This document shows positions 1 through 64,000 of a stretch of DNA of 64,000 nucleotides, one piece after another (the stretch's first letter is position 1; every line of letters begins with the position of its first letter). The position numbers were made by a program, and so were the translations under genes. The stretch is from contig KV419440.1 in NCBI GenBank assembly GCA_001630475.1, forward strand, positions 124,001 to 188,000. The letters run 5' to 3'. The notes under the pieces were generated by a model. That model had not been told where the DNA came from, made no database searches, and saw nothing but the letters and a program-made list of their open reading frames with translations. This DNA comes from Sistotremastrum niveocremeum HHB9708. Lineage: Eukaryota; Basidiomycota; Agaricomycetes; Sistotremastrales; Sistotremastraceae.

Positions 1-969
1 CTCGACCCCCATATCAAATGCCGTACGGGCACGGAAGACGGCATCCTCAAACGCCAAGGGGTCCTTGCATCCGCTGCCGACGTGGAAGCTCACGCCGATT
101 ACATCAAGCCCCAGTTGTTTTGCTTTCGCCAACAACTCTGGTACGTTGGCCAGGGGCGCGCCAAACTTGAGGCCCAAGCGGACGATACTCTGGCTGTCGT
201 CCGTGAGGATACGGATGACGAGTTTAGCGGTAGGATGTACGCGTTGAATTTTGTAGAGTTCGTCCGCGTTATCGAAAGTCATCATGTCGACAGATGATTT
301 TTTGGCGTGCCGAATGAAAGAGAGCGCCTTGCAGGGATTGGCAAAGATAATGCGGCTCGGATCTATGGAGCCCATGCTGAGGACTTGAGATATCTCGCCG
401 CGAGAGGCACAATCGAATCCCGTCCCTAACGCAGCCAATAGTCTGAGCACGTAGGGATCCGGGTTACATTTGACCGCTGAGTAGGTTGCGTAATGTCAGA
501 ACAAAGAACCCTCTTCTTAAAGACAATATCACGCACCATAAAAGGGTTCAATGCCAGGCAGGCACCTCGTCCATCTTTTGAATTGCTGATAGACGACACT
601 CAGGTCTGCCACGAAAAAAGCCTGTTCAGCGTCCACCTCGCTAGACAGAGAGGCGGTGGCGGAGTTGCGGATCCCTTCGCGAATAAGTTTGTCCACGGGA
701 CCGCTATGCATCGGCGGAAGTCCTTCGAACAAGTCTAGGACGTCATCGTTATCCGCTTCGGATGCAACCCCTGTATTTTCTTCTTCTTCCTGTTTCCTTC
801 TAGCGGAATACAGGTATTCGGAGAGTCGGCGGGCACGTGCTGCCGCACTATTGTCTAGATGTTCTTCTGCCTTGAGAGAGATGACCGCATTTTGATAGAT
901 GTCTTCGAGATAGAGCTCGTGAGAGAAATCGACGGCCGGCTGCACGTGAAGAACTTGAACAGTTGACAT
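1..969 (-). CDS. Ornithine decarboxylase (partial, runs off left edge)
   Basis: Pyridoxal-phosphate enzyme that decarboxylates ornithine to putrescine, the first step of polyamine synthesis; cytosolic. Two exons are visible: 969..537 and 476..<1, joined by a 60-nt GTGCGT...CAG intron. The junction creates AVKCN, which carries the PLP-binding lysine (about residue 147). Downstream come FDCASRGEI, the conserved IIFANPCK and DDS segments, and HVGSGCKD, the glycine-rich PLP phosphate site. The N-terminal 140 residues are the poorly conserved fungal extension. The start at 969 gives MSTVQVLHVQ; the frame is also open further upstream, but that stretch is pyrimidine-rich and leader-like. The substrate-binding C-terminal barrel lies outside the window. 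Family assignment is firm. Regulation by antizyme is known for the family but cannot be seen here. Confidence 0.93.
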
Positions 970-1854
970 CGATGTGTGAGAAATATCGGATGAGAAAGTG
1001 ATGTGAGTGTATTCGGGGCGGTTAGGTTTCTTTGAACGCAAGAAACGACCAAAGTCTATTTTTTGGAGAAGTGTAGCTGGTGAGAAAGCCAGTGGGAAGA
1101 TAGAGGCCGAGAATAGAGGGAGAGAAATACGAAAAGAAAAGCTCAGAAGGTGAGTGGCAAAGGCGAAAACCCAATTACCGAACTCTGTCACCGCCGCAGC
1201 GCAGGGGCCGGGGCGGGAAAGGAACGGTAAGTTGAGGAGCTCGCGGTCAGTCAGAGGTGGGTTCCTCGCTCCCTATCTAGCGAGGAAAAGGCTTGAAGGG
1301 TAATGAAAAAGATATTCCGAATCAAGAGTGGATGTGACGATGTTTTCTGCTGGCTCGTTGGAGACCCTGCAGGCAAGAGATGGGTGGTGAAGCTGGTTTG
1401 ATGTGGGTGTTATGGAGGTTCGCCTGCGAGTACGATAAGCATTTTATACACGTATACAACTGACGTTTGTATGACGAACCACGGACGGACGACCACCTGT
1501 AAGTGCAAAAACAGAGCGAGATCAGGATGATCGTCCAAAACAAGCTCGAGCGCAACAGACTCACTCAAGGCTCAGGAGACGGAGATCAGAATTTCTCTCG
1601 TCGAACGAGCAAATGATGGGCTTTGTCCTTTTGGATTGGCCAGAGGCTTGATGAGCTACAATGGCGAGAGGTGAGGAGCAGACAACGAGGCTGTGGTTGA
1701 ACCGAACTCGGATCCGCGCAAATTTTCAATCGATGACACTCTTGTCGGACTTCGGGATATCCTAGGAACATGTCATCTCCGTTATCTCCGAATCAGACGC
1801 CCGCAAATGATTTACAAAACAATTCACAGTGAAAATCGAGGTAAAAATTCTAAG
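970..1854. other. Intergenic: ODC promoter/leader and grx 3' flank
   Basis: About 885 bp between the ODC start and the glutaredoxin stop, both genes on the minus strand. Next to ODC the minus strand is rich in CT runs, typical of a basidiomycete 5' leader. Short open frames here show no recognisable protein. I see no RNA gene or repeat. Confidence 0.5.
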
Positions 1855-2748
1855 CTACGCCAAAGCCTCCTGCAGCTCTCCGCTCTCTGCCATCTCCTTG
1901 AGAATGTCCAGACCACCAGCCAGCTCGCCGTTGATTATTAGTTGAGGGAAAGTTGGCCAATTATTGAGCACTTTCAGCCCTGCAATCAGATAAGTCACCG
2001 GGGCACAAAAGACGCAGACAATAGCAGTTTACCTTGTCTAACGCTCTCATCCGTAAGTATATTGAAGCTATCGAACTCCACTTTATGATCCCTAAGGATA
2101 GCCACCGATTTTCTGGAAAAGCCGCACTGGGGGTGGTCGGGCGTGCCCTTCATGAATAACATGACCTTAGATTGGTTCATGAGTTTCTTCAATCGCGCAT
2201 TGAGCTCTTCAGGCGTCTCGGAGACCGGTGGGGCATATGTGCCATTGGTTCCGACAGAAGCTTTCTCATTGGTTTGCGATAGAGCTTTAGGAGGTGCATG
2301 TGCATGAATAGCCAAAGCGTTGGCGAGCGCAGCAGCATCTGCTCCGGAGATCCGAGTAAGCAGAGTATGTCCCTGAAAATCCGGATCAGTTGAGAACATA
2401 CAATACCCTAGACATACAGTTGCGTACCCTCAAAAGAACAAACGTCGGAACCGCTTCCACTTCGAAGCTTTCAGTGATATCGGCTAGCGACTCTGCCTCG
2501 ATCTACCAGATCGCACAGTTCATAGATCAGAATCTACACATTGGCCTGATCAGAAAGTCGGTATCGCTCACTTGGAGCACAAGCACTTTCTCGTACTTGT
2601 TCGCCAATTCTTTCACTACTTCATTCATCTGCTTGCAAGGCTCGGCCCATGGCGCCCAGAAGTTCAGGAGTGAGACTCGATTGAGGTCTTCAGAGAGGAG
2701 CGCTTGGAAGTGCGGGACGTCCACGACTTCGTGAAAGTTGGTCGACAT
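1855..2748 (-). CDS. Monothiol CGFS glutaredoxin with N-terminal thioredoxin domain (Grx3/Grx4 type)
   Basis: Iron-sulfur-binding glutaredoxin that carries Fe-S clusters and signals iron status to nuclear regulators; cytosol and nucleus. Exons 2748..2572, 2502..2428, 2372..2033 and 1979..1855 give 238 residues. The N-terminal thioredoxin-like domain carries WAEPC (residues 34-38), the family's degenerate active site. A linker of about 50 residues follows, then a glutaredoxin domain with CGFS (Cys about 167), the cluster-ligating motif, and the conserved [19 protein letters not shown] strand-helix. Length and domain order match yeast Grx3/Grx4. Its start lies 186 bp past the Ku70 stop, so the two probably have separate promoters in tandem. 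Assignment is firm; whether it equals Grx3 or Grx4 is not meaningful in fungi with one copy. Confidence 0.95.
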
Positions 2749-2934
2749 GGGAGAGTACTTGACTTTAGGAGTAGCTGACTGAGGTTCAAGAGCGCGAGCA
2801 ATGGCGCATTCTTCCGGAAAATGCCGACTCGGAGAAGTGCTGACTGAGCAGTGCCACTACCCTGCCTTTCACGCAATGCTGAATGCAACTACACAGAATT
2901 ATATTCGTACACAAGAAAGACCCCCAGTATTAAA

Positions 2935-5671
2935 TCAAGAGTTTTTCTCCAGCCAGTCGCTAATCCGTGATTGTAGTTCATCCTTCTTGCCAGAGATATT
3001 GAGCCGTTTAGATTTAAGGAACTCCTATCAGCAGCGTCAGTTTAGAGATCGATCACGAAGATTGTGTGAATTGCCTTCATCTGATCCACTCGGAACTGTT
3101 CAAAGTCATAAGAAACTGATCGACACCTGGTAAAGCAAGTACCGTACCTTGTTAAGTGTACCTCCTTCCCACCGGGCTCTGAACTCGGCCTCGTCAACGT
3201 TGATGTCCTATAGGCTGTTTTAAATCACAGGACTCGAATTTAATCTCATGCAACATACAGGTCTTCTCTTTGCGGCGCCTTCCCCAGTCCAAACATGGGA
3301 CGATTGGTCTTCTTTTACGATTTTATTCCACGCTGATATCAGATGTCCTGCTCGCTGCAATCGTTGAGCCTCCACATAACACGGATTCAACCAGTTGGCG
3401 TACCTTTTTCATTATATCAGTTGGCGGTTCGGTAAGATCTTCGACGGGTTCGATCTCCTCGTTAAATGCTAGCGCTTCTAGCTGAGCATAATGATATTGA
3501 AGTGCTTTGATAGCATAGTCAGTTAGAAACAACGATGATGTCTTCAGGTTCAAATACCTGGATTCGGGTTATCGTCAGGATTGTACGAGCCATTCTTAAC
3601 TTTCAGTCTCTCAATCCATGCCGTTGCAGCTTCCACAGCTGCCTCCTGTGCTGGATTCGCCGTTCGGTCGCGTGATACCTGACAGTCAAGAAGACAACTC
3701 ACGACGTATAGCATCCGAATAAGGAGCAACTCTCAGATCATCAGCGAACGGTAACTGGATCAGATCAAAGCCCGCGGGCTCCCTCTCAGTAGGATTCTCC
3801 TCCTATTAAATCGTACATCATGACGTCATCCTTCCTTTTGAAGAGACAGAAACTCACATGAGGGAGCAAAGCGAAGAATGCTGGACTCGAGTTCCGCCGG
3901 AGAAGGCCCAACACAAGTGCTATCTTATTCTTGGCTTTCATGACTTTCAGCAGAGCGCTGAATGTTCGGGTGCTCCCAGAATAGGCCTTGCAGACTTGAG
4001 ACGAAGATGATACCAGTGTTTTCTTAAGGCATACCTTTTCATCTGGGTACATGAACATAGAATGTTTGACGTTGTCCTCGGTTGCTAGTTGGTCCAGATC
4101 CTTAAACCCTAAAAGTTTAATCTCTTTCGCAGGCTCACAATCAATGATTGGTTGCATATAGAGAAGTGAAAGATGACGTACGAGGTTGCATGCCCATAGT
4201 TCTAAGTTCTTTGACTTCTTCCGCGGTATAGAAGACCTGTTTACACGTCAGTCAACAAACGATATTGACACATCCCTGAACCGACCTTGCTCCGAGGGTT
4301 TGCCACTCGAGTAAATCCTTCTTCCACTCCATCTTTACCTACACCTAACGACATTCCGTACACGATCTCAGATTTATCTACTTCCATCTCTAAATCCTGC
4401 GAAACATGGCAGATCAGTGTGCCGTAGATACAAGATTATCAGTCTCGAACCTCGTCCACGTATGTAGTTTTCTTCAGTGCTTCCTCTTGCTCGCGGCCCA
4501 AGTTGGATCGATAGAAGAATGAAGGTTTCTTCTGCTCTGTTACCAAGCCGTATCTTTCATGCACGTTAGATCCAGGACTGAAATCTCTGCAAATACACTG
4601 ACCCTTTGACTCCAATTGTGAAGCCTTTGGCGAGATGAAATGGAACAGACCATAATGAATGTTTTGCTGTCTCTCTGAAACGCATTTCACTCAAGATCGC
4701 TTCAAAGGACACAACGACGTCATCGATAATCTCTGAGTATTCAGAATTACTATCCGCCAGTACTCCCTGCGAAGTCGAGATTAGCCATCTACGTCTTTAC
4801 TTGTTCGACAACTTACCTCCCAGAATTTTGACTTGTCGAAAGGTCGATCGTCTGAGCTTATGAAGAAGGATTGGATGATGACCCCGAGTTGGCGGAGATC
4901 AGACATAGTATTTCGAGCTGTCATTCTCAACTGGGCATTGTCCGGATGTGGATCATCGTTGTCGGTTATGATAAACAGTCGCTTGATCCCTAAACGCGCT
5001 GATCTGTCCTTTCTCAGCGACAGTACTATTTTGTATTTGTTGAAGAAACGAACTTGTCACGAAGTAACCAGTTGCAGCTAGTAAAGACGTCCCCTAAGGG
5101 AGCGTGAGGGCCAGGTTTGGGAGTAAACATGGACTCTATTTCGTCCGGATTCTCTGAGAACGCTAAGGAGGTATATCAGAGTGTCAATCGGAAGCGAATG
5201 CCACCTTGTCAACTTACTGTCCAAAAGCTCAGACAACTGCAAAACTTTGGGCGCGCTGATCCTCTCGACGAGCTGCAGTACGTGGCAGTAGTCCTTGATC
5301 TCTCCACTCTTCTCCCCTCGTGAATCGTGCTTCTCAGCCTATTAAGGGTGGCAAGGTTCAACACTCCAAGCAGGCTTCGCAAAGTGACAGGTACTCACCG
5401 TGTTATACAACATGATACCAACCGAATCGTTCGGTCCAACCGTGACCTTTCTCTTCATGAAATCTCTGCATCCTTCCAGTGCCGTTTGGATGTAACTTTT
5501 CTTCAGTTTCGTGCCTTCCACTGTTCTCTGGAGCAACATGGATTCCGAGCATTCGATAGCAAAGAGAACCGCGTCTTTTCCGCCTTGCAGCCAAGAATAG
5601 TCCTCGAGAGCTTCATCATCCTCGTCTTCGAGCTTGTCCCAATTTTCAAAACGCGACATAGATATGGCCAA
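2935..5671 (-). CDS. ku70: Ku70, DNA end-binding subunit of the NHEJ complex
   Basis: Forms a ring with Ku80 on broken DNA ends and recruits the ligase machinery; nuclear, also telomeric. My model has 17 exons (5671..5399, 5338..5218, 5162..5054, 5003..4817, 4766..4603, 4553..4451, 4396..4286, 4236..4182, 4123..4035, 3986..3858, 3802..3703, 3650..3558, 3504..3404, 3354..3259, 3207..3148, 3095..3075, 3024..2935) and 633 residues. An N-terminal vWA-like domain (KRLFIITDNDDP strand) is followed by the Ku barrel core, the conserved ALQYHYAQLEALAF arm, and a C-terminal SAP domain ending DWLEKNS, as in human Ku70. Introns are 48-60 nt. The last intron (3074..3025) starts with GC rather than GT. The start at 5671 (MAISMSRF) could instead be 5659 (MSRF). 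It diverges from the OPT gene across 188 bp. Confidence 0.94.
3025..3074 (-). other. Probable GC-AG intron in ku70
   Basis: Between exons 16 and 17 the only junction that keeps the SAP domain continuous (FRVDQMK then EFLKSKRLN) uses AAG|GCAATT at the donor and GATAG at the acceptor. The length, 50 nt, matches the other introns of this gene. The nearest in-frame GT alternative would leave an intron of only about 32 nt. Confidence 0.7.
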
Positions 5672-5859
5672 TGACCTGAGTATGACGCCGGACCCGGCAG
5701 GGACATAGAGACGGGAAAAGCTTAGGTAATCATTGGGGATGCTTTGTACGTGTTTGGCTTATTTGCGGTGTGCCTCCTCAGTTTCTTCCCACTGGCTTTG
5801 AGTATCGTTGGCCATCGTTTCTCCTTCCTACTTGCGTTCAGTGCGAGTCCGAATTGCGC

Positions 5860-8800
5860 ATGGAGTCGCGGTCGCTAGGATCGTCTCCAAGGCCCCCGAC
5901 GTCCAGCGGCACTGACGACCCGCGCCCATTTTCGTCACGCGGCGCACCCGAGTTCTCATCTCAATCAAGCGAGTACTATGAAGAGTACATCGTCGAAGAT
6001 GAGGACGATATCGAGGAATCAGAAGACGAGGATGTATTTGCCTATGTACCTTCAGCCGGCACTGTAGATCTCCTAGCCAATCGTGCGTCTGATGCTTTTC
6101 TTTCTCAGCTATTCTCATACTAATGCCTGCTACCAGACATCTCTCCTTCATCCAATTTACAGCCTGCACCCGCCTATACCAAATCACAGCTCCTACCGAC
6201 TACACCTCCCGGAACCGATTCTACCCTAGACCGTTCCGAGAATGCTTATCGCATGTACCCTTTACATACCGACCCTCGGGTACCTACTACAGGCCTTGCC
6301 TCCAGAGAAATCCCTATATCCTTGACCGGCACTCCCACAGATGCTTCCATGCAAAAGCATCGCTCCTCTTCCGAGTTTTCGTCGTCGTTCGACGATGGTA
6401 CCAGCGAAGGGTCAATCAAAATGGACTTTGACTTTGACACCCTCGACGAGGAAGATTCGCCATATCCAGAAGTCCGTGCCAGTGTCTCCAATGTGGATGA
6501 CTCAGAGATGCCAGCGCTCACCGTGCGGATGTGGGCGATCGGCCTGAGTCTCAACATGCTATCGGCAGCAGCCAATGTATTCTTTAATTTTCGTTATCCC
6601 GCACCCGACATTCCTTCGCTTGTAGTTCTCCTCATTTCCTATCCTTTGGGTAAATTATGCGCATTCTCCCTCCCCGTTCGCACATTTCGATTTCCTTTTG
6701 CATCCGACTTCGAAATTTCACTCAACCCCGGACCGTGGAACATTAAGGTTTGTTAATTTCCCATGTCAGTCTTGCTTCAATCTCAATAGTTCACAGGAAC
6801 ACGTTCTTGTCTTCATTATGGCCAACGTAGCCGTATCAACACCATACGCTATGAACGCTATAGTAGTGTCGGAGTTGTTTTATCAATATCGCTTGAACTA
6901 CTGGTTCAATCTCTTACTGGTTCTTGCCACGCAACTAACCGGATTTGGCTTGGCGGGTCTGTGCCGCCGTTTCTTGGTTTGGCCCGCATCCATGATCTGG
7001 CCTCAGAATCTCGTTGTGTGTACTCTGCTGAATACGCTCCACGCTGAAGACGACGAAGCTTCCGGCGGGCTTTCCCGGTACCGCTATTTCCTTATGTTGG
7101 CTGGAGGTGCCTTCTTCTGGTTTTTCCTTCCCGGTTTCTTGTTTTCCGCCCTCAGCCTGTTCAGCTGGGTGTGTTGGATGGCCCCTAATAACGTGCCCGT
7201 TAATCAGCTATTCGGAGTGACTAGTGGGCTGGGTATGGGTCTCTTAACGTTCGACTGGACCGAGATATCATACATCGGCAGCCCTCTCGTGACTCCGTGG
7301 TGGGCCGAAGTTCATGTCATGATTGGCTTTGTTTTGTTTTATTGGATTGTAACGCCCATTCTGTGAGTCATTTTCGCTATCCCTTTCTCCTCTGATATTA
7401 AGACCAACGCTCAGATATTATACAAACGTCTGGAACCTGTCATATTTCCCCATCTCCGCCAACGTGCCTTACGATCGTATGGGCAAGCAATATGACGTCC
7501 AGCGCGTCTTGAACCCCGACAATACGTTCAATAGCACGGCCTATCTTGAATATTCTCCGCTTTACCTACCCGCTACATATGCCATGACCTATCTGCTCGC
7601 CTTTGCCTTGTCAACCTGTGTCATTGTACACACCCTCTTGTATCATGGAAAGAGTTTAGTCAATGGCTTCAAAAGAATCCGAACCGAAGGAGACGACATC
7701 CACACAAAATTAATGCGGAATTACCCCGAAGTGCCAGACTGGTGGTACGCCACGAGCTTTGTGTTCTTCTTCTGTCTTGCCATTATGTCAATGGAGGTAC
7801 GTATCCATATCCTCCGCTCGAACTCATGCTCACTCGGCGTAGTTATGGCATACTGGAGTGCCGGTCTACGCACTCGTCCTCGCTGTACTTCTTCCAGTGA
7901 TATACATCCTCCCGGCAGGCTTCATCTATGCCATGACGGGGCAATCCATCAACATCAACATCCTCGCTCAGATTATACCGGGTGCTCTACTTCCTGGTAA
8001 ACCGCTGGTCAACATGATCTTTAAGGCATATTCGGTCCAGACAATGTCGGAGGCTTTAGGATTTGTGCAGGATCTCAAACTTGGTCATTACATAAAGGCT
8101 CCACCTCGAGCGACTTTTGTGGTTCAAGTCACCGCTACAATCCTCGCTGCTTTCGTACAAGTTAGCGTGAAGCAATGGCTGTTCTCGGCTGTTCCGGACA
8201 TCTGTTCAGCGGACCAAAAAAGCTTCTTGATTTGCCCCCATAATCAAGTCTTCTTCACGGCTTCTACGATCTGGTAAGCCCCTTCTGCCTGCACTCATAC
8301 TATCCATTGACCCTGTTTATAGGGGTCTTATTGGGCCTTCGCGCCAGTTCGGCGCACAGTCAATATATCATCCTCAGTTGTATGCCCTCGCTATCGGCGC
8401 ATTCCTCCCTCTGCCGTTCTGGCTCTGGCAGCGAAAGTTCCCTCAAACTCGACTAAAATATGTCAATATTCCGGTCTTGTTGACAGGTATCGGTTTCATT
8501 CCCCCTGCTACTGGGATCAATTACAGCGCCTGGTTTGGTGTCGCCTTTATCTTCCAATGGTGGATTCGTACTCGTCATTTTGCATGGTGGAGCAAGTTCA
8601 ACTATGTGTGTAATCTCTCCGACGATGGTTGAAAACATCGCTCATGAGGAATAGGTGACAAGCGCTGCCTTAGACAGTGGAACATCGATAGCAGTCCTCG
8701 TTATATTCTTTTGTCTGCAGGCAAGTCGAAATCTTCTGATGAAAGATCCTTTCTGACCCTCTCGGCAGTTTCCTAGGGGAGGCTTCACAGTAACATGGTG

Positions 8801-8937
8801 GGGAAACACAGTCTTTGAAAACAGTACGTTTCTCCATCATTCGCTGCGACGCCCACTGATACAAGCATGATCGAATAGCCGCGGATTGGCGAGGTGCACC
8901 CCTGCGTGCTGTTCCTGAGGGTGGCATTGTGTCATGA
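5860..8937 (+). CDS. Oligopeptide transporter, OPT family
   Basis: Proton-coupled plasma-membrane importer of small peptides or glutathione-like compounds. Nine exons (5860..6082, 6137..6747, 6797..7362, 7415..7796, 7843..8273, 8323..8605, 8655..8720, 8769..8823, 8879..8937) give 891 residues. An acidic, unstructured N-terminus of about 190 residues precedes a long run of membrane segments. Family landmarks are NPGPWNIKEH (the NPG motif), TPILYYTNVWN, HYIKAPPR (cf. the KIPPR motif), WGLIGPSRQFG, and a C-terminus with WWGNTVFEN and a short tail ending GGIVS. The start at 5860 is the first ATG in frame after the divergent promoter. The intron 8721..8768 has a GC donor (CAG|GCAAGT). Substrate specificity cannot be read from sequence. 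Confidence 0.95.
8721..8768 (+). other. GC-AG intron in the OPT transporter
   Basis: The donor reads CAG|GCAAGT, the classic consensus for GC-AG introns, and the acceptor GGCAG. Length is 48 nt. Removing it joins IFFCLQ to FPRGG and WWGNTVFEN in phase, as expected for the OPT C-terminus. Confidence 0.8.
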
Positions 8938-9312
8938 CCTTGGCACTGAGTTTTGTAGGAGACTGCGACCGTACAGGGCAGTCAGCATCCCGTTTCATTC
9001 TCTTGTGGCCTAGAATCTACATTCAAGATAGTTTGGGTTACTTTGTATTAGTACATTCCCCGAAAGAGGCTTTGCCGAATACGTTGCGAGAGTCTTTTGA
9101 GCTTCCTTTTCGCTCACGGTCAGTCGGACACCCATCTTGTTTCCTGCCCAGACTGCCACGATCAGAACGATGCGTCTACACTGCATGGCCCTTGGAGTCG
9201 GACGACTCGGTGTAGAACGCGTTGCGTAACTCGACGTGACTTCACTAGCTTCACTGTTCATGGCACATCAGTAAATTCGGGCTCGTTTCCTGACCGACGT
9301 CGTTCTTTCGTC
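8938..9312. other. Intergenic, OPT 3' flank and upstream of F-box-like gene
   Basis: About 375 bp between two plus-strand genes. Open frames on both strands overlap without conserved content. I see no structured repeat or RNA gene. Confidence 0.5.
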
Positions 9313-10552
9313 ATGGTCCGTCCATCAAAAACATCCAAAAAGCCTACCGTACAACGTAAAATCTCGGACTGGCTGTCCGTCAAGCCAGCTCCAGTCAGGA
9401 AAAAGTTCTCGGTTGCCGAGGCTTTTGCGCGATGTCCACTAGATATCATACGTCTCGTTGTCGAAATCGCAGCTCGGGATAACAGAAAAGCTGCTTGGAA
9501 CCTCTATTCGACGTGTCGTTTGTTTTCCGAATGGTAAGTGACATTGTAGCCATCTTGTGTTCCTGGTCATGTCAATTCAGCTCTAGCCTTCTCCAGGACA
9601 CGACGTATTGTGTATGAAATGGTTTCTTTGACAAAGGGCACCTCGGGCTGGACCGCTTTCTGCGACGCATTTGAGCTTTTGCCAACCTCATCATATCCAT
9701 TCATCAAATATCTGAGCCTAAGGCTCAGGTATTTCCCCATTGCATTTGACTTTGGACTTCTCAAAAAATGCACAGATCTACGGAGTCTGCTATTGCTTAT
9801 AGACAAGGAGGAGTTCGACCCCTCATTCTACACAGAATCACCTTTGTGGCAGCCGGATTGTGTCGCGCCATTGGAGCTGGTACTTTCCCGCGTTTCGACC
9901 GATAGGCCACCTCTGAACATGTTGCGCTCTGCGGATGGAGTTCTTGCTCCCTGCACTCGAGGGTGTACGCACCTTGTCGTAAACATGGGAGAAGAATTCT
10001 ACCAAGGGTTAACTTTACTTGAAATACCAACAGTGACTCACCTCTGTCTTGTCACCGAAGACTCGTCTTTTTTCGAGGAATTTGCGCAGAGGATAAAGCT
10101 CAATCTTGATGCTTTACCACCACGCTTGCAACAACTGGTCCTTATATCTGAAGAGGTCATAGAACCAGGACCACCCAATTTTTATCCAAACGGGCGGCAC
10201 CCCCTGGAGGCCGTAGATCCCCGAGTTGTCATTCTTCGTATGAGGAGGAACGGGATGGCAGAGTGGAAGGCGGCGGCTTCGGGCGAAGGCGGGGTATGGG
10301 TTCGCGCAGATAGACGGCTCAAGAGAATGGATTCACCTGCTGCTAAGAGTAAGTGCAGGTATCTCATGGTCCATCAATTTCTGACCTAGGGCCGCGACAG
10401 AGGCGCTCGAAGCTACGAGATTATTCTTTTCCGAAACGGATGAGCAACGGGAGGCAAGAATTATGCGAATTGCTATGGAAATGGATATGAAAGATGATGA
10501 TGATGATATTATAAGCGTAATATCTGAGGATTCTAACGATTGGTACATGTAG
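9313..10552 (+). CDS. F-box-like protein of unknown target
   Basis: Three exons (9313..9533, 9597..10348, 10401..10552) give 374 residues. Residues about 35-80 (FARCPLDIIRLVVEIAA ... LFSEWTRRIVYEMV) resemble the divergent F-box of the expanded basidiomycete family whose body scores F-box hits weakly. The rest is a leucine-rich mixture of strands without a named domain, ending in an acidic tail with a run of five Asp. The last acceptor was chosen at 10400 rather than the AG ten bases earlier because it extends the frame by 50 codons instead of about 35 unlike ones. A short N-terminal stretch QRKISDWL is reminiscent of a PCNA-interacting box. A role as an SCF substrate adaptor is inference only. 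Confidence 0.7.
9706..9734. repeat. 14-bp near-perfect inverted repeat inside a coding exon
   Basis: Left arm 9706-9719 and right arm 9721-9734 pair at 13 of 14 positions around a single base. It lies within codons for the KYLSLRLRYF stretch of the F-box-like gene. It may simply reflect Leu/Arg codon symmetry. Confidence 0.8.
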
Positions 10553-10820
10553 AATCGTCGGGACTGGAGTCAACGTCTACCGTTCATCCATTCAGCAAAT
10601 CATGGTTACCGTATACGTTCATATACTCGTACTCGGGGTCCAACCGCCATTCCCGGAGTTGACTTCTGCGGTGCGGTGCGGCTGGACAGCGCGAATATTC
10701 TGCATCAGGCCCCAGCTGATACTATTCATGGAGAGCACTTATGATTGTACATAATTCTAATGACCGAACGATCGAGGATGCACCTTCTCCTTCATCACTA
10801 TTGCCTCACAGACCGGGAGA

Positions 10821-11747
10821 CTACGCGAAAATAGAATATGCACCTTCAATTCTTGCCACATTATTGGCAGTAGCGAGATCCATCACATCAGGTGATCTAT
10901 CTCTTCGAAGAATCTCAGTAACAAGGAATGAGAACATGATGATGTTGATCATGTGAAGGCCAGACGCGAAGATTTCCATCTTCGCTCTGTGAATGACTAC
11001 TTCAGGGAGCGGAATGGCCCAGTCTCGTCGCGAGTCTCGATATCGTGCAATGAGCGTCTTGGAATTCTTTTCATAGAGCTTGAAAACCAGTTGAGTACGA
11101 AATTCGATGACAACAAATCCTGGAGCCTCACCTCGAGCGTAATTTGGTTTGGGTCCTTGGCTTGGATCCATTTGTATTCTAGACCGCTATACTTGAATGA
11201 GCCCAGCCTGCGGAATCATCATGAACGAAAATCCAGTATGATAGTAACTAGAGAGGCATACGTTTTCGAAAAGGGCATTCCAGGTTTGAGCCATGATTTT
11301 CTGCCGAGTGGAGGATCATTGCCCAGCACAACTTGATCGGTCCCCATCGCAATCTGCATGAGCTGGCCAATATTCTGAGATCGTTGAAGTCAGTGACTTC
11401 ACGTCTACGCATTATGCAGCAGAGGACATGCGTACGTTCCCGGCTTTATCTTTCAGACAAGTAAGCAAGTTTGAGTTGACATCTCCTCGGCAGGTACTCG
11501 TGTACATGATTTGACCTCCAGGTGCGCGGATAGTGTCCTGCTTGACGTTGATACCATCAAAGCTCAGAGTGAATGATCCGGAGCTCGAGGGGTCCGCGTC
11601 GAGGGTAGGTTGTTGGACGGTGAACGTCGAAGACTCCGAGGCTATGGAAGATGTGTCCGATCCATCATCATTCTCTGTCCGACTATAATCACGATATGCT
11701 GGGAGAGTGTCGACGCTTTGGCCGGAGAGGTAAGGATTGTGGGACAT
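10821..11747 (-). CDS. DUF6593 domain protein
   Basis: Four exons (11747..11436, 11374..11262, 11207..11132, 11078..10821) give 252 residues. The basidiomycete DUF6593 pattern is visible: an N-terminal Ser/Thr/Asp-rich leader, FTLSFDGINVKQDTI and the GQIMYTSTC strand, then GLEYKWIQ, LYEKNSKTLIARY, and a C-terminal hydrophobic helix (about residues 200-220, MEIFASGLHMINIIMFSFLV) followed by TEILRRDRS. The function of this family is unknown. The start at 11747 (MSHNPYLSG) is preferred over an in-frame Met 69 nt upstream because the intervening residues lack the family's composition. It is convergent with the F-box-like gene, about 270 bp away. Confidence 0.82.
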
Positions 11748-12284
11748 GGTCGAAGCTGATATCTGATCCGGACTTGCAAGTAAATGTAGTTTGTTCAGGC
11801 CAGAGGGGCGGTGCAAATTCAGGAGACTGCATGAGAGGGCTATGCAGTCCTTCTGATAGAGAACGCAGTTCGTTGAAATACCCGAATTAACTGAGCTTGG
11901 GTGTCGAGTGAAGGCTAATGAAGCGCCGTCTTACAGGAGTGCGCAGTCGAATGCAAGTCTCGTAGTACAGCCCGGAGAAGGGTCGGGATATGATGACCCA
12001 AGGCCGTTTGGACAAATCTGCAGAATCGACTCGAGGCTATGGACTCAGGATACTTCATTCAGGATTGTGAAAGTTGGCACATGCAGTCTCATGGGACCAG
12101 AGGAGAGTTCCGATAATTTATAAACATCAACTTGAAGCGCTTGTCATAATGGGAAATAATAACTTCGCGATTACGATCATAGCCAGCTCAACTCATATAC
12201 TGTGTAGCAAAGCAGAAATGATGATTTGACCAGAGACGATGATTATTTACGAGTATGAAGGTCTAATGCTACAACTAGGATACT
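11748..12284. other. Intergenic, no gene seen
   Basis: About 540 bp between the DUF6593 start and the stop of the first peroxidase copy, both on the minus strand. It should contain the DUF6593 promoter. I see no conserved motif or repeat. Confidence 0.5.
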
Positions 12285-13602
<1,318 letters not shown>

Positions 13603-13635
13603 GATGATTTTGGAGGCTGAAGGAGGGGGGATTGG

Positions 13636-13660
13636 GAGAGGAGACTCGAGGAGTGAAGAA
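13636..13660 (-). promoter_or_regulatory. Peroxidase leader block shared with copy 2
   Basis: A 25-nt stretch in the 5' leader of peroxidase copy 1 is identical to 22097-22121 ahead of copy 2, while the leader around it differs. Its core on the minus strand is CTCCTCGAGTCTCCTCTC. Confidence 0.7.
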
Positions 13661-13681
13661 CATCGTTCTGGCTGCACATCA

Positions 13682-13688
13682 TTTTATA
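13682..13688 (-). promoter_or_regulatory. TATA box of peroxidase copy 1
   Basis: TATAAAA on the minus strand, about 80 bp ahead of the ATG at 13602. Spacing matches the TATA-like box of copy 2. Confidence 0.7.
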
Positions 13689-15158
13689 GCATTTTCAAAG
13701 TCACCCATACGCAAGACCGATACACGCCAGCTGACGGTGAGAGGGCAGAAGTGCCGAACACGCGGGCTGAACAGTGATGAGAGTTGTCAACGAAGCCGTC
13801 GTCCTGAAGTTGTGCGCGAAGATTGCCCAATCAGAATCCAGGGCAGCATAACGGAACACCATAGAAGTTTCAGCAGTAAACGCTGCGGAGGCTTGATCCA
13901 TGTCCGCGGGTTGGTGACAGCCAATAATACACGACCTATTGATACGAAGGACCGCAGGAATGGATACGCGTGGGCTAAAAATGTTTGAAGACGAAGGAGT
14001 GGGAGCGGGACGCTACTCCATCAGCTCGGTGCAGTCCCAGCAGCAGCCACGTCAAGAGATATAGCCCCCGAAGCTATGAGCTAGCTCTTTTTCATCTGGT
14101 GGTTGCGTCGTCCATGCTGACTGATCGTCCATGAGCCCAATCTGTTCCCAGCTTTCATTTCAGCAGATTCTTCGATCATACTCAGCGTCACGGCGACTGC
14201 AAATGTATCAGTCCTTTCAGTATTGTTGGCACTGACCAAGATGAAGATAAGTCATGAGAGGTAGGTAAGCACGTGTGCGAGAACTTCAAGTTGGTTGGCG
14301 ACGAAAATGGATAAGCGACGCCGGAGCCGGACGTATCGGATAAGGGTCCGAAATAGAATTCATCATTGTTGATTTGGTCGTTCTCTTCATGTTGAGGGAC
14401 TATTGATCATTAGGGTTCTGTATTCGACCCAATCACATCTCAAGTATCGCCAACGGGCATGTGCCCCTAGTTGAAAAGAAGGACAGTGCAATTTGCTGAC
14501 CTTTGTTATCATCGTTCGTTATTCGACCCACAAGTCGAATTGAGATTGAAGTCGCACCCATGATCACACCAGATCTGCATCCAACACGGTTGTAATGAAG
14601 AATCGTTCCCTTTCAGAGTGTTACTTCGGAATCCCATCATACGCTCGGCTATGCAAAAAGCCATCGACTACCCACCAAGGTCATGGGGTTTCGCTCAGGT
14701 CTCGCAAGAGCTTGCTAGTTGCCAATCAGAAGCTCATGCACCTAACTATGTCTTCGATGCACCGTGAGATCTTCTCTATGCTTTTGGATCACTTTTCTCA
14801 TATTACAAAGCCCTCGTGTTCAGGAGGCAGTCGTCCTATTCGAGTGGCTTCTGTCTTTTCAGTCATCCCTTTGAATGCCAGATACCCATCGGATACTACC
14901 GTATTGTATTTCAAGTCGCTGAATATACTATTATACAGGTTGGGGTCCCGAACTCTCCAATACTAGTAACGGACACTCTCTCGACCAAACTCTGAATCCG
15001 GCTCGACCTCCCCTTTATATTCCCACTGTATTATGTAACTCCATGTTCCCCCTCATGATTTTTGCTGAATCCTGCTGAGGTTCTGAACCACCCGAATCTT
15101 TTCAAAATCCAATTTTCAGTCCAGCTATCCCTCGACGCGACCATGTATATTCAAGGAA

Positions 15159-15217
15159 CACTGCGAGGTGCGACGCAGTCTGAGCTCTCGGGCTCTGCTG
15201 CCTCGCACCCCGCAGTG
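15159..15217. repeat. 20-bp inverted repeat (hairpin)
   Basis: Arms 15159-15178 and 15198-15217 pair at 18 of 20 positions around a 19-nt loop. The segment is GC-rich compared with its surroundings and lies in non-coding DNA. Confidence 0.75.
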
Positions 15218-15276
15218 GGTCCCTCGTGGCACGTTGGGAGTTCCCCGATATAAGGTAACTATGCAAACTGCCTCGC

Positions 15277-15316
15277 CTCATGGGAGGGTGTGTGTGATCC
15301 ACACATTACCCATGGG
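15277..15316. repeat. Imperfect hairpin next to the 20-bp inverted repeat
   Basis: CATGGG and CCCATG form an outer stem, and TGTGTG with CACACA an inner stem, about 60 bp after the larger hairpin. Shortly after it the sequence becomes T-rich (about 15390-15400). Confidence 0.55.
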
Positions 15317-15964
15317 TACCCGTCCGAATCAAAAACGGGCGATGGCGTAGCGAGGTATAAGGTGTAGGCGGGGGCCTCCCAGCGTGCCTGTTTTATTTTT
15401 ATCCCATTCGCACGTCATCTTTGGACCAACGTCTCAATAGAGTCAACGCACCATATTGTTCTCGGGTCTTTATTTTGTCCGTCTGATATTGAGTTTTGAT
15501 CTTTGCTGTGCGACGGCCTGTGCCGTTCACCTCAAACTGGTCATTGCACATTGAAGGTCGAATACCATCTTTGCACTACTACTTCGAGTCTCTGTGCAAA
15601 ATTGAATGCGTGTTCACATCATGAGTACTTGCATGTGCCATACGGTCATTGCTGCATCCTCGATATTCACTAATTGAATTTCTGTGTCCAGCCACCTGTT
15701 TCGAGATCGCCTGTCAGAGTATTCGAAAGCAAGATAGTCTCATATTCACTATCCCAGAAGATGCATCTGAGTTGCAAGAAAAAGCACACCTCACGGACAC
15801 TAGTCTTACACCAAAGGATATACAGCATTGTCAGGATTTCCTCGTGGCACTCAGACAGCGGCTTCAAAGACAGCTGCGCGGTGTGATTGGGAATGTGAAG
15901 GGGCTGACTCGCAACTCATGAATTAGCGATGAAGTTCAGAGACCAGGCTTGCGGGGGATCCCAC

Positions 15965-17683
15965 TCATCCTGGATTAGCACCCCCCTCGACGCGTTTGAG
16001 GGACGCCCTGACGGCAGCGACGAAAGATCGACTACTGAACCCTCGACCACGGATGTTCCACACCTCTTCTAGAACGAGTCGAATAGTATTCCATCGTTTC
16101 GTCAAGTTGTATGAGTCATTCATATCATGCGCATATCGAGTAGTGAAAGCGCTAAGATCATTGCAACGAGGAAGCAGACGCGCTAGGAATGTGATAATTG
16201 GGAGCAGATCTTCAGGCAATGCTGAATGCCCTAGATTCAAACGTCGAAACCATTTAGGGAAGCGTTCGACGGGGGTCGTCGTCAAGTCTTCGAGATGAAG
16301 GTTTGCATTGAATAGACCCTCGATCACTGTGATTCTCGGGCAGTGCATGGGAAATAGGAGTAATGATCGTAGGCTCAACGTTGAGAGCATATCGAAACTC
16401 CCTCGAATGGGTGCGTTGGGCAGCCTGAATTCTTCTAGTTCGGGCCAAGCACTGAGTAGGGTGCCCAGTTGCGTGTCGGAAATAATGGCATAGACTGGCG
16501 CCATGTTCGTGAGATTGAGTTCGTAAAGGCAGGAGAACTTGACCAGTGGCGAAAGAGTCCTGAAATCAACGATTTCTGGCACCGGAGGGATGAAATCTGA
16601 ATGCATCGTATCTTCAATGAACTCAGACATTGCGGGAACATTGCAGTCAAGGATCTCCACCGAAGGGAAAAAGTGAGCGAGAACGTGAAAGATGTGGGGC
16701 GAGTCGAGTTCATGCGAGTAACGTTGGTGTGAATTACGTAACTCCACGCGAAGCTCCTGAACAGGAGAAGACTCAAGAGGAGCATGGTTCAAGGGCAACA
16801 GAGCGATGAAATCATCAAACTCCATCTCCAGATCGAGCGCAGATAGATTGGGCCAGAATTTAGGCCAATCCTTAGTATCGACAGAGAATGGGACCTCGGG
16901 TACAAGGCCCTGAGTTGGACGGCATACGAGCTGGAGATATGTGAGTCGAGGATTGAGAGATAAGGGACGGAGGACAGGGATACTGGTCTCGGAAATTGAC
17001 ACGTAGTTCAACTGTTTTAAAGTTCCTAATACCTCGCAGACAGCCGATACTGTTGCTTCATTCACAGGCAACAGCGATAGCTGCAACGACGTGAGATGGG
17101 GGCAGAACCGAGGAATATCAAGCACAACACAATCGGCGTACGGCCAAGTTAGATTTAATTCGCGAATTGTGTGATATAGGAAGGGCTTCACACTGAGACA
17201 ATGGTGGGTGTCCCATACCAGACGCCGAAGAGCCGGAAATATGGGTGAAGAGTTGGACGAGAGGACCTCCAACGGCTCCGGGTGGATTTCTCTTGTCTTA
17301 AACCGGCGGAAATCCGGGCAATATTTTACATCGCGCACAAATCTTCCGAAACTAGAAAAACGTTCCCAGTCATTGTCAGTGATGGGGCGCGAGAGCAGCT
17401 ATACGGTTGTGGGATTAGGTTACGGTGTGGGTGACGGAATGATAATCGAGCATACGATTGGCGGTAGACTGACATCATCTTCGCAGGTCATGGCTCTCAT
17501 TGGTATCAATTTTGCGTTGAGAAACTGAGGCAGGTCATGGATGATCCGATACATAGCTCTCGTGGCATATGCGGACAGTGCAACGCAGGTGAGTGAACAC
17601 TGCTTCAGATCTCGCTTACGGAGATAATCTTCGTGAATTATCTCGTCCAGCACCAGCGACGGCATGTCGAGGAGAGCTGGCAT
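15965..17683 (-). CDS. F-box/leucine-rich-repeat-like protein, tandem copy A
   Basis: Two exons (17683..17456 and 17398..15965) give 553 residues. The N-terminus MPALLDMPSLVLDEII ... LKQCSLTCVALSAYATRAMYR is a basidiomycete F-box. A second exon of 478 codons follows, with repeated leucine-rich stretches (CPHLTSLQLSLLPV, LSALDLEMEF, LYELNLTNM, LEEFRLPNAPIRG, LSLRSLLLF) suggesting an RNI-like fold. The C-terminal segment has WNTIRLVLEEVW. The donor at 17455 (GTATGC) was chosen because copy B has a GT donor at the same place, whereas the earlier GTCAGT of copy A is not conserved. It is probably an SCF substrate adaptor; the target is unknown. The tandem paralog lies immediately upstream. Confidence 0.85.
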
Positions 17684-18299
17684 TTTGGCACCCGAAGGTC
17701 GTCAGTCGCGACTCGTGAGCCACGACCCGTCGGACCCACTGGCTCGCAGGTCACTTTGGGCCTAAAAATTTGGATGGTCGTTCCAAAAAAAAAATTGTAG
17801 ATGAGTGCAGAATATAACACACCAGGGATTCTTGGGTTTCGCGTTGAGGAAACTCGATGACTCGGAAGCAAAAAAAAAGGGTCAGCACTTAAAGATACAG
17901 TCACGCGTGACGCCGCGCGTTCCAGCTCGCGTTCCTTGGTTTTGTTCATCTCTTGGTTTGTCTGGGTCGTTTTTCTCATACTGGTATTACTGGATGCAGG
18001 CTTAGGAAGACCCCGCCCTTGGGAGTCCCGCCACCTCCTCAGAGGTTGTCTTCCAGAACATTTGAACTCAATATACTACTATTAGGATTCCACTATTTCA
18101 AAACATGAGTTGAAAGAAGAGTACATTCCGAGCACTAGTCATACAACAAATGCTATACGATATCGCCAGGATTTCCTCGCGGCATTCGGATAGCGGTGTA
18201 GGAAAAGCTGCGCCGCGTGATGAGAATGCGTACGGGCTAACTCACAAGCCATCGTTGCAGACGAAGATTTTCTAGGACCATGCCTACGAGTTGTCCTAA
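17684..18299. other. Spacer between tandem F-box genes
   Basis: About 616 bp containing the promoter of F-box A, including the palindrome at 17900-17911, and the duplicated 3' flank of F-box B (about 18133-18299). Two short A runs occur near 17786 and 17870. No gene is seen. Confidence 0.55.
17900..17911. promoter_or_regulatory. GTCACGCGTGAC palindrome upstream of F-box A
   Basis: Perfect 12-bp palindrome centred on ACGCGT, the core of the MluI cell-cycle box bound by MBF in yeasts. It lies about 217 bp before the start codon, and the same palindrome precedes copy B. Confidence 0.6.
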
Positions 18300-20001
18300 T
18301 CATCCTGAATTAGCATCGCCCTCAATGCGGTTCAGCGAGGTTTGAACAGCGGCGACGAAAGATCGACTGCTGGACTGACGACCCTGAACGTTCCAGACTT
18401 CTTCCAGAACGAGTCGAATATTGCTCCATCGTTTAGTCAGCTCGTCTGAACCATTCAGGTCGTGAACGTATCGACGATGAGGAGCGACAAGAGCATCGTA
18501 ATGAGGAAGTAGACGCGCCAGGAATGTGATGATTGGGATCCAATCTTCGGGCAATAATGAATGCCCGAGAAACAAAAACCGGAACCACACAGGAAAGCAT
18601 GTGACAGGGGTTGTAGCCAAGTCTTCGAGATGAAGGCTCGCATTGAAAAGGGCTGCGATCACTGTGATTCTCGGGCAATGTATGAGAAACAGGAGTAATG
18701 ATCGCAAGCTCAACGTTGTGAGCGTTGCACAATCCCCTCGAACGGGCACATTAGGTAGTCTAAATTCTTCTAGTTGAGGCCAAGAACTAAGCAGAATGCT
18801 TAATTGCGTTTCCGAAAGAATGGCATAGACTGGCGCCATGGTCGTGAGGTCGAGTTCGTAAAGGCAGGAGAACCTGACTAGCGGCGAGAAAGTCCTGAAA
18901 TCAATGATTTCCGGCTCTGAAGGGAACAATTCATCTTCAATAAACCCCATTGAGGGCACATTGCAATCAAGGATCTCCACAGAAGGGAAAAAATGAGCGA
19001 GGATGTGGAAGATGCGGGGCGAATGCAATTCATGAGAGTAACGTTGGCGTGAATTACGTAACTCCACGCGAAGCTCACAAACAGGAGAAGACTCGAGGGG
19101 ACCACGGTTCAATGGTAACAGATCGATGAAATCATCGACCTCCATTTCCAGATCGAGCGCAGATAGATTGGGCCAAATTTTAGGCCAATCTATAGTAGAA
19201 ACAGAGAAAGGAACCTGGTGTACAAGGTCCGGAGTTGAGCGGCATACGAGCTTGAGATATGTGAGTCGAGGATTGCGAGATAAGGGTCGAAGGACAGAGG
19301 CACTGGTCTCGGAAATTGATACATAGCTCAATTGCTCGAGAGTCTGCAATGTCTCGCAGAGAGCTGATACCGTTGCTTGACTCACAGGTAAAAATGATAG
19401 TTGCAGGAATGTGAGGTGGGGACAAAACTGCGAGATATCAAGCACAACACAATCGGCGTACGGCCATGATATGTTCAATTCGCGAATTGTGTGGTGTAGG
19501 AAAGGCTTCACGCTGAGACAGTGATGAGTGTCCCATACCAGACGACGAAGAGCCGGAAATATGGGTGAAGAGTCGGACGAGATAATATCCAACGGCGCGG
19601 GGTGAAAATCTGCGGAAGCGTAACAGCGGAAATCTGGGCAATAGGTCACATCTCGCACGAGTCTTCCGAAAGTAGAAAAACGTTGCCAGTCATCATCAGT
19701 GATGGGGCGCGAGAGTCGCTATATATGGTGGCGAATTTAGATCACAGTATCCACGCCAAGATTTAAAGCGTACAATTGGGAGTAATCTTATATTATCTTG
19801 CCAAGTTATGGCTTTCATGGGTATCAATTTCGCATCAAGCAACCGGGGCAGGTCATGAATGGTCCGATACAGTGCATTTGTGGCATAAGTCGACAGAGCG
19901 ACGCAGGTGAGTGAACACTGTATGAGATCTCGCTTATGGAGATAATCTGCGTGCAGGATCTCTTCCAGAACCAGCGATGGCATGTCGAGGAGTGCTGGCA
20001 T
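18300..20001 (-). CDS. F-box/leucine-rich-repeat-like protein, tandem copy B
   Basis: Two exons (20001..19774 and 19718..18300) give 548 residues, with the same exon structure and an identical first-exon length as copy A (228 nt). It shares MPALLDMPSLVLEEIL, CSLTCVALSTYAT and most of the leucine-rich body, with substitutions throughout, so both copies have stayed open since duplication. At the position of copy A's possible earlier donor this copy has AT, which rules that donor out; GTACGC 24 nt later is conserved. Probably another SCF adaptor of unknown target. The tandem pair is flanked on both sides by manganese peroxidase genes on the same strand. Confidence 0.85.
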
Positions 20002-20174
20002 TTTTATAGCAGACTGGGTATCAACGACGACTCGCAGCGATGGCCCGGGCTAATTTTGGCCTGCAAAATTCGATGGTCATTCTGAACAAAGTTGAAGATT
20101 AATCCAGAATAGAACATACCGGAGGTTCTTGAATTCCACGTCGACGAGACTCGACGATGCTGGCTTGAAAACGC

Positions 20175-20186
20175 GTCACGCGTGAC
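20175..20186. promoter_or_regulatory. GTCACGCGTGAC palindrome upstream of F-box B
   Basis: Same 12-bp palindrome as ahead of copy A, here about 174 bp before the start. A further ACGCGT core overlaps its left side (acgcgtcacgcg). Confidence 0.6.
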
Positions 20187-20704
20187 ACTCCGCGTTCACT
20201 GCGAGTTTACTACTGTTCACTGCTATCCGAGACACCATGTGCATGGCCTTGCCGCATTCCATGAAAATAAAATTCAGGGATCATACAGCACCCTCAAGTT
20301 TCGACCAGACGTGTCAACATCAACGCTTTCGCTGCATTGAATTATCGGAAGACTTGAAATCTTGTCGTCATCAGCGACGCACTGGCATTTTGCTTGGAAC
20401 CGCAGCGCAGTTGTGGACCCGATGCAGGACCTCTACTCAGACCTCTGCAATCGTGACTTATTTGTGCTAGTCCAATGCATGGATTCGAAAATCTCAATTG
20501 GGCATCATCGGAAATAACACTTGGACTATGGCCCAAAGACCTGTGGCACTCGTCTAACGGTCCGATTCTGCTGAAGCTTCGCTCTCAGCCTTTAACGCGA
20601 GATATATAAGAATCTTCCGGATATGATCGTGAAAATGAGCTGTATTCGGTACGTACAACACTCAAACACGATATTAACTGGGCTAAGATACACGTCTAGG
20701 CTAT
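20187..20704. other. Intergenic between F-box B and peroxidase copy 2
   Basis: About 520 bp with no recognisable gene, repeat or RNA. It holds the 3' flank of peroxidase copy 2 and distal upstream sequence of F-box B. Confidence 0.5.
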
Positions 20705-22062
<1,358 letters not shown>

Positions 22063-22096
22063 TGTGGATCTGCAAGAGAGGAGAAGAGGTACGGCT

Positions 22097-22121
22097 GAGA
22101 GGAGACTCGAGGAGTGAAGAA
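22097..22121 (-). promoter_or_regulatory. Peroxidase leader block shared with copy 1
   Basis: Identical 25-nt counterpart of 13636-13660, located between the TATA-like box and the start codon of peroxidase copy 2. Confidence 0.7.
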
Positions 22122-22141
22122 ATCAAGGTCAGCCTCTCCAT

Positions 22142-22150
22142 CCTTTTATG
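22142..22150 (-). promoter_or_regulatory. TATA-like box of peroxidase copy 2
   Basis: CATAAAAGG on the minus strand, about 84 bp before the ATG, at the same relative place as the TATAAAA of copy 1. Confidence 0.55.
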
Positions 22151-25100
22151 CTAGTCCTGACAAGTCTTTTGCTCTTTCTGTCAGAACAACGGACGGCATG
22201 CAGTGAGAGCAACCGTCTGCATAACATGCGGTCCCGACGGGCGATGTGAACATCAATCGGCATTAGGTGGCAAGTCGAGAGAACTGCCTCCAATGAATAC
22301 TCGCGAGTAGTGAATATTGTGTTCAACACTTCGCTCATTGTCGCTGATTCGAGGATCTCATGGTACCAGGTACCAAATCCACGGGTTCAACGAATCCAAT
22401 TATTGCGGTCCTATTCTTAGTTCGTCACCGGCATAGTGGAATATGGCGGGCTAAAAATACACACTCACGCACAGTGGGAACCCACTCCGCCGGACGACCT
22501 CCCAGTCGTCCAAGGAGAAGCGTTGAGTCTGACGTAAGCGAGTTTGAAGCCATCGTCCTCTCACGAGCGGTTGTTTGAAAGGTACGCCAAGAGCTTTCTC
22601 ACCCTCGACCACGGACTCGCCGCTCAATTCTTACGGCAGACCATCTTTTCGAATATTGGTTGGCCATGTTTTGCTATACCGCAAGGTCGTAGGAACCAAT
22701 CGCAATGAAGATGTCTGTCAGTGTCGGCCTCAGAACATCGGTACTATTTTCATCGTGGAGACGGAAAATCTGGTAGCGTGCTCCTTGACACCGTCATTGA
22801 TGCATAAGCATTAACGTGCGTGCCAAGTTAATATATCTTCCTCGAGCTTGCTATTTATAAATTCGCCCCAGAAAATGACTCGGTGCGTCGTGGCGCGATC
22901 GATCTTCCTTGGCACCTCACTGACCGATTTCAAAGGCGAAATTTCATCGCCGATGAATCCACAGCGCACAAGAATACCAGAAAGTCGACTTCAGAACAAG
23001 ATTCAGGCGCCAGACCAGCAGGATCCATCAACGGAGCTCCGGGTTCGGCTTCACACCTTGACTGTCACGAAGTGTGAAGCCGATGAAATGACTCAGGCGT
23101 CGATACTTGCAATGGATATTCACTCGAGACGAACGTTCGAGCTCCTTCATTGTCGTGTGAGGCGTCAGCCAGCCGAGGAACAAGGCCGCATTTTTGGTGA
23201 GAACACAGATCTGGAAGATCCGAAACTTGCCTCGGACACGCGTACGGGTGTACCGCTGCAATACGTTGGTTATCACATGGACAAGCGTGCGTAACTGGCC
23301 AGCGAGCAGGGATTGCGAGTATAAGACGTGTACATCACTTGCTTTCACATAGCATACGTCCCAAGGCGATTGAGGCGCATAAGCATCATACCCATGAGCA
23401 AGAGTTGAAGTGTCAAACATTAGTGCGTATCGAATGTTGTCGTTGAGCTTGCGGATTCTTGAAAGCTTATCGGAAACACCGGAGTGCATCATGTTTTGGA
23501 AAGCAATGTCATTGAGTAATGAACAACAGCAAAGGTATATATGTGAGCACAGCACAGTCGACACCCTACGAACAGGCCGATTCGGCCAATAATAGGGATG
23601 CCAACCTCTAAGCAAACATCTTCATCCAACACTAATCTTGACAAGCGAAAGGACGGGGGGCCTGGGTAAATATTTTGAAAGCGGAGACACTCAACGTTAG
23701 TCCTCCTGATATATCGCGAAGAAGAGGCGGAGGGACATTCGATTTTCATCGCGTATCGCGCATGTTGTTCGCCGCATCATGGAGGGTACTCTGTTGAGTC
23801 GTCTCAATCCCCGGTGCGCCTATGGAAGCTTCTACAGCGACCATGGAGCACCAAGTCAACCGGGCATGGCATTGACTAATGAAAGGGACATCGGGATGAA
23901 TACAGAACGACGGGGCACGCGATAGGGGACATACCGAAAGACATTATCAATCGCCACAGCCATGACCGGACCTGCCTCACAACGCCATCGGCGTAAAGGG
24001 CCTTTACGGTCTGATAAATGTTAGAGTCAGTAAAAGCCTAGAAACAAGCAGGGCGAGCAATGTCTTACTAGGTTGAGAACCGGGTTGGTACAAGGAGAGA
24101 AGCCTCGCTGGCTGCGGCGAAGTGCGTCCACTATCGAGTTTAGGGCAGGCCCGGCAATGACCGAACGATAGGCTCCGCTCCTTCTTGTCACTCATTCTTT
24201 CGAGAATTTGGCCCACACATTGCTTTCCATCTCAAGTTCTTGCAATATCGAATCACGTTGGGGTGAGGCACCACAAATTGAAGAACATCAAATGTATTCA
24301 TAGGAACGCAAGAGATGCTATTACATTAACTATCTAAGAAACTCTACAACTCTGTAAGATGGATTCAAACCAAGTTGAAAGCCGAGTAACAAGACACCAA
24401 TGTACTGCAGTCGACCATACAAGATTGACAATGAAGGCCGAAAGGATTGACCTGGGTAGATATTTGAAAAGCCCAATAGACAGCGCACGACTTTCAGAAG
24501 ACAATGATAGAAAAGCAACACAAAAGCTGCAGGCGAATGTCAGATATCAATGAAACATGACATACGAAGATTTCTCACCAGAACATCACTTGACTTCTTC
24601 GGTGGTACATATGCTGCATACCGAGTAATACTCCACAGTGAGGGATCGTCTGAAAGACGGACTCAGAGTGGGGCCAACGGTCGCCATGGTGTGAGACACA
24701 ACGGCCGTTGACACGAGCCTTAACGCGGCGCTAAAGCTCGATTAATCTGAGATATGAGTCCCAGACCAGATAGCCATCCGGCAAAGGTTCTGCGAAAGCA
24801 GAACGTCACTCTTGACAACGCGTTCAGATAGGACTTAGTTCGTTAAAGCGGAAGTATAGCTGCAGCATTTCCTAGAATGCCCCTGGAAGGCCTGTACTAT
24901 AGAGGACGGGTCGCCGTGCGCAGGCGAAGGTCGCTCACTGTGAGCTGACGTTTGAGCGTGAAACGGGATGGGTCGCAAATCATTCCGAATGAGAGGCTTG
25001 TCAAAGCTCGGGAGGACGTGGTGCCGAAAAAGATTCAGCGGTGCGCCAAAAGCGAGTCGATGGGAAGGAGCATGATACCGCGATGCTTTCGAGTCGACTG

Positions 25101-28100
25101 ACAGAGAGCCGGTCTGTAATAGACGGGGATGCATGTGACGAGTGAGGGAACAATGGGGTAAGCGATGTCCAAGGCCATGTTGACATGCGCTATAAAGGCG
25201 ACTTGAGCTCTGAATAGAGCAGCCAAGCACGAAGCTGGCGAACGTGAAGAGGAGACAAACAGGAGCGGTGTGATCTGTGAAGCTGCATGAGGGAACTGGA
25301 CGATCGCATCGCAGATTTCGATGCTAGGCTCAGATGAGGGACGGCTAGGCTGAGTCAAGGCTCTGGTACACGTTGAGTCACTGCAAAGCAGGACAACCAC
25401 CAAAGGGTGGGGGTGTCGGCCGACGAAGGGCGGACAGGCATTCAGGGAGAAAACGAGTATGATACTGCAAGTGAGAGGCGTCTTCGTAAAGAGGCGTGAC
25501 GAGGCTGATGAGGGACTCTATCTTTGACATGCCAATGCTACAGCTGAAAGGGGATGAATTAGCAGAGCTCGCGACTCGACGACAAACTGGGCTCACCAAG
25601 GAATTAGACATCTTGACGGGGTAGCTCCAGCTTGGGTGTATATCATCCCCGGTCGACGTCTCGACGGGGGGAAACCCAGCACTAACGGCCTGATAAAAGT
25701 ATTCAGTCAAACGGTAAGGGCAATCGAGAATAAGAGACTCTACCTGGCAGGACCGGAGAGGCTTGACACAGAACCTAGGATGGTCGGAGGCGTGAAGAAC
25801 AAGCGTCATCTCAGACCAGCCTTATGTACTCTTGCTGGAGCCGGCCCTAAAGCGACTCCTCTTCGGATGAAGACGGCTCTCCGATGGTCTATGGTCTTTC
25901 TGGCATTACTGACCTTCATTTCCATGTGTGCGCACATATCAGGCAAATTTCAAATCAGAAATGAAGCTGTTCTACGTCTTGGATTTTCCTGGCAATTTTT
26001 CTATATCGCATTTGCGCTAGATATCGGCTATTGCGATCTCCTAGGCCACTTTCTTACAGGAAGGCAACATACATTCAGCATATGACTCCTTCACGAAACT
26101 GTGTTCACTGTGTCGACCTGGATTCACGAACTCTGAGATGTCATCCTCGAAGGTTTTCTAGGTCCAGCCCGTACTTCGACACCTATCTCGCTTCGACGGT
26201 CCTAATGCTCGAAGCTCGAATGACTTCTGGATGGTTCGATTGGCTTTATCGAAATCTTGCTCAGGCGGTCTGCCCAGGCTGTTTCTATCCCAGCACGGGT
26301 CACGCTCCTCACCGTGCTGTCTATCATGCAGCGCTGTTCCCGGCTGGCCCGGGAAAGACTGCTACACCATCTGAGGTCTTCTGTTCATATAGGCCTCAAC
26401 CCCAGTACTCAGCCTGATAAACAGGAGAAGCCGCTCGAATGACTTCGCACCTCCCTGAGATTCTGTTTGATCCCCGCCCCCTTGGTGCCTAATCTTCATG
26501 CCGCGCCGAACAAAGACGAGGACGTATCGTTGTACCCTGGTCTTGAACCTCCCGTCTGCGTTTGGCATTTCATTCTTCTGACGATCCGCGACACAGTCTC
26601 TCAATATACTTCTTGAACGATGCGCTCCAGTCATTGCTTCCCCCTGAAAGCACATGCCATCACTTCCGGTTAAGTTCTGTAGGCTATGATCAATATCTTG
26701 CTGTAGTGTAGCTCTCTGGATGGCAATACAGCATATTCCAACGTCCTCATTCAATCGAAAACACCCTAACAACTGTTGTTGTAAATGTGTCAAATCTGCG
26801 ATCCTCTGTCGCCGTTGTCAGAGAATCTGGGCGTTGCTTCGGTTTCCTGCGTCGTCAAATTCATTACACTCATTGAACGAACCAGTCAAAATTATGTAGG
26901 AGTTCCGAACGCTTGAAGGAAGGCCCTGATCAGTGGAGCATAATCCGCACAGTGATGCCCAGAAGTAAGCCCGGTGAAAAATGAGTTTGCCTGGGCCTGG
27001 CATCGAAATCTGCTTTCGAGCGGGAGTTTCTGAGAGAGGGCTGTCGCATGTTGCAGAGAGCTCATCCAAGTATAACCATTATATTGGAGCAAGGAATCCG
27101 CAGAAGTGTAGTAGTACAAGATGACCGCCAGAACCGAGTTGATGCTACGACGTCTTTGTTTTTGAACTCGCAGGAAGCCAGGGAACAGGATGTTTGTTGA
27201 AGAAGGGCCAAGGCAGACCCACAATCTATAGACAGGGAAAGAGTGTTGAGTTGAGAGAGTCCCAAGAACGACAAGCTTTGCCACGTACCAGACCTGTCGC
27301 TAGCGTCGACAACCCCACGATACCAAATGTCACTGTTAATGACTGAAGTGCCCATCCCGCGAAGAATGCTATGATCTGTAGCAGAATCACAGACAACAGT
27401 CAGAACAGTAATGGCTAGTCCAGCAGGAAGGTGCTTGCAGTTGAAGCAATAATAATATAGTTCATGATTGTCGTCGCCAATTTCTGGCCTTCAAAGTCCT
27501 ACAGCATGTTACAATGAGCCTTCATGTCCTTCACAGTCTGAGACCTTCACATACGATTTTCCCATCGAGTAACCGCTGCAATTCTGCGTTCATCCTGGTC
27601 GTCGGCGTGGGCGATGCAGACGAAGACAGAATCTGGCAACTCCGTTTCCGGTGCTCATCATCTCACCCAACGGCACCGTTGGCTAACTATAGTCTGTCAT
27701 CAAGCTTGCATCAAGTCTAGCCTCTTGACGAAGCTCAAAGCTATGCTCGACCTCTATCGAACGCTCGCGTTCTTCTCCTGTCGTCTCCGATGAAACCGTA
27801 CTTCAGGCGGATCCAAACGGATCGACAAGTCTTCTCCATCTCTCAGAACTCGCCTCAAACAATCAACAGAGGTTCGGGGCCGTAACGATCGCCCTTGACA
27901 GCATCCAATTTTCCTACGACATAACCAAATGTCTTATGTCCCAGTCAGTCCATGACTGACACTTAGTAATGGCATCGCTCAATCCCAAGGTTTCGTTCGG
28001 ACAGGAACACACAATTGGAATTTTTCAGATGTCCCTTCAAATCGATTGCCCCATTTTCTCCAGCATGCTCTGTGGCTGTATGTTGTGGATATGAATGGCG

Positions 28101-30902
28101 GTGGGAGTATACCCATGACTTCAGAGATTGTCCGCAATCCCCAATGAACTTGGAACGCTGGATTTTGGACGTGGTGCATTCCATGGGGTTTTCATGACCG
28201 CATTCTTGCCCCAGATGACCCTACTACTCTTGCCTATCTCTCTCCCATGCGTGACTATCCTTGGTGCAGATCATACAGATCATGAGGAGATTTGGTGAAG
28301 AAGGCGTGGCACGTGCATACAAAATACGATGTCTCGATGTGGCATGAGAGTGGCCCAGGAATTCGCTCTTGCGCCCCGTACTACCCTCGCTGGAATGAAC
28401 AATCGGTGGGTATTTTCATTGAATATCACTTCTTTCATTACTTAGCATTCACAGTTTCAGAAGAGCATACACGTATTCCCTCACATCTTGGCACCCCAGC
28501 AGGATGATACCTGGATAAACTTGCTGTAGCATCGCTGCCTTTTGCTTGCGTACCCGACCACGTCTACCTGATCACGGGCGCGTCAGGATAGTGACTGCAT
28601 GAAACAGATCCTCTCCTTCAACCTGATGAGATATCGTTCTCCTGCGACCAGAGCGAAAGAAAGAGGTGCCTCCCAGCTAGGAACCTCAGCTGTGGGAATA
28701 CCGAAGTTCGCATCCATCCCCTTTCGTTCGTCTTGCTCCGAGAGCAAGCTATTCTCGTCTCTACCGTGTCAGGCGCCATTTCATGCCATCAGCACGGCTA
28801 CTGCACACGGCATAGATTACAACTGGGCGGCTTCTCCGAATACTCACTCTGGGTACTCAGCAAAGTCGGCAGCGAACTCCTTAATAACCGCCAAGGCACA
28901 TCACTTTAGCCAGGGAATCAAGAAATCAGGGATGCTTATCCCGAAGAAGAAGGAAGAAGGCCCTCTCAGCCGTCGAGCCTTCTTTCCTCCGAACTTTGCT
29001 TCCGTTAGCACAAACAATGTCACCTCTAAATCCTATAGTCTTCAAAGGCTATTACCTGAAGCTTCAGTCGTTACTCGCTGTCGCCGCTCGGTACCGATAC
29101 GGTCAGGTACCGTCTCCCCCATCAGCGAGGGGATCGGGATTCGTGTATACAGGAGCTCCGTTCATTACTTTCCTTACCAGTTGGATTCCTCATCCCGCCC
29201 TGGAACTGAAGAAATCTGGGCCTGCCGAGTCGAACGAGGCGCACGGGACTGATCATCATGAGCCAGGCACACGATCAGATCCTCTTTACTCGTAAAGTCT
29301 TGATGGCCCGTAGCGCGATGCAGTTCAAAACGAGTTAAATTCGAGGTCATTACAATTTACAAGGCCTGGCTGGTTCCTTCACCGAGTTAGCCGATGCGTG
29401 AAAGCCTTGCTTACTATGCTCGTGCGCTTTCGTCCGGCAACTCGCTGACTTGCTTGGAGGGATCTCAAGGTCGAGAGCTGTGTCGCTATGACACCCGAGA
29501 TGACTGACCGCTTTCCCCAATCGGCTGTCCGATTGCAGAAGCGCCTCAGATGGAAGTACTCTAACCAAAGATAATCTTATCCATCCTCCATATCACCTTG
29601 GCGCTTGGTTCGGCGGGCTCTCTCCAAAATATCCGGATTTTGGGCGACGGCGCCCCTCGTCGCAAATGATATCATGTTCGGTGGTCATTCTTTTGGATCC
29701 ACTGGCGTCGCCGAATGCAAAAGTGGATCCAGCGTCATGAAGCCCGTACCACTCCTCGTCATTTGCTACGAAATCGATCGGACCCCATAATTATTTGCGC
29801 GCAATGAGCCTTGATGAATTGTCGATGACTCGCGAGCCGACACTGATGGTGCCTTCGGCCCTAGTGATTGAATCCCGACCAGTCAAGGAACCGACCTCGA
29901 GTCGCCGCGTACATCGGCAGGGCGTTCCGGCTTCGGGATTCTTTTCCTTTTATGGGTCATTTTCGATCGAAAGGATAATTACCGATCACCTCTAACAGTA
30001 ATGCCTATATCTTAAAATAGCCCACTCGATCGAGCAAACTTGACAGTTCCTGTCAAATGTCAAAGGCTCAGAGGCTAAATCTTGCTGCGCTTTTCTGAGT
30101 GTAAGTCATCTCCAAATTTGATTCCGTCTCAGGGTCAAAAATAGTTGAATCGTTGTTAGCCGTGATCATGATTGCAAGATCAATATCTGTGTATGATCCT
30201 TGATCGAACGCCTTGCTTCTTCAGCTTCTTCTAAAATCCCGACTCCGAAGATGGACGCCTGGTCATCCCCGCATCTTGGCGAGCAAACCTTCCTTTCTTG
30301 CACCTTGTCGCCGACGCTACAGCACTATCGCCGAAGAAAGCTTCCAACCTTATCTCAGACGATTCCCACTCTCACTCAGCCACTCTCTACATCGTTCGTC
30401 TGTCTGGCTTTCGATGTGCGAAAATTATAGCAAGAAATACGACTCAATTGAGATGCGATACACCATGGGGAGGTCACAATCAGTTTTCGCCCCAGAGATT
30501 TGTCACATCACTTGCTACTTCGGGCATCGCTAATCCAGCGCTTGTGCAAGTCATCCAAATAAGCGAGCGAGCCAAGATCCTTGCCCGTCGATTGGATTTT
30601 GCGATCAACTGCGAATCTGATTCGTAAGCAACCACTACTATTGGTGGCACCTAATGAAACACGCTTGAGATGTGGAGATGCCTTAGAAAGAAATCTTCGC
30701 GTCGTCTCGCTACTGAAACACGATTGTGAAGCACAATCGTCGAGCGGAGTGCTAGAACCCCACTTTGGAGGTATTCACGTACTACACTGGTACGCATCGT
30801 TGCGAAGTTGATGATACATCGCTTTGGCTCTCAAGAAACTCGCATCGCCGAGAATGAGGCATCGGCGCCGCTAACGAGCTCGTTCCTCTCTCTCCCATGT
30901 AC
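22151..30902. other. 8.7-kb gene-poor region
   Basis: No complete gene can be built here in either direction. Open frames are short and overlap on both strands without conserved motifs. Fragments on the minus strand look like decayed multi-pass membrane proteins (about 24.3-24.6 kb and 26.9-27.4 kb). Two related segments of about 35 bp lie near 23.65 and 24.45 kb. I could not see long terminal repeats, reverse transcriptase or transposase motifs. It may be an old insertion or decay zone. Confidence 0.5.
26890..27400 (-). pseudogene. Possible relic of a DUF6534-like membrane protein
   Basis: Minus-strand frames contain IIAFFAGWALQSLTVTFG, then LWVCLGPSSTNILFPGFL and RRRSINSVLAVILYYYTSADSLL. 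This resembles the order in fungal DUF6534 seven-helix proteins: a W-x-aliphatic helix, a helix with a basic loop, then a Ser/Thr-D-x-L/V-x-x-L/I segment. The pieces sit in different frames and no start or C-terminus was found, so I read it as a fragment. Identification is weak. Confidence 0.25.
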
Positions 30903-30908
30903 TATAAA
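30903..30908 (+). promoter_or_regulatory. TATA box of the GMC oxidase, inside an inverted repeat
   Basis: TATAAA lies 126 bp before the ATG. It is bracketed by a perfect 7-bp inverted repeat, CCCATGT at 30894-30900 and ACATGGG at 30914-30920. Confidence 0.65.
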
Positions 30909-31033
30909 GACCCACATGGGCGCCCTACTCTCATCCCCAACAGCCTCGTCACTCACTCACACCAGCGAGTCTCTTTCCCATCCCATCTTCTCTATATATA
31001 TTTCTCTCCTGCCTCTCCATCTCCCCAATCAAC

Positions 31034-33265
31034 ATGATCCTCCCAAAATTCCTCGGTCTCCTTCACATCGTCGCCCTTGCACAAGTGTGCTACGCAGGTT
31101 TACTGACAGACCCGGCTGCTGTGGCGAACAAGAAATATGATTTCGTCATCGTTGGAGGTCAGTAACTCACCGTGCCTGGCGCGTAGATCAATGAGTCTCA
31201 CGAATCTTAGGTGGTACCGCTGGCGTCATCTTGGCGGCCCGCATCACTGAGACGACCAAGCACTCCGTGCTCTTGATCGAAGCTGGTCAATCGTACGTGG
31301 AATACCTTTCACAACAGCTCAAGCCTGAACCGCTTTCTATGGTAGGCACGAAAACATCCCGACCCCTCTTCGTGCACCGGCGCTTGGTGTGCGCTTTGGC
31401 TCACATCAATCTTGGACATGGAACTACACCGTTGTTCCTCAAGCTGGCATGGAGAACCGAACCTTCACCTACCAGATGGGCTACATTCTCGGAGGTTCAT
31501 CCTACAGTTCGTCCGAATCCCCCTTTTATGTGGCATTCTCTCATCGAAAATGTAGCATATGGACTCTGGGCCCGTAACACCGATCAAGTCTTCAACAAGA
31601 TCGCTAAACTGGCTGGCGACAACGGCTGGTCATGGGACAGTTTGGTTCCCTACTTCAACAAGGTACTTCGAGACCCACCTCAGCCGGACTTTATTGACCA
31701 GTTCCACAGGCGGAAGGCTTCTTGAAACCTGCAAAGGGAAGCGAATGGGGCTCGCATGATTTCGAGTCATCGGCCCACGGATCCAAGGGTCCTTTCGACA
31801 CTCAACTCCCTATGTTCCCCAACGATTTGGATCCTTTGGTCACCAAGTTGGTCGCCACTGAACCCGAATTCAGCAAATGGAACAACGACATGAGCTCCGG
31901 GAAGTCCCTCGGTATTGGTGCGGCACTTCACTTGTTTGCTACCGAGCGGCATCCTAATAACGCTTCATTTTCACAGGCACATCTCAGCCGACTATCACCG
32001 CAGAGGGCGTTGCATCAAACGTTGCCACCGCGTACCTGACTCCTGCTGTCCTCGCCCGCAAGAACTTGGACGTCATCACCGGTGTCCGTGCCACCAAACT
32101 TACTTTCAAAGCTTCCAAAGCTGGCCCAGTTGCTAACGGTGTTCAATTCACTCCCTCACCTGATGGTAAATTCTACATCATTGCAAGATGTTGAGTCTCT
32201 TGCTGATCTATATCCTTCAGTGAATGTTACAACGGTTTTTGCCAACAACGAAGTCATTCTGTCCGCTGGTGCCTTCAACACACCCCAGCTATTGCAGCTC
32301 TCTGGTGTCGCCGACAAGAACTTCTTGAAATCCCTCGGAATCCCCGTTGTCCTTGATTCTCCCAATGTTGGGCAAAATCTCCGTGACCATGTCGCCATGC
32401 CTATGCAATGGGAAGCCAACGTCACCACCACTCTTGACCAACTGCGCGACCCTACCTTCTTGGCGAACCAGACGACAGTTTGGGAGAACACCGGCAAAGG
32501 TATCCTCACTGCTGCTGTCGCCAATCATCTAGGTTTCTTCCGAGTCCCCTCCAATGCCAGCGTGTTCGACAAGAACAATGTTGATCCCTCCGCCGGTCCC
32601 GACTGTGCTCACTATGAATTCTTGTTCAGAGTAAGTCGTTCTTCCCACCCCTGAACCTGCGGTGATTAACCTATTTAATCTAGGAATCGTGGGAGTCCTT
32701 CATCACTCCTTCTCCTGCTACCGGTTTCTTCACTTCTATGGGCATGGCTTTGACCTCTACCGCCTCTCTCGGAAACGTCCTGATCAACACCACCGATCCT
32801 TTCGCATCGCCCCTCATCGACCCCAAATACCTGTCCGCTGAAGTTGACGTCAGAATCGGCCGTGAAGCAGTCAAGGCCGCTCGTCGTGCATACGCATCCC
32901 CTGTCTTCGACGGTTTCGTCGTCAAGGAGTTCGGTCCCAACCCCAATGCCACGACTGACGCTGATATCGAGGAGATGGTTCGTCACTCCGGATCAACCTT
33001 CTTCCACGCCGTCGGAACCGCACAAATCGCACCGGCCAAGTCTAGTGTCAAATCCGGCGTCGTCAACCCTGATTTGACCGTCAAGGGTATTACGGGCCTC
33101 AGAATCGTCGATGCCTCCGTTATCGTATGTTCTTTCCCAAACGCAGCTTCATACCAGTGCTCATTCGCTTCATAGCCTGTTCTCCCCGATACTCATCCCT
33201 TGTCTGCTGTCATCGCGTTCGCCGAGCGTGGTGCCGACCTTGTCAAGACTGCCTGGGCACATTAA
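31034..33265 (+). CDS. GMC oxidoreductase, aryl-alcohol-oxidase-like, secreted
   Basis: FAD enzyme that oxidises aromatic or other primary alcohols with O2, releasing H2O2 for peroxidases. Nine exons (31034..31157, 31211..31292, 31346..31506, 31556..31662, 31710..31917, 31977..32165, 32221..32630, 32684..33124, 33176..33265) give 603 residues. Signal peptide about residues 1-21 ([21 protein letters not shown]). The FAD dinucleotide fold is [16 protein letters not shown], then LLIEAG, and the GMC signature region is YILGGSSY. Catalytic His535 (FFHAVGT) and His581 (PDTHPLSAV) are both present, 46 residues apart, as in aryl-alcohol oxidases. Exon 3 uses a GTTCGT donor. The nearest intact manganese peroxidase is 9 kb away and would use its product. 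Exact substrate within the GMC family is unresolved. Confidence 0.93.
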
Positions 33266-36141
33266 TCGCAGCGAATGAATTCGCTGTCTTCTTAAAATCG
33301 CCGGAGGAAAAATTTGCACAAAGAACTCTCTCGTATTCATAACTTATTCGCATCTTGTCTATCATTTTACTATCTATATTTCAACGGGTTATTGGGTATC
33401 AATCATATACAAACTTTCTCATCTTCTGTACTTTGTGGCATCCTTTCGCGTGAAATTTACACACTGTCAGACCGGATGACAAAATCTGGAACCGAAGACG
33501 CCAAAGGTGATCTCTGACTAGCCACCATTAAGCATTGCTTGTGAGAAGATTACGAAGCCAAAGGCATTCCAACTCTCGGACTTCAAACTCGTCAGGCGGG
33601 GTTCTTGCTCAACGGGGTAATTGAGCTGAGAATTGCTATAACTCTGCTATCGCAAGCCTGCGCTCCTGACTTGAAGGTAGCCACGCAAGATAACATGTAT
33701 AAGCAGATCAAATAAGTATAGAGTACGGAATTTCACGTCACCATGGTCCGTGTTACTCTACCGATGCCATGGATAGTACTCTCCCGCATTAAAAATCCGG
33801 CGTGTGTACACCACACGCTGCGAGAAGTCAATCAACCTTGGACTCCTTGGTAGCTTACATATCAGCCTTTCCTCCATCTGTTCTCCGGGATAAGTCGCTA
33901 TCGCAGCGAGATAAACATAACGTGTTACGTATTTTCAGCATTTGAAGGGTGTCGTTGAGGTACGGAGCTGCCAATGTTTTTCCTCGCACCTCTCTCGAGA
34001 GCTGAATTGTAGTACTCGGCCGCCTCTGAATCGGTTTGGAGAACCCGACAGATGGAGTAAACATATTCGGCAATGGATACTCAAAGTCGCTCGCCGACAA
34101 GATCGGTACGTCATTGGTGATGCGCCCGTATATTACTTCAAGAACGACGAAATTCTCTGAATGCGCGCGTGGGGTCCATGACCGTAGATTCATTGTCATG
34201 TTGACTGAGTGCCGTGTTTTAATCGGTCACTGAAGGGATGGCCTCGGATAATGTCGCTTCTGCTTCTGCGGATGACAAGGTTGAAAGGCTATGGAGCTTG
34301 ATTCAAGTCAGCTTTCAGGCTCCAGTGAGCGACCTGATAATGGGTCTCGCGATTGATCCTTGCCATGGAGCGAGCGGGATTTTTCTTGATGTAATCCAGA
34401 TAGCGCTTCTCTTCTCAATGTTAAGCACACGGCACAAAGCGAAAGCCCAAGGAATTAACTTTTACGAAGCTTGACACCTTAAGATAGAGTGGCATATGCC
34501 CGCCTCCCTCGACATGCGCCCAGAGGCTGTGAAAACGACTTGGTAAAAGAATTCAAGTTGAGACAAATCTAGACTCATCAGCAAAATCAAGCTCACATCA
34601 AAGCCTCCATCTTAGCGTGAAACCCAGGATAGCCTCGTCTCTAGCCTACGACATCATGGAAAATCGTGAGGCGTGGAGATCTAAGCCAGCGGTACGTTGA
34701 AGAGACGTCGACAGACGTCGACTCGGAAAGCCAGGAGCTCGAGCGCGTGACAAACGCGTCAGTCACGCATTTACTTTCCAATTCCACGTTGCGGTACACA
34801 GGCAGACATCCCGAAAAAAGATAAGCATATCTTTTGGGGAACCATACGGATAGCATAGAAAACATAAAATTTTCGCACCGAAGTAACCGATTTGTTACCC
34901 TAAATTCAGACATTCTTGCATCTTTAAATCCAAAAAATTCCAAACAACTCTAGTTTAATCCAGTCGGCAGCTGTTCCGCGGCTCGCTTCTTGCAGACAAT
35001 TCCTTTTTGGGTTCATACGGCGGCAGAAAGAAATCAATGCAAATAATAAATATATGATTACAAATTGCCCCACGAGATACATGCTATCGTCCTATACATA
35101 GGTCAAGATCTATACCTACTGGTTCTCCCAGACGACGGTGTCCTTGCTCTTGCTCTCCATACAGCTCAAACCCGCCTCTCCGCAACAACCTTAAACTCGC
35201 TATATCGCCATCCCGAACCTCTCGCTCGCTCAGCTTTGATACCGCGATAGAACCTTGCGATGTCATGACCTGGGGACCCTTCTGATGCATCCCGACGTGA
35301 GCCCGTGGGTGAAACACAAGGACACTGGATTGTTCAGCTGACGGGTCAACGAGGAAAGAATTTTGAAAATTGAGCAAGATTGAGATGAGTGATAAGACCC
35401 CCAGACTACGAGCTGACGACAACGACACAACACGAGAGAAGTTCAAAATACACAGCACAAACAGCGGGCCCGACCAGAACGACAACGAACAACTAGAACC
35501 GAGACACATTCGGCGCGACAATGGAGAGATGACGGATCGGGGCTCCAGTGCGACAGATACCAAAAGGACATAGACACACGTTGAGCACGTTGAAAAGTAG
35601 TCTCGGGAGCATGAACGAGAGAGGATGCATCGACGGAGGGAAGGGTGGAGGACCTGGAGGCGCAATGCGTAAGTTGAAGATGAGGGTTGGGGATGAGAGA
35701 AGAGTTTGAGGCTCCGACAACAAGTTGGTTTTGGCTTCGACGTTTAAGACTGGCAAAATGAATTTGGCTCTCAAGAAATGCCGTTTATATTTCATATTAA
35801 ATGTCGAGTAAAGACAGTCTCGCTAAGACTCGCTTAGCTATCCTTTACGCCCTTTAGAAACGGACGGAGGCTCCGAGACCCTGATCAAGACCCTGATTTA
35901 CGAGGATATCAAATCAAAAGAAAGACTTTCGGCCACAAGAAAATCTCATAATCCACTTCAGGGGTTTCTTTTTCTGGGATGTCTGGCCGTGTAATTTTGT
36001 ATATTGCATAGTATTATTACCACGCTATGTGATTATGAAAACGCTGAAAGGCAATAATCTCCGCTACAGAGACTCCAATAGGTGAACTCGGAAAGCCGCG
36101 TACGACGTGTACGGTCTCGCTCCCAAGCTCCCAACTGTATT
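33266..36141. other. Intergenic, 2.9 kb, no convincing gene
   Basis: It contains the GMC 3' flank and the 3' flank of the GH5_7 gene. Frames of 114 aa (33855-34199, minus), 78 aa (34238-34474, plus) and 193 aa (35084-35665, minus) lack conserved features and flanking splice logic. A small palindromic cluster lies at 34712-34768. Confidence 0.5.
34712..34768. repeat. AGACGTCGAC direct repeat and ACGCGT-centred palindrome
   Basis: AGACGTCGAC occurs twice with no spacer near 34712-34731. Then GCGTGAC (34745-34751) and GTCACGC (34762-34768) form a 7-bp inverted repeat around a 10-nt spacer containing ACGCGT. The half-sites match the palindromes ahead of the tandem F-box genes. Confidence 0.6.
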
Positions 36142-39098
36142 TTAGCCTCTCGCTTTTAAATCGGCTGCACCTTGCTCAATAACAAAATAAACAGTTGTGC
36201 CGGGGTACACGGCATATCCATCATTATGAGTCGTCCCATCAGGGAAGGTGCTCCCACCCTGCCAATATTGGAATCCTGCCAGACCGCTGCTTACCACGGT
36301 CTTCAGCCAATCGGTGCAGATGGAAGCCTGGTTGACCGTGATTCCGAATCCTTCGCTAGAAATACAAGTGATGAGAAAGGGAGCCCCTAGTTCAAGACAA
36401 CAGGACGAACAGGACGACAGGCTTGTTTGCATTCTTTTGCGAGGTAGCATGATCGGAGATCCATTGCGAACCCCAAGCGGATTCATTATCAGCTTGTCCC
36501 CACCTCTGTCATCGGATGTCAAGTCAGGCAAGAGATCGCGCGATAACACGAAGGACGTTACCTCTGGGTACAAGTGAAAGGTGCCATAGTCAAGGGTAGA
36601 GAGCTTCAGGTTCAGGTTGAAGTCAACGCCAACGTCGGGAGCATACGGGTAACTCGCAGGATTGGAGAGTTGATACCATCCTTCATCACCGAGCGCAACA
36701 AGGTGATTAGAGTCAATAGACTTGATATATGCAGAGATCGTTGAGGCCCATTGGTTGATGGTAGCTCCAGTAGTATCGCAAGCCGACGACGCCGATCCGG
36801 TGGAGCCAGAGCAGCGCGGCTCATTAGCGAGCTCCCAAGACAAAATGGTGGGCTCGTTCTTGTAACGAATGACCCAAGCATTGATATAGCTCTTGTAAGC
36901 GTCGATAATGGTAGGATTTGTGTAGAAGGTGTCGTGAGTATCACCAGGGTTAAGTTGGCTGACATAAACGTCCATGCCACCGTAGTCGCTCCAGTTGTTC
37001 GTGCTTAACCCCCGATCAGCACATTAATTCCGACGCCAAGAGGCGTCGTGCTTACAGAGTAATGACCAGTTTGATACCGTGCGCCTTGGCCGACGACACA
37101 ACGTAGTCGAACTTCCCGAGACCAGTGGGGCCGGTGTTGATAGTGGCAAGACCGTTCGACCAGCTTTGATAGTAGGTGCCGTATTCGGGGATGGACGTGA
37201 CTTCGTTGAATCCCCTGTGCAATCATATGAATCACAGTATCACTCAAAGGACGAGCTTCTTACCACGTGCGAACAGTCGTCAAACCGACTGCAGCAATAT
37301 CAGAGAAGGCCTGGTCAATATCTGAATCGCTGTATTGTGCGAGCCAGTAAGCATTGGTTCCGGCAACGATGTAATCGGCGCCGTTGAGGAGGAATTTCTA
37401 TGGACACGTGAGATAACCGACCCCAAGAATCTGCAAAAGATGCTATGCTGACCTGGCCGCTAACGGTCACGAATCCGGTTGGAGTCGCAGCAGAAGTGGT
37501 CGTGGTGGTCGTTGTTGTGGTCGTGATAGACGTTGACGACGTAGTAGTCAAAGTCGTGTTTGTCGCTGGAGCGGTGATCGAAGTGACCTTTCGACTGGTT
37601 TCACGAGCCTTGAGGTCAGAAGCAGCTTTTTCGAGAACAGTATAAACGTCAGTGCCGGGATAGACTGCATATCCATCGTTGTGGGTTGTACCGCCGGGGA
37701 AAGTACTACCAGCCTGCCAGTACATGAAGCCCGTCAATCCGGAGCTAATAATGGCGTTCAGCCATTCGGCGTAGATGGTGGGTTGGTTGACTGTCACACC
37801 AAACTGCCCGCTATCAAGAGCGGGAGTCAGAGGTACCGCAACAGAACGCGAAACTGTCAACTCACAGGATGACGGGCTTATTAGCGGTCTTCTGAGAGTT
37901 GGCGTGATCACTGATCCATTGGACACCCCAAGCTAAAGCATTCGCAGCCTGTCCCCAGCTCTACGGCTCCATCTCAGTGACGACGCTCATCGAGAACAAA
38001 GAAGAATTATATCACCTCAGGATAAGCATGGAAGGTGCCGTAATCGAGAGTTGTAATCTTCAAGTTAAGATCGAAATCGATGCCGACGCCAGGAGCATAA
38101 GGATACGTGGGAGGATTCGCCAACTGGTACCATCCCTCATCTCCGAGAGCGACAAGGTGATTCGGGTCGATCGACTTGATATAAGCCGAGATGATGGAAG
38201 TCCATTTGCTGATCGTGGCGACGCTTGTTACACAAGCCGACGAGACAGAGTCAGACCCAGAGCAGCGCGGTTCATTGGCAAGCTCCCAAGAGAAAATGGT
38301 GGGCTCGTTGAGATAGCGAGTGACCCACGCATTGATGTAGTTCTTGTAGGCCGTAATAATGGTAGGATTGGTGTAGAAAGTATCATGCGTGCCTCCTGGG
38401 TTCAGTTGGCTGACGTAAATGTCCATGCCCCCATAGTCACTCCAGTTGTTGGTCCTGAGAATAGACACGATCAAAAAAGGGGCGCGAGGGAAAATGCGTT
38501 ACGACTGACAAGGCAACCACGAGCTTAATGCCATGTGTTTTGGCTGAGGATACAACATAGTCAAATTTGCCAAGACCGGTCGATCCAGCGTTGATGGTCG
38601 GAACACCATCGGACCAGCTCTGATAATACGCGCCGTAATTGGGAATTGAAGTAACCTCGTTGAATCCCCTACAATGATATAAAAAGACTGGCAAATTCAT
38701 GACCCAAGGCGCGTACCAAGTTCTGACGGTCGTGAGCCCGGCGGCAGCAATATCCGAGAATGCTTGATCGATGTCCGCATTGGAGTACTGGGCCAGCCAG
38801 TAGGCATTTGTACCGGCCACAATGTACTCAGCGCCATCCAACAGGAACTTCTAAGAGACATGTCAGAGGAAACCGGAGGAAGAATGACTGTCGGGAGGTA
38901 TACCTGTCCGCTAACCGTTACAAATCCGGCAGGCTTAGTGGGTCTGATGGAGATGGTGGATGCTGATGAGGAAATGGTTTCCGATGTCGAAGTGGTGGTA
39001 GTCGATGAAGACTTGTTGGAGCTTGAGGTAGTAGTCGTGGAGGTAAGAGTCGTCGATTTGGTTGTAGTAACCGTCGTCGACTTCGAAGTAGTGGTCAT
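36142..39098 (-). CDS. Two fused GH5_7 beta-mannanase-type domains, both lacking the nucleophile
   Basis: One continuous frame over 11 exons (39098..38904, 38850..38717, 38668..38510, 38454..38016, 37960..37866, 37810..37453, 37397..37264, 37214..37056, 37003..36562, 36505..36411, 36355..36142), 807 residues. It reads: Ser/Thr linker, GH5_7 domain 1, Thr-rich linker, GH5_7 domain 2. Each domain has AGTNAYWL, TTVRTWGFNEV, WELANEPRC (acid/base Glu224 and Glu619), DYGTFH and a conserved YWQ-G-GS segment. The family nucleophile motif LEEFG reads LGQFG (Gln343) in domain 1 and LEGFG (Gly739) in domain 2. Exon sizes repeat between domains (134, 159, 439/442, 95 nt), showing internal duplication. 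No signal peptide or CBM1 is visible before the linker; upstream exons may be missed or lost. Enzyme activity is doubtful. Confidence 0.85.
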
Positions 39099-39491
39099 TC
39101 TTCAAGCCAGAGTGCGCACGGCCTCTCGCTCCAATCATTCTTACAAGGGCAAGGGAGGGCACAGGGGACGAGCGATAGGAGTTTTGAACCCACTAGCACA
39201 TGGCAAGCAAGTTGGCAAGGGTGGCACTGGATCCCGACACATCCAACTGTGGGAACGGGGGGTATTTTTTGGTAATGTCAGGTTCGTCGTCTTCATAGAC
39301 CGCAAGATATTAACGTGTCGCATGAAGGCAGATCCTAGTACAATCCTGAAGCCTTTCGGCGTCGTTGATGTTGTGGGTGCAAAATATGTCGCTTATCGGA
39401 ATGTCATCCGATCCCGGGCCGGCGCGTTGAACTCGTACTGTCAAGCGTACTGTACTTCGCACTAGCAAGAACACGAGTCCACGACAGCGCT
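39099..39491. other. Divergent spacer between the GH5_7 fusion and the SDR gene
   Basis: About 390 bp serving both genes. A minus-strand frame here (39141-39323) is in phase with the GH5_7 linker across a possible 45-nt GTAAGA...AAG intron. It has no hydrophobic signal core, and its Cys/Pro-rich part only faintly recalls a cellulose-binding module. Confidence 0.45.
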
Positions 39492-40793
39492 ATGAATGTT
39501 GCTACGCCTCAATCGGTGCTCATAACAGGGTTGGGTCCTTCAATCTCTTGACGATAATGATTGAGTCTTACTAGTAAACTCGGTGAGCAGTTGTAGCGAG
39601 GGCGGCATTGGTTATGCTCTTGCTAAGGAGTATCGCTCTCGAGGTCAGTGTTGTTATCTGAGAACTTCTTCTCTTGTCACACATGTGAAACATACTAACT
39701 GGCTCACAGGTCTGAGAGTTTTCGCGACCGCGAGACGCTTGGAATCCATAAAATCCCTCGAGGTTCTCGGCATTGACATCCTTGAACTGGATGTGACCAA
39801 GCCTGAATCTATCTCGGCCGTGAAAGACAAGATAGAGAATGTGAATACAGGAAAATTAGACTTTCTTGTCAACAATGCGTATGTGCATAAGCTCTGCAAC
39901 GTCACGAGTAATACTCAGAGTGTGCCATTGATTTTGCAGTGGGATAGGTGAGCCATAACTTTAATTTAGCTAGGAATATAATTGACTCGTGGAATTCTAG
40001 TTCAGCACTTACCATTCACTGATTTGGAAATGAGTGCGGTTCGAGACCTATACGAGACGAATGTATTTGGTGTGATGGCAGTCACACAAGCCTTCATCCC
40101 GCTCCTGATTGCATCCGGTCATGGCAAGATTATAAACATCGGTAGCATCGTAGCTGTTATGTCAACTCCATGGGGCAGTATATATAACTCAAGCAAAGCA
40201 GCCCTTCATTCATGGGCAAACAGCCTTAGAATTGAGCTCAAACCATTCAAGTAAGCACTTTCTGGTGCTTCGCTTTCGACGCCTCTATGCCTAATCCTCT
40301 CCAAAGCATTGATGTTGTAACGGTAAAGTTCTCTATTTATCTTTGAAGTTATCTGAGACCATGTAGATCGTCACTGGAGCAATCAAGAGTCGGCTGATGT
40401 CGAATAACGAAACTACATTGCCTGAGAATTCTTTATATTCTTCCATGCGGGATCTCTTCCAGGAGCGACGCACAAAAGACACAGGTGAGATCCACAAACC
40501 CTGAAATACTGGGGAAGACATGATTTGTTTGCAGATGAGGCGACGCCTACCGATACCTACGCCCGAGACGTTGTCTCGAAGACTCTCAAGTCTCGACCTT
40601 CAGCATATATCTGGTCGGGAAAATTCAGTTCCTTAATTTGGCTTCTGAGTACATTTGGAAGCATAACTGTCTTTGTAAGTTTACCCTTATCGGCACGGGG
40701 ATGAACCTGATCAGATCGCAGGATTCGATGATGTTCAAGCGGTTTGGCTTGGATATCTTCACTAAACGCTGGCGTTCAAGTAAACATACATAG
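39492..40793 (+). CDS. Short-chain dehydrogenase, AYR1-like
   Basis: NADPH-dependent classical SDR, nearest in pattern to 1-acyl-dihydroxyacetone-phosphate reductase of lipid particles and ER. Nine exons (39492..39529, 39591..39643, 39710..39878, 39940..39947, 40001..40250, 40307..40322, 40367..40484, 40535..40674, 40722..40793) give 287 residues. The cofactor motif GCSEGGIGYALA spans the first junction. NNAG is built from exon 3 plus an 8-nt microexon, giving NNAGIVQHLP with the correct AG-x5-P spacing of the family. Catalytic YNSSK and the Ser of NIGSIVA are present. A C-terminal hydrophobic segment (SSLIWLLSTFGSITVF) may attach it to membranes. It diverges from the GH5_7 fusion. Lipid substrate is inference from the family. 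Confidence 0.87.
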
Positions 40794-41608
40794 GCCTCAG
40801 GCTGATCACCTCGATCAATCTGAAGGAGCCTCAGAAATCGCGGGAAAGGTGTCACACATGGGCAATACATTTGACTTGGGTGTATCAGGGTACGCAAAAG
40901 ACGCGAAAATTCTGCTATAGTGGCGTACACCCTGTTGTTCCAGGAGGTGATGGTATTCCTATTCTGAGCGACGGATCCAATTATCCTTCCGCTCGGAGAT
41001 CAGGGGTATGATCGACGTCGATCACAGAAATTCGATATAAACGGAAGCAAAATGCACGGAACGGGTTCAGTTTAAACTACAGAACAAATGCTTCCGCCGT
41101 TTTACATCAACTTGTATATTCGTCACAATCGCAGGTATATCCGTAATAAAACATGGACTAGTAGGAGCTACGTTATCGAGAAAGAATGTGAGTATCCATC
41201 GGGAAGCACAACGCTACAAAGCAGTGGCGGCAAGCCACTTTATTCCGAGATGTGTGCTATAAAAAAGCTGGAAAAGAGAAAGCAAGAAAGAAGGTATATG
41301 AGTGCTGTAAAGCACATAGAGATGAGCGAGCGTAGGATAGTGATAAACAAGGGTAACATGATAGCATATGATGAAACAGTTGAGATAAGCGAGAGAGATC
41401 AGTAAGATATATGGAATAACGATTTTGGCTGAACGCGTTAGCGAGCGTAGGAGATGCCGGTATAGAAACAGTAGATAGCTGAAGTGCCTTATGAAAACGG
41501 GATATGAAAGCAGTGTCGAGAGTGAAATGCGTAGTGCAGCCGGAGTTTGCCGATGTCATTCGTGAAAGTGAAGTTGGTGAAAGTGAAAGCTTTCGGGAGG
41601 ATTTGGTT
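40794..41608. other. Convergent spacer, AT-rich 3' flanks
   Basis: About 815 bp between the stops of the SDR and forkhead genes. Open frames present are low-complexity and unsupported. No gene seen. Confidence 0.5.
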
Positions 41609-43613
41609 TCAATCCTGGTCGTCATCGTCATCAGATTCGATGGCACGTCCTTTGCCCTTGATATCCTCGCGAGGGCGCGTGTCAGTGACGGGGGGCCTCT
41701 GAGGTGGCCCTTGGTTCGAAGGGTGCCTGGGATCTCCGGGAGGTATGCCACGGGCAGTATTCACAGCCCATGGCCCGAATTTGGACGAGGGTGGTTTACG
41801 AGGAATGTAAGACGACCCCGTGCCTGAACCAATCCTCTGAACAGGACGCGGCCGAGCTGTCCTGTCCTCATCGCTGGGCGGGGACCTCGGGCGATTCTGT
41901 GGGCTGGCAGATGTACTCTGAGAGTGACCGCGAGCATGGGAGTGTTGGTCCGCGTTCATATCTCGAGACCTCTCACGTGTATGAGCGGGGGGAGGCGAAT
42001 CACGCCTGCGAATATCATGACCGTCCGAGGCATGTCGACTGAAAGGCGGAGCCCCATTCTGCTGAGCAGGCTTCCTGCGATCACGATCATCTTCCTGTGG
42101 ACGAGAAGAAGTGTATCTGGAGTCACTTCCACTGCGTGGACGCGACTCGGACGCCCCCGGCTGAGGACCTTGTTGAATAAATTGGAAGCCACTTTCCCCA
42201 AAGCGGGCAATTGGCTCAGGATTCATGTTAGCCGTCCAAGGGCGTCCACGACTGGAGCTGGCGCCAGCGTAAGGATGGTACGCAGGGGAATGTGTACGAC
42301 GAGATCGATCTGCGCCTCCATTTTGAGATCCATCCTCCGCCTCCTCCGATGAAGAATAGTGAGTCGAAGAAGGAGCAGGTGTGTGCCTTTCTGAATCGAA
42401 ACTAGTACGAGGAGCAGCTTCACCAGAGCCCATGTTCGCGCTTGTTACGCCACGAGAGCTCGAAGGTTGAGGGAGGTGAGTGTTGGTGGTGGTGGTGGTG
42501 GGCTCCGGTGTTTGCATTGTGTTAGTGTTGCTTTGTTGACTCGGTGAGCCTTTCTTCTTGCTTCCTCTCTTCCGCTCCCTTTTGTTGCCGTTTTCGGAGT
42601 TAACCATCCAGTATGAGCCCTTGCCTGGCTCAGTGATAGGTCTCTCAACCTTGATAAAATTTTTGTTCAAGGAAAGGTTGTGTCGGACAGAGTTCTACGG
42701 TATTTGTGAGATTGATTCAGATGAGAACGCCATAAAAAAGAAATGTGACATACCCTCCATGCTTTTCCCGCTTGTCTGAAATAAGGGAATCGGTTTTCGA
42801 TCGCAGTGTAGATCTCACTGAGAGTGAGCCTTTGTCTGGGACTTCCCAAAATGGCGCATTTTACGATGACGGGATAAGGATAGTTGGGCTTTTCTCCCGG
42901 GGCACTGTCGGAAAGTAGATGTAGTCCCATATCTCCTTCTTGTGGGGTGAATATAAGCCCTTCGTTGACCACAAGATCCGTCGGTTGGAAAGGCAATGCG
43001 AGTGGCAGGGCGCGACCCCCCTGCGCAGCTTGTGAATTGTCATCGTCAGCCTCCTCTTCCGAATCTAGGTCCATCTGATCCCCATTGGAGGATGCTGCTC
43101 GGCGACTAGGACCGCCTTGAGCGTGAACTTGAGCTAGTTGTTGCGCGTGTTGAAGAGCCTGCATTTGCGTGACCTGAAATATCTGGGCCTGATGATGAGG
43201 GGCTGATCGCGTATTCGTGATTAGATATGATAATATGCAAAGTGAAAGGCAGAACATGCTGTACCTGGATAGTAGCGAGCGACCGATTGGGGCTGGTGGT
43301 GATAGACTGGATTTGGCGGATTCGATACGATAGGTGTCGTTGTGGTGGATTGTGTATGAGCAACTACAGTTGCTTCGCCGTAGGTCACTGGTCCTGGACG
43401 ACCGAATGCACTCTGAGGATAGAGATCGGTTCGAGAAAGGATGTTCTGTTGATGCTCGTGGATACGCCTTTGACGTTCCCGTTCCGTTGACGCGGGATCT
43501 ACGCGTTGTGGAGAAGTGTGCCTCTGAGGAGGGTCTACAGGTGCATTATCCCCAGGTGGGGATGACGACTGCGGTCGTGATTGATTTTCAGGTGAGGGGG
43601 GATTTTCAGACAT
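41609..43613 (-). CDS. Forkhead (winged-helix) transcription factor
   Basis: Nuclear DNA-binding regulator. Three exons (43613..43265, 43202..42754, 42694..41609) give 627 residues. The forkhead domain, about residues 219-310, reads [31 protein letters not shown], then across an intron [18 protein letters not shown] and [18 protein letters not shown] is the recognition helix. A Gln-rich and acidic stretch precedes it; a long Ser/Arg/Pro-rich, probably disordered tail follows, with basic [11 protein letters not shown] as a likely nuclear signal. The second intron splits the domain just before the recognition helix. In fungi such factors control cell cycle, mating or secondary metabolism; the target set cannot be inferred. 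No FHA domain is visible, unlike yeast Fkh1/2. Confidence 0.94.
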
Positions 43614-46249
43614 ATAGTAGATGTAATGGTGAGAAAGAAAGAAAGGCGAATCGGTCTTGTCGTGGTTATTGCACTGAGTACAAGACCTTGGGACTCTTGT
43701 GTAGTGGTGTGTGCTGTTGCTGACATCAAAAAGGCAGACGCCTTACTGAGGCCTTGACTCCGTTTCGGGCAGTGGACCCACAACGGACAACACGGCGCAA
43801 ATTCCGTGGAGGTAAGACGTTGAGCGCGACGAGAAGGAGCACTTTCGACTTCGAGACTTCGGGTCTTGCCCTAGACAAGCAATTATATATATCCAGCTCA
43901 GAGGCTTGGACTATCGCCCTGTTCAAAAAGATTTGGCCATAACGAGTGGCACGGCGCATTGTGGGCCCAAGACATATTCTTTGGTTTGGTTTTGTTCTTC
44001 CAACCAAGAGCAGATTTACTTTTGCCATCGCGTGGATATTGTTGAATGAGACCGAGTCGATCACAAAAGACTGTTATTCCGAAGTGTGTGTCGGAGAGTG
44101 AGCGACTGGAAATCGGTCTTTGCCGCCCACGTCCGGTTCGGCGATGAACTCTCAACCAAACATCCGAAAACAAACAAGAGACCTTGTTCCTACTGGTCTT
44201 GCTCACGGTTTATACAGCTGATTTCTGACATCTATGCATTCAGACATCCTAACCAAATGTGTCACACCTCACTGGCGTCTACATCAAGAGAAAGAGAGCG
44301 AGCCGCCTCCTGCCTAAGCATCCCGGCTATGCCGAACTGTGACCGTAAAATAAATTTATGTCGGAGAAATGAGCGCTAAGCCTCGAGGCATGATAAAGTA
44401 GAGATTTTCGCCACCCACTGAACCACCTACCACCGTGCAATGTTTATTGTTTCTTATCAAGCGTAAAGAGTACCTATCTCCGATTTGTCTCGAATTCTTC
44501 GCTGATTTCCGATACAGCAGTCACAGAGTTCACCCTGACGGCAACCTGTCTCGACTTCATGCTGTTGAAAGCATCCTTTGAATCAGACAGACCTACAACT
44601 GCACGCCCTCGAAGATTGGCCGTTCAAGCACTTCGTTGGCTAAGCCTTCAGCCGCGCAATCGCTAGCTAGATCAGTCTTTGCCTCTACCTGCACCTTCCT
44701 CTGCGTGCGAGCTGCTCATATCCTTATATCGCGCCTATACTCCTGGGCCGCCGATCCCCTGACCGCATCCACAAACGCGAAAAGAGGTACCTATTTCCGC
44801 CGTTTGAGCTTTCAACGCCTGGAATCTCCGGACCGTTATCTCATCTAAGAGGGTTCGCCACTCGGAAACCCGGTTATGCGATGTTAACGATCTAAGTACC
44901 AACGAGGACCAACACTCGTTTTCCACGGTCTGCTATTTCCGAGCCAGGCACCTTCATCACATGTCATTCTGGATTTTTTGCATTAAATATTTGATGGTTG
45001 CCTTGATGTCAGCAACGTAACAAAGTGTGTGCTAGAACAAGACCGAGTGCCCAAGTGTTGAATTTCCGCCGTCAAAGCCCCTGGTGATCTTGTCCAAAAA
45101 ATCAATCCCGGAAGCGTTCCCGGTCGACCAAGGAACCGTAATTCGGCGCCAATTCATTTCACGACCGGGATCTCCGATCCGAAAGCGATCGGGATCTCGG
45201 AAAAACCACATATGGAGTCTAGCCACGCGAGCAACTCATTTATAACGTAAAAGGTTAGAAGGCTCTATTTCAGCGTCTTTCTGAGCCAGTCTTGTATTCG
45301 AAAGCTCGCTAGGCCCATGTTGTAAGCGGCGTTGTTGGTGATCAATGCAAGTTCGTCGTATTTTTTGAGCGATAAGATGTCTTTGACTGATCTGCATGTA
45401 CTGAACAATAAGATACCAATTAAGATACCAATAAACCTACAGAGCAACAGTGGTGTTGATTTATCCGTGGATCAAGCACTGAAGTGGAAGAGACGAGTGC
45501 AATTTCCTTGCAGACGCCGATCATATGACTCATAATATAATATCCGCTTGCCGTGTCCTGGATCCCATTTGGGAAGAAACGGCATGTTTGTTATTTCAAC
45601 CACAATGCAGCAATGCTCTTGTCTTCAAATTTGGGCACATTGATATCAGCCGTATCATTGCCTCCTGGCAACCGATAGAGATGCCATCAGAGGGAAAGCC
45701 TAGGATGTTCCATGGCAGGGCAGTATACTTTCCTACAACTGGATCGATGGATTTCGGCGCGACGAGCATATCGAAACCATCCCGTGGTATTGTTTCTGGG
45801 ACAGGCAGCCAGGCACAATGAATAATTTCACATAGTAGCCTTGATGTGCGTCGGGGAGTCGACTGATGAACAGCATCGGAACTCATCGATCTGCGAGATC
45901 ACAAGTGACTTGGATCGACCTGACCTCGTGCCAGTCCGCGACCATGATCCGGAGCGAGGATCAGTCGAAAGTAGATTCGCTCCTTGAACCAAGATTCAGC
46001 AACCGATATAAACGGTTGGTAAAATAGCCCAGCAACACAATGTCGTCATCCATCCAGTCATTTAGTCATTGCCATGTTCACTCGATCAAGAGGAGCAGAT
46101 ATCTTGAGCTGTAGGAATCGGGTCCTCAATCTGGAGAACAATGAGTTTACAGGCATGCCGATCCATGCAATGAGATACACGATATGAGCGTTGTGAATAC
46201 ACGTGGGAAACAGAAAGTGAGGAAGAAATGCATCGAACGGTGGTTGTGA
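43614..46249. other. Intergenic, 2.6 kb, no convincing gene
   Basis: Contains the forkhead promoter and the cullin 3' flank. A 96-codon minus frame at 45596-45886 looks codon-biased and ends RLISMCPNLKTRALLHC, faintly F-box-repeat-like, but has no partner exons. A 12-bp direct repeat (AAGATACCAAT twice) lies near 45410-45433. No RNA gene seen. Confidence 0.45.
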
Positions 46250-49170
46250 TTATGCCTGTTGTAAAGAATGAGCATGTCGTAGATCTATTGAGCAAGAGAC
46301 CCACTAGATAGTTATATGATTTCCGATCTTCTCGTCTCTCCAGATATTCTCTCTAGAGGAAGATATGAGTCCAGGCTTTGCACAACCGGAGATTATTTAC
46401 TTCGATCAGTGACTCTATCCGCTTCTTGATATCAATGGGGTTAGGCTGAAATCGAGTCGCCAGTTGTCGAGTGACTTCATTAATAAGTTCATTATGTGCC
46501 ATCGTCTTCCTATCTTTCATGATCCGAACAATGCACGCCTAACGGAGTTTAGGCATGACATTACGCAGATCAAACCTGAACTCACTTCAGTCTGATGTCG
46601 TCGCTCTTCATCAATTTTGTTACGGGTATCTTGTCTCTCCTCGGTCGTTTCAGTCTTGGAAGCCACCAATCCAATCTTTATTCTTTGCAGATTTGCAGTG
46701 AAATCATTGTTGAAAGTGAAGGCGTCTGTCGTCGACACATCTCGTGACGGAGGGTGCTTCTTGAGGATTTTGAATTTAGCACACGCCAGCGACTGCAGAT
46801 TCCGTTGTAGTTCGGGATCTGGTATCTGAACAGCATCTTTGATTTCCTGGTGAGAGATGTTAGCCGCATGCTGGATACGAACAGCAATCTCTTACGTTGT
46901 ACGATAAGCGCTCGCCATCTTCGACATCCTCGAATAGTAGCAAGATAACCAGAGCAAATGTGCTGACATTCAGCTCGTGCGTTCGGGCCTTGAAAGCCAC
47001 CTTCACATCCGCATTGCCCAGCGCAGGTTGCCACGTCAACCGCCGCCCTGAATGTTTCGAAAGATAGTATCGTTCGAATACTTGACAAGCTTGAGTCATT
47101 CGAATAGGCATTATACAACTCGAGCCGGAGTGCGTCATGGGCCAGAATGTCGAAGTCATAACGGTGACGGATAGTTCAATAGGCCGATCAACGTCCTGAG
47201 ATCAGACATTAGCCCTGTGTTTCGAAGGGAGACTGAACGAACTCACGACCAGATCATCGATATGTTTTCGGTAAGAAGCAGTGATGTCAGCCGAGACGCG
47301 CATGTCATTGAACATGCCCTCCAGCTTTTGGGTAAATTGATAACCACATTCCAGCTTAAGCTTCGCAAGCATTCCACGTTCGGCATCGTCAGAAACGGAC
47401 CGGCCGTTAAGAAGTCGCTTGGCAAGGTGCGTCTTGTAGTATCTTTCGAAGACATCTTTCTCCGTGATGAATCTGAATACTGTGATAGTTTTATCCAGAA
47501 CAACGTCAACTTCATCCTCGGTTTTCTGAGCCCGAAGTTAGTGTGATATACGTCTGCGATTCGCGTGGTACTTACGCCCTTAAGACCCTTCTTTAAGTGC
47601 TCGTCAACGAATAGAGAGATGAATTCTGGAGCTTTAGGATTTCGGTTAATGAAGGATTCGAAGGCCTGCATTCGATCACGTCAGTGGATCAACATAAGCG
47701 TCGTGCAGAGGTAACTGACCTCGTTCAATGCAGTCTGCACGGATATTTCATCCTTGAAACTCTGTTTCTGAACCCGATCAAACTTGTCCTTCAGATTCAG
47801 GACATCCTGCACCCATTTCAGAGCCGCATTAGCCTGCGCGAGTGCCTTCTCCTTGCCCTTTGGCTTCGCAGGCCCCTCTTCGCCTTCATCTGCATCCTCA
47901 TCCTGATTAACTTCATTGACCTCCTTCCCTCTCCGCTCCACGGACGTCTTCAGCCCTTTTCGGATGATAGGCAGTCCAAGAGGCACCATTGAATAAAGTT
48001 TGTACAGCGTGGCTATCTGGTCGTATTTCTCGCCGTCGATCATGGCTTCGAGACCTGAGTTGGGCATGTCGAGGACTGTTCCGAGATTGGGTGTGATGAG
48101 GTTATCTTCGAGGATGGCTCGTAATTGAGGATGGGTCATTGGTGTCAGGTAGTGTGCACAGCGAGATTCTTCTGACTCCAGTCGTGATGACACCTACGTG
48201 AATGTTATGTGAGTTGCACGAGGATAGATGGACGGAAGACGCACTCGTCGCAGGAACTCTGGTGCATCGCACGTTTCCAGCAGCTTCTGTCCCTCTTCTC
48301 GATAAAACGACGTGCTCTCCTGCAAGACAGCCGGCTCCAACTTCTTCTTATAGATACTGGGATGATCCAGCAAGAGAAGCACCTCGACACAACTCTTCAC
48401 TGCCGACCTGTTGATAGTATATCCATCGCGTTCTATTCGAATTTGAGCGAGGATAGTTGCAATGAGAGGTTCGGCGATGGTGGGTCCGAGGATGTGTTGT
48501 ATGAATAGGTCTAGCCCCGCGTCCCATATTTGAGGCACTTGGGCGTGTGGAGTGTATGACCTATCCTGAAAGACGGTTTAGGAGCTGATCCAATCAAGAC
48601 TTGACAGCACTCACCATATATTTCAACAAATCTCTCAACTTCGACATACTGTCTATATGATCGTCCCACACTCTTCTGAAAGACTTCAACAGCCTTTCAC
48701 CTTGCTGACTCCGTAAAGTCGGATCTCCTTCGGCACCGGAGGGGAAGGCAGGGATAATCTGTTCTTTGGCAAGTCTATCCAAGTTCTTCGCAATGAGGTC
48801 TCGGACGCCTTTATACAACATCTCTCCATGTTTGTGAAGGACGAGATTATAGGCGTATCTGAAGTTCTCTTCGAAAGATAATTTGGAAGTGTTGTGGTTA
48901 TGGATCTCTTGGATGGCCCGTGCGAGTGCTGCCCATGTATCTTGCATCGACTGATCGGTTCCATGCTACTCTTATATTAGTAAACGATCATTGACAGACC
49001 AAAAAGAGTGAGCACCTTTCGTGGTGGCTTCTACATTCGGCAAGTTCTCAAAATTAGGGCGACAGACTGAAGAGTGCGAATGCACTCACGATCTTCGTTT
49101 TTGGCTTCCGGAGTGCTACGAATTCAGAGATTCAGATATGAATCAACCTCGATAAATAAGACAAACCCAT
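46250..49170 (-). CDS. cul3: Cullin 3, scaffold of BTB-type ubiquitin ligases
   Basis: Scaffold linking BTB adaptors to the RING protein Rbx1; cytosol and nucleus. Thirteen exons (49170..49167, 49115..49090, 49030..49016, 48965..48615, 48565..48245, 48193..47720, 47665..47576, 47525..47247, 47195..46896, 46846..46586, 46538..46401, 46352..46305, 46255..46250) give 770 residues, against 768 in human CUL3. [23 protein letters not shown] is the CUL3-type BTB-contact region. The cullin homology domain has [20 protein letters not shown]. The neddylation site IVRIMK is Lys715 in [17 protein letters not shown], and the end is the canonical YNYLA. The first coding exon is 4 nt and the last 6 nt including the stop. 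An acidic/Lys-rich insert ([11 protein letters not shown]) lies mid-protein. Assignment to CUL3 over CUL1/4 rests on the N-terminus. Confidence 0.93.
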
Positions 49171-49368
49171 GGGTATTATACAAGCAATGCAGGCTGGTCA
49201 GACTGACGACGGAGTGACTTCAGTGTGCTCGAGTTTGGACTAGTTTGGCCTCCAGGCACACGCTTCCGGGCTTTCGATATTTCCAGATTGACTTCAGACT
49301 GCGAAACTAAGCAAATATTTAATTACAGTGTTGTTGGCGTTTGATTTACATTCTTAAGTCTAATGGGA

Positions 49369-50499
49369 TCACATAGCCGAGTTCAAGAAGGCGAGCAAGT
49401 GCTCTCGATTTGCATCTCTCTCATAATCTGCAGCATCTTTATGGATCTTCAGTTTAATCTGCAAATAGGATGTTGAGAGTTCAGGTTTTGTGTCAACGAA
49501 TGTCAAGAGTGTTGTCCTAAATTCAGTCGCAGAACAACATGTAAAAGTCAGTGCTCTGACCTTTTTCCCAGTCAAAATGCTTCTTCGCTCGGGTTCTCTG
49601 TGCTTCTTGTCCTTCTTGCCCTTCTTTTCTTTCTTGCTTCCCGAATCTCGCCTCCTTTTGCGACGTTCCCTCTTGTCTTCATCTCGATCGCTATCGTTGT
49701 CCTCATGTCGGCTCGAATGCGACTTGTGTCTGCGATGACGGCTTTGACTGCGGGAGGGAGAATCAGATCGACGCTTGACACGCCGTTCTGTATCTGTATC
49801 CGACGACGACCCATCGGATTCCGAAGAAGAGGGGGTGGCTGAATGTGAACGCTTCATATGATGGTGCTGTTCGTTTCAGGGTTATCAGATTACGGTTCGG
49901 ATATTGTGGTTTTGTCCAAAAGGTTTCGAATCAGAGGATACATAAGATACTTGACCTAACGATTATTGTCATGACTCACTCGGTGGGATGGGGAGCGTTC
50001 ATGGTCACGAGGTTTGTGATGACGATCTGATTGGTGGCTTGAGTGGTGTCTATCCCGAATAATAGAAGGAGAGCGAGAACGAGAGCCAGAGGTTCGCTAC
50101 AGAAATAATATGAGTACAATCAGGTCATGCATTGCGATGAGAGTACCTCAGAGCGGCTTGGTCTGTCCAGCTCTCTCATGGTCTTGGCTCTGAACTCATC
50201 ATAGCGAGAATCGTGGTGTCGTGACCGATATTCCTCATATTCGTAGTCTCTCCAAGCTTGATACTTCATTTCTTCTTCTTCGGATCTACCTGGAAATAGT
50301 GTATGGCGATGGTGCAGTTATAGAGTTACACGTATGTGTGTCTGAGAATGAGCCTGGTGAGAATGCTTGGGGTAGGATGTAATTCACCAGAACTATGACG
50401 GCTCGAGCCACGACCTTCAGGCTCTCGCGTGGGCTCGCGGTGGTTGCTTCGACTGTCTTTGTTGGGGCTACGAGACCGTCGGTGGGGAGTCGTGTGCAT
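49369..50499 (-). CDS. RS-rich nuclear protein with conserved C-terminal segment
   Basis: Five exons (50499..50388, 50289..50147, 50096..49980, 49866..49561, 49458..49369) give 255 residues. It is dominated by Arg/Ser, His and Lys-rich stretches (RRSRSPNK, SGSRSRSPS, KKEKKGKKDKKH) like splicing-associated proteins. A 35-residue C-terminus (LTGKKIKLKIHKDAADYERD ... LLAFLNSAM) is the only part that looks globular or conserved. Exon 3 to 4 joins SPSHR to HHHMKRSHS in phase using a strong GTGAGT donor. Without that splice each half would read as its own small protein: the upstream part would stop at SHDNNR and the downstream part would start at Met 49857. Introns 1, 3 and 4 (98, 113, 102 nt) are twice the local norm. 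Pre-mRNA processing is inference from composition. Confidence 0.7.
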
Positions 50500-51482
50500 C
50501 GTCGCTTTATGGAAACGGAGGACGAGACGGATGGGGAACAGCGTGAAGAAGGGATGTTTCCGGAGATACTGCACTCTGGTTACCGCATGATGACAAATCT
50601 CGGAGTCTTCCTCCGTTCCTTCCGTCCGAAACTGTAAACAACTTGAACTTCAAGTTCATTGGGTGCATCCAGTTTTATCAAAATAAGCGATACAGTTATC
50701 CCGTGTCTTCGGCTCCTGAGCTTCATTTTCTGCCTATATGTTGGTGTATTGATTCTTACAGACACAATCCTTGTCAACTTCACGCTGTTCCGGTGACTTG
50801 TCAAGTCTCAACATCCCAGGTAATGTGAGATACAGATCATAGATGGCATCAGAATTGAATTCCTGGGGCCCTCTTGGAGTTCTTCCGGAATGTAGAAACA
50901 ATTCTACGAAAAAAGCTTGTACTATCAGCAGATTGTTGCAGTTCTGGAAATTTGAGTTCAAAGTTTCTAGCAGCTGGTACTCTCCGTAAGATGATTTGAC
51001 GTCTGATGTGAGATTCCAGTCTAATCTTTCGACTAAGATTGCATATACTGTAATCCGAAATCCTGTTGTTCCTATTTTCATCCGGGGCTGCGAAAAAGGT
51101 CACTGCAGAAGGACTGTCGAAATAAAATGGGTATTGAGCCACCACATTCTGAGATTGTTTTATGAGCCTGACGAAGACATACTGCAGCCCACACAATCGG
51201 AAAATTCTGGGAGTCTTGTCAAGGCTCGCACCCTTTGGCTGATCGCGGTCGGCAAGCTCGAAACGCACTCTAAAGCCGATGGGCGTCTAAACTTCACCAC
51301 GCCGCCACGTGATCGATACGACGTGTCCTTTCGTCAGACATCGCGGAGGCGACTTGCTGGCAACTTGCTTTCTGTTCTTTATCATCTCGCATTGGGTCTG
51401 GGCATAGACTTCCTCTCATTACTTTGCATAACTCGCTAATACACTCATTGGAGTCCGTCCTTAACCCTCTCGACTTGACCTA
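50500..51482. other. Divergent spacer with antisense open frames
   Basis: About 980 bp between the RS gene and the DnaJ gene. A minus frame of 139 codons (50849-51268) and a plus frame of 147 codons (50996-51439) overlap; neither shows known motifs, and a third minus frame (50734-51081) overlaps too. A small minus-strand gene is possible but not supported. Confidence 0.4.
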
Positions 51483-53229
51483 ATGGTGTCATACCTACCG
51501 CTTTGCATTCTGCTTCTTTGCGCGTTGTGTGTCCAATCTGCATCGGACTATTATAAAATCTTGGGAGGTGAGCGGACGTATTCCATGAATGTTGAATATC
51601 GTTTAACCAACCACTGTAGTGGCTAGAACGGCCTCTGATGCTGACCTCAAAAAGTCATACAAGAAATTGAGTCGAAAGTATCATCCTGACAAAAATAAGG
51701 AACCTGGAGCACAGGAGAAGTTCGTAGAGGTCGCACGAGGTGCGTATTCAGTCCTCCTCATACCTCAGCAAATGCTGATACCTTGATTCAGCGTACGAGG
51801 TCCTGTCCGATTCCACAGTATGACTGTCATCAATCGTCTACAGCATACGGAGTCTAACATCTACCTCTGCATAGAAACGTCAAATCTACGACCGTCATGG
51901 AGAGGTTCGAATGCGGCCGACTCATTGGGTGCACCTTGAAACTGACCGGAGCAATAGCAAGGGTTACAGCAGCACGAAGCACAAGGCGGGCAACAGGCCC
52001 ATAACCCTTTCGACATGTTCTCAAGCTTCTTTGGCGGTGGAGGACGTGCGTATTTGCTCTGTTTCGTGTATGCCATTGTCTCAATTCATCCAATCAGAAT
52101 TCCAACAACAGCAGGTCCGACGAGGGCCCACGATGCAGTCCGAGTTCGAAGTCAGTCTGGCTGATATGTACGTGTCTTCGCCATTACATTGTCACCTATC
52201 TCAATCTTCTTCTCTCCTAGGTATACCGGTAACAGTCTCGATGTCAGTGCTGATGACCACTCGACGTCCACCCTTCCTGACGTCATCGTTCTTGCAGTTC
52301 ATGATCAAGAAACGGATATTATGCGACCATTGTCGAGGGTCAGGCGCAGCGTCTGACGGCGATATTCACACGTGTGGCGGGTGTGGCGGTTCAGGCGTTA
52401 AGCTGGTCAAGCAACAATGGGGTGGCATGACATTACAGACTCAACAAACGTACGTGTTCACCCCTTTCCGCCTCAACTCTCATTTAATCTCTATATGGCA
52501 GGTGTAACGAGTGTGGTGGAAGAGGAACCGTCATCAAAAAGACGTGTCCGCACTGTAGAGGACAGAAGGTCCTCGATCACACTGCTCATTACACCTTGGA
52601 GGTACCAGCCGGCATGCCCGAGGGCCAAGAAGTCGTGTTTGAGGGTGAGGGTGATGAGAGCCCGGACTGGGAGCCTGGTGATGTTGTCTTGAGAGTGCGC
52701 AGTGGGAAACAGAAGGGTGGCTGGCGAAGAAAAGAGAGCAGTTTGTATTGGCGAGAAGCAATTGGAGTCGAAGAGGTCAACATGATTCCTCCCTCGCGAT
52801 ATCCATCATCTGATTTTTGGCCTCTTCAATTCTAGGCTTTGCTCGGGTTCGAGCGTAATTTGACCCACCTCGATGGACATATCGTTGAGCTAAAAAGAGA
52901 CGGCGTGACGCAGCCCGGTAAGATCGATGCTGTAAGTGCATTGATGAATTTACTGAGATTATATTGGTTGCAGGTCTCGTTCAGATAATTAAGGGAGAAG
53001 GCATGCCGTGGTTCGAGAACCCCAGTATGCACGGAGACCTTTTCGTTGAATACACCGTTGTGCTGCCAACCAGCTTAGCACTGGATCAAAAACGAAGTGA
53101 GCTCTCCCTTCAATATTTTCCTCGGTGCTTCTGCCCACCGGGTACCGCGTGAATGTGGCTGATTTGGCTTCAATAGAAATAGCAGATGTTTTCAGGAAGC
53201 GAGGGAAGGGTGGTTCGGACGAACTGTGA
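51483..53229 (+). CDS. ER-lumenal DnaJ (Hsp40) co-chaperone, Scj1/ERdj3-like
   Basis: Stimulates the ER Hsp70 (BiP/Kar2) during folding and quality control. Twelve exons (51483..51567, 51620..51739, 51792..51817, 51875..51904, 51958..52045, 52098..52167, 52221..52242, 52298..52449, 52502..52775, 52836..52917, 52974..53096, 53177..53229) give 374 residues. A signal peptide ([20 protein letters not shown]) is followed by a J domain with HPD at residues 50-52, a Gln/Gly region, then four zinc-finger-like repeats ([30 protein letters not shown]), the C-terminal peptide-binding domain ([12 protein letters not shown]), and a terminal SDEL. SDEL is a variant of KDEL/HDEL retrieval signals, and with the signal peptide fixes the location. 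Family and location are firm. Confidence 0.95.
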
Positions 53230-54268
53230 TTGATGGGTTATGTTATCATTATCAGAGGCTAGATGGGTTGACATGTATCAATTATTATTACTCACACCAT
53301 TCGTCGTGGTCGTCTCTGGAGAAGGTGCATCCAAGCTTTTGGCTTTCTTTACCAGTTGACTGGGTTCGAGTAAGGGTTCGAGTTTGAAAAGGGTCGCTGC
53401 GAAAGGCCAGGTTGTGAAGCGCTCGTCGCTTAAGCGGGTCTCTAACTTTGTTACCCGTCGACGACCATAGCGACTTAATATCTGCAGACTGAAAGCATGT
53501 TTTCCGCAAACGGGACTCATGAGATAACGATACCGTCGGGTAGCCACACTTCCCGCAATCAAGAGAATTGAAATTCTGATGCGGCGTCGAGACGAAGACT
53601 CGAAGCACGACCTATTCGCCGTCCATCACAGAGTCCATCGCTAGCCTGCGGTGCAACCTATCATACTGATGGTGCCTGGCTCTACGCTGAGTAGGCATTC
53701 ATGCCTGAGTCTTGAGTCTTGACCAGAGCTGTGGATGTACTACTGGTACTCTAGAGGGGTGCGGAAATCCCGCAAGAGTTCTGGCGACAAATTTACTTGT
53801 GAACTATGACCGGCAACAGATACCGTTATCATTTCTCTCAAGACGCCGTACACCCCGGTACTGGTGACATCGGTGTCCCTCTTCTCTACGTCGCCGTTGC
53901 TATACCTGCGGACTCATTGCCAACCGGTTACCATCATGTACACGCGAAAGGAGTCAGCGACCCCGGATTCTGGGCAATGTATTTAATCCCATCCAAATCT
54001 GTGTCACAAGCATCCCCTCCCCTCTTTCCGCTCGTTCGGTGAGTTCACCCCTGCGCTTGGCAATGGCATGCCTGAAAGCTTTCGCCCCTGACACCTTTTC
54101 TCTAGTGCATCGGTTTCTTCGTTATCGGCCTGGTCGCCCCGCTTTTCTGTGTGAAGCTTTCCCAGGTGGAATTTTCGTGGTCTTTTTCTTCTCGAGGCTC
54201 TCCCGTTCGTTGCACGAAAGGACTTTCAACACTACTCATTCCTTAATCGATTTCTTTTCGCTCATAAT
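53230..54268. other. Intergenic, 1 kb
   Basis: DnaJ 3' flank and promoter of the secreted Ser-rich gene. The last 120 bp are T/C-rich, typical of strong fungal promoters. A 94-codon minus frame (53278-53562) has no support. No repeats or RNA genes seen. Confidence 0.5.
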
Positions 54269-55274
54269 ATGGTTGCTCCTTCGTTTTTCTCTTTGGTTGG
54301 CGTAGTATCGCTGGCGGCGTGTGCTTTGGGAAAGCCCATCTCTTGGAGAACTGGTTTTGGTAAGCATTTCCTTCTCAATAAATATGTGTCTAACCGCCGG
54401 ATTAGACAAGCGTCATGCCAAGGCCTTACCTGCTCCCATTTCCTTCAATAATTACGGTGGAAAGTCTTCCCTAGCAAACTTCGATAACTTCAACGGAGTA
54501 TCGAACTTCGATGGAAGCCAGAGCCAACAGATCTTCGTTGAACAATCTGAACAGGTTGTTTGTACCCAGATTGACGTTGAGATCATTCAACAGAAACTTG
54601 TCGTCATAAGAGAAATGGTCAAAAGGTATGTAGCTCTCAGCGAAATACTAGCTCACAATTCTTACTTACACCTACTCAGGATTCTCATCGAACAGATTTG
54701 TGAGGTCGAAGTGCAAACTGTGTACGAACGTTGTTTGTTTCACGACTGACAAAATTCTGATAATGTCACAGCGTGCTCGAGCAGTTCTCCTCCAGCATCG
54801 ACAGCTTCGGCCAAGACGTCCGCCATCACTCCAGTCGCCAAATCGGCTACGACTCGAATATCGCCGCTCTCTCCAGCCACTTGTACAATTCTGACGGAAG
54901 CCAAAGCAACCACAACTTAGGCTTCAGCGGCTCTCAAGTTGGCAACCACTCCGTGTCCGTCGGCGGAAGCAACTGGAATAACTCGACTTCGCCTGCGTCG
55001 GTTGGAGCTATTTATCAGGCCTCCAAGAGCGCGAAAGCAGATGTACAGTCCAAGAATGGAACAAGCAGTAGCTCTTCGTCGTCGTCCTCTTCGACTCTGT
55101 TGTCGACATCGACTCTGAGCTCCAGCTCCTCCAAATCATCTTCGACCTCAAGCTCCGCGGCTAAGTCTTCCTCCACCTCCAGCAGTGTAAGCCCTTGAAG
55201 TCCTTCATGACGTTCACACTTTGACCTCCCTGTTCTAGTCCGCTGCGCCCACGATAACGGCCAAAGCGTATTAA
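54269..55274 (+). CDS. Secreted Ser-rich protein of unknown function
   Basis: Five exons (54269..54359, 54406..54625, 54680..54721, 54772..55186, 55239..55274) give 267 residues. An N-terminal signal peptide (MVAPSFFSLVGVVSLAACALG) is followed within 15 residues by DKR, a Kex2-type cleavage site. The middle is Asn/Ser/Gln-rich with two short helices (DVEIIQQKLVVIREMVKRILIEQICEV) and two Cys. The last 80 residues are nearly pure Ser/Thr/Lys, likely O-glycosylated. There is no GPI signal, so the product is probably released or wall-associated. I do not recognise the family. The exon 3 donor (GTACGA at 54722) was set by keeping frame into VLEQFSSSIDSFG. Confidence 0.75.
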
Positions 55275-55736
55275 ACGAGCCTGAACATGAAACCAATCTC
55301 ATTGAAAGACAGCCTTTAAGAATCAACATAGGACCTTCTAATACTTCCCCTCGAGTTGCGCCTTTTTTGCACCGAGATGCCTCTTTTTCGACTTCGACTT
55401 CGACTTCACATACTTACGGACATTTTTGTTCTTTTTCCTGATCAATGAAGTAGCTACTGAGACCGTATCATGCATGCGTGGCCAGCCTGTAACGTAGGAT
55501 CGATGCGACATTCAATTCAGTGTTTCATAGGGGTATCAAACATTCCAGTCAGTGAAGGTCAGAGCCCCGATATCAAGAGTCGGTAGCGGGCTGATGTGTG
55601 ATCATACTCGAAGTACCAGTGCAAGAGTGCCGTTGTCCCATGAAATCCTGACATTCAAGACAACCTTCACTTGAATACATGTCCTCGTAATTACAGAATA
55701 ACATCATACAGATCTGCAAATACAACCCGACCAACT
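55275..55736. other. Convergent spacer
   Basis: About 460 bp of 3' flanks. A short TTCGAC triplet-pair repeat near 55389-55411 is the only pattern seen. Confidence 0.5.
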
Positions 55737-57504
55737 TCAGCTCTCGGGTACATTGGCTGTACTTGAGGAGGTTTCTCCTTCCTCGTTTTCTTCCGGCTTA
55801 TCTGCCGCGCGAGTTCGAAGCGATTCGAAAGCCACAAACATTTTCTCGACCATCTTCCACAACAGCGTATTGGAGGAGGGGTCGTGCTCAGTGTACAAAT
55901 CAGTGCCATCTGTCTTTCTGTAGCAATGTACCGGCTCGAGTAGCAACTCGGCGTCGGGAGGTACAAGCCCAATGAGGAAGGCCGCGACGCGGTATGGATC
56001 CTTTATTCTCGTGTTGTCACATATATCAAGGGTGTTCAAGGTGGCGAAGCGGGGAGGATCGATGGACGTGGATGATGGGACTTTGGTGGCGTCCATGCAA
56101 TAGCCAAAGTTCACGAGTTCTGGGCAATGCCGTGCGAACGAAATCAAGGGCGCTAATGTAGGAAATCTACCCGTGTCGGGATGTCGGGCATGGATGCAGA
56201 TATTGAGAGTTAAGAGGGATGAGCACCGCGGCGCGAGACCTATGAGATCATTGTCATCCAGGTCTGGGGGCCGGATATCGTCGATTTCGAGATATCGAAG
56301 GGAGGGAAGTTTTAAAATATCCTTCAAGGATTGAGCCGTTATGGGACTCTGGCCTTGGATGGTAGTTTGAGGAACAGTGGGATCTTGAAATGCGATGGAT
56401 AAACCCGACAACACCGCGCAGTTTTCGACGAGTATAGAAATGCAGTGATCGAGCGCCCCTTTCGTGGTCGGGAAGGACATCTGGATATGTAGTTGTTGGA
56501 GGAATGGCGCACGGAGATGAGAAGTAGGAAAGTGCCAAAGGGACCCAATCTCCAGCGAAAGCTGAGCTAGGCATGGGAAATAGTTGCTTGATGAAACCTT
56601 GGGAGTCTCAAGTGGGTTATCGATTTCAATGCTTTGACGATAACCGCTCGCAAGCAGTGCCGATAGGTTCGGCGTCTTCGCCGATAATATACTGATCACT
56701 TCCGCGGATAGAAAGAAGGCCGGCATTTCGAGAAACTGCAGCTTGTTCAATAGGGAAAGCGAGGGGACGAACTCGTGAAACACTTGAAGCGCAAACACGT
56801 CGTCTTCCACCGAAAAGCGAACTTTCAGTGTACGCAGATTCGGGGACAGATTTGCTACCGATTCACACACTCCTCTCAAGGTGATAGGAGGCGCTCGGAT
56901 GATCAACTCTGTCAGGTTACGGTGGAGACACATGTTCACGCATCTCATCCAAAAAATGGATTCTGCCTGCCAACTGAGACTTTGCAGGCGAGGAAATGGG
57001 ATGAGATCTGGAGGCTTGACCAGGTAGAAATCCGCAACCGATTCTTTGGAAAGTTCGGCGGAAGGATTTTTGAGTGCGATGCTCTTTGCGCGAACCGCAT
57101 AGCGATAAAACAGGTCCCAGTCCGCTTGACAAGGCGGGTTCGAGAATTGCTACGAAAATGTGAGGGTTGTAGAGCCGAACTTGTAGAGCTACACGTACTG
57201 AGTGAGGGTCGTCGTCGCTATCAACGCCTTCAACAGGACCCAGGAAAGGGAGAAAGTCCCAGAGGTCAAGCCCACGACCGTAGAGTACATCCAAGGCGAT
57301 AGAGGAAATTGATTTTGAAACGAGTGAGCAGGAGTAAAGATCATTCTGACTAGGAAACACGAATTCCATGACCAGAGCCACCAATTCCGGGATACTCCAG
57401 AACTGATCAGTCGCACTGGTCCGGGGTGAATGTGAGCCTCCAAGCTCTCTCTCTGGTTCAATCGTGGCTGGGGTTTCGCAAAGTCGCTTGGTATCAGGAG
57501 GCAT
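55737..57504 (-). CDS. F-box protein with leucine-rich body
   Basis: Two exons (57504..57199, 57149..55737) give 572 residues. The F-box is at about residues 33-80 (FWSIPELVALVMEFVFPSQ ... LYSCSLVSKSISSIALDVLY). The second exon carries leucine-rich stretches (LTELIIRAPPITL, LRTLKVRFSVE, LNKLQFLEMPAF, LRYLEIDDIRPPDL, LLTLNICIHARH) of RNI type, and ends with an acidic Ser/Glu-rich tail. It has the same two-exon layout as the tandem pair at 16-20 kb but very different sequence, so it is an older paralog of the same expanded class. A Met 39 nt upstream (57543) is in frame; I chose 57504 because the extra residues are basic and unlike the family. Target unknown. Confidence 0.84.
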
Positions 57505-57795
57505 TTTGACCCTCCAGGAGACTCGCAATTTGATGTCTTTCAATGCGGTAGGAAACTCTCGATAGACTTGCTAAAAACTACAGTTGTACACATTGACAAC
57601 TCGAGCTCGCGATTCGTGATTGTTGCTTCACTGCGATGCCTCACTGGAGGTCATTCGGGTGGTCCAGCGATTCCTGGAGTAGGTCGCGCAATTGGGGGGA
57701 ATCAATGTCGGAAGAGTTGTTCCACTGGCAGAGATCTAGAGTGAGACAACTCAGACAAGGCATCCCAACTCCTCCGAAAGCCGCATTTTCGGGAG

Positions 57796-57822
57796 TGTTA
57801 TGTTATGTTATGTTATGTTATG
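57796..57822. repeat. (TGTTA)n microsatellite
   Basis: Five perfect TGTTA units plus two bases, in the spacer between the F-box gene and the aspartic protease. Confidence 0.9.
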
Positions 57823-57955
57823 AACCTGCATAATGTGTATTTCATCTGCTGACTCACTGCAAACTATTGTATGTAGATCCCTATGCCAATGTTGTGGATG
57901 ATGCGAAACGAAAATGAATACACGAAAGCAAGAACAAGATGAAAAGTCCAAGAAA

Positions 57956-60411
57956 TCAAAGCGCCAAAGTCCAACTCAAACCCAGCCCAACCCACACAAC
58001 GACCCACGCAGCCCAATCCACCTTGCTGAACCTCAACACACAAACAGCGCTCGACTTAGCACCAGGTGGCTGACCCAGAGCGACCGAGCTCTGAACCACG
58101 CTACTCGTCGAAGTACTCGTATGTACAACCCCACTACTATCGGTGACGACCAACGTCACGAGCGTTTCGAACGGGACAATGGTGGGCAACGCTGAGAAAT
58201 TATGATTGATAATAATCGGAGAATATGTGGATGCTCCTAAATCTGAGGAAACGCGCTGAGAGGGTGTCGGGTGCGCTTGAGATGTTGGGCCAGTGAGATT
58301 AAAGATGTAGGAGGGTGCTGTGGGGACCGGAGTTGCGAGGGGGAAGTTCGGAAGAGTTGTGGTGATTGTGGTAGTGAATGAGATGGGACTAGGAGAAGTA
58401 GTTGAGGATGCAGAGGATGATGAAGATGCAAGAGTTGAGGATGCGAGAGTTGATGTAGATGACATTGAAGATGGCGGTGACAAAATTGATGTTGAGTTCG
58501 TGGAGTTGAGAGAGGAGGAGATGCTGGGATTATACAAGCCTATCATAGGCGGTTCCTTGGTATCAATGCCGTAACTAGAAGACGCTTAACGCTCCAACTT
58601 GAAATGCGATTGACGAGTATGCTTACCTGAATATAGAATAGACTGTCCTGAGAAACGGCGTGCCTAATTGCCAATCGATGCCGTCACCCGAAGATGGCAA
58701 TGCCGCCGGCCAAGAAAGGCAGAGATCGGGACTCGTCGAAGTCGGCCCTATCAGATAATCTTTCGGCCCTAGAGTAAAGTTCTGGCCACTATAACACGAT
58801 CAGTATGGCGTCGGCAGACATACGAACAAAGCATACCCAAACGTGAATTGGATGGGCAGCGAAGTATCGCAGGGAACAGCCCAGCGTCCAGCTGTAATAT
58901 TTTGAGAAAACGGTATAGGAGACAAAGGCACGTGACTTGCTATCGACCAATCGACTTTCGGGACTAAGAGCGTCGAATATCCGGGAGACCTACTTCATGA
59001 TCAACACAGGCCAAATCAATGCATGACATTCCATACGTCTTGATAGGGACCGAAGATCCCGTCAGCGCCTCTGTACGCGTCCGTGAGCACGGCTAGAACT
59101 GGAATAAAAATCCATACGTACACATCCAAAAGAGCGATGGAATTGGGACCCGTGATATTCGCGTAGGTGGGTGAAGGTTTGACTTCTGTTCCATTCACCT
59201 ATGCACAATTGCGTCAGAAAACTGCGAAGGCATGTCGAATATAACTTACAAAAATATCACTCAATTCCAATGCCCATTGAAGGTAGATCGACGAGTTGGC
59301 AACAGTGGTGTTGCTGAATGGTGCAAAAGGTACCACGGGATGCCACTCGATAGCAGAGAGGTTCGAGACGACGGAGGAATCGATAGCTCCTGTTTTATTG
59401 ATAAGCAAGCGACATCACTGAGTAATAGAGGAACAAACCTAAGGAAAGGCTTCCATTATTTTGGTAGGTGAGGCTTAAGCCGAACATGGGATAGGCGAGT
59501 AACCCAGTTTCGACCATGGTTGAAATGAATGGGGGTGCTGTGCGTTTATAAGGGCCAGGTTTGAAGCCAGAACTAACGAGGTAACTTACCGGCAGGAGTA
59601 GAGGAGCCAATGACGGAAAGACGAGGGAATCCTAGTCCTAACACACCACTTATGCGGTCTGTTAAAGCGACATTGGTTGAATTGATGAATGCTTGGGAAC
59701 TTGCTTAGGCAGAGTCAACATGAAAGCTATGGCAGGACTCACCTAAGGCTTGCTCCGGGACTGTGATGTTGCCCAAATCAACTGATTCGCGAGCCACAAA
59801 ACCCGACGCAACTAGAAAGTCTGATGAGTTACTGAGCGCGCATAGCCGATGAAAGGATCATACAGGTAGCGTCTGCGAAGGAGATGTTGAAGACGGTATT
59901 ATTTTGGTCGATGGGAACGAATGTAGGACTTGAAAATGAGAGTGGATATTTTGGAAGGGGTGAGCATGCGGAAGATTCGCAGTCTGAGGAGAGTATCCAG
60001 AGGTCTGACGAAGCAGTGTCGAGTGCGACCTAAGGATGGATGGTTAGACGAGACATAACGACTGGAGGGCAGCGCACCTGGAAATTTATACCACCAGCGG
60101 ACAGCGTAACAAAATATGAACTGAATGCGACATTATATTTCGCTTGAAAGATATAAGAAAGAGAGGACGCACCCATGGCCAGATGTGACTGGCACCGCGC
60201 TAGCTCGTCCACGGTTCCCAACTGTCGAATTTGTGGAATTTGCGAGCGCTCTTGGTTCATAAGACACCAACGAGTTCGCCCAAGCAGGCTTTTCTGTTAA
60301 GCCATGGTCCCTCGCTATTGCAAGAGGTTTGTAATGGTGCAGCGCCGACACAAGGAGAGCAGCATATAGGGGTACGAGAAACCAAGGTGCGCAGCCCGCC
60401 ACAAGGCGCAT
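57956..60411 (-). CDS. Pepsin-like aspartic protease (A1) with C-terminal membrane anchor
   Basis: Secretory-pathway endoprotease. Thirteen exons (60411..60173, 60120..60078, 60029..59864, 59811..59743, 59703..59590, 59537..59439, 59389..59250, 59198..59122, 59070..59037, 58989..58941, 58891..58837, 58788..58627, 58574..57956) give 621 residues. A hydrophobic leader is followed by the first active site VALDTASSDLW (Asp98), SGVLGLGFP, the second site region ALLDVGADGIFGP (Asp315), then VPCDT, FTFGGQNFTLGPKDY and GTPFLRTVYSIF. A Ser/Thr stalk of about 150 residues and a final hydrophobic helix (WAAWVVVWVGLGLSWTLAL) fit a GPI or membrane anchor. The usual DTG/DSG triads read DTA and DVG. The intron 58940..58892 appears to be GC-AG, and intron 59742..59704 is only 39 nt. 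Confidence 0.85.
58892..58940 (-). other. Probable GC-AG intron in the aspartic protease
   Basis: GATA|GCAAGT donor with a TTACAG acceptor, 49 nt, joins VSRIFDALSPES... to GRWAVPCDT in phase. The competing GTGCCT donor would leave a 40-nt intron and add four residues. Confidence 0.55.
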
Positions 60412-61646
60412 TGCTCAGGGACGGTATTCCCTTGAAACGAAGCTCGAAAGCAAAAAACAATAGACACAAAATTAGGTTTAGGAGGAGACGGCGGTGTAGA
60501 GGGCGGGAGCAGAAAACGCCATGGATTTGCAACTGAAACCGCAGCGACAAACGTTCAAGTTGACGACCGTTATTTCGTTGCCGAGCGCTGCCGAGCTCAC
60601 TAGGCGGGATCATGGGACTCATCCAATTTAGGAAATTGTATTCATGTTCTAAAAATGGTATTGAACAAAGCTATCACTTCCGAAGTAGAACAAGGAGAAC
60701 AAGATCGCATCTCCATGCAGGACAATGAGATAGTGCACGAAAAAAAGATGATCATCACAAGAGTTTCGCACTCGCTGCTGGAATAATAGTCCATGCGCAA
60801 CGTGGCATCCTTGATTAGGATTGGTCTGCAAGGGAGCCTTTAGAAGTTTTGGATGCGCGTGACCGACAGAAGCGTACTGCTGCGACGGTTAAGAATCTCG
60901 TGGTCGTGACCAGAAGGCCATTTTAGCTTCGTTAGCATGTTTGCTAGCTGCGTCGTTCACAGGGGAAAAGATGCTGACGCGCAAGATAAGAGACTGCTTC
61001 GAGACATCATGATTGCGGTATCAGAGGAGACTTGTGAATAGATCCTCTTCTTGTTCGATTGATTCGGTACGCGAACCTTCGTGGTCATACGGCGAGTCAA
61101 AAGAGCCTTGTCGTGTAAGCAACAAGCGATAGACCGGCGGTTGTTCCAGAAAAGGAGACGCATCATATTAGGAGGGTGAAGCATGATCGAGAAGCTCCAC
61201 ATTGTTTCGAGCTAGCCTTTTGTCCGAAACCAGCTGTTTGGCATGGGTCGAAAATACGATAGAAATTCGGCATTTTTATCCTTGACCTCCGATGTTCGTC
61301 ACTTGGCAGAAAAATACAAACAGAGAGCACCAGGCTATTTTTTGGGAGATTATGGGTCAGCAGATCTGAGACGGGGATGATGATCTTCGTGTTGGACGCA
61401 GCCGGTGTTGGTTGGCATGGCCTCCGGGAAGTTGGTACCAAACACGACCAAACCCCGTCTCCAACTTGGCGCACGATCCAAAACACGACCACCCATTTCG
61501 TCTTCTCCAGCCACTCTCTCTAATTTCTTTCCATTTCTGAATTACTTTATTACCTTTGGTCGCGGGTTAGACTTGAGGACTCCAATCGCACATCCAGGAT
61601 TCGCCTTCTCAGAAAAAGCACTTTGCCTTGATCTCTACTTTCAGCC
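60412..61646. other. Divergent spacer, 1.2 kb
   Basis: Shared upstream region of the aspartic protease (-) and the Ras-GAP (+). The last 150 bp before the Ras-GAP start are pyrimidine-rich. No gene, repeat or RNA recognised. Confidence 0.5.
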
Positions 61647-64000
61647 ATGACTTCCTATTCTTCTGTCGAATCGCCCACCTCGCCGAGCAGCATGTCTACC
61701 AAACGAACAACGAATCGCAATACGAACCGATACAGCGTGACCGCGCTCTTCAGTATGGCTGCGGAACAGGATGTGGAGGTTGAAGATGATTTGGCACGCG
61801 GTAAGACAACCGGTCGTGCGACCGCTTCCTGATACTTATCGCTTTCATTAGCCCAGAAACGCTTGCGAGATCTGAAATCTCGTATTTCGGCACAATCGAA
61901 GAAAAATTTCGTCCTTGAACGCGATGTTCGTTACCTCGATTCACGAATTGCTCTGCTTATCCAGAACCGGATGGCTTTGGATGAGGTGCGGAATCTCAAT
62001 GTTATGACTACATCGTGCTTACTCATTCCCATTCAGCAAAATGAAGTCGAACGACATCTGGAGGAGGTCGATCCCTCGGAAGGACAGTATCCAGATGACC
62101 GAAAGATGCAGCAATACGGGAATTTGTTCTTCCTCCTCCAATCCGAACCCCGCCACATTGCCTCCCTTTGCAGACTCGTCAGTCTATCAGAGATCGACAC
62201 TCTGCTACAAACAGTTATGTTTACGCTTTACGGAAACCAATACGAGAGTCGTGAAGAGCACTTGCTCCTCACCATGTTCCAAGTCAGTCATCAATCTCTC
62301 CATCGATCGTATAATCGTCTGATAATTCATGCCCAGTCTGTACTATCAGCACAATTCGAGACCACAACAGAATTCGGATCCCTTTTACGCGCCAATACCC
62401 CCGTCTCTCGAATGATGACCACATATACCCGTCGAGGCCCCGGCCAAAGTTATCTGAAGAGTGTTCTAGCCGATCGTATCAACAGTCTTATCGAACACAA
62501 AGATCTCAATCTCGAGATCAACCCGCTCAAGGTTTCTATTAAAGAAATTCATTTCGCGTAATCGTTATTGAACCCTTTTCCTAGGTCTATGAGCAAATGA
62601 TAGCACAGATCGAAGAAGATAACGGCACACTACCACCTAATCTTCCTCGTGGAATATCACCCGAACAAGCTGCTGCAAATCCGGATGTTCAAGCTATCAT
62701 CGCTCCTCGGTTGACGATGCTCATGGAGATCGCCAACAGTTTCTTGATGACTATCATTGAGAGCATGGAGAGCGTGCCATATGGTATTCGGTGGATATGC
62801 AAACAAATCAGAAGTTTGACTAGAGTGAGTTGCTCCCTTGTCTTGCCGTTATTAGCGCCAGAGTCTAAATGACCCTTTTAGCGAAAATACCCCGATGCTA
62901 CTGACTACGCTATTTGTTCTTTGATCGGCGGGTTCTTCTTCCTTCGTTTCATCAATCCTGCCATTGTCACTCCCCAAGCGTACATGCTTGTGGAGGGTGT
63001 TCCTGCCAAACACCCTCGACGAACATTGACTTTGGTACGCTTATTGCCAATCTTCCGCGTTCGCATAGTTGATTGAGGATGTTCTTCAGATCGCAAAGAT
63101 GCTGCAGAATTTGGCCAACAAGCCTTCTTATGCGAAGGAGGCATACATGATCATTCTTAACCCGTTCGTCGAAAATAACAAAGCGCGGATCAACCTCTTC
63201 TTGAACAACCTTTGTGAGATCGGTGACTTCTATGACACTCTTGAGGTGAGCTTTTGTCGTTCTTCGGGCTTCTTCGGTGCTGATCTCTTGACAGATGGAT
63301 CAATACATGGCACTGTCGAAGAAGGATTTGATGATCAACATCACATTGAACGAGCTTTACAACACACATTCTCTGATCCTCCAACACGTTGAGACGCTAG
63401 TCAGTCCTCCGCGTCATGACTCTGAGATAGAAGCTGATAATCTTCCAGTCACCAAACGAGAAGCATCACCTCCGTGTCCTCACGGATGAACTAGGTCCCG
63501 CACCTGCCCAAGTTCCTCGGAAAGAGAATCGCGCTATTGAGCTTCCTCTTTACAGCCGATGGGAGACTCCCATTCAGGATGTGGCCACCGCCCTCATGGA
63601 CAATGTCACGCAGAATGACATCCTTTACATGGAGACTAAATCCATCTTCGTCCAGCTCATTCGTTCACTCCCCGGCGCAGCCGAGAAGCGTCCCATCGAC
63701 CTCCCAGCGATTGCCGAGAGGGCTGCCACCACGAAAGATGCGATGCTTGTCCGCAAGGGACTCAAAGTGAAAGAAATGTTGCGAGAATTGGAAGAACTGC
63801 ACATTGTCGATCGATCAGACGATTTCAAGCTCATGCAAGAAGAAGTCGCTGCAGAACTAAATCATCTCGGAAATCTTCGGGAGAAGGTTATCTTGGAAAC
63901 CCGAAGTCTTGAAGCTGTGTTCAAGAATATCTGTGATCACAACAACTACCTGAGAGGGCAACTCGAGCAGTATAAGGCGTATCTTGCAAACGTCAGATTG
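61647..64000 (+). CDS. gap1: Ras GTPase-activating protein, Gap1 type (partial, runs off right edge)
   Basis: Switches off Ras by stimulating GTP hydrolysis; plasma-membrane signalling in growth and mating. Nine exons are visible (61647..61800, 61852..61985, 62037..62282, 62337..62531, 62585..62824, 62882..63034, 63090..63245, 63295..63399, 63449..>64000), open to the edge. A Ser/Thr-rich N-terminus and a coiled-coil segment precede the RasGAP domain: [23 protein letters not shown] carries the arginine-finger region, and [17 protein letters not shown] is the FLR...PA signature. [17 protein letters not shown] follows, then the RasGAP C-terminal domain ([16 protein letters not shown] onward). 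There are no IQ motifs or calponin domain, so it resembles fission yeast Gap1 rather than true IQGAPs. At 63035 the later acceptor (63089) is used because it restores TLTLIAKM. Confidence 0.93.

Follow-up and report, generated by a model that had tools for sequence, protein, structure and literature searches.

The gene that occupies positions 36142..39098 on the minus strand of the window (the whole stretch of 64,000 nucleotides analyzed here, from contig KV419440.1 of Sistotremastrum niveocremeum HHB9708) has about an even chance of encoding a retained, non-catalytic protein, formed by two GH5_7-type domains in tandem, both of which have lost the nucleophile of the family's catalytic pair.

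The splice model of the whole coding region contains 11 exons (195, 134, 159, 439, 95, 358, 134, 159, 442, 95, and 214 nt), separated by ten introns of 48–56 nt each, all with GT...AG ends, and its 2421 coding bases are translated into 807 amino acids with no in-frame stop or frameshift. From the N-terminus, a Thr/Ser-rich segment that has no signal peptide (residues 1–56; 38931..39098) is followed by domain 1 (residues 57–410; 37603..38930, introns included), a Thr-rich interdomain linker (residues 411–451; 37480..37602), and domain 2 (residues 452–807; 36145..37479, introns included), all on the minus strand. Domain 1 was matched by phmmer to chain 3wfl (E 6.4e-84) and domain 2 to chain 4qp0 (E 2.8e-83), and the Pfam Cellulase (GH5) profile matched two of the five contiguous pieces scanned, one in each domain. 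An earlier note on this DNA had described two complete GH5_7 domains in a single open frame, joined by a Thr-rich linker and sharing a series of exon lengths, and the rebuilt model upholds all of this, with the 134/159/439–442/95 series recurring exactly between the domains. No further GH5_7 copy was found elsewhere within the window by tblastn (E 0.01).

Across most of their length, the spliced domains resemble fungal endo-mannanases of solved structure, with phmmer E-values of 1e-77 to 1e-84, and domain 2 is 43–47% identical to five solved enzymes (1qno, 3wfl, 3ziz, 4qp0, and 31ao), which we take to be labelled GH5_7. Two features of the GH5_7 sequence family, similarity over most of the domain to the characterized members and an acid/base Glu in the NEP motif, are present, and the similarity to the solved chains suggests that each domain would fold as a (beta/alpha)8 barrel. 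The comparison with viral contigs returned no match to the gene.

In the T. reesei mannanase 1qno, Glu169 is presumably the acid/base and Glu276 the nucleophile. The alignment with the five solved enzymes places Glu224 of domain 1 (GAA; 38271..38273, minus strand) and Glu619 of domain 2 (GAG; 36820..36822, minus strand) opposite Glu169, both within NEPRC. The residues opposite Glu276 are Gln343 in domain 1 (CAG; 37804..37806, minus strand), where the motif reads LGQFG, and Gly739 in domain 2 (GGA; 36349..36351, minus strand), where it reads LEGFG, so that neither domain has the nucleophile Glu of an active GH5_7 mannanase. Arg54, Asn168, Glu169, Arg171, Glu205, His241, Tyr243, Trp247, and Trp306 (1qno numbering) are kept in both domains. 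The replacement of the nucleophile in both halves and the retention of the acid/base Glu, NEPRC, and the substrate-facing Trp and His residues, as read in the earlier note, are thus borne out by the alignment. The available text on CcMan5C of Coprinopsis cinerea states the same pair of roles for its acid/base and nucleophile Glu (PMC10056200). The protein therefore resembles the GH5_7 endo-beta-1,4-mannanases in its domain similarity, acid/base Glu, and cleft residues, but differs from them in the replaced nucleophile, the two domains per chain, and the lack of any signal peptide found.

The extent of the change was assessed in an alignment of 85 rows, made up of the five solved chains and 80 prokaryotic relatives, the best among at least 565. 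Forty columns reach a conservation of 95% or more across these rows, and each domain departs at one of them, which is position 276 in both cases; this combination of a missing catalytic residue and otherwise unchanged conserved residues is what would be expected of a glycoside hydrolase pseudoenzyme, and favors the retained protein. At position 276, Glu is found in 84 of the 85 relatives and a gap in the other, while 67 rows depart at none of the 40 columns and a single row departs at 33. The Clostridium cibarium relative L002 is most likely the row with the gap at the nucleophile column, and is probably also the one with 33 departures, owing to a split frame or a partial extraction. The earlier claim that everything else is preserved holds for the 39 other family-wide columns, but not for the 92 columns that are invariant in the five solved enzymes, where there are 16 differences in domain 1 and 18 in domain 2, nucleophile included, which weakens the case for retention. 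A third set, of 124 columns held by at least 75% of 84 rows that are mostly bacterial (median departure 7), gave 44 departures in domain 1 and 39 in domain 2, with 38 common to both domains, six in domain 1 alone, and one in domain 2 alone. Given that the five solved fungal enzymes depart at 36 to 52 of these columns, the values of the two domains fall within or below the range of the solved enzymes, which again favors retention.

As each nucleophile codon is the second full codon of its exon, directly after the splice acceptor, and the donor of intron 10 in domain 2 is weak, a wrong choice of splice sites or an incorrect base in the assembly might mask the Glu. This is a highly improbable account of the pattern, given that none of the alternative GT/AG pairs tried near the junctions (18 in domain 1 and 19 in domain 2, of which two and three, respectively, reach the motif in frame) yields Glu at the motif, that two separate errors would be required, and that the remainder of the 2.4-kb frame is clean. 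Alternative splicing as a way of restoring the residue was discarded on the result for these GT/AG pairs.

Intron 10 itself (36356..36410, minus strand) has the donor GTTCGT, with two further in-frame donors 9 and 12 bases on, and its retention would introduce a stop inside the intron, ahead of the nucleophile motif, with the loss of the end of domain 2. The weakness of this donor counts against a retained protein. Two neighboring, near-identical 9-base strings, GTCCTGTTC and GTCCTGTTG, span the donor at 36398-36415 on the minus strand, as if a small duplication had upset the splice site. Introns 9 and 10 total 111 bases, and a transcript that kept both would have an uninterrupted frame from exon 9 through to the stop codon, an ORF of 293 amino acids (36142-37023, minus strand), in which exon 10 would be read in another frame.

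The two domains share 79–80% of their residues and 73% of their coding DNA, with 57, 34, and 197 differences at the first, second, and third codon positions, respectively, and a dN of 0.135. Saturation leaves the NG86 synonymous distance undefined, both for the full length of the domains and for five of six 60-codon segments, with a value of 1.045 in the sixth, and the maximum likelihood synonymous value of 15 is not meaningful, so saturation was read from the codon positions and the fourfold sites. The third base is the same at 36% of the 133 shared fourfold codons, against a random expectation of 28%, so that the synonymous sites of the two domains fall slightly short of full saturation. Homologous introns, of which there are five pairs, look unrelated by eye apart from their ends. 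The combination of near-saturation at synonymous sites with high protein identity indicates an old duplication, since which both domains have been mostly under purifying selection, and the persistence of this selection for the greater part of that period favors a retained protein. The signal of selection spans the period since the duplication as a whole, and may come from before or after the losses of the nucleophile.

The constraint may not have been uniform along the domains. Past residue 240, there are 29 interdomain differences, in comparison with the 18.0 expected from the site rates of the family. This C-terminal excess has z values of 2.4 to 4.0 when the cut is placed at any of eight points between 150 and 280, and of 1.2 when it is placed at 300, although the first cut was picked after the data had been seen, and among the controls (four pairs from solved enzymes and three bacterial pairs, at cut 240 only, with z from -1.5 to 2.2) one reached 2.2. 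Divergence beyond the family rates weakens the retained reading, as it may mean eased constraint, and is a hint that constraint near the lost residue was relaxed, which is compatible with either a retained or a dead gene.

The main rival to a retained protein, and a serious one, although its probability is well short of even, is a recently dead gene, that is, a once-active secreted two-domain mannanase whose 5' end, with the signal peptide and any CBM1, and both nucleophiles disappeared so recently that stops and frameshifts had no time to gather. Such a 5'-truncated pseudogene would account for a model that begins in a linker and has no signal peptide, for the weak donor of intron 10, for two substitutions that each abolish the nucleophile of the known mechanism, and for the C-terminal divergence. 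It is opposed by the long frame free of stops and frameshifts, with its ten GT-AG introns, by the 39 other conserved columns that are unchanged in both domains, and by the improbability of this pattern under random mutation.

This improbability was estimated by a simulation in which the present coding sequence was mutated forward at random, with indels and splice sites left aside. The loss of one conserved column per domain, in the same column and with the frame open, was obtained most often at 20 mutations, in 12 of 6000 runs, and further in four, five, and one of 6000 at 10, 30, and 40 mutations, respectively, and in none of 3000 at 60 to 120. When the nucleophile column is named beforehand, the approximate simulated probability peaks at about 3e-5, and every one of these values presupposes that the two hits were independent and the columns equal. 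Random decay is a poor fit given these low values, and the judgment of the earlier note that it is unlikely stands. Its description of the losses as independent is only one of several possibilities, among them a single loss before the duplication. A loss predating the duplication would remove the coincidence, but would also imply that the subsequent selection acted on a protein that was already inactive, which favors a retained pseudoenzyme. The cheapest path to a pseudogene would combine an old loss in domain 1 with a recent loss in domain 2, probably at a cost of about 1 in 40.

The N-terminus favors the dead gene and weakens a retained secreted protein, given that the ATG at 39098 sits within a Thr/Ser-rich linker of the secretory type and that heuristic scans of the upstream DNA revealed neither a signal peptide nor a CBM1. 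Such linkers usually come after a signal peptide and a CBM1. CcMan5C, for example, carries a signal peptide as well as a cellulose-binding domain, according to the available text (PMC10056200). The interval between the ATG of the mannanase-like gene and the likely ATG of a divergent short-chain dehydrogenase (SDR) gene is 393 bases (39099..39491, neither strand assigned), and heuristic scans of its minus strand recognized no CBM1, signal peptide, or coding frame, although scans of this type may miss short or unusually split first exons. The signal peptide and CBM1 of the fungal extracellular GH5_7 enzymes were thus both absent in the heuristic scans.

A decayed CBM1 upstream of the linker was considered on account of the strings CASG and LCPPLP, which are in line with an in-frame intron, and was found to be unsupported. 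The frameshift-tolerant alignment score of 31.5 was equalled by 38 of 326 tiles of the window, the tested stretch included, and shuffled proteins scored as high as the real one in 107 of 2000 cases for one CBM1 query (borderline, at about 5%) and in 934 of 2000 for the other. Scored for the codon usage of the mannanase-like gene, the three frames of 39323..39146 reach -0.36, -0.57, and -0.05, whereas three exons score 0.22 to 0.34, and Pfam found no CBM1 in the five upstream ORFs scanned, where the DUF1996 match was sub-threshold.

A hidden signal peptide was also rejected. A search for an upstream start joined through one intron (ATG from 39900 to 39098, introns of 40–130 nt, and first exons of up to 250 nt) returned six candidates, of which the best, at 39242, has a hydrophobicity of only 0.97, in comparison with the 2.31 of the leader of a peroxidase in the same window. 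Among the 12 best ATG starts from 40200 to 39050, five are more hydrophobic (1.03 to 1.92), all of them at 39684 or beyond, past the likely start of the SDR gene; the starts at 40015 and 40097 lie outside the range of the one-intron search, which multi-intron starts or those with fewer than 16 open codons would also escape. The lack of secretion signals is not fatal to a retained protein, given that GH5_7 includes intracellular enzymes, as stated in the available text of Aspeborg et al. 2012 (PMC3526467). In the reading of the earlier note, a retained mannan-binding pseudoenzyme, the fused and nucleophile-less chain with its other family-wide conserved residues kept has stood up, the mannan binding is putative, and the absence of secretion signals in the heuristic upstream scans counts against a secreted protein.

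The neighborhood of the gene includes the SDR gene (Pfam adh_short), which runs on the plus strand from 39492 onwards, with its likely ATG at 39492, counted by eye. A peroxidase exon lies at 21082-21831 on the minus strand (Pfam peroxidase, E 5.4e-32; class II by eye), and some 7 kb from it, the start of an ORF at 13222-13683 (minus strand), which has no Pfam match, resembles by eye a second class II peroxidase leader. The adjacent long ORFs at 15965-17398, which had no Pfam match, and 18300-19718, both on the minus strand, are paralogue-like by eye. Pieces of a GMC oxidoreductase are found at 31195-33175 on the plus strand (Pfam GMC_oxred_N on one of the two scanned), and the window also carries a forkhead piece. 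The peroxidase, GMC oxidoreductase, and forkhead pieces, together with the small introns, fit a wood-decaying basidiomycete.

The change of a nucleophile to Gly is a classic glycosynthase change. With the acid/base Glu and the residues of the sugar cleft intact, catalysis might persist by another route, through a displaced carboxylate (Glu738 in domain 2), an external anion, or glycosynthase-like transfer from activated donors. This is improbable, as Glu is missing from both positions of the motif in domain 1, Glu738 would face the opposite way on the beta strand, and, to our knowledge, there is no natural glycosyl fluoride donor.

Under the preferred reading of a retained, non-catalytic protein, each barrel would still hold beta-1,4-mannan or manno-oligosaccharides in its intact cleft, where no covalent glycosyl-enzyme intermediate could form without the nucleophile, and the sugar would be held rather than cut. 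The joining of two barrels by a flexible Thr-rich linker would add avidity, and the protein may serve in anchoring at mannan, in the sequestration of oligosaccharides, or in the occupation of an inhibitor. The fuller proposal, which falls a little below an even chance, is that a mannanase became a long-lived, bivalent, mannan-gripping GH5_7 pseudoenzyme, its nucleophile having been lost either once before or twice after the duplication, with both sites preserved by selection.

The retained reading is also favored by the non-catalytic GH5 modules that have already been published. Aspeborg et al. 2012 (PMC3526467), in the text available, list GH5_30, a Xanthomonas GH5_1 subgroup, a lipoprotein group related to GH5_8, one GH5_48, and Rsi24C-GH5, which still interacts with crystalline cellulose. 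These modules are likewise GH5 domains with lost catalytic machinery, but neither a GH5_7 example nor a fused pair is mentioned in the available text on them, and the GH5_1 and GH5_8-related groups lie on long branches, unlike the present gene, in which the other family-wide residues are retained. Outside GH5, the available text of PMC8960721 describes PsXLP1 (GH12) of Phytophthora sojae as an inactive decoy for a host inhibitor, and cites the inactive MpChi (GH18) of Moniliophthora as manipulating chitin-triggered immunity; both belong to other families and to plant pathogens, while the tandem GH5_7 gene has no sign of host interaction. The GH28 pseudoenzymes of beetles are inactive relatives of wall-degrading enzymes that have been retained in the same digestive pathway, according to the part of PMC6549527 available, but they come from insects, are related to pectin, and are separate genes, unlike the fused fungal pair. 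The literature search found no fused or nucleophile-free GH5_7 protein and no match for a GH5_7 pseudoenzyme, although the query also catches GH57 and absence is unproven. In the available parts of the papers examined, "two GH5_7" in tandem or duplicated wording refers to two genes, and the available part of PMC13357471 has nothing on a fused or nucleophile-free GH5_7. Inactive glycoside hydrolase proteins with kept roles are already known in other families, and the GH5_7 case would add a fused pair.

If the proposal is correct, the gene would represent an anchor similar to a CBM, a sensor, or an inhibitor decoy built from catalytic domains, with two binding barrels per chain. The loss of the same residue in both fused halves, with the cleft residues intact, provides a natural test of whether wood-decay fungi reuse cell-wall hydrolases for binding. 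A purely family-based annotation would call this gene a mannanase, yet its product is probably incapable of cutting mannan.
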